A DNA stretch of 27,353 bases, taken from positions 9,745 to 37,097 of IMG/VR virus record IMGVR_UViG_3300001472_000052. One strand, 5' to 3'. Positions 1-27,353 of the stretch are shown one piece after another. The translations under genes and the position numbers were made by a program. The notes beneath the pieces were generated by a model. The model had not been told where the DNA came from and made no database searches. It saw nothing but the letters and a program-made list of their open reading frames with translations. Source of the DNA: a virus. The stretch's first letter is position 1. Each line of letters opens with the position of its first letter.

Positions 1-1
1 T

Positions 2-298
2 ATATATGATCCAGTAACTAATATAACAACTGTGACATATATGTATCTAGGTTGGCAAGATTTTGAAATGCCAGTCTATATGTTAGCATGGTTAGCTACA
101 AATCCTGTATCAACTGGATCAAGTGAATGGTATGATTGGGCTAGTGATAGTACTAATACCAACCCAGACTATTCAATACTTAGTACAGAATATTATATGG
201 GTACCGGTCAAGGTGCATATTGGAATGGAGATTATAAATATAATAATGTAAATAAATCAGACTTAATTACTAACGGTGATATAGTCACAGAACTTTAA
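2..298 (+). CDS. C-terminal end of an unknown protein (5' partial)
   Basis: The reading frame is open from the left edge of the window and ends at a TAA, so this is the tail of a gene that starts upstream. An in-frame GTG lies at 32, but the frame continues unbroken before it, so I do not treat it as the start. The visible 98 residues are rich in Tyr, Trp, Asn, Ser and Thr and poor in Lys and Arg. This composition is common in secreted or virion-surface proteins, but no family motif is recognisable. It is followed after 4 bases by a membrane protein gene on the same strand. It could be the end of a structural protein or of an exported host-interaction protein; I cannot decide. Confidence 0.6.
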   Translation: MYDPVTNITTVTYMYLGWQDFEMPVYMLAWLATNPVSTGSSEWYDWASDSTNTNPDYSILSTEYYMGTGQGAYWNGDYKYNNVNKSDLITNGDIVTEL

Positions 299-302
299 TC
301 AT

Positions 303-632
303 ATGAAAAACTTAATCAGATCATTAATAAAAATCATATATGTGGTAGTGTTACCTTTATTATTTATACTTGGTACATACCATTATGTTACAAATTATGC
401 AGTAAGTACAGGCATACTATTAATTATTACACTTCTTGGTGTAGCAGTAGTAGCTAACTCAGTAATGTATTTAGTTTTCTTATCTAGTACAAGAATGCTT
501 CCTAAATGTAAGGTAGAGATTATACCTATATTTGGTTTAGCATTTGGTATAGACCCTGATCAAAAGGATAAAGTAACTTGGTTGTTACTCTTACCTTTTA
601 TATCATTAGAGTTTACTGTGAGATTAAAGTGA
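303..632 (+). CDS. Small multi-pass membrane protein
   Basis: A 109-residue protein starting four bases after the preceding stop. Hydrophobic segments at about residues 8-27 and 36-60 are clear membrane-spanning candidates. A third hydrophobic stretch lies near residues 92-105. A short basic N-terminus (MKNLIRSLIK) precedes the first segment, which favours a cytoplasmic N-terminus. No holin, spanin or superinfection-exclusion signature is recognisable, though its position at the end of a transcription unit would allow any of these. The gene is followed by 218 bases without a gene that hold two hairpins, so it is probably the last gene of its operon. Function is unknown. Confidence 0.7.
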   Translation: MKNLIRSLIKIIYVVVLPLLFILGTYHYVTNYAVSTGILLIITLLGVAVVANSVMYLVFLSSTRMLPKCKVEIIPIFGLAFGIDPDQKDKVTWLLLLPFISLEFTVRLK

Positions 633-648
633 ACTAGAGTTCATACAA

Positions 649-688
649 ACAGTACCAGTATATAGTTATAGTATATATATACTACTGT
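649..688 (+). other. AT-rich hairpin after the membrane protein gene
   Basis: ACAGTA (649-654) pairs with TACTGT (683-688), and inside it GTATATA (658-664) pairs with TATATAC (676-682), leaving a short AT-rich loop. It begins 17 bases after a stop codon, so it could help end the upstream transcript. It lacks a U-tract and is not a classical terminator. In DNA this AT-rich repeat could also extrude or bend. Seen directly in sequence; the role is inferred. Confidence 0.4.
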
Positions 689-717
689 AGTTAGGCCTTG
701 TGGATTATGAGTGGTGG

Positions 718-787
718 CTAAATGGATAGTAACAATACCTTTTTAATATAGCATATTGTTTAAGGTTGCGTTACTATCCTTATTTAG
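718..787 (+). promoter_or_regulatory. Long nested stem-loop in a 218-base leader
   Basis: This lies in the gene-free stretch 633-850. CTAAAT (718-723) pairs with ATTTAG (782-787) and GGATAGTAAC (724-733) pairs perfectly with GTTACTATCC (770-779), separated by a two-base bulge. Further in, CCTT (738-741) can pair with AAGG (762-765), and AATAT (745-749) with ATATT (753-757) around a 3-base loop. This makes a 70-base hairpin. No U-tract follows, so it is not a simple terminator. A leader RNA element, RNase site or small RNA is possible. It stands about 60 bases before the start of the next gene at 851 and is followed by a pyrimidine-rich element shared with 2897-2924. Confidence 0.6.
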
Positions 788-795
788 GTTACATC

Positions 796-823
796 AACTG
801 CTCCCTTCCTTACACATGCAGAT
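796..823 (+). repeat. Dispersed 28-base element, copy A (leader of gene at 851)
   Basis: The core reads AACTGCTCCCTTCCT. Copy B is at 2897-2924 in the second structured leader, and a copy of the same length, 23 of 28 bases identical to this one, is at 9934-9961 inside a coding region. Copies A and B each follow a hairpin and precede a start codon by about 50-57 bases after the CTCCC core. The pyrimidine-rich core resembles an anti-Shine-Dalgarno sequence and is unusual in this AT-rich DNA. A regulatory role is inferred from position only. Confidence 0.45.
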
Positions 824-850
824 ATCAATTTAAAAATCAATAAAATAATT

Positions 851-1378
851 ATGGCAAATCAATTCAAAATCAATCAAAACATAGTAGAAAATATACTACA
901 GAATGTTTTAGAACCTAAAAGCCCACATAATAGTGAGCATATATTTAATATCTTGATGAGAGAACTACCAGATCATGCAAAAGAAAGTATATTACATCTT
1001 AGTTTGACTAAAGAAGACTATACTCCTGTGAAAATAGGAGACTATGTCAAGCTTGAAGTACCATCTTATCATTCTGGACAAGAGTATGAATGGGATATAC
1101 TTGAAGATATGGGTCTTTGGCCAGGTGGTGGTATGGTATATGGAAAAGTTACCGGTGATTCATCATGGGGTAATGATAAATTCAATCCATTCTATAGTAA
1201 CATTAAGCTAGAGTTACTCTATCATGACAAAGATAAGAAGCTTAGACTATATGATCATAGTGCAGAGCCTATGTCATTAATAAAAGTTAGTGAATCTGAT
1301 ATTAAATATTTTGATATATTAGATACTGATGTATTAATAGATAACATAACAGAAGAAAACACTGAAAAAGATGGCTAA
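851..1378 (+). CDS. Hypothetical protein, 175 aa
   Basis: The first gene after the 218-base structured leader, with ATG preceded by an A-rich, Shine-Dalgarno-free sequence as elsewhere in this window. The protein is soluble. Residues 1-55 look helical, and a middle part (about 60-135) alternates beta-rich segments with a Gly-rich turn (WPGGGMVYG). The acidic C-terminus runs to a stop that overlaps the next start by 8 bases. It heads a three-gene overlapping cluster (851-1818), so it is probably co-translated with the HTH protein downstream. I do not recognise a family. The gene is likely real because of its length, its overlap with neighbours and its coding-like composition. Confidence 0.7.
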   Translation: MANQFKINQNIVENILQNVLEPKSPHNSEHIFNILMRELPDHAKESILHLSLTKEDYTPVKIGDYVKLEVPSYHSGQEYEWDILEDMGLWPGGGMVYGKVTGDSSWGNDKFNPFYSNIKLELLYHDKDKKLRLYDHSAEPMSLIKVSESDIKYFDILDTDVLIDNITEENTEKDG

Positions 1379-1583
1379 AATATCAATGGAACTATTGCAA
1401 GCAGAACAAAATTCATGGAAACTTATGGATAATGCTCTTAAAGATGCAAACGGTAAAAGTATACACTTTGGGAAGTATATGAATGATAAGTATGCTATGA
1501 ACAATGATGCCTTGTCAAAAGAAACAAGTGAATCAATGGCTATGCTTATCCTTTTAAAGGACCATGTCCAAGAAATTAAATGA
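1371..1583 (+). CDS. Small hypothetical protein, 70 aa
   Basis: A 70-residue, mainly helical, polar protein. It begins inside the last codons of the previous gene (8-base overlap) and ends 20 bases inside the next gene, which is typical of translational coupling. There is no membrane segment and no cysteine. Methionine content is high for its size. No motif is recognisable. Its position between an unknown protein and a helix-turn-helix protein suggests a shared regulatory or early function, but nothing in the sequence defines it. Confidence 0.65.
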   Translation: MAKISMELLQAEQNSWKLMDNALKDANGKSIHFGKYMNDKYAMNNDALSKETSESMAMLILLKDHVQEIK

Positions 1584-1818
1584 TAGATTTGGTATTGTTA
1601 AGTATAAAGTCTTATCAGATCCAAGTTTGTCTATACAATCAAAAGGGTTATATAGTCTCATAGCTTGCTATGTAGATAAAAACCGTGAAGCATATCCATC
1701 TGCTTCAACACTTGCTGACTCAATGGATATATCCCAAAGATATGTTTTTAAGCTATTAAAAGAGCTGAGACAGCATAATTACATAAAAAGAATAAAGGGT
1801 AAGTTAGTTATTATTTAA
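1564..1818 (+). CDS. Helix-turn-helix protein (HTH_36-like)
   Basis: An 84-residue protein. Residues 1-20 form a short lead-in, then comes a winged-helix DNA-binding pattern: SKGLYSLIACYVDKN, an AYPSASTLADSM recognition unit, then ISQRYVFKLLKELRQHNYI. This is the layout of HTH_36-type domains found in replication initiators and phage regulators. It lacks the large C-terminal part of a full initiator, so it is more likely a stand-alone repressor or activator, or a trimmed initiator. The ATG overlaps the upstream gene by 20 bases. It is the last gene of its cluster and is followed by about 100 untranslated bases. The family assignment is good; the DNA target is unknown. Confidence 0.75.
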   Translation: MSKKLNDRFGIVKYKVLSDPSLSIQSKGLYSLIACYVDKNREAYPSASTLADSMDISQRYVFKLLKELRQHNYIKRIKGKLVII

Positions 1819-1900
1819 GTGATAGCTATATAAGTGCAATTTATTTTTGAATTTAACTAATAATATCTTATAATTAGTGAGCCAAAGGCAGTTATATTTT

Positions 1901-1908
1901 TATCTTTG
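1901..1908 (+). promoter_or_regulatory. Possible Bacteroidota -7 promoter element
   Basis: TATCTTTG is an exact match to the Bacteroidota -7 consensus TAnnTTTG and lies in the gap 1819-1917. No convincing TTG-type -33 element is present about 23 bases upstream. The predicted transcription start would fall only a few bases before the ATG at 1918, giving a nearly leaderless message. It may be a chance match in AT-rich DNA. Confidence 0.3.
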
Positions 1909-1917
1909 TTGATAGAT

Positions 1918-2184
1918 ATGATAGTACAACTACCCAATGGCCGCATAATTGAGTGCTCAGTAGAGCAATACCTCTCATTAACTGATGATGAGGTTAGAGA
2001 TCTTAATGGCTTAAGTTCAGCATACACAAAAGAAGTGGTCAATCCCTTTTACAATGCATTTTCAGGTAAGACAGTCATAGTTGATTATGAACCAGAGTTC
2101 ATAGATGAGCATGAGCCTGCCTTAGATGAAATAGAAGCATTTGAAAAGTTAGATGATCCATATTTTCATTCAGATGACGTGTAG
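1918..2184 (+). CDS. Acidic hypothetical protein, 88 aa
   Basis: I place the start at ATG 1918 (M-I-V-Q-L-P-N-G) rather than at the in-frame TTG 1906, because the ATG begins the conserved-looking part and the TTG overlaps the possible promoter element. The protein is strongly acidic, with Asp/Glu spread through residues 20-88 and a C-terminus of alternating acidic and aromatic residues. The N-terminal part (QLPNGRIIECSVEQYLSL) looks like a short beta hairpin plus helix. No family is recognised. It is followed by 40 bases and then a second acidic protein. Small acidic phage proteins often inhibit host enzymes or mimic DNA, but that is only a possibility here. Confidence 0.65.
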   Translation: MIVQLPNGRIIECSVEQYLSLTDDEVRDLNGLSSAYTKEVVNPFYNAFSGKTVIVDYEPEFIDEHEPALDEIEAFEKLDDPYFHSDDV

Positions 2185-2224
2185 TCATCAAACAATCATT
2201 TATTAATTTATTAAAACTAAAAAA

Positions 2225-2827
2225 ATGCAAAGCAAAGTCAATGTATGTGCTGATGACATGGGTAATGTTATCATTCAATCAAAAAACAATTCAGAGTATG
2301 GTTATGTAAGACTACAACAAGACAGAGTTACCTTTGGTAACAATGGCTGGGTTAAAAAGTCTAATGTATCAACGTTATTATTAGGTAAGTTAGAAGACTT
2401 ACAATCATTAAACTTTAAATCAGGAGATGTTATTGCTGGTAAGATTGTTATTAAAGAACAATTAGAGCCATTTAATAGTAATGATCCAGATAGAGATTAT
2501 AAATACGCAGGTGATACTGGTATTATATGCTGTGTAGATGGTCAACCTATTTACAGAAAAGCAATGTTTACTGCTGATGTAACAGCACAAGATGTATTAT
2601 TGGCTCATACCAATGGTCAAGACATCAAAGATGCTAATGGTACTGCAACAGTAGGTAAGATTAAGAAAGCTACAACACTTGAAGCATTTGGCATAGAAGA
2701 AACTGATAACACTCAAGATGATGGTACACCACCATTAGATGAAGTTGAAGAAGTTACTGAGAATGAAGAAGTTACTGATGAAGTAGAAGAACTTGTAGAA
2801 GAAGAGGCTGAAACCTTTGAACTATAA
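2225..2827 (+). CDS. Hypothetical protein with acidic C-terminal tail, 200 aa
   Basis: Residues 1-150 look like a compact beta-rich domain, with segments such as GNVIIQSKNNSEYGYVRL and SGDVIAGKIVIKEQL. From about residue 155 to the end the chain is almost only Glu, Asp, Val and Thr and finishes in -TFEL. A beta-rich body plus an acidic tail ending in hydrophobic residues is the general plan of single-stranded DNA-binding proteins (compare the protein at 10741-11412, ending -SDFDL). No OB-fold can be proven by eye. The gene is preceded by a Shine-Dalgarno-free A-rich leader. Immediately after its stop begins a 77-base hairpin. I leave the function open, with an SSB-like or DNA-mimic role as one possibility. 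Confidence 0.65.
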   Translation: MQSKVNVCADDMGNVIIQSKNNSEYGYVRLQQDRVTFGNNGWVKKSNVSTLLLGKLEDLQSLNFKSGDVIAGKIVIKEQLEPFNSNDPDRDYKYAGDTGIICCVDGQPIYRKAMFTADVTAQDVLLAHTNGQDIKDANGTATVGKIKKATTLEAFGIEETDNTQDDGTPPLDEVEEVTENEEVTDEVEELVEEEAETFEL

Positions 2828-2904
2828 GAGTAGTTAATAATTTGTTAGGTTAAGATGGGTGTATAGCAATTGTTGTTATACACCCTGATTAACTTTAACT
2901 ACTC
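2828..2904 (+). promoter_or_regulatory. Long two-part stem-loop directly after a stop codon
   Basis: GAGTAGTTAA (2828-2837) pairs perfectly with TTAACTACTC (2895-2904). The inner arm GGGTGTATA, starting near 2857, pairs with TATACACCC ending near 2885, around a loop of about 11 bases. The element starts at the first base after the stop of the acidic-tailed gene and ends 54 bases before the next ATG (2959). No U-tract follows. A leader RNA, processing site or transcript-stabilising 3' end are all possible. The matching layout at 718-850 argues that it is a recurring module and not chance. Confidence 0.6.
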
Positions 2905-2924
2905 CCTTCCTCATATATGAGGGT
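2897..2924 (+). repeat. Dispersed 28-base element, copy B (leader of gene at 2959)
   Basis: The core AACTACTCCCTTCCT matches copy A (796-823) at 14 of 15 bases. It overlaps the right arm of the preceding hairpin. Its right half includes the perfect palindrome CCTCATATATGAGG (2909-2922), which copy A lacks. The CTCCC core lies 57 bases before the ATG at 2959, compared with 50 bases in copy A. Both leaders end in AATCAATAA followed shortly by AATTATG. Confidence 0.45.
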
Positions 2925-2958
2925 AATCCTTTTACTAATCAATAACTACTAAACAATT

Positions 2959-3495
2959 ATGCTATCTCAAGAACAATTAGAAATATTAATAGAACAACAA
3001 CAAAAAGACAATCTTTCCAAAAGGGAAGAGCGTTACCACTACTATGGGATATTAGCTGAATATCAGTTACATCCAGCCTCATTAGTAAACTCTTTAAGTT
3101 ACACCAAACTAAATCCGTATCAACATTTTTTGTTTAAACGTGTGCTTCATGGTCTTAAGGTTTATAAACCTGAAGAAGTTAGAAAGCTACACTGGGACAA
3201 GAAACGTAGAATAACTAAGGTTTGGAAACGTGGACAAAGAGAGATCAATGCTTGGAAACAAACTATTTGTAATAAGCGTGTAAATGCTTATCTTAGCAAA
3301 ACATTCAAGCACTCACCACTGGCACAGTATATTGCAAATATACCAGCCACTGAAGTATTAGAAGATTATACTAACACTATGAATTTCAAAGAGTTAGGTA
3401 TAACTTATGAAGATGTAATATTAAAATTTATGTCATTAGGATTACTTCCTAAAAACTATTTAGAACTAAAAAATGAGCATCAAAAAAGTATCTAA
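2959..3495 (+). CDS. Basic hypothetical protein, 178 aa
   Basis: A mainly helical, basic protein. Residues 1-45 are Gln/Glu/Lys-rich and may form a coiled coil. Residues 70-110 hold many Lys, Arg and Trp (for example KLHWDKKRRITKVWKRGQRE), which suggests contact with nucleic acid. No catalytic motif is visible. It follows the second structured leader, and its last 23 bases overlap the start of the HNH-like gene, so the two are probably translated together. A DNA-binding role linked to the HNH protein is an inference from charge and context; I do not recognise the family. Confidence 0.65.
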   Translation: MLSQEQLEILIEQQQKDNLSKREERYHYYGILAEYQLHPASLVNSLSYTKLNPYQHFLFKRVLHGLKVYKPEEVRKLHWDKKRRITKVWKRGQREINAWKQTICNKRVNAYLSKTFKHSPLAQYIANIPATEVLEDYTNTMNFKELGITYEDVILKFMSLGLLPKNYLELKNEHQKSI

Positions 3496-3742
3496 AAAAA
3501 TGTCTAAATTAAATACTGCTTATAGCAAATTGCGTAGGCAGTATTTAACAGACAAAAATGTATGTCATGCTAAAATACATAACTGTAGTTTACACGCTAC
3601 AGATGTGCATCATAAACATGGACGTGGTGTATATTACTTGGACACATCTACATGGATGCCGGTTTGTAGAAACTGTCATATGTGGATAGAAGAACATCCA
3701 GCTGAATCCTTTGAATTAGGATTTTCAGGCTTAAGATCATAA
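3473..3742 (+). CDS. HNH-like zinc protein, possible endonuclease
   Basis: An 89-residue protein with a basic N-terminus (residues 1-30) and a compact metal-binding core. A first Cys pair sits in VCHAKIHNCS, then comes ATDVHHKHGRG with the His-His pair typical of HNH nucleases, then PVCRNCHMWIEEHP with a second CxxC and a following His. This spacing fits small phage HNH proteins that nick or cut DNA near packaging or recombination sites. The alternative is a structural zinc finger with no cleavage activity. It overlaps the upstream basic gene by 23 bases, and two tRNA genes begin 6 bases after its stop. HNH genes beside tRNAs are a common mobile-gene pattern, though nothing here shows homing. 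Confidence 0.7.
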   Translation: MSIKKVSKKMSKLNTAYSKLRRQYLTDKNVCHAKIHNCSLHATDVHHKHGRGVYYLDTSTWMPVCRNCHMWIEEHPAESFELGFSGLRS

Positions 3743-3748
3743 CTATAT

Positions 3749-3822
3749 GGTCCCATAGCTCAACTGGATAGAGCAACAGCCTTCTAAGCTGTAGGTTCAA
3801 GGTTCAAGTCCTTGTGGGATCA
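3749..3822 (+). tRNA. tRNA-Arg (anticodon TCT)
   Basis: A full cloverleaf can be drawn: acceptor GGTCCCA with TGGGATC (one G-U pair), D stem GCTC/GAGC, anticodon stem ACAGC/GCTGT with loop CTTCTAA, T stem CAAGG/CCTTG with loop TTCAAGT, discriminator A at 3822. The anticodon TCT (3783-3785) reads AGA, by far the commonest Arg codon in this window. CCA is not encoded and must be added by the host enzyme. Length is 74 bases. Confidence 0.95.
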
Positions 3823-3826
3823 CTTG

Positions 3827-3900
3827 GGACTCTTAGCTCAGTAGGTTAGAGCAAACCGCTCATAACGGTTAGGTCATAGGTTCAAATCCTATAGGGTCCA
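3827..3900 (+). tRNA. tRNA with anticodon CAT (Met or lysidine-modified Ile)
   Basis: Acceptor GGACTCT pairs with AGGGTCC (one G-U pair), D stem GCTC/GAGC, anticodon stem AACCG/CGGTT with loop CTCATAA (anticodon 3861-3863), T stem ATAGG/CCTAT with loop TTCAAAT, discriminator A at 3900. The first acceptor pair is a normal G-C, so it is not an initiator of the usual bacterial type. It could be elongator Met, or the tRNA-Ile2 whose C34 becomes lysidine and reads ATA; ATA is a very common Ile codon here. CCA is not encoded. Only four bases separate it from the Arg tRNA. Confidence 0.93.
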
Positions 3901-3915
3901 CCTTTAAAAAGAATT

Positions 3916-4017
3916 ATGAAAAACAAAACACAACTAATAAAAATATTATCTTGGACAATAGTCCTTGTAATAACAATAATTATATGGACAACAATATTCA
4001 AAGTAGTGTGCCAATGA
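3916..4017 (+). CDS. Membrane microprotein, 33 aa
   Basis: A short frame from ATG 3916, 15 bases after the tRNA pair, to TGA 4015-4017. The first 9 residues are polar and basic (MKNKTQLIK), followed by one hydrophobic segment of about 20 residues rich in Ile, Val, Leu and Trp, then a short tail. That is the plan of a single-span membrane microprotein. Its stop overlaps the ATG of the SF2 helicase as ATGA, a coupling arrangement used repeatedly in this genome and the main reason to believe the gene is real. Function is unknown. Confidence 0.6.
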   Translation: MKNKTQLIKILSWTIVLVITIIIWTTIFKVVCQ

Positions 4018-5114
4018 CTAACAGAGAAATAGTTCAGTCAGATGCATTAGAAATAACTAAAAAATATAAAAGATCTGGATTAGGTATATCAATGGGTGTA
4101 GGCAAGACAAGAATTGCCATTAAGCATTTGATGATAAACTTTAATCCATTAATTCAAGTACTTGTAGTAATACCTAAACACTCTGTAGCACAATCATGGA
4201 TTGATGAGTTAGGTAAAATGAATTTAGAAAAATTAGTAAAGCATATAACGTTTACTACATATCTATCATTAAAAAAACATAATCCAAATAACTATGATAT
4301 AGTTTATTTAGATGAATGTCACTCATTACTACCAGGTCATGAAGAGTTCTTATCTGTTTATAAAGGTAAGATACTAGGATTAACAGGTACACCACCAAGA
4401 GATAAACAATCTGTGAAAGGTATGCTTGTGCAAAGATACTGTCCAATTAGATATAGTTTTGGCGTAGATGATGCAACAGACAGCAATATACTAAATGACT
4501 ATAAAATAATTATACATGAGTTAGAGTTATCTAAGTTACCTACCTTAAAGAAAAAGAATAAGAATGGTGGACACTGGTATACTAATGAAAAGAAAGATTA
4601 TGACTATTGTAGCGGAAGAGTAAGTGATGCACAATCACCAAAGCAAATACAGTTTGCAAGAATCATGAGAATGAGAGCACTAATGGATTATCCTACTAAA
4701 GAATTATATGTTAAGTCTATGATTAAAAATATAGAAGATAAGTGTATAGTGTTTGCTAATACTCAGAAACAAGCAGACCGTATCAGTAAACATAGTTATC
4801 ATTCAGGTAATCCAAAGTCAGAAGAAAACTTAGAATTATTTTCAGATGGTAGGATTCATAACCTATCTTGCGTGTTACAATTATCAGAGGGTGTTACAAT
4901 ACCAGGGTTAAAACAAGGTATTATTATGCATGCATATGGTAATGAAAAGAAAACTGCACAAAGAATAGGTAGACTATTAAGACTTAATCCAAGTGAGACA
5001 GCAATATGTCATATACTGTGTTACAAAAATACACAGGATGTAAAATGGGTATCATCAGCCCTTAAATCATTTGATGAAAGTAAAATTAAACGTTATAACC
5101 CTTTAAATAGATAA
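4014..5114 (+). CDS. Superfamily 2 helicase (DEAD/DEAH, SNF2/RecG-like core)
   Basis: I start at ATG 4014, which overlaps the microprotein stop (ATGA), and not at the upstream TTG 3951, whose 21 extra residues are Asn-rich and lie over the microprotein frame. The 366-residue product has the two RecA-like lobes and almost nothing else. Motif I is SMGVGKT (26-32), motif II is DECH (100-103), motif III region is TGTPPRD (124-130), motif IV region is IVFANTQKQADRI, motif V region is LSEGVTIPGL, and motif VI is QRIGRLLR (316-323). SF2 enzymes use ATP to move on or unwind DNA or RNA. In Bacteroidota phages such helicases accompany the replication genes. The exact substrate cannot be read from the sequence. 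Confidence 0.88.
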   Translation: MTNREIVQSDALEITKKYKRSGLGISMGVGKTRIAIKHLMINFNPLIQVLVVIPKHSVAQSWIDELGKMNLEKLVKHITFTTYLSLKKHNPNNYDIVYLDECHSLLPGHEEFLSVYKGKILGLTGTPPRDKQSVKGMLVQRYCPIRYSFGVDDATDSNILNDYKIIIHELELSKLPTLKKKNKNGGHWYTNEKKDYDYCSGRVSDAQSPKQIQFARIMRMRALMDYPTKELYVKSMIKNIEDKCIVFANTQKQADRISKHSYHSGNPKSEENLELFSDGRIHNLSCVLQLSEGVTIPGLKQGIIMHAYGNEKKTAQRIGRLLRLNPSETAICHILCYKNTQDVKWVSSALKSFDESKIKRYNPLNR

Positions 5115-5118
5115 ATCA

Positions 5119-5265
5119 ATGGAAATCATAATCTTAGCATTAGTAGCTGGAGCCTCATTTATTGCAGGCAAAAGTGTAGGAAAATCAAAATTAAAAAAAA
5201 GTATTAATAAGTTAACTGTCAGAGAAATGTTAGTACATAAAAGACAAGAACTTAAAAATCTATAG
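5119..5265 (+). CDS. Membrane microprotein, 48 aa
   Basis: ATG 5119 lies four bases after the helicase stop, and the frame ends at TAG 5263-5265, two bases before the next ATG. Residues 2-17 (EIIILALVAGASFIAG) form one membrane-spanning segment with small residues. The remaining 30 residues are strongly basic with a helical Lys-rich stretch. This resembles small inner-membrane proteins with a cytoplasmic, possibly nucleic-acid or lipid-facing, tail. Tight spacing on both sides supports a real gene. Function is unknown. Confidence 0.6.
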   Translation: MEIIILALVAGASFIAGKSVGKSKLKKSINKLTVREMLVHKRQELKNL

Positions 5266-5267
5266 CT

Positions 5268-5507
5268 ATGGGAAAAATGAAAGAGCTCTTTATGGAGCAA
5301 CAACAAGAACTAGAGTACCGTGGAGCACATGATGCTATGATACATGGTCTTGCAAGAACAGCAATAGAAGAATATATAGAAGAAGGGGAAACCCCTTGTC
5401 CAAATTGTAATGAACCAGCTTTACTACGTAATGAATCAAACGCTAAATGCACTGAGTGCGGTCAAGAGTTTGTTTATGTTGATAATGGAGCATTAAGATT
5501 TGTATGA
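5268..5507 (+). CDS. Zinc-ribbon protein, 79 aa
   Basis: Residues 1-42 are helical and charged. Residues 43-70 hold a four-cysteine zinc ribbon: CPNC, a spacer of about 14 residues, then CTEC. The second knuckle continues into GQEFVYVDNG, a beta hairpin typical of rubredoxin-like ribbons. Such small ribbons usually bind nucleic acid or the host transcription machinery. No enzymatic motif is present. The final TGA overlaps the ATG of the next gene. A transcription-related role is only an inference from the fold. Confidence 0.72.
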   Translation: MGKMKELFMEQQQELEYRGAHDAMIHGLARTAIEEYIEEGETPCPNCNEPALLRNESNAKCTECGQEFVYVDNGALRFV

Positions 5508-5758
5508 TGGAAGAATATGAATATGACCATGATGGTGTTAAATGCACTGTAGAATATACTTATGATCCAGGAGAACCTGATCAATGGTATGACCAAAACG
5601 GAGATCCAGGAACACCTGGTTACGGACCAACCGTGGATGTAATAAATGTATGGACTGTATTGACAGATAGATTAGGAAATAATGTAAGTGTCAAGATAAA
5701 TGATCTTTTATATACAGAAGATATAGAAGGAGAAATACTACAATATAAAGAAGATTAA
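5504..5758 (+). CDS. Acidic hypothetical protein, 84 aa
   Basis: A small acidic protein rich in Tyr, Asp and Gly. The N-terminal half looks like a beta hairpin (DGVKCTVEYTYDPG), followed by a Gly/Pro turn region (QNGDPGTPGYGP) and a second beta-rich half ending acidic. The start ATGATG overlaps the preceding stop, so translation is probably coupled to the zinc-ribbon protein. An alternative start three bases later would remove only one Met. No family is recognised. Confidence 0.62.
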   Translation: MMEEYEYDHDGVKCTVEYTYDPGEPDQWYDQNGDPGTPGYGPTVDVINVWTVLTDRLGNNVSVKINDLLYTEDIEGEILQYKED

Positions 5759-5760
5759 TT

Positions 5761-5925
5761 ATGAAAAAAAAATTTAATAAGCAAGAGTACATAGAGGACT
5801 TAAAATATAGACAAGGTAGAAGTAAAGATAAAATGGAAAAAATATACAAAGGTTGCTTTGCAGTACTTTGTGCAGGATTTGTTTTATTTATACTTGGGTT
5901 AGTATCCTCTTTATTAAAAATATGA
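5761..5925 (+). CDS. Membrane microprotein, 54 aa
   Basis: The start at ATG 5761 lies two bases after the previous stop. Residues 1-30 are very basic and polar; residues 31-52 form one hydrophobic segment (GCFAVLCAGFVLFILGLV). This gives a single-span protein with a positively charged N-terminal region, which predicts N-in topology. Its TGA overlaps the next ATG at 5922 (ATGA). It is one of several membrane microproteins coupled to nucleic-acid genes in this window. Function is unknown. Confidence 0.6.
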   Translation: MKKKFNKQEYIEDLKYRQGRSKDKMEKIYKGCFAVLCAGFVLFILGLVSSLLKI

Positions 5926-6305
5926 AAGATCAATTATTTGTTCAAGCAACAATCAAGGAAGGTAAGTTACACTTCCCTATAAAAGCCTTTGAAACTAAGT
6001 ATAATAAGTTTCTTAAAGATATGCCTGATGGTGCACGTGTAGAATTATTTATAGGTGTACAAGATGGTAAAGGCAGTAATCCACAGTTAGCAAGAGTACA
6101 TGCTATGATAAGAGAAATAGCCCAAGAACTTGGCTATACATTTGAAGAAACAAAACTACAAGTAAAGCGTAAAGCTGGCCTATGTTTTGTTAAAAATGGT
6201 GTAGAGCACTGTAAATCCTTTGGTAAGTGTGATAAAGATGAACTCAATTTGGCTATACAAGCTTGTATTGAAATAGGAGATTTTAGTGGAATGCAATTAA
6301 GATGA
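5922..6305 (+). CDS. Hypothetical phage protein, 127 aa
   Basis: I choose ATG 5922, which overlaps the microprotein stop, over an upstream in-frame start at 5853 that would lie over the microprotein. The product has a beta-rich N-terminus (about 1-45) and a helical segment in the middle (QLARVHAMIREIAQELGYT), followed by a Lys-rich beta region with three cysteines (residues about 80-120). The general plan is faintly reminiscent of NinB-type recombination proteins, but I cannot show key residues, so this is not an assignment. Its last 9 bases overlap the end of the convergent minus-strand gene 6297-6713. Confidence 0.68.
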   Translation: MKDQLFVQATIKEGKLHFPIKAFETKYNKFLKDMPDGARVELFIGVQDGKGSNPQLARVHAMIREIAQELGYTFEETKLQVKRKAGLCFVKNGVEHCKSFGKCDKDELNLAIQACIEIGDFSGMQLR

Positions 6306-6713
6306 TAACTCATTTAGCTTTTGAGCTAGTTTAGTTAACATCTCTGTTGGATTTTTAGTCTCTTTATTTATATCCTTCACAATGTTACCAAAGTCTTCTT
6401 CTGTAACCTTAAGATCCTCATACTGCTCAAGACCTTGCTCTTTAGCAAGTGACTTAAATATATTAATGATAGAATATAAAGTATATAGTTCACTCTCAAT
6501 TGGAGTAAACTTTCTATTTTTCTTCTTAGCTTTGTCAGGGTCCATAATCAGTTCATTGAAGTCTGTTATAAGGACTCCAAACTGAGAGGTATCAGGATAA
6601 AACTCAGTTAAATATCTGCCATATATTGATTGCAACCCTACTATAAATGCAGGATTGATTTCACACTTCATGTTTTTAGAAGTGTCATATGTGATGAATT
6701 GTTTATTAGCCAT
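6297..6713 (-). CDS. Lone minus-strand hypothetical protein, 138 aa
   Basis: The only leftward gene between 1 and 24324. It encodes a soluble, largely helical protein with alternating acidic and basic stretches (for example MDPDKAKKKNRKFTPIE). No cysteine pairs, nuclease or HTH motif is evident. Its 3' end overlaps the upstream rightward gene by 9 bases. Its start is separated from the divergent UDG gene by 43 bases that contain a Bacteroidota-type -7 element reading leftward. Separate orientation and a private promoter suggest expression timing different from the replication operon, for example an immediate-early or regulatory product. The function is unknown. Confidence 0.72.
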   Translation of the reverse strand: MANKQFITYDTSKNMKCEINPAFIVGLQSIYGRYLTEFYPDTSQFGVLITDFNELIMDPDKAKKKNRKFTPIESELYTLYSIINIFKSLAKEQGLEQYEDLKVTEEDFGNIVKDINKETKNPTEMLTKLAQKLNELSS

Positions 6714-6732
6714 ACTATTGTTATTAATTAAT

Positions 6733-6740
6733 CAAAGATA
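6733..6740 (-). promoter_or_regulatory. Bacteroidota -7 promoter element for the minus-strand gene
   Basis: Read leftward the bases give TATCTTTG, an exact TAnnTTTG match, 19 bases before the ATG at 6713. That would give a leader of about a dozen bases. The -33 region on this strand overlies the start of the UDG gene and shows no clear TTG. Location in the divergent gap supports a real promoter more strongly than the same octamer at 1901. Confidence 0.5.
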
Positions 6741-6756
6741 CAAAAAAAAATATAAT

Positions 6757-7482
6757 ATGAACCAGAACTTAATAGAAATTGACATAGAACAATTAAGAAA
6801 TGATGTCAATAATAAATTAGAAGACTCAGGATGGGCACGTATGCTCTCACCATTTATAAATGGATTAGAGTTTGACATGATAATGAATAAATTAGTTGAA
6901 TGTGTAAATGCAGAGAGAAGATTTACACCAAGATTTAAAGATATATTCAATGCATTCTTAGAATGTCCATATGATAAACTTAAATGTATAGTCATAGGGC
7001 AAGATCCATATCCACAACTTGGAGTTGCAGATGGCATAGCATTTAGCTGCAGTAGAAAAAGTAAAGCAGAAAAATCCCTGCAGTATATACTTAAGCAAAC
7101 TATAGGTGATTATACTGATACAGGTAGAGCTATATATACTCCAGAAGAGTGTGACTTAAGACGTTGGGCTAATCAAGGTGTTTTATTATTAAACACAGCA
7201 TTTACAGTAGAGATTAATTCTATAGGCTCACACTATGCAATATGGAAACCGTTTACAGAATACTTATTTGAAAATATAAATAGACATAATAAAGATATAC
7301 CAACCATACTGATGGGTAAAAAAGCAGAAGCTTGGGAATTACTATTAAACAGACAAAAATTGTTTAAGGTTGCTCACCCGGCTTCAGCTGCATATAGAGG
7401 TGGAGAATGGGACTGTAAGGATGTATTTAACAACGTTAATACAGAATTAGAAAAGCAAGATAAAACTTGCATAAACTGGTAA
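6757..7482 (+). CDS. ung: Uracil-DNA glycosylase, family 1-like
   Basis: The enzyme removes uracil from DNA by cleaving the glycosidic bond. I start at ATG 6757; the longer frame from 6655 would run across the opposite gene's start. The 241-residue length matches family 1 enzymes. Motif 1 is GQDPYP (81-86), including the water-activating Asp83. It is followed by ADGIAFSCS, which corresponds to the uracil-pocket segment. LLLN lies at 143-146 and HPAS at 207-210, in place of the usual HPSP. The His of the usual GQDPYH is Pro here. UDG is known in crAss-like and other Bacteroidota phages. Whether it acts in repair, in origin handling or against host uracil-related defence is open. Confidence 0.9.
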   Translation: MNQNLIEIDIEQLRNDVNNKLEDSGWARMLSPFINGLEFDMIMNKLVECVNAERRFTPRFKDIFNAFLECPYDKLKCIVIGQDPYPQLGVADGIAFSCSRKSKAEKSLQYILKQTIGDYTDTGRAIYTPEECDLRRWANQGVLLLNTAFTVEINSIGSHYAIWKPFTEYLFENINRHNKDIPTILMGKKAEAWELLLNRQKLFKVAHPASAAYRGGEWDCKDVFNNVNTELEKQDKTCINW

Positions 7483-7498
7483 TATTTATTATATTTAC
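7467..7498 (+). promoter_or_regulatory. Putative Bacteroidota-type promoter
   Basis: TTGC (7467-7470) and TATATTTAC (7490-7498) are 23 bases apart start to start. The downstream box differs from TAnnTTTG by its last base. Nearly the same pair occurs at 22205 and 22227 before the DUF932-like gene, which supports a shared phage promoter. The predicted start would lie near 7504, about 16 bases before the ATG at 7521. Confidence 0.45.
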
Positions 7499-7520
7499 AT
7501 ACTACAAAACCAAAACTTAA

Positions 7521-8042
7521 ATGACTGAAGATCAAGAGATTATACAAAAGATAGAGATTGAATCTTTTAGAAAAACATTTAGACAAAGACATGGTATAAA
7601 CCTCTATGTATATATGCCTAAACAAGAAAGATATAGGATACCATTGGATACATTTTTAGATATTACTTTAGAGTGTATTCATGAATATAACCCTGAACAT
7701 AAATGGATAAAAAGCATCAAAAATATAACTCTTAGAAAAAGAAGTTATGTTAAATGGGTACAGATAATGTGCTATATTGCTTGGAAAGATGGTCATGGTA
7801 AATCTGAAATAGGTAGAGCTATAGGTAAAAACCATGCAACTGTTATAAATTCATGTAGAAATGTAGAAGATGGAATGCATGTGGGTGATAAGATAGTAAT
7901 GGAAACTTATAATATAATAATTAATAAAATAGTAGAGTATGTGGGAACTGTTCCAGAAAATCTTGAAGATAAAAATAACTCCAAATCAAGCACTGATCCT
8001 ATTTGGGATGAAGCAAGGCGTTTCCTTGCCTATAGTAATTGA
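7521..8042 (+). CDS. DnaA domain-IV-like DNA-binding protein
   Basis: A 173-residue protein whose centre (about 70-137) matches the C-terminal DNA-binding domain of DnaA (Bac_DnaA_C). A basic lead-in (LRKRSYVKWVQIM) is followed by a helix and then EIGRAIGKNHATVINSC (96-112), the DnaA signature GRxHTTV with Ala in place of the first Thr. The AAA+ and N-terminal domains of DnaA are absent. Residues 1-69 are an unknown helical lead. Stand-alone domain-IV proteins can bind DnaA boxes and so mark an origin, recruit or block host DnaA, or regulate transcription. A promoter candidate lies just upstream. The last 104 bases overlap the next gene in another frame. Confidence 0.82.
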   Translation: MTEDQEIIQKIEIESFRKTFRQRHGINLYVYMPKQERYRIPLDTFLDITLECIHEYNPEHKWIKSIKNITLRKRSYVKWVQIMCYIAWKDGHGKSEIGRAIGKNHATVINSCRNVEDGMHVGDKIVMETYNIIINKIVEYVGTVPENLEDKNNSKSSTDPIWDEARRFLAYSN

Positions 8043-8529
8043 TGAAGATAAAGAGATATTAATAAGTAAAGGTTTACTTGTAAAAGAGAATAACCAATAT
8101 AAAATGACTGCTGAAGCTAAAGCATTTTGTGCTAAGCTTGATAACTATTTTGTTAAAGCAAAAAAGAAAACAGATATACAACTTATGGGTAAGGACTTTA
8201 ATGATAAGATCCATACTTATAGAGAGATATTCCCTGCAAGAAAACTACCAAGTGGTAATCCTGCAAGAAATAATGTCAAAGCATTAGGAGAGAACTTTAG
8301 ATGGTTCTTTGAAACTTATGATCATACATGGGATGATATTATAAAAGCAACCCGGATGTATGTAAATGAGTATAGAGATGCAGACTATATGTATATGCAA
8401 ACAAGTCAATACTTTATATCTAAACAAGATAAACATAAAGTAAAGCACTCAAGACTAGCTGACTACTGTGATATGATAGTAGATGGTGTTAGTACTGAGG
8501 AAGAACATTTTAAAGAAAACGTAGTATGA
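7939..8529 (+). CDS. Winged-helix-like hypothetical protein, 196 aa
   Basis: The frame starts inside the DnaA-like gene, overlapping it by 104 bases. The segment KITPNQALILFGMKQGVS, then ILISKGLLVKENNQYKMTAEAKAF, looks like a winged-helix unit (helix, helix, wing, helix). It begins near residue 10, so the long overlap appears genuine. The remainder (about 75-196) is helical and aromatic, ending with acidic residues. The start could be ATG 7939 or a nearby TTG. The stop overlaps the helicase start by 4 bases (ATGA-type). Position between an initiator-like protein and the replicative helicase suggests a helicase-loading or primosome role, but this is inference. Confidence 0.7.
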   Translation: MWELFQKILKIKITPNQALILFGMKQGVSLPIVIDEDKEILISKGLLVKENNQYKMTAEAKAFCAKLDNYFVKAKKKTDIQLMGKDFNDKIHTYREIFPARKLPSGNPARNNVKALGENFRWFFETYDHTWDDIIKATRMYVNEYRDADYMYMQTSQYFISKQDKHKVKHSRLADYCDMIVDGVSTEEEHFKENVV

Positions 8530-9479
8530 AAAACAAACCATCATGGATTGGCCAATATGCTGCTTTTAATGAAGCACTAAAATATATGTATGCTAGGTCA
8601 ACTGGAGAAGAGAAATCTATTTACACTCCGTGGCCTAAATTTAATGATGCTGCTACTGATGGTATAGAGTGGAATACACTGACTGTAATTGGTGGTAGAC
8701 CTGGTTCAGGTAAAACATTAATTAAAGATCAAATCATAAGAGAATCATTTGCTTTAAATCCAAATGATAAATTTAGAGTATTAGAATTTCAATTTGAGAT
8801 GGTAGGTAGAACCTCAGCCATTAGAGAATTTAGTTCTATAACAGGTAAAACTTATAAAGAACTGTGTAGTGCAGGATCAACTTTAGGTACAGATACATTA
8901 AATACGTGTCATCAGTATGCTAAAGAAAGAGTTAAACATCCTGTAGATATTATTAGTACACCTATGACTGTTAACCAAATGCGTGAGCAAATTGATCACT
9001 ATATGAATCAACATAAAGGTGTAAATACTATGATAACTCTAGATCATACAATGTTAGTAAAGAGAGCACCCTATCAGAATAACACATTAGATATGTTATT
9101 TGAATTAGGTGAGTTCTTTACACAGTGTAAAAGGGATTATCCTTGTTTATTTATTGCTTTGTCACAACTTAATAGGAATATAGACAACCCGGATAGGGCT
9201 ATAGATGGTAAATATGGTAACTATATACTTGAGTCAGATATATTTGGCTCAGATGCAATGCTACAGCATGCTGATATGCTTATAGGTATCAACAGGCCGG
9301 CTAAACAAAAGATTAGGTACTATGGTCCTGATAGATATATAATAGAAAATGATAGAACCTTGGTGTTACATTTTCTAAAAGCCAGAAATGGTGATGCACG
9401 GATGTCATTCTTTAAAGCAAAGTTTGAACAAATGCAAATAGAAGAAATGCAAACACCAGGACAACAAGAACGCAGATGA
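8526..9479 (+). CDS. DnaB-type replicative helicase (ATPase domain only)
   Basis: The enzyme unwinds DNA at the fork using ATP. The 317 residues correspond to the RecA-like C-terminal domain of DnaB; the N-terminal primase-contact domain is missing or reduced to about 45 residues. Walker A is GGRPGSGKT (56-64), the Walker B region is MITLDHTML, motif H3 is FIALSQLNRN, and an Arg-finger-like end is KARNGDARMSF. The DnaB Walker B usually reads VIVDYLQL, so DHTM is a variant. The gene overlaps both neighbours by 4 bases, in a cluster with the DnaA-like, Sak4-like, SSB-like and primase genes. Confidence 0.9.
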   Translation: MKNKPSWIGQYAAFNEALKYMYARSTGEEKSIYTPWPKFNDAATDGIEWNTLTVIGGRPGSGKTLIKDQIIRESFALNPNDKFRVLEFQFEMVGRTSAIREFSSITGKTYKELCSAGSTLGTDTLNTCHQYAKERVKHPVDIISTPMTVNQMREQIDHYMNQHKGVNTMITLDHTMLVKRAPYQNNTLDMLFELGEFFTQCKRDYPCLFIALSQLNRNIDNPDRAIDGKYGNYILESDIFGSDAMLQHADMLIGINRPAKQKIRYYGPDRYIIENDRTLVLHFLKARNGDARMSFFKAKFEQMQIEEMQTPGQQERR

Positions 9480-10030
9480 TAAATACTAAAAACTTAAATA
9501 ATAAAACAAAGATGGGACTAACACCGCAAGAAAGAAAGCAGAAGGTTGCATCACTAAGAGAAGAGCATGAAGATTACTTTCAGACAGAAGGTATAATCAA
9601 TGCACTATATATACCTAAGATGGCTTATAGACCGTCAGGTAAGGATGAGCTGCATGTTAGTTTCTTCCCAAGTGAATTTGAAAAAGGAGAGGATATATAT
9701 ACAGAGTTTGTATCTATAGATTATGATACAGAAGATCCAAAAAGAACATTATATTATCATAAACATAATCCACATTGGAAAGAGGAGTATGAGATGATAA
9801 CAAGCAACTCAGGATTCCAAAGACATATTATACCGGTCAGTGAGTTAAAAGTTGTAAATGATGTTACAAGTAGGGGTAAAGCTATTATAGATTTTGCAAA
9901 TCCTGATTTGCCTAATCCAGATGAAACTACTCAAACTGCTCCCTCCCTCACCTCTGCAGATCTGATAAAAGCATTATCAGAAATAAATGCAACACTAAAT
10001 AAATTAATAACAGTAATCCAAAGTAAATAA
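9476..10030 (+). CDS. Hypothetical protein between helicase and Sak4-like ATPase, 184 aa
   Basis: The start ATG overlaps the helicase stop (ATGATAA). After a polar N-terminus (residues 1-35, with an alternative Met at 13) comes a beta-rich part with many aromatic and acidic residues (about 40-130). A flexible Pro/Thr-rich linker (about 142-158) and a short C-terminal helix (SADLIKALSEINATLNKLI) that could drive oligomerisation complete the protein. No catalytic motif is visible. Being locked between helicase and recombinase-like ATPase suggests a replisome accessory role. The linker codons carry copy C of the dispersed 28-base element. Confidence 0.72.
   Translation: MINTKNLNNKTKMGLTPQERKQKVASLREEHEDYFQTEGIINALYIPKMAYRPSGKDELHVSFFPSEFEKGEDIYTEFVSIDYDTEDPKRTLYYHKHNPHWKEEYEMITSNSGFQRHIIPVSELKVVNDVTSRGKAIIDFANPDLPNPDETTQTAPSLTSADLIKALSEINATLNKLITVIQSK
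9934..9961 (+). repeat. Dispersed 28-base element, copy C (inside coding sequence)
   Basis: AACTGCTCCCTCCCT and its continuation match copy A (796-823) at 23 of 28 positions, including the shared end TGCAGAT. It lies in the linker-coding part of the gene 9476-10030, about 70 bases before the next start codon at 10032. It could be a regulatory element for the downstream Sak4-like gene hidden in coding DNA, or a coincidence of codon choice (Thr-Ala-Pro-Ser-Leu). Confidence 0.35.
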
Positions 10031-10031
10031 T

Positions 10032-10715
10032 ATGGCACAAAGCGTATTGGTAATTGCAGATTCAGGTACAGGAAAGTCTACCTCAATCAGAACATTAGAC
10101 CCTAAAGAGACTTTCATTATAAATATTGCTAACAAACCTTTACCATTCAAAGGTTGGAAAGGAAAGTATAATCAAATTAGTAAAGATAACCCAAAAGGTA
10201 ATCTAACGTCTGCTTCATCAAGTGCAGGTATAATTAAAGCTATTAAGCATGTTGATGAAAAAATGAGCCACATCAAGACATTAGTTGTTGATGACTGGCA
10301 GTATATGAGTTCTTTTGAATATTTTGATAGAGCTAATGAGAAAGGCTATGATAAGTTTACTCAGATTGCAGCTAATTTAGCTATGGTGGCAAAGCTACCA
10401 AAAGATCTAAGAGATGACTTAACAGTAATCTTTTTGACTCACTCAGAAGATTCAACTGATATAAATGGAAATAGAAAAATTAAAGCTAAGACTATTGGTA
10501 AAATGATTGACAATACTTTAACTTTGGAAGGCCTATTCTCCATAGTATTATTTGGAAAAGTAAATAAAAATGATGATGGTGAACTTGAATATGGTTTTGA
10601 AACACAAAACAATGGAGAGAACACATGTAAATCACCCATGGGAATGTTTGAGGATAAGTTTATCCCAAATGACCTACAATTTGTAAAAGATTGTATTGAA
10701 AAATATAATCAGTAA
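10032..10715 (+). CDS. Sak4/AAA_24-like phage recombination ATPase
   Basis: A 227-residue single-domain P-loop ATPase. Walker A is ADSGTGKST (9-17), the Walker B strand is TLVVDDWQYM with Asp87-Asp88, and a sensor-like strand is VIFLTHSE. This is the plan of the AAA_24 phage nucleotide-binding family, which includes Sak4, a minimal RecA/Rad51 relative that promotes strand annealing together with a phage SSB. The SSB-like gene follows directly (25-base gap), which fits that partnership. There is no DNA-binding tail or second domain. A general replication ATPase is the main alternative. The start is one base after the previous stop. Confidence 0.82.
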   Translation: MAQSVLVIADSGTGKSTSIRTLDPKETFIINIANKPLPFKGWKGKYNQISKDNPKGNLTSASSSAGIIKAIKHVDEKMSHIKTLVVDDWQYMSSFEYFDRANEKGYDKFTQIAANLAMVAKLPKDLRDDLTVIFLTHSEDSTDINGNRKIKAKTIGKMIDNTLTLEGLFSIVLFGKVNKNDDGELEYGFETQNNGENTCKSPMGMFEDKFIPNDLQFVKDCIEKYNQ

Positions 10716-10740
10716 TAATTAATTAATAAATAGAAAAATT

Positions 10741-11412
10741 ATGTTAAGTACTAAAGACATGTCTGCCGGATCAGGTAGCATCAAACCAGTAATTGGAGTG
10801 GGTAACCACAAAATTAAGATCAACTCAATAACATTTGATCAAACACCATATGATATGGATGCATATAACATCACATTACATGTGGAAGGTGAGCCTGTAA
10901 CAGGTGAATTCAATGGTTTCTTAAAAGATATGAATAACCCTAATGGTCCTCGTTTTGAAGGTCAAGTAGGTAGAGTTAGATTCTCTCCATATCCATTTAA
11001 AGATGCAACTTTGAATAATGGTAATGAGATCAGCCGTGATACTGAGGTATTGAAAGCAATGGTCTTCTTATCAGAAGTAGTAGGTAAAAGAGCTGAGCTA
11101 GATGCTATTGAGGCAAATACAATTGAAGACTTTATGGTTAAAGCTGGTAATGTTTGTTCTGAAACAGGATATATCAATGCATGCTTAGGTGCACGTGAGT
11201 GGGAAAACAAAGAAGGTTATGTAAACAATGACTTATTTTTACCTAAGAGAACTAAAGAAGGTATGCCATTAGAAGAAATGGATAAAGAAAATTCTAACTT
11301 ACTAACGTTTGATAGAAACAATACAAACCATTTTAGACCATATGTAAAGAAAGAAACAGCAGCATCAAACTTTGAACCTGCAGCAGCAACAGGGAGTGAC
11401 TTTGATCTGTAA
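10741..11412 (+). CDS. Single-stranded DNA-binding protein-like
   Basis: A 223-residue beta-rich protein. Residues 15-110 show alternating strands (HKIKINSITFDQ, YNITLHVEGEPVTGEF) and fit an OB-type core. About residues 185-215 form a linker, and the C-terminus ends in -ATGSDFDL, an acidic tip with hydrophobic residues as in bacterial and phage SSBs, which use it to recruit partners. The gene sits between the Sak4-like ATPase and the primase and is followed by a strong terminator, which fits high expression. Assignment rests on context and tail chemistry more than on sequence identity. Confidence 0.66.
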   Translation: MLSTKDMSAGSGSIKPVIGVGNHKIKINSITFDQTPYDMDAYNITLHVEGEPVTGEFNGFLKDMNNPNGPRFEGQVGRVRFSPYPFKDATLNNGNEISRDTEVLKAMVFLSEVVGKRAELDAIEANTIEDFMVKAGNVCSETGYINACLGAREWENKEGYVNNDLFLPKRTKEGMPLEEMDKENSNLLTFDRNNTNHFRPYVKKETAASNFEPAAATGSDFDL

Positions 11413-11422
11413 TATAAATCTT

Positions 11423-11465
11423 AAAGAGTGGGCTCAGTATAATGCTGGGCCCATTTCTTTTTAAT
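11423..11465 (+). terminator. Rho-independent terminator after the SSB-like gene
   Basis: TGGGCTCAG (11429-11437) pairs with CTGGGCCCA (11445-11453) with one G-U pair, around a 7-base loop. The stem can extend outward (AAAGA with TCTTT). It is followed by TTTCTTTTT. This is the best intrinsic terminator in the window. It lies 10 bases after the SSB-like stop and separates early replication genes from the primase unit, and may be leaky. Confidence 0.85.
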
Positions 11466-11476
11466 ATATTTGGATC

Positions 11477-12454
11477 ATGTTCAGTACAAAAAATTTAATA
11501 TTAGAGGAAACAGATGTACCCAGTTATTGGGTATTTCAATATTATTTAGATCTACCTGAACAGCTTACGGGACAAGACATTAAGATTAATTCAATATTTA
11601 ATCCTAATGATAAGACTCCAAGTTTTTGCATATATGTAGATAAATCCATTATGCAGTATAAGTTTAAAGACTTTTCAACAGGTATAGGAGGAAACAAATC
11701 AGACCTAGTTAGGCATATGTTTAATTTAGGTTATCCTCAAGCTACAAGAAGAATCATAGAAGACTATAATAAGTACATTCAGCAGAATGGTAAAGTTCAA
11801 GTTGAATTTGTACCACAAGCTAAGTGGGAGATTGACTTTATAAAATATAGGCCATGGAATAAAAATGATACTGATTTCTGGTTACCGTTTAGAATAGGTA
11901 GAACATTATTAGAAAGATATAATGTAAAACCAATTGAATATTTTAATATGGTAAAAGAAGAAAGTTTAGAAATAGAATCACTTAAAATAGGAAGTAAACA
12001 TTGTTATGGTTACTTTGATAAACACGGTGAAGTATTTAAAATATACCAACCTTATAGTAAAAAACATAAGTTTCATAAAGTCAAGAGCTACATTCAAGGT
12101 ATTGATCAATTAGAATATAAAGAACCATACTTAGTAATTTGTTCATCTCTTAAAGATGCAATGTGTTTAAAAAGTATGGGATATAACTTAGAAGTTATAA
12201 GCCCAGACTCAGAAAATACTATGATTAAACCTCATATCATTGCTAACTTAAAAAAGAAGTTCAAAAATGTAATTACTATATTTGATAATGATGATGCAGG
12301 TAAACACGCAGTTAAAAGATATGCTGAGGCATATGGTATTAATGGCTGTATACCAACTGTATGTAAAGATATATCAGATGCTATGAAAGAAATAGGATTT
12401 GATAAAACACATGCAATGTTAAAACCATTATTAAAACACACATTAAATAAATAA
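11477..12454 (+). CDS. DnaG-type primase with TOPRIM domain
   Basis: The enzyme makes RNA primers for replication. The first 120 residues resemble the zinc-binding domain of DnaG in layout (IFNPNDKTPSFCIYV, then YKFKDFSTGIGG) but have no zinc-binding Cys cluster. The TOPRIM fold follows from about residue 215: LVICSSLKDAM (219-229) occupies the place of the usual EG motif, and IFDNDDAGK (268-276) supplies the DxD metal ligands. The usual catalytic Glu is replaced by Ser, so either the motif is a phage variant or metal binding differs. At 325 residues it is shorter than full DnaG and lacks the helicase-binding domain. It starts after the terminator and is followed by RusA after one base. Confidence 0.82.
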   Translation: MFSTKNLILEETDVPSYWVFQYYLDLPEQLTGQDIKINSIFNPNDKTPSFCIYVDKSIMQYKFKDFSTGIGGNKSDLVRHMFNLGYPQATRRIIEDYNKYIQQNGKVQVEFVPQAKWEIDFIKYRPWNKNDTDFWLPFRIGRTLLERYNVKPIEYFNMVKEESLEIESLKIGSKHCYGYFDKHGEVFKIYQPYSKKHKFHKVKSYIQGIDQLEYKEPYLVICSSLKDAMCLKSMGYNLEVISPDSENTMIKPHIIANLKKKFKNVITIFDNDDAGKHAVKRYAEAYGINGCIPTVCKDISDAMKEIGFDKTHAMLKPLLKHTLNK

Positions 12455-12455
12455 T

Positions 12456-12851
12456 ATGAGAAAAATAAGATGGTGGATACCAGGCAATGTTCCTTCTAGT
12501 AAGAATGGTAGGCGTTGGACAGGTAAATACTTTATAGCTAGTAAAGCAGTTATGAACTATAGAAAAGCAACCAAGGAAATTTATTTAAAGTATACTGAAG
12601 AATTTAAAGAAGAACTAAAGAAGCAAGAGCTTCCTGTTAAAATCTCCTTTCAATTCATAAGAGGTTCAAGACATAAGTTTGATTATATAAATCCTGCTCA
12701 GACAGTGCAAGATGATATGGTTAAGTACGGATGGATTGAAGATGATAATGCAGAGTTTATAATTCCTGCATTTGAACAATATACTTATGATAAAATAAAC
12801 CCCGGTGTATGGATAGAGTTAATTATAAATGATGAAAAAGAAGAATTCTAA
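12456..12851 (+). CDS. rusA: RusA-like Holliday junction resolvase
   Basis: The enzyme cuts four-way DNA junctions made by recombination or fork reversal, as a dimer. At 131 residues it has the usual length. It opens with a beta strand and PSSKNGRR (13-20), the basic loop of the family. The acidic active site is visible as FDYINPAQTVQDDMVKYGWI with Asp76, Asp86 and Asp87, then EDDN with Asp96 and Asp97. Family members use three conserved Asp in this pattern (DxxN, DD, EDD). It follows the primase by one base and overlaps the next small gene by 23 bases. Resolving concatemeric branched DNA before packaging is the likely role. Confidence 0.92.
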   Translation: MRKIRWWIPGNVPSSKNGRRWTGKYFIASKAVMNYRKATKEIYLKYTEEFKEELKKQELPVKISFQFIRGSRHKFDYINPAQTVQDDMVKYGWIEDDNAEFIIPAFEQYTYDKINPGVWIELIINDEKEEF

Positions 12852-13152
12852 AAAGAAAATAATTTCACTTGATGAATTTTTTAGATATAAAGAAATGTTT
12901 GAGGGACTGCCTGAAGATAAAGCTTTAGCATGTGAACTGTATAATAATGCAGGTTATGCTGATAAAGCTATTGTTGATAGACTTATGGCAAAAGCTTTGA
13001 TGTTTGATGACAGAGTAAAGTTTTGTATAGGAATCAAATATGAATTTACTATTGGATCATTTAAAACAACACGGATTTATACATTTATCAAGAAAGAAAA
13101 AGTAAACAAAATATATATGGACATATTAAGAAAATTAAAAGATCATGATTAA
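12829..13152 (+). CDS. Basic hypothetical protein, 107 aa
   Basis: The start region ATGATG lies inside the end of rusA; the second ATG (12832) is equally possible. The N-terminus is very Lys-rich (MMKKKNSKKKIISL), followed by a helical middle with acidic patches and a beta-rich segment (KFCIGIKYEFTIGSFK), then a helical basic end. No motif is recognisable. It overlaps the VWA-metallopeptidase start by 8 bases, so it links the resolvase to the MoxR-VWA block in one coupled transcript. Confidence 0.65.
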   Translation: MMKKKNSKKKIISLDEFFRYKEMFEGLPEDKALACELYNNAGYADKAIVDRLMAKALMFDDRVKFCIGIKYEFTIGSFKTTRIYTFIKKEKVNKIYMDILRKLKDHD

Positions 13153-14308
13153 TATACAAGACCAGGTTGCACGGACAACTAAAAGTTTAATATTTGCTGA
13201 GCCCTTTTACGGGCTCTTTTTAATTGGTATCAATAAGAAATACAGTTTAAGTCTGCCAACAGCAGGTGTAAGTAAAAATAATATTGGTTGTCAATTGACT
13301 ATAAACCCTGAGTTCTATAATGATCTCAGTGAAGACCATAGGTTTGGTCTGATTAAGCATGAACTATTGCATATTGCATTTGGGCATCTTATAACAAGGG
13401 ATAGATATTCTGATAAGAAGTTATTTAATATAGCTGCTGACTTAGAGATCAACCAGTACATACTGGAAAGTAAATTACCTGATGGTGGTTTACTATTATC
13501 AAGCTTCCCTGAATTAAAATTACCTCAGAAAGCAGGTACAGATAAATACTATGAGCTATTACAAGAGGCCCAAGAAGATGGTACATGTCCTTCTTTAGAT
13601 AATCTTATGAATAAAATGGATGGTGAATCACCTTATTGTCACAGTACATGGGATGAGTTTGATGATTTACCTGAAGCAGATAAGAAACTATTGCAAAAGC
13701 AAATTGAGCATCAGTTAAAAGAATCAGCAGAGCAAACAATAAAGAAACAAGGCACAGTGCCGGGAGAGCTTGCTGAATTGATTCATAGACTAATGAATAT
13801 TGAACCAGCAAAATTTGATTGGAAACAATATCTAAGAAGATTTGCAGGTAACTCTAGTATAGTATATACAAAAAAGCTGAGACGTAAGTATAATAAACGT
13901 TATGCAGCAAATCCAGGCCTTAAAATTAAATTTAAAAATCATATACTAGTTGGTGTTGACACAAGTGGTTCTGTAAATAATGATGAGCTAAAGGAATTCT
14001 TTAGTGAGCTTACGCATATGCATAAGACGGGTCATAAGATTACAGTAGCACAATGTGATACAAGATTAAACAGTGTAAAAGAATTTAATCCAAACAAGGA
14101 TTGGGAAATACATGGTCGTGGTGGAACAAGTTTCCAACCAGTAATAGACTATTATAATGAAAAGAAAGGGCTATATACAGCTCTAATATATTTAACAGAT
14201 GGTGAAGCATATACTCCAGAGAACTGCCCTAACAATACGTTATGGGTACATAGTTCTAATTGTAGTATCAATGATGAGTTACCAGGACAGAAAATTCAAC
14301 TTAATTAA
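13145..14308 (+). CDS. Metallopeptidase-like protein with VWA domain (DUF2201 type)
   Basis: A 387-residue protein with two parts. The N-terminal domain (about 10-115) has the zinc-peptidase motif HELLHIAFGH (72-81) and, after it, NIAADLEINQYI, as in DUF2201_N/COG3864 predicted metal-dependent peptidases. A charged middle (about 150-235) follows. The C-terminal VWA domain has the MIDAS motif DTSGS (272-276), then RGGTSF, and finally LTDGEAY. In bacteria such proteins pair with MoxR AAA+ ATPases, and a MoxR-like gene follows 11 bases downstream. Likely role: the metal-binding partner of a remodelling ATPase, perhaps with proteolytic activity. All three MIDAS positions are present. Codons 19-26 contain a terminator-like hairpin. 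Confidence 0.85.
   Translation: MINIQDQVARTTKSLIFAEPFYGLFLIGINKKYSLSLPTAGVSKNNIGCQLTINPEFYNDLSEDHRFGLIKHELLHIAFGHLITRDRYSDKKLFNIAADLEINQYILESKLPDGGLLLSSFPELKLPQKAGTDKYYELLQEAQEDGTCPSLDNLMNKMDGESPYCHSTWDEFDDLPEADKKLLQKQIEHQLKESAEQTIKKQGTVPGELAELIHRLMNIEPAKFDWKQYLRRFAGNSSIVYTKKLRRKYNKRYAANPGLKIKFKNHILVGVDTSGSVNNDELKEFFSELTHMHKTGHKITVAQCDTRLNSVKEFNPNKDWEIHGRGGTSFQPVIDYYNEKKGLYTALIYLTDGEAYTPENCPNNTLWVHSSNCSINDELPGQKIQLN
13199..13221 (+). terminator. Terminator-like hairpin inside the VWA-metallopeptidase gene
   Basis: GAGCCC (13199-13204) pairs perfectly with GGGCTC (13211-13216) around a 6-base loop and is followed by five T (13217-13221). It falls 54 bases after the ATG, inside a part of the protein (PFYGLFLIG) that looks conserved for the family, so the frame is coding. 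It may lower transcription of the MoxR-VWA block, with read-through dependent on translation. Confidence 0.5.
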
Positions 14309-14319
14309 TTAAAAAAAAA

Positions 14320-15588
14320 ATGGCACAAGTAAATTTAAATGTAACAGAACTAAAAGGATTTGTAAATCATATAATAGAAAACAATAGATATTTACAAGAT
14401 AATGGTAAAGGACCAGTATCAGTAGAAGTTGTAGGTGAATCAGGTATAGGTAAAACTTCTACAATTGTTGAGCTGGCTAAGGATAATAATTTAGCTTTTG
14501 TAAAACTTAATTTAGCTCAGATAGAAGAGTTAGGTGACTTAGTAGGATTTCCTGTTAGACAATTCCAGATGTATAAAGAAAAGAAAGTAGCTGTACCTAA
14601 TAACAATGTTAGTATGGTTACAGCAACACAAAGAGCTGCAGGAGCTAGTTTAGCTAATTTAAATCAAACTATTACCAAGAAAGTTGGTCAATGGGTTGAT
14701 GAATTAGCAGTTCAAGAATATCTTAGACAAGGATACAAGATCACTGGTAAGAATAGAATGTCTTATTGTGCACCTGAATGGATTGCTGATGCAAAAGAAG
14801 GTGGTATACTATTATTAGATGACTGGAATCGTGCTGATACAAGATTTATCCAAGCAGTAATGGAATTGATAGATAGACAGTCTTATATATCATGGACATT
14901 ACCAAAGAACTGGCACATAATTTTAACAGCTAACCCAGATAACGGAGACTATATGGTTAACAGTGTAGATAGTGCACAGAAGACCAGATATGTAACAGCT
15001 AATCTTAAGTTTGATGTTAATGTATGGGCTCAATGGGCTGAGGGTGCAGGAATTGATACAAGATGTATTAACTTCCTATTGCTCCATCCAGAGTTAGTAA
15101 CGCAAGAAACTAATGCAAGGTCCATAACAACATTCTTTAACTCTATATCAAGCTTTGAAAAGTTTGAGGATAATCTCAGTATGATTCAAATGATTGGTGA
15201 AGGTAGTGTTGGAGATGCTTTTGCTTCTATGTTCACAACCTTTATTAATAACAAGCTAGATAAGCTGGTAACACCAACTGATTTATTAACTCATGATAAT
15301 GAGGCATATATTCTTGGTGAGCTTAGATCTTGTATAGGTAAAGATGATACATATCGTGCAGATATTGCTTCTACATTAGCTACTAGGCTTGGTAATTACT
15401 CTGTTGTTTATTCACAGGATAATACTATAGGTCAAAAGGTTACTGACAGACTTAAAGCACTATGTACTAAAGATTACTTTACAAATGATCTTAAGTATCT
15501 AATAGTACGTACCATATTTAATGGTAATAAAAAGAAGTTTAATAAATTGATGATGATCCCAGAGATCGTTCAAATGACAATGAAATAA
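14320..15588 (+). CDS. MoxR-like AAA+ ATPase
   Basis: A 422-residue AAA+ protein. Walker A is GESGIGKT (39-46), Walker B is ILLLDDWNRAD with Asp167-Asp168, and sensor 1 is IILTANPD with Asn205. The Walker B with NRA directly after it is typical of the MoxR/dynein-like group (usual form DEINRA). Here the catalytic Glu is Asp, a conservative change that may slow hydrolysis. Residues about 230-422 form the helical lid and an extra C-terminal part. MoxR ATPases act as chaperones with VWA proteins to remodel or load cofactors. The DUF2201-type VWA gene directly upstream and two unknown genes directly downstream form the rest of the block. Confidence 0.85.
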   Translation: MAQVNLNVTELKGFVNHIIENNRYLQDNGKGPVSVEVVGESGIGKTSTIVELAKDNNLAFVKLNLAQIEELGDLVGFPVRQFQMYKEKKVAVPNNNVSMVTATQRAAGASLANLNQTITKKVGQWVDELAVQEYLRQGYKITGKNRMSYCAPEWIADAKEGGILLLDDWNRADTRFIQAVMELIDRQSYISWTLPKNWHIILTANPDNGDYMVNSVDSAQKTRYVTANLKFDVNVWAQWAEGAGIDTRCINFLLLHPELVTQETNARSITTFFNSISSFEKFEDNLSMIQMIGEGSVGDAFASMFTTFINNKLDKLVTPTDLLTHDNEAYILGELRSCIGKDDTYRADIASTLATRLGNYSVVYSQDNTIGQKVTDRLKALCTKDYFTNDLKYLIVRTIFNGNKKKFNKLMMIPEIVQMTMK

Positions 15589-15589
15589 A

Positions 15590-16627
15590 ATGGCAAATAA
15601 ATCAGTATATCAAAATCTTGATCTTGCTGCTTTATCTTACTTTGATTTAGAGAGTGATACCCTTTATGGTGTCCTCTCTAATTCAGGTGAGGTAAGTAAA
15701 GTATTATGTACTCAAGATCAAACAACATATGAAAAAATACACAGTATATTAACTGTCCCTACAGAGGATGACCAAACTTTTAGAACTAAAAAGAAAGCTT
15801 TTGTACTACCAAGGTGTAATGTATCACAAGATAGATTGAAAGCTGCTCTTAAAGAGCATGGTATAACTGTTACAAATGATTATGAACTAGCTGATCTAAT
15901 TATAGGACATGAAGATATTACAACTCACCGTCTAGAAAACGCTGAGAATATACCTTTTACTGTAATGATGAATAAATTGTGGAACTATGAAACAACAAAA
16001 GGTAGATCTACAGCAACGCATTCTAAAGAAATAGCAATATATAATTCTGGCCTAGAAGTTATAATAACTCCTAAGCTTACAGAAAGTATAAGATACTATG
16101 ATTTAGATATAGAAGATAGTTTGTATGATAGCTGGATGTTAACTGGTATGGCTATAAACTTAGCTCATATAATTGATACTACAGATGTTAGTGTTGTTGA
16201 TCCTGAGACAGTGTTACATAGTTCAGCTAGTAAAATGATTCTTGATGAACAACTTCTTAGTGATCTTAAAGTTCAGCTTGCTACATACGCTGATGACAAA
16301 GCTTTAGCTCTTAAAATTGTACCTACAATAGACTATACAAAAAATTATCATCTATTATGGCAATTTGCTCAAGACTGTAGTAGTATTACATATGCAGATA
16401 ATAGAGATAAAGATCTTAAGTACTGGCTAGAAGTATCAAACTTTTTAAAATTTGAAAGAAAGAGTGCACAGGATATGATACTGTGGTTAGATAGTGAAGA
16501 TAAATTATGTAAAACTACTTTTAGATACCTAGAACCTATAGTTAGAAGAGAAATATCTATACACAATAGAGATCTTTATACATTTCAGGTAGCTGTAAAG
16601 AAAGAATATCAAAAATATTTAAAATAA
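15590..16627 (+). CDS. MoxR-VWA-associated unknown protein, paralogue 1
   Basis: A 345-residue soluble protein starting one base after the MoxR gene stop. It shares a layout with the next gene. Both have an N-terminal strand-turn-helix (about 24-60), a beta-alpha-beta unit (about 68-106) that ends in ADLIIG here and ADIAIV in the neighbour at the same residue number, a middle domain, and a helical C-terminal half with a segment DDKALALKIVPTIDY that parallels ENRSLAVEMLANCNIEK. The beta-alpha-beta unit is faintly BRCT-like, which I cannot confirm. No catalytic motif is seen. Likely a partner or substrate adaptor of the MoxR-VWA machine; this is inferred from position. Confidence 0.75.
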   Translation: MANKSVYQNLDLAALSYFDLESDTLYGVLSNSGEVSKVLCTQDQTTYEKIHSILTVPTEDDQTFRTKKKAFVLPRCNVSQDRLKAALKEHGITVTNDYELADLIIGHEDITTHRLENAENIPFTVMMNKLWNYETTKGRSTATHSKEIAIYNSGLEVIITPKLTESIRYYDLDIEDSLYDSWMLTGMAINLAHIIDTTDVSVVDPETVLHSSASKMILDEQLLSDLKVQLATYADDKALALKIVPTIDYTKNYHLLWQFAQDCSSITYADNRDKDLKYWLEVSNFLKFERKSAQDMILWLDSEDKLCKTTFRYLEPIVRREISIHNRDLYTFQVAVKKEYQKYLK

Positions 16628-16631
16628 AATT

Positions 16632-17780
16632 ATGAGAAAATATTATAAAATGCATGTAAATATGCACAAAGACAATTGGGAAAATAATAAACTAAAAGCA
16701 AGTGGAATACAATGGGTAGAGTATGATTCTAAATATTTGTATACTAATAATAATTATCAAGTGTCTAAAAAAGACTTTGAATTATTAGGACTGCCTTCTA
16801 TAGATGAATCAAAAGATGTTGATCTACAAGATGCTAAAATTTATAGATTTCCTAAATTAATTTTACCTAGACAAAAAGTAGATTTATTAAAAGAAAGATA
16901 TAACTGTAAAGTTATAAGAGATATAAGTAAAGCAGACATAGCAATTGTTTCATTAAAACTTTTTGATAGTGTATTAGAAAGAACTTGGACATCATCTGTA
17001 AGTTGTTATGAATGTTATCTTATACTTAAGTATATGAAAGAACTTGATATACTTACTGATGAGGCTTTAAAGGAAATCCAAAACTTTTTACAGGACGCAC
17101 CTAAAGGATGTCAGGTAGATTTTAGGTTGAATAAAGATTGGGGTAGTAGTGATAAATCTCACCTTAAAGCTTATGAAAAGGTAGAAAAGTATATAGAAGA
17201 CAATGAATTAAAAAATATGGATGGTCATAGTGATTGGATATTACCAAAGAAAAACTATGATGCATTTAATAATTTATTAAATGTTAGTTGTCAGCTTGTA
17301 TTAGATACAACTATTGGAAATATAATTGATTCTGAGTTAGCAGTAATAGATAATACAAAGTATAATGAGATAGAAGCAATGGTTACTAGTAGTGATATTG
17401 AAAATAGATCATTAGCTGTAGAAATGCTAGCTAATTGTAATATAGAAAAATCATTTGATGTTGTTTCCGGTTTATATTTCTGGCAATATGATTGGTTTAA
17501 GGCAACTAACAATTGGAACTCAGTAAATGTTAAAGCCCTGCGTGCTAGATTAAAGGAGTATGAAGGTAATCATAATACCACAGGTATATGGTCATTTAAT
17601 TCTTATTTAAAAACGTTAGCTAATGACAGAAAATTAACACGGTTTGCAGTAGATAAAACAAGAGAAAAGTTAATGAATACTTTAATGAAAGACTTAGTAG
17701 GAAATGGATCTCAAGTATTTAAAGTTGACATAAATAATTTGTATATTGCAGATGAAATAGAAAATATGATAGATGAATAG
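16632..17780 (+). CDS. MoxR-VWA-associated unknown protein, paralogue 2
   Basis: A 382-residue protein that appears to be a diverged tandem copy of the preceding gene. Its N-terminal 106 residues line up without a gap over the YQVSKKDFELLGLPS and KADIAIV regions, and its C-terminal helical half carries RSLAVEMLANCNIEKS and then an aromatic stretch (LYFWQYDWFKATNNW). It is about 35 residues longer, mainly in the middle and at the C-terminus. It has more Lys and Asn than its partner. Its stop overlaps the nuclease gene start by 8 bases, so the MoxR-VWA block and the recombination nuclease are probably expressed together. Function is unknown. Confidence 0.75.
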   Translation: MRKYYKMHVNMHKDNWENNKLKASGIQWVEYDSKYLYTNNNYQVSKKDFELLGLPSIDESKDVDLQDAKIYRFPKLILPRQKVDLLKERYNCKVIRDISKADIAIVSLKLFDSVLERTWTSSVSCYECYLILKYMKELDILTDEALKEIQNFLQDAPKGCQVDFRLNKDWGSSDKSHLKAYEKVEKYIEDNELKNMDGHSDWILPKKNYDAFNNLLNVSCQLVLDTTIGNIIDSELAVIDNTKYNEIEAMVTSSDIENRSLAVEMLANCNIEKSFDVVSGLYFWQYDWFKATNNWNSVNVKALRARLKEYEGNHNTTGIWSFNSYLKTLANDRKLTRFAVDKTREKLMNTLMKDLVGNGSQVFKVDINNLYIADEIENMIDE

Positions 17781-18768
17781 AAATTATCAAAAAGAAGAGG
17801 AGTTTTATGCAGACAAAAAGTTCTGCTTTAGCTACTCTTCTTTAAATAAATTATTATTTTCACCGTCCCTGTTCTACAAGGACTATATATTAAAAGACAG
17901 AGAGATAAGAACTGATAAACATTTAGTAGAAGGTAAACTTTTACATTGTTTATTGTTTGAACCTGAAAATTTTGAGAGTAAGTTTAATCTTATGCCTGGT
18001 AAAATCCCAACAGATTCTGTAAAAAAAGTGCTGAAAGATTTAACACTTCATACAGATGCGGAAACACTTGCAGATTGTGATGACTTTGTTATATTAGACT
18101 CTTTAAAGTCAGTTAACTTATATCAGTCATTAAAAGCTGATGAAGCTAGGATAGCAAAAATAGTAACAGCAGACAATGAGTCTTATTGGAAATTCTTAAG
18201 TAATACTAATAAAGATACAATAGATCAGATTACGTTAGATAGATCTACAGAACAGGTTAATATACTCAAGAATAAAGATGAAGTAATGAGTTTGTTTAGT
18301 AATGAGACTACAGACTTTGAATTAGATGATTATGAAACACATGCTGAGAAATATTTAACTGCTAAATTAAAAGGGTTACCTTTTGGTTTACATGGTTATA
18401 TAGATTTCTATAGTGTAGATCATAAAGAAAAGAAGATTGTTATATCAGATTTAAAAACAACTGGCAAGACTATATCAAACTTTAAAGAGTCTGTTGACTT
18501 TTATAACTATTGGTTACAGGCATCTATATATTGTAAGCTTGTTTGGGACTCTATGTCACAAGTAGAGAACCGGGATGATTATACTATAGAGTTTAAATTC
18601 GTTGTAATAGATAAGTATAACCAATCATATGTATTTGATGTATCTCAAGATACATTAAGTGGCTGGGCGGAAGGATTAAGTGGTGTTTTAAATGCTGCAA
18701 ACTATCATTACAAGGAAAGAAACTTTAGTTTACCTTATGAATTCTTAGTAAATAAAGTTACATTATAG
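17773..18768 (+). CDS. PD-(D/E)XK exonuclease (RecE/exonuclease VIII-like)
   Basis: This nuclease family resects double-stranded DNA ends to create single strands for annealing recombination. In 331 residues the family marks appear in order: EGKLLHCLLFEP with His58, then HGYIDFYS with Asp211, then the core ISDLKTT with Asp226 and Lys228, and QASIY with Gln249. This is the RecE-type arrangement (GxxxH, D, D-x-K, Q). The first 50 residues contain YSSLNKLLFSPSLFY, also typical of this group. A single-strand annealing partner is expected nearby; the Sak4-like ATPase with SSB-like protein at 10032-11412 may fill that place. Confidence 0.87.
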   Translation: MNRNYQKEEEFYADKKFCFSYSSLNKLLFSPSLFYKDYILKDREIRTDKHLVEGKLLHCLLFEPENFESKFNLMPGKIPTDSVKKVLKDLTLHTDAETLADCDDFVILDSLKSVNLYQSLKADEARIAKIVTADNESYWKFLSNTNKDTIDQITLDRSTEQVNILKNKDEVMSLFSNETTDFELDDYETHAEKYLTAKLKGLPFGLHGYIDFYSVDHKEKKIVISDLKTTGKTISNFKESVDFYNYWLQASIYCKLVWDSMSQVENRDDYTIEFKFVVIDKYNQSYVFDVSQDTLSGWAEGLSGVLNAANYHYKERNFSLPYEFLVNKVTL

Positions 18769-18769
18769 T

Positions 18770-19357
18770 ATGGGTGTCTATACAGAATATTTTCAAAAGA
18801 GTAAAGTCTTTCTATATCCTTTATTGGAATATAGAAAAGGCTTAACACATGTTCCTAAACAAACTTATTGTGCTTGGGAAGATGTGTACTCTATTGAGGA
18901 TAGAATGTTTTTATGCTTATACAAAACTCCTTTAAATGAAAGCTTTGAGAAGTTTATATTAAAAAATATAATACCTAACAAATACTTTGAAGAACATATA
19001 GTTCTTGGAAAGAACAAACATTTGTTTGTGTTTGACTTTAAACCACTTAAATTTGACTATGATAATTTTATTAGCGGTAAATATTCTAAATATTCTGTTG
19101 ATAGTAAAATTAAAATACTTGATTTCTTTGGTAATGATGATAAAGTTTCTGAATATATACAGGCATTTTTATCACCAGAAAGTTCACATGAAGAGTATGC
19201 TGAGTTTTTAGATGTTGATATACAATCACTAGAGGATGTGTATGAAATATGCACACCCCCAGATCTAAAAAAAGAAACTCTTATAGATAATAATTATCTA
19301 TTAGTTAGGTTATTAGAAGATACTTCAATATCTTTGAACAAAATCAAATCAAAATAA
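18770..19357 (+). CDS. Hypothetical protein, 195 aa
   Basis: Starts one base after the nuclease stop. A soluble protein with aromatic-rich strands and helices; the N-terminus (YFQKSKVFLYPLLEYRKG) and FVFDFKPLKFDYDNF are its most distinctive parts. From about residue 120 it is acidic and helical. No metal or nucleotide-binding motif is seen. It ends two bases before the next unknown gene. Tight coupling to the exonuclease suggests a recombination or replication accessory, without direct evidence. Confidence 0.72.
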   Translation: MGVYTEYFQKSKVFLYPLLEYRKGLTHVPKQTYCAWEDVYSIEDRMFLCLYKTPLNESFEKFILKNIIPNKYFEEHIVLGKNKHLFVFDFKPLKFDYDNFISGKYSKYSVDSKIKILDFFGNDDKVSEYIQAFLSPESSHEEYAEFLDVDIQSLEDVYEICTPPDLKKETLIDNNYLLVRLLEDTSISLNKIKSK

Positions 19358-19359
19358 TT

Positions 19360-19779
19360 ATGGCAACAATAGGACAAAATATGATGTTAGTTAATTCTAG
19401 TTTCAGAAATGCAAAATCCTTTACAATGATACCGGTGAGCTTAGACTCTCCTTATACAGAAGCTATGTTTGATCCTGCATCAGGCATATTAGCAGTAATT
19501 AGCAAAGTTATGAAACAATCATATCACATGGTTCCAAAACTAGATGATAATGGTGACCCTCAAAGATTAAAGACTCCTAATCAACAGACTGGTAAAACAG
19601 TTAAAGAAGAAAGAAGGTTAGTAGATACTTTCTCTGAGTTTTATTTGAGTGACAAAGCTGATATAGAAACTTTTATTCACATGTTTGGTGTCAATGCAAC
19701 TGAGTTTGACTATAGCCAATTCATGCAAACAGATGTTAAAGAAACTAAAGTTTCAAATATAATATTACCTGGTCAATAG
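19360..19779 (+). CDS. Hypothetical protein, 139 aa
   Basis: A soluble protein with a hydrophobic beta-rich first half (FTMIPVSLDSPYTEAMFDP), a Lys/Thr-rich loop near residues 65-85, and an acidic C-terminal third. It is the last gene before a two-hairpin terminator region, so it closes the transcript that runs from the primase to here. The end of the gene lies within the first hairpin (19771-19801), so translation can influence that structure. No family is recognised. Confidence 0.7.
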   Translation: MATIGQNMMLVNSSFRNAKSFTMIPVSLDSPYTEAMFDPASGILAVISKVMKQSYHMVPKLDDNGDPQRLKTPNQQTGKTVKEERRLVDTFSEFYLSDKADIETFIHMFGVNATEFDYSQFMQTDVKETKVSNIILPGQ

Positions 19780-19801
19780 TTCGTGGTTGACTCTATTGAC
19801 T
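19771..19801 (+). other. Hairpin overlapping a stop codon
   Basis: GGTCAATAG (19771-19779) pairs with CTATTGACT (19793-19801), eight perfect pairs plus one G-U, around a 13-base loop. The left arm includes the final codons and TAG stop of the upstream gene. It directly precedes the U-tract terminator at 19810-19835. Confidence 0.55.
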
Positions 19802-19809
19802 CAAAAAGA

Positions 19810-19835
19810 AAAGCTCATTGATTTGGGCTTTTTTT
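19810..19835 (+). terminator. Intrinsic terminator before the polymerase unit
   Basis: AAAGCTC (19810-19816) pairs with GGGCTTT (19825-19831, one G-U) around an 8-base loop, and the T-run spans 19829-19835. The stem is weak, so termination may be partial. It ends 14 bases before the ATG at 19849. Confidence 0.7.
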
Positions 19836-19848
19836 GGCTCTAATAGAT

Positions 19849-20049
19849 ATGAATAAAAATAGACTTCCAGGTTATAATCCTGAGACTAAAGAATATAATG
19901 CATTTGCAATGATGTTTGGAGAGGGTATGTGTACTGTCTCTAAGTATCCAGAAAAAAAGAAATACAAGTATGTTGATAAGAGAACTAAAAAATATGGTAA
20001 TCCTAGAAAACATAGTGGTATAATGGGTAAATACAAACAAAAAGAATGA
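19849..20049 (+). CDS. Small basic hypothetical protein, 66 aa
   Basis: I start at ATG 19849 and not at the in-frame TTG 19834, which lies within the terminator T-run. The product has a polar N-terminus, a short Met/Phe-rich helix (NAFAMMFGEGM) and a very basic C-terminal half (KYPEKKKYKYVDKRTKKYG). Its stop overlaps the polymerase ATG (ATGA), so the two are translationally coupled. A small nucleic-acid-binding partner of the polymerase is plausible from charge and coupling; no family is known to me. Confidence 0.68.
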   Translation: MNKNRLPGYNPETKEYNAFAMMFGEGMCTVSKYPEKKKYKYVDKRTKKYGNPRKHSGIMGKYKQKE

Positions 20050-22043
20050 AGAAACACTGGGTAATGGATTATGAGACTTTATCTAATTGTTTTACGGCTG
20101 TATTTGAACACTATAAGACACAAGAAACAAAAGTGTTTGTAATACATGATCTACAAAATGATTTAGATAAGTTTATAGAATTCCTAAATGAAAATATAAA
20201 TAAAAAAGAGTGGCATATATCCTATAATGGATTAGCATTTGATGGTCAAGTCACTCACTATATATTAGATAATTATAAACAATGGGATGCCAACCTAAGT
20301 GGTTGTGATGTAGCATGTATTATTTACAATTATGCACAGCATTGTATAGAAAAGTCTAATGCAAAAGAGTTTAGTGATTATCCACAATGGAAAATGAAAA
20401 TAGGTCAGATAGATTTATTTAAATTACATCATTGGGACAACCCGGCTAAACGTTCAAGCCTTAAGTGGATTCAGTATAGTATGGACTGGCAAAATATTTT
20501 AGATATGCCTATCCATCATGAAACGGAAATAACTACACAAGAGCAGATCAATACTATATTAGAGTACTGTATAAATGATGTTAAGTCAACTAAAGAAATC
20601 TTTAACAGATCAAAGTCACAGATTAAACTAAGGAAAGAACTTACAGACACGTATGGTATTAATCTATATAGTGCATCAGAACCAAGAATAAGTAAAGAGT
20701 TATTTGGGTATTATCTAACTCAGAAGTTAAATATACCTAAACGTAACCTTAGAGAGATGAGAACTCATAGAGGTAGTATTAAGATCTCTGATATAATATT
20801 ACCATACATCTCATTTACATCTCCGGAGTTTAAATTATTACATGATAGGTTTAAATCTTTAGAGGTTGACGCAGGTAATTTAAAAGGAAGTTTTAAATAT
20901 AGCATTAACTATAAGGATGTAAAGACAGATTTTGGTACAGGTGGTGTACACGGTGCAGCTAAGAAAGGAATTTATGAAAGTAATGAGGATATGGTAATTA
21001 TGTCTTCGGATGTAACAAGTTATTATCCTAACCTTGCTATTAGAAATAAATTTTCACCGGGTCATTTCCCAGTAGATGAATTCTGTGATCAGTATGAGTG
21101 GTTCTTTAATGAAAGAAAGAAGATACCTAAGAGCAATCCTATGAACTATGTATATAAGATTATACTTAATTCTACATTTGGCCTTAGCAATGATGTGAAT
21201 AGCTTCTTCTATGATCCTGAGTTGTTTTGTAAGATTACAATTAACGGTCAATTAAGTTTGATGATGTTGTATGAACAAATAATGGAAAGGATACCAGGTG
21301 CTATTGCATTGTTACAGAATACAGATGGTGTTGAGACTATAATACCAAGGGAACATATGGATTTATACATGGAAATATGTAAAGAATGGGAAGACACTAC
21401 CAATCTTAACCTTGAACATGATGAATATCAAAAGCTTGTTCTATCTGATGTAAATAATTATATAGGAGTAAATAACTATATAGATGTTGACATAACTAAA
21501 TTTAGAGATATAAAGCAAAAACAACCTCACTATCTATTTAAGGTAGAGAATGATAAGTTTAGCTTTGCTCCGGTTAAGTTAAAAGGTAGATTTGATTTTC
21601 ATAATCTTCAAATGCATAAAAACAAATCCAAATTAGTTATACCCAAAGCTATATATGCCTATTTTGTTAATGATATATTGCCTGCAGATTATCTAGATAG
21701 TAATAAAAATATACTAGATTACTGTATAGGTGGTAAATCTAAAGGTAAATGGGCCCAGGTAGCAAGGTATATACAGAATGGTGCTTTTAAAGAAGACTCT
21801 CTACAAAAGATTAATAGATACTATATATCTAATAATGGGGTAAAGATTTTAAAAGTAAATAAAGATGATGGTAGAGAAATACAACTAGAAGCAGGACGTT
21901 GGGTGCAAACTTTATTCAATGATATGAAAGTAGAACCAAAGTGGGAAACTTATGATATCAATAAAGGTTATTATTTGCAAGCAATTGAGTCTGAGATAGA
22001 TAGTATTTTAACTGTTTCATCTAATCAATTAAAATTATTTTAA
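20046..22043 (+). CDS. B-family DNA polymerase with 3'-5' exonuclease
   Basis: The replicative polymerase. In 665 residues the exonuclease comes first: DYE (8-10), SYNGLAFDG and YCINDVK with Asp178. The palm motifs follow: A is DVTSYYP with Asp322, B is KIILNSTFG (371-379), and C is QNTDGVE with Asp427. Motif C usually reads DTD; here the first Asp is Asn (425), as in some phage relatives. Motifs A and B are only about 50 residues apart, so the fingers region is short. The total is below the usual 750-900 residues, suggesting a compact enzyme. It is coupled to a small basic gene upstream. Protein priming cannot be judged from the sequence; no terminal-protein gene is obvious. Confidence 0.93.
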   Translation: MKKHWVMDYETLSNCFTAVFEHYKTQETKVFVIHDLQNDLDKFIEFLNENINKKEWHISYNGLAFDGQVTHYILDNYKQWDANLSGCDVACIIYNYAQHCIEKSNAKEFSDYPQWKMKIGQIDLFKLHHWDNPAKRSSLKWIQYSMDWQNILDMPIHHETEITTQEQINTILEYCINDVKSTKEIFNRSKSQIKLRKELTDTYGINLYSASEPRISKELFGYYLTQKLNIPKRNLREMRTHRGSIKISDIILPYISFTSPEFKLLHDRFKSLEVDAGNLKGSFKYSINYKDVKTDFGTGGVHGAAKKGIYESNEDMVIMSSDVTSYYPNLAIRNKFSPGHFPVDEFCDQYEWFFNERKKIPKSNPMNYVYKIILNSTFGLSNDVNSFFYDPELFCKITINGQLSLMMLYEQIMERIPGAIALLQNTDGVETIIPREHMDLYMEICKEWEDTTNLNLEHDEYQKLVLSDVNNYIGVNNYIDVDITKFRDIKQKQPHYLFKVENDKFSFAPVKLKGRFDFHNLQMHKNKSKLVIPKAIYAYFVNDILPADYLDSNKNILDYCIGGKSKGKWAQVARYIQNGAFKEDSLQKINRYYISNNGVKILKVNKDDGREIQLEAGRWVQTLFNDMKVEPKWETYDINKGYYLQAIESEIDSILTVSSNQLKLF

Positions 22044-22044
22044 A

Positions 22045-22203
22045 ATGATCAAGTACAATGTATATTTCATTCCTTGGGATAAGATATTAAGTAAGGACCC
22101 GCAATACCACAAACAGTGGATGCTGGTTCTTGCTGATAATCCAGGTGAAGCTAAAGAGTATGGAAAAAAAGAAGGCCTTGTAACAGAAGTTTCTTTGTTA
22201 TAA
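22045..22203 (+). CDS. Small hypothetical protein, 52 aa
   Basis: An ATG one base after the polymerase stop opens a 52-codon frame ending at TAA 22201-22203. The product is soluble and looks folded: an N-terminal strand (YNVYFIPWDKIL), a helix with HKQWMLVLADNPGEAKEYGKK, and a final strand. The spacing to the polymerase gene and the balanced composition suggest a real gene. No family is recognised. A promoter candidate follows at once. Confidence 0.62.
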   Translation: MIKYNVYFIPWDKILSKDPQYHKQWMLVLADNPGEAKEYGKKEGLVTEVSLL

Positions 22204-22235
22204 TTTGCTGAGTCAAAAAGAATTACTATATTTAC
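22204..22235 (+). promoter_or_regulatory. Putative Bacteroidota-type promoter for the DUF932-like gene
   Basis: TTTGC (22204-22208) and TATATTTAC (22227-22235) are 23 bases apart start to start, matching the pair at 7467-7498. The downstream box is one base off TAnnTTTG. The predicted start near 22241 leaves about 14 bases before ATG 22255. The gap 22204-22254 contains nothing else. Confidence 0.5.
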
Positions 22236-22254
22236 ACTAAATAAGTTTATAATT

Positions 22255-23133
22255 ATGGGATACATTAAACCAAAAGAAGTTACTAGATCATATCTAGAAA
22301 CTCAACCTTTACCAGTACATGGTAAATCTTACACAGTTATCTCTCACAAAGAGGTGATAGATAATGCAATGAGTCTACTCAATACAAGTGGATTCTCTAT
22401 AATAAAAGAAGTCTATAGATCTAATATGAATGCTAATGTAGCACAGGGGATCTATTATTTAAGACCAAAGAACCCAGATAATACTGCTATGAAAGAAGAA
22501 GAGCTGGGGATGATGTTTGCTTGGACAAACTCATATGATAAATCAACAAGATTCCAGTGTAGCGTTGGTGCATATGTAAAAGTATGTGGTAATGGTATGG
22601 TAGCAGGAGATATGATGAACTATAATAGGAAACATACTGGTACTGCCAATATGGATACTAAAGTGCATATGTCTGACCAAATCAAAAGTGCTGAAAAGTA
22701 CTATAGTAGATTAATTGCTGATAAAGAATATCTGAAGACTATTACTTTAGATTGTAAAGAGCAGTCTGAACTTGTAGGTAGATTATTTATTGATGAAGAT
22801 CTATTAGACACACAACAAGTATCTATGACTAAGAAGGAGATGGATAAACCATCTTTTGATTATGGAGTTAATACTAACAGTGCATGGTCATTTTATAATC
22901 ATATTACGCATGCATTAAAGAAAGCTCACCCACGGGACTGGTTGAATGATCAACAGAACTTTCATGATTTTATTACATCAGAGTTAATTAATAAAAATTT
23001 ATACGGTAACTTAGAATTAAATAATGACCCTAACTTAATTGACATAACAATGGAAGACAGTGTTGACATTGTTATAGATGAAGATATTACTGATAAAAGA
23101 CTTATTCATGAAATGTATATGGGCAGGATATGA
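22255..23133 (+). CDS. DUF932-like phage/plasmid protein
   Basis: A 292-residue protein with the features of the DUF932 phage/plasmid family: an early SYTVISHKEVIDNAM segment, a central strand pair ending in SVGAYVKVCGNGMV (about 103-116), then NRKHTGTANMD. C-N-G-M-V followed by a H-T-G motif is typical of the group. The family is common in phages and plasmids near replication genes but has no settled function. The gene has its own promoter candidate. Its last 4 bases overlap the next microprotein. The acidic C-terminal part (about 245-285) is unusually rich in Asp, Glu and Ile. Confidence 0.75.
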   Translation: MGYIKPKEVTRSYLETQPLPVHGKSYTVISHKEVIDNAMSLLNTSGFSIIKEVYRSNMNANVAQGIYYLRPKNPDNTAMKEEELGMMFAWTNSYDKSTRFQCSVGAYVKVCGNGMVAGDMMNYNRKHTGTANMDTKVHMSDQIKSAEKYYSRLIADKEYLKTITLDCKEQSELVGRLFIDEDLLDTQQVSMTKKEMDKPSFDYGVNTNSAWSFYNHITHALKKAHPRDWLNDQQNFHDFITSELINKNLYGNLELNNDPNLIDITMEDSVDIVIDEDITDKRLIHEMYMGRI

Positions 23134-23213
23134 GTAACAATGAAGTAATAGTAGTTACGGTATTAGTGATCTTAGTAGGTTATCTAATATTTTATAAAAA
23201 GTTAGGTGAATAG
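23130..23213 (+). CDS. Membrane microprotein, 27 aa
   Basis: ATG 23130 overlaps the DUF932-like stop (ATGA) and the frame ends at TAG 23211-23213. It has five polar residues, then a hydrophobic run (VIVVTVLVILVGYLIFY), then KKLGE. This is a single-span protein of the smallest size. The overlap start and the membrane pattern are the only evidence. A hairpin with 15 paired positions begins seven bases after its stop. Confidence 0.5.
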   Translation: MSNNEVIVVTVLVILVGYLIFYKKLGE

Positions 23214-23219
23214 ATAAAG

Positions 23220-23300
23220 GGAGGCCAAGCCAACCACACAAATGGGCGTATTGCCAAATTAATAATTATTAAATGTTTTTTAGCTTTTGTGTGGGCCTCC
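23220..23300 (+). promoter_or_regulatory. Long bulged stem-loop, candidate structured RNA
   Basis: GGAGGCC (23220-23226) pairs with GGCCTCC (23294-23300), and CACACAAA (23235-23242) pairs with TTTGTGTG (23286-23293). An 8-base bulge (23227-23234) lies on the left side only. The loop of 43 bases contains a small GGC/GCC hairpin and the palindrome-like AATTAATAATTATTAA. The structure is far more G+C-rich than its surroundings. It lacks a U-tract. It ends 14 bases before ATG 23315, so it could control that gene, stabilise the upstream transcript or be a small RNA. Confidence 0.65.
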
Positions 23301-23314
23301 TGCACCTAATATAT

Positions 23315-23536
23315 ATGGACTGGAGTAAAACACACATGACTGAACCAGAAGAAAGAGCTAAAAGTATATATAATTCACTTGGACCAATAGAAGGGCATAT
23401 ACATATCCTACAGTTGCAGTGGTGCTCTGATGAAATAAAAAATAAATTACTAATAAATTACTGGATGGAAGTAATGGGTTTATTTAAAGAAATAAAATCA
23501 AAAGATGACAAATCTATAAGAGATTGGCTGGCATGA
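23315..23536 (+). CDS. Hypothetical protein, 73 aa
   Basis: The longer frame from 23273 begins inside the hairpin loop, so I start at ATG 23315; ATG 23336 is a second option. The product is helical and charged, with TEPEERAKSIYNSLGPIEG and a Trp-containing helix. No motif is recognised. The stop overlaps the start of the next membrane protein (ATGA), linking the two. It is the first gene after the bulged hairpin. Confidence 0.6.
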   Translation: MDWSKTHMTEPEERAKSIYNSLGPIEGHIHILQLQWCSDEIKNKLLINYWMEVMGLFKEIKSKDDKSIRDWLA

Positions 23537-23724
23537 AAAAATTCATAGAGTTTGCATTAATATGGTACAGTCAGCAAATGGCTATACCGTTTTGGATCGT
23601 TGGACATATACATCTAAGCGTAAATATATATAAAGATATACATGAGGTTATAATTAGTCTGGGTCTCAACTTACTCGTACTAACCGGATTCTTAATAGAC
23701 TACCATAAAAATAAAGACAAATGA
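23533..23724 (+). CDS. Small membrane protein, 63 aa
   Basis: I use ATG 23533, which overlaps the upstream stop, instead of the TTG at 23524. Hydrophobic segments at about residues 6-27 (ALIWYSQQMAIPFWIVGHI) and 38-55 (VIISLGLNLLVLTGFLI) suggest two spans and short polar ends. Phage proteins of this kind can be holin-like, but the usual lysis neighbours are absent. The stop overlaps the next ATG. Confidence 0.62.
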   Translation: MKKFIEFALIWYSQQMAIPFWIVGHIHLSVNIYKDIHEVIISLGLNLLVLTGFLIDYHKNKDK

Positions 23725-23933
23725 CAAGAAAAGAAAAAAGAGAATTAGAAAGATATGCTAAGGCAGGTATAAACTTTATACCTTGTAGTGAAGATAGCCA
23801 AACATACAATTGGCAAAGAACACATAGAAAAGCAACATTAGGTGCTGCAGATGGACCGTGTGGTGCTTATGAAGTTAGAAAGATAGAAGATGTTATGAGT
23901 GAAAGAAGAAAAAATAAAAAGAAAAAAAGATGA
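23721..23933 (+). CDS. Basic hypothetical protein, 70 aa
   Basis: A soluble protein with a basic helical N-terminus (MTRKEKRELERYAKAG), a middle with two Cys (residues 22 and 47) and aromatic residues, and a very Lys-rich end (RRKNKKKKR). It is probably nucleic-acid-binding from charge alone. Both ends overlap neighbours by four bases, so translation is coupled across four genes (23315-24346). No family is recognised. Confidence 0.62.
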   Translation: MTRKEKRELERYAKAGINFIPCSEDSQTYNWQRTHRKATLGAADGPCGAYEVRKIEDVMSERRKNKKKKR

Positions 23934-24346
23934 ATGCAAAAGATAGAAAACAAAGACCAGTTTTTACTGGCGTATTAAAATATTTTCCTGATGCTATCAA
24001 AGAAATAGCTAATGTATCGTTACAGGGGAACATACAACACCATCCTGATAAGCCTTTACATTGGGACCGTACTAAATCAAATGATGACTTAGATGCTTTA
24101 GCCAGACACCTTATAGATGCTGGAAGTATTGATGAAGATGGAATTCGTCATACAGCAAAAGTAGCTTGGAGAGCATTAGCGTGTTTACAGAAAGAACTTG
24201 AACTTGAAAAGAAAAAAGGTCTTGTAGCTGCTGTTGAACAATATAATAGAAATCGTGATGTAAAAGATCAGATAAAATCTATTGAACAATTACCTATAGA
24301 TATTATAAGTGGAACTGAATCAGCTTATGTAGATGGAGGGGTATGA
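23930..24346 (+). CDS. DUF5664-like protein (dATP/dGTP diphosphohydrolase N-terminal family)
   Basis: A 138-residue protein with the marks of this family: TGVLKYFPDAIKEIANVS, then GNIQHHPDKPLHWDRTKS, then DALARHL and AKVAWRALACLQKELE. The same N-terminal domain occurs in MazG-like dATP/dGTP pyrophosphohydrolases of phages with 2-aminoadenine DNA, but it is also widespread in ordinary phages with no known role. The catalytic EExxE-type helices of MazG are not evident, so activity is uncertain. It ends the rightward gene set. Its last 22 bases overlap the opposing 40-residue gene. Confidence 0.75.
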   Translation: MNAKDRKQRPVFTGVLKYFPDAIKEIANVSLQGNIQHHPDKPLHWDRTKSNDDLDALARHLIDAGSIDEDGIRHTAKVAWRALACLQKELELEKKKGLVAAVEQYNRNRDVKDQIKSIEQLPIDIISGTESAYVDGGV

Positions 24347-24447
24347 ACTTCTTTTAATTTTTCTTTTAACCATTCATAGTCTGGATGATCTCTCGTAGCT
24401 AGTAATCTAAAAGATATTTCATCTGCTAGTTTTTGTAATTCATCCAT
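24325..24447 (-). CDS. Short hypothetical protein, 40 aa
   Basis: A leftward frame from ATG at 24447 to TAA at 24325, seven bases after the previous leftward stop. The product is one amphipathic helix pair (MDELQKLADEISFRLLATRD, then EWLKEKLKEV), acidic and soluble. It is the last gene of the leftward unit and overlaps the convergent rightward gene by 22 bases. Function is unknown. It is a modest call because of its length. Confidence 0.45.
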   Translation of the reverse strand: MDELQKLADEISFRLLATRDHPDYEWLKEKLKEVHTPPST

Positions 24448-24453
24448 AAAGAA

Positions 24454-24633
24454 TTATTTACTTTCAAAGTTTCCAGATAGTATACCATACATATTACTTG
24501 TAGAGGTAGCACCTCCAGAATCAAAACCACCTTTACCAGTTGATTGATTAGTAACCACTGACCCAACAGGTTTAGGCTTAGGACTGTAAGGGCTCATAGG
24601 ACTAGTAGCGTTATTTGTTTTTTGTTTACTCAT
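24454..24633 (-). CDS. Ser/Pro/Gly-rich small protein, 59 aa
   Basis: The leftward ATG at 24633 lies two bases after the adhesin stop. The product is low in complexity, rich in Ser, Thr, Asn, Pro and Gly (for example ATSPMSPYSPKPKPVGS), with no membrane segment and no Cys. It looks disordered, as do small virion-associated or scaffold-like phage proteins. Position directly behind a tail-fibre gene suggests a tail or assembly role, by inference only. Confidence 0.55.
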   Translation of the reverse strand: MSKQKTNNATSPMSPYSPKPKPVGSVVTNQSTGKGGFDSGGATSTSNMYGILSGNFESK

Positions 24634-24635
24634 AA

Positions 24636-27353
24636 TTATATTATTAAGTTATGTTCAGCTAAAGCAGCTATTACTGCATTAAAATAGTATTGACCATTCC
24701 CTGTATCAGATAGTACACCTGGAAAACCATTGGTTGTAAAAGAACCTGGATTACTATATGGGTATACTCTAATTTGTGGGTTTGCTTGATTATAACAAAA
24801 GTTAGTATATAAAGTATTAAAACTGGTAGCGGCATAAGCTGCAGCAGATGCACTAAATCCAGGGCTAGCTCCGTTACCTATTTGAGGTATTTGAGTAGTC
24901 ATACCTACACTTAATGCACCATTATAACCATAAACAGTTGTTAGTTCAGGAGTAGTAGCACTATTAGGTGCCATATTAAAGAATGTACCTCTTAAAGTTA
25001 CAGCACTACTGGTGTTTGTAAATACATTAACAGCTTCTGTAGACTGACCTGTAATATTAGCATTCGTTGGACCTGTTTGTCTAGTAGGTGCCTGATAAGT
25101 ATCATATGATGTATTAGAAGCTTCATCAAAAAATACAAGCATAAATATTTGTGAAGCATCAAAGAACCAATCTGCACCAGCAACATATGGATTAGCATTA
25201 GGACCTACATCTAAAGCACCATTTGCTGCTTGACCCACCGTTCTATTAGCCATAGCTGATAAAGGAGCTTCAGCACCACTATGACACCATATTACATGTG
25301 AGTCAAATCTGTCTGCACCATTTGTTGTATTGTCTGTGTTAAAGTCTGGTGATCCTTGTACTCCTGCTGTTGCATAGAAGTCTTGGAATTTATTTCTTAA
25401 ATTCTGTGCATCTGCATAGTCAGCATCTTTCATAGCCTGAGTTAACTGAAACTTCAACTCTACACTATTACCAACAGTGTGAGGTACATTTCCTGGGTTA
25501 GTTAATACAATTTGAGGGGTAATGGGATTTGTTAAAAAGTTTGTACTAGCAACAGTTGTGTTTGCTGGAATACCTACACCAGTTACTGTCATTCCTGCTC
25601 TCACTACAAACCAAGAGTTAGTACCATGATTACTAGCAATATTCCAATTATTTACATCACCACCATCTATTTGGTTAGGTATATCTACCCTTCTAATTCC
25701 AGAGGTGTTATTGTCCATAGCTAAAGTCATAGTACCAGTTCCTGTATTACTAACATCAGATTCAGCATATACTATAGATTGACTAGAGTTTGATGCTATG
25801 ACACCCAAAATATCATTCATTGAACCTGATACATCAAACCAGAAGTTAAAGAATGTATCTTTGTCTGGTACAAGGCCTGCTATATTACAAACTTGACCTG
25901 TAGAGTTAGCTGGGGTATCGGGATCTGTTACTGTCATTGTTAATGTAAATGCACCACCTGTTGCAGGGTAAGTTCCTGTAAAAGTTCCAGTACAATCATT
26001 ATTATAAGTATTGGTTGCTGTACCACCCCATGTAGTAGCATTACCTGTTGAATTGTCTATTAAAGTAAAACTTGTAGTAAGTTGATTACATGCATGATCT
26101 GGATCACTCACTGTATAATTATATGTATAAACATCACCAGCAACAAGACTACTTGTATCTGGACAAGAACTAGTCCATATAGGAGGTTCAGCTACAGCTA
26201 CAACAATAATTGTTACAGTTATTGGATCAGTTATACAATAACCATCTGTTGCTGTATATGTAAATTGATCAGTACCAAAGTAGTTTGCGTTAGGAGTATA
26301 AGTATATGCACCTGTAGTTGTATTAAACGCTAAAGTACCATTACTTACATTAGTTACAATAGCATAAGTAAGACCATAACCACCATAACCGTCATCTACA
26401 ACTATTGTTTGACTTGATATAGCTACATCTTCATTCGTTGTAAGAGTTTGATTTGTTCCTACTGGACAATTATTTTTAGAATATAACTTACAACATGAGT
26501 CCCAGAATAATACATTGTTTGGTTGACCCGGAGCTTGATAGTTTATATACTTTAATTTAAGTGACTCTCCAAAAAGAAGAGTGTCTGTATCTTTATAACC
26601 ATTTGACCCTGAAGATCCTGTTAACCATGAAACTCTATTTGACCATGTTTCACCTACAACACCCCATCCATCAGGAAATCTAAGAGCATCTTGTGCTAAA
26701 GGAGTTCCTGTTTTTACATTTTCAGCAATAACTTCTCCTTGTTGACCATCTGTTAAACTACTCATACCAGCTATACGCATAAATGTTACAGTTGTATCAT
26801 CTAGTGGTACATATGCATTAAGATAAGTTTGTGTCCAATCTGCAGTTGTACTCATTGTAAGAGTATCAAACCCTACAGGAGGAACAATTGTAGCAACATC
26901 TCTATATTTAACTTCATCTGCATTAGCTGCGTCTCTAACAAGTACTTGGGTAAGTGTGTCATCTTGTGCTACATTCTCTAAGAATAATTCTTTTTTTTGT
27001 GCTAGCTGACCATCATTAGTAATTTTAGTAGCAGGAGTACTAGAGTTTCCATCTTGAATAAGTAAAGAACAACCTAATGTATTTGAGTCAGGTGTCCATA
27101 AAGGAATTCTATATACAGCACAAACTTCACCTACAATTGCAGCTGGATTATCTTGCCAAGCAAAAGTAGTTCCATCAGAAATAAGTATTTGATCAACTGT
27201 TCCTATAGGTAGTTCTACCTTATAGTTAGTTGGATCTCCTTGCCATAGTGCTCCATATGTTAATGCTTCAACCACATCATCATCTTGCCACTTTACTCTA
27301 CCATCTGCTAAACCTACAAGCACTTTATTTAATCCACCTAATGCTCCAAGTGA
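24636..27353 (-). CDS. Tail-fibre/adhesin-like protein with Ig-like and VWA domains (5' partial)
   Basis: The frame is open to the right edge, so the N-terminus is missing; at least 905 residues are present. The first visible part carries tail-fibre-like text (QILISDGTTFAWQD). At about 26190-26450 lies a tandem-95/Big_9-type domain (TTNEDVAISS, then YTYTPNANYFGTDQFTYTA), followed by a cadherin/PKD-like domain (YNYTVSDPDHACNQL). A VWA domain begins with the MIDAS motif DVSGSM at about 25825-25842 and continues, with an insertion, to FMLVFFDEASN near 25120. The C-terminus is Asn/Gly/Tyr-rich. Together this fits a host-surface-binding virion protein. VWA adhesins bind ligands through a metal ion. 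The ligand is unknown. Confidence 0.82.
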   Translation of the reverse strand, partial: SLGALGGLNKVLVGLADGRVKWQDDDVVEALTYGALWQGDPTNYKVELPIGTVDQILISDGTTFAWQDNPAAIVGEVCAVYRIPLWTPDSNTLGCSLLIQDGNSSTPATKITNDGQLAQKKELFLENVAQDDTLTQVLVRDAANADEVKYRDVATIVPPVGFDTLTMSTTADWTQTYLNAYVPLDDTTVTFMRIAGMSSLTDGQQGEVIAENVKTGTPLAQDALRFPDGWGVVGETWSNRVSWLTGSSGSNGYKDTDTLLFGESLKLKYINYQAPGQPNNVLFWDSCCKLYSKNNCPVGTNQTLTTNEDVAISSQTIVVDDGYGGYGLTYAIVTNVSNGTLAFNTTTGAYTYTPNANYFGTDQFTYTATDGYCITDPITVTIIVVAVAEPPIWTSSCPDTSSLVAGDVYTYNYTVSDPDHACNQLTTSFTLIDNSTGNATTWGGTATNTYNNDCTGTFTGTYPATGGAFTLTMTVTDPDTPANSTGQVCNIAGLVPDKDTFFNFWFDVSGSMNDILGVIASNSSQSIVYAESDVSNTGTGTMTLAMDNNTSGIRRVDIPNQIDGGDVNNWNIASNHGTNSWFVVRAGMTVTGVGIPANTTVASTNFLTNPITPQIVLTNPGNVPHTVGNSVELKFQLTQAMKDADYADAQNLRNKFQDFYATAGVQGSPDFNTDNTTNGADRFDSHVIWCHSGAEAPLSAMANRTVGQAANGALDVGPNANPYVAGADWFFDASQIFMLVFFDEASNTSYDTYQAPTRQTGPTNANITGQSTEAVNVFTNTSSAVTLRGTFFNMAPNSATTPELTTVYGYNGALSVGMTTQIPQIGNGASPGFSASAAAYAATSFNTLYTNFCYNQANPQIRVYPYSNPGSFTTNGFPGVLSDTGNGQYYFNAVIAALAEHNLII

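Follow-up and report, generated by a model that had tools for sequence, protein, structure and literature searches.

A MoxR–VWA gene pair fixed beside two paralogous, putatively BRCT-like partner genes in the replication and recombination cluster of uncultured marine phages

MoxR–VWA pairs are established chaperones, and the classical roles of MoxR, CoxD, and NorQ are in metal or cofactor insertion (PMC7159879). In viruses, a metallopeptidase-vWA protein paired with a MoxR ATPase has been described in group 2.2 jumbo phages, for which a role in virion assembly was proposed, and MoxR–VWA involvement in the tail assembly of an archaeal virus provides a precedent (PMC7824862). The metallopeptidase-VWA and MoxR pair is also found in phage N4 (gp24/gp25), many Schitoviridae, cyanophage S-TIM5, AD45, and Moorella MTATph1. 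Overall, hundreds of phage genomes, N4 among them, carry such a pair, and we found no demonstrated job for it. As an aside, the proteins of the phage pair are often annotated as “HNH endonuclease.”

Here we describe a phage locus in which the pair is accompanied by two further genes, which we refer to as partners A and B. The window that we analyzed is a stretch of 27,353 nucleotides (positions 9,745 to 37,097) and is part of a 37.1 kb viral record (IMGVR_UViG_3300001472_000052). The relevant features, in window coordinates, are as follows:

11426..11456, + strand: terminator-like hairpin 5′ of the primase gene (from a pattern scan alone)
11477–19779: packed gene run, comprising primase, RusA-like, 107-aa, metallopeptidase-VWA, MoxR-like, A, B, and RecE-like genes and two unknowns
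12456..12851, + strand: RusA-like resolvase (PHROG 1682, 8e-21), conserved upstream neighbor
12829..13152, + strand: small gene, 107 aa, stand-alone copy of the A/B helical unit (hhalign)
13145..14308, + strand: metallopeptidase-VWA fusion (PF13203/PF09967 above gathering), predicted peptidase
14320..15588, + strand: MoxR-like AAA_5 ATPase (Pfam AAA_5, PHROG ATPase 1297)
15590..16627, + strand: partner A, 345 aa, putative BRCT-like core (~64–107 and ~185–215, with an insert between) plus helical repeats, homologous to B
16632..17780, + strand: partner B, 382 aa, N-terminal beta pair, predicted BRCT-like domain (64–107 and 206–236), HEAT/ARM-like helices (240–345)
17773..18768, + strand: RecE/exonuclease VIII-like PD-(D/E)XK nuclease (PF12705 1e-7, PHROG 412 6e-14), conserved downstream neighbor

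The VWA, MoxR, A, and B genes are all intact and tightly packed, and they are the four consecutive open reading frames that a first-pass annotation of the sequence had delineated. The overlaps that it reported at the two ends of the set are present (8 nt between the small gene and the VWA gene, and 8 nt between B and the RecE-like gene), and rusA overlaps the small gene by 23 nt. The packed run is preceded by genes for a DnaB helicase and for a Sak4-like annealing protein, and a DNA polymerase gene comes after its two unknowns, in line with the proposed placement inside a recombination/replication operon. The hairpin is a possible candidate for the 5′ limit of this operon, and a sigma-70 promoter scan returned matches at chance level. 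Pfam searches of the neighboring genes (the VMAP profile itself was outside the search) gave no match to the third component or effector domains of VMAP/ternary MoxR-vWA conflict systems.

The first of the four genes was correctly recognized as encoding a DUF2201-type metallopeptidase/VWA protein. The Pfam matches are above the gathering cutoffs for both DUF2201_N (4e-19, 69.6 bits vs. a cutoff of 23.2) and the DUF2201 VWA-like domain (2e-15, 57.2 bits vs. 26.4). The protein carries HELLH at residues 72–76 and NIAADLEIN at 95–103, and its MIDAS is complete (DTSGS at 272–276, T328, and D352). In ~380 relatives, neither metal site varies: the HExxH motif is retained, as are DxSxS, T, and D of the MIDAS, and so is the NIAADxEIN segment. 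Both sites are thus strongly constrained.

Assignment of the second gene to MoxR-like AAA+ ATPases likewise holds. The AAA_5 match is barely over gathering (1e-4, 22.5 bits vs. a cutoff of 22), the match to PHROG ATPase 1297 is clear (5e-34), and, as is expected for the MoxR-like family, a gene for a VWA partner adjoins. The nearest solved relative of the family profile is midasin (E 1e-6). The motifs are GESGIGKT (Walker A), LLLDDWNRAD (Walker B, already noted in the first-pass annotation, with Glu replaced by Asp), and LTANP (sensor 1). Walker A and sensor 1 occur in 399 of 399 members, and Walker B reads LLLDD or LILDD in 395 of these, rather than the canonical DE with the catalytic Glu that is present in the ATPases of N4, SP-076, and S-TIM5. 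We treat a DE Walker B as a sign of full activity, not of MoxR-family membership. Because Asp takes the place of the catalytic Glu in essentially all members, the rate of ATP hydrolysis is uncertain.

The two genes that follow had been proposed to be diverged duplicates, given a common layout with ADLIIG and ADIAIV at residues 101–106 of A and B, respectively, and similarity between the two was named in advance as the check on this proposal. Both motifs are in place, with A101 and D102 conserved within each family, and the similarity was found. Using shallow alignments (Neff 1.7), the comparison did not reach significance; the signal emerged once divergent relatives were added. With cross-checked, divergent profiles of 75 (A) and 93 (B) rows, one B row having been excluded from the A set, hhalign gave P = 2.1e-7 over 330 columns, that is, nearly full length, whereas the next best values, for unrelated neighbor families of the same phages, were at least 0.008. 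An independent hhalign run gave P = 5.8e-6 over 269 columns. The small gene also matched B (P = 3.6e-6) and A (P = 8e-5), and the registers are consistent across all three pairwise comparisons. By these profile alignments, A and B are true tandem paralogs, diverged and old, and the small gene (12829–13152) is a third, partial paralog of their helical unit.

No homolog of A or B was found by tblastn in 50,697 GenBank phages, nor by a B-profile search of crAss001, phi38:1, phi14:2, N4, and five others, and sequence searches of solved structures with A and B gave no useful match. Structural matches to B in BFVD came from one crAss-like virus and, twice, from one podovirus, with low TM-scores. These BFVD hits include ctz6O13 and ctYsL76. 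One-off weak Pfam matches in A and B were taken as chance.

The AF2 model of B is confident, with a pLDDT of 88.4, and supports a BRCT-like fold. The domain follows the BRCT topology (beta1-alpha1-beta2-beta3-alpha2-beta4-alpha3), except that an insert of ~95 residues separates strand 3 from helix 2, and aligns to the PARP1 BRCT (2le0) with a VIA-align Z of 8.2 (rmsd 3.5, 79 aligned). A Z of about 8 is borderline alone, and it gains weight from the uniformity of the list, in which almost every one of the top 40 rows is a BRCT entry, and from hints in the sequence of A, obtained independently, at the equivalent place. The A of a relative matches Pfam BRCT at ~66–119 with an E of 5e-4 for one genome (17.4 bits vs. 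a cutoff of 21.3). Among the 75 A members, BRCT (PF00533) was matched in nine (best E 0.0083), which makes it the joint commonest Pfam match, equaled by the helical Death effector domain (also nine of 75). Residues 69–106 of A were also the best match to a LigA BRCT profile among 18 phage families (P 0.002; next best 0.006), with the pattern KAFVLPxC..DRxKxxLxxxxxxV as compared with KTFVLTGT..RDEAKxxLxxLGAKV in LigA. B gave no match to the LigA profile, and no PF00533 match was among those listed for 76 B members. Because neither A nor B reaches the PF00533 gathering cutoff, we use the name “BRCT-like” and assign no Pfam BRCT membership. The AF2 model of A has a pLDDT of 51 and so was left out of this claim; A probably shares the fold through its homology to B. 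The C-terminal helices resemble ARM/HEAT proteins with a Z of about 4–6, which is inside the noise range for helical folds, and as this likeness is indecisive we call them “HEAT/ARM-like.” The BRCT-like and helical parts together form the conserved core of B. It should be noted that the first-pass annotation had overlooked both this make-up of A and B and the small third copy.

The MoxR protein is encoded on >500 metagenomic viral contig stretches. Identity within the group is above about 77%, and the nearest outsiders are ~22%–34% identical over part of the protein. The carriers are marine phages that together form a large uncultured group; we found no cultured member. The first-pass annotation took the virus for a Bacteroidota phage, which was not borne out; related contigs were assigned to Pseudomonadales and Campylobacteraceae MAGs. 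The genomes are ~114–118 kb, the size at which the longest records cluster, and each of 17 long records contains a single A and a single B. One of these records has gene B divided between its two ends, the pattern that a circular assembly would give. Among loci retrieved with A, B, or MoxR, the order rusA-small-VWA-MoxR-A-B-RecE is never broken, so the expectation that the four genes would be found together in related phages was upheld. None of VWA, MoxR, A, and B is missing from a locus whose contig extends far enough to show it; a few loci lacked a recognized small gene, which was missed there, and an extra gene of ~130 aa occasionally lies between VWA and MoxR. In 76 of 80 loci, 1 nt separates MoxR from A; this junction is the tightest of all and the best sign of coupling. 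However, the replication genes around the block are likewise collinear in the lineage, and thus synteny of the four genes is not, alone, specific proof of joint action.

All of the genes are under purifying selection. Omega is 0.02–0.08 for MoxR and 0.05–0.15 for VWA, and the highest value for any pair (0.52, at low divergence) is still well below 1. The most rapid change is seen in B and the small gene; mean column identity is 29%–45% for B as compared with 88%–91% for VWA and MoxR. In close pairs, of which there are few and these interdependent, the silent-site divergence of A often deviates from that of its neighbors, which hints at allele swapping. We regard both patterns as tentative hints that the partners are variable.

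Our best explanation, advanced tentatively and with rather less than even confidence, is that the four genes and the small gene encode one adaptor-guided remodeling, possibly proteolytic, machine for phage replication/recombination complexes. MoxR would assemble as an ATP-driven ring, on which the metallopeptidase-VWA protein would dock, holding targets via its MIDAS metal site and perhaps cleaving them. A and B would be adaptors, or dedicated substrates, that guide the ring to DNA-bound replication/recombination complexes, which it would then dismantle or mature. Midasin and other MoxR–VWA systems (PMC7159879) are the model for the idea that the ring may remodel MIDAS-gripped complexes, and the target is suggested by the neighborhood (DnaB helicase, Sak4, primase, RusA, RecE-like nuclease, and DNA polymerase). 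The one-machine reading is favored by the homology linking A, B, and the small gene, by the BRCT-like B with a weak BRCT signal in A and HEAT/ARM-like helices, by the unbroken VWA-MoxR-A-B order with its 1-nt junction and single A and B per long record, and by the conserved HExxH and MIDAS, purifying selection, and chaperone precedent of MoxR–VWA (PMC7159879). It is weakened by other phages that keep MoxR–VWA with no A/B homolog detected, and by the sub-cutoff BRCT score in A, the lack of a BRCT sequence signal in B, and the Asp in Walker B. The gene anatomy, the homologies, the intact metal sites, and the unchanging gene order are well supported, and the BRCT-like fold of B comes from a confident model, whereas complex formation, the adaptor role, and the target are inferred. 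A more specific version, in which BRCT-like/HEAT-like adaptors would identify either DNA ends or complexes bound to DNA and pass them to a MoxR-VWA-metallopeptidase ring acting as an unfoldase/protease (i.e., a midasin-like machine for the replisome or a recombination complex), seems doubtful.

In every locus read, the block lies in the replication/recombination cluster rather than beside structural genes, and proteins with BRCT-like domains typically work in DNA metabolism. Both points make it unlikely that MoxR–VWA, with A and B, is a virion-assembly chaperone and protease that acts late in infection on structural or ejection proteins, folding or trimming them. That role has been proposed for the same pair in jumbo phages and has the archaeal-virus precedent (PMC7824862), and the intact HExxH would suit it. 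The rapid change of B and the small gene and the out-of-line silent divergence of A would fit a function in host takeover or counter-defense, with these proteins as faster-changing adaptors that hand host or defense proteins to MoxR–VWA for disassembly or cleavage. However, we judge this distinctly unlikely, given the low omega in all pairs, genes that are never lost or moved, and a conserved core of B that is BRCT-like and helical. It is very improbable that A and B serve DNA metabolism separately and just happen to adjoin MoxR–VWA: whole-block synteny does mean that linkage alone proves little, but the 1-nt junction speaks against it, and no locus has one set (MoxR–VWA or A/B) without the other. 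The slightest chance falls to a chaperone that inserts a metal or cofactor into a phage metalloenzyme in the manner of MoxR/CoxD/NorQ, which has classical precedent (PMC7159879) but leaves the BRCT-like partners unexplained; Pfam and PHROG searches recognized no conserved metalloenzyme gene beside the block except nucleases.

Returning to the known systems, N4 gp24 (MoxR-like ATPase) and gp25 (DUF2201 metallopeptidase-VWA) are the same two proteins, adjacent, with HExxH and DxSxS present. In N4 and Schitoviridae, however, the ATPase precedes VWA, has a DE Walker B, and is followed by a dCTP deaminase, whereas here VWA comes first and the motif is DD; these relatives are only about 22%–30% identical, and no A/B homolog was detected there. 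The group 2.2 jumbo-phage pair has the same co-chaperone domain architecture and pairing, but BRCT-like/HEAT-like partners were not reported (PMC7824862). In Alteromonas phage AD45-P1 (gp051–gp052), VWA precedes MoxR, as here, but the downstream gene encodes a 669-aa protein, and no A/B homolog was detected. Midasin (Rea1) combines an AAA_5 ring with a MIDAS domain and strips proteins from assembling complexes; it differs in being a single giant chain with the MIDAS in cis, no metallopeptidase, and ribosome targets. The BRCT domains of LigA, PARP1, and RFC1 have a topology like that of the B model, and the sequence pattern of A is like that of LigA, but A and B depart from them in the ~95-residue insert, the fused helical repeats, and the sub-cutoff Pfam score. 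We found no report linking MoxR, VWA, and BRCT in phages in the open-license literature. Thus, the suggestion that this is an undescribed system stands only in part: the MoxR–VWA pair was already known in phages, and the novelty lies in the two BRCT-like partners and in the constant placement among replication/recombination genes. By holding the pair between recombination genes and joining it to such partners, this lineage offers a concrete clue to the target, and hence a testable question; if the proposed reading is true, it would extend BRCT-type recognition to an AAA+ remodeling system in phages.

The DUF2201 metallopeptidase-VWA protein, which is encoded at 13145-14308 in the window, is commonly labeled "HNH endonuclease" (PHROG 1314), and the label concerns hundreds of GenBank phage records, N4 gp25 among them. 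Because these proteins have HExxH and MIDAS motifs as well as the corresponding Pfam matches, their sequences suggest that this label is wrong.

In some related viral contigs of the same phage group (L081, at 5665-6093; L024, L208, L271, and L286), an additional conserved gene of ~130 aa, with the sequence pattern MGRYYxGDIEGKF...ECSFTAEL, separates the VWA gene from that of the MoxR-like ATPase. In another relative (L068:6000-6724), the VWA reading frame is broken immediately ahead of the MIDAS region, either naturally or owing to an assembly error. Three members of the group (L336, L337, and L338) were found within MAGs labeled Campylobacteraceae and Pseudomonadales.

Gene A (15590-16627), the partner gene that directly follows the ATPase gene, often has a silent-site divergence that exceeds the median for the neighboring genes by a factor of more than two when closely related contigs are compared (e.g., L007/L019, L015/L020, and L003/L033). 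Such pairs show a divergent patch at approximately residues 265-305, and allele swapping at this gene is possible.

Other features of the window are as follows:
3749-3902, side-by-side tRNA genes for Arg (tct) and Met (cat)
19360-19779, gene of 139 aa without assigned function, near the polymerase gene
24636-27323, minus strand, ORF of 895 aa at the window end

The 139-aa gene is very strongly constrained, with omega values ranging from 0 to 0.14. A PHROG search with the 895-aa ORF returned no match.

In the MoxR-like ATPase (14320-15588), residue D168 places Asp where the catalytic Glu of Walker B is expected, and this is near-universal among ~399 members of the lineage. In contrast, the MoxR-like ATPases of N4, SP-076, and S-TIM5, phages outside this lineage, do not have the Glu-to-Asp change.
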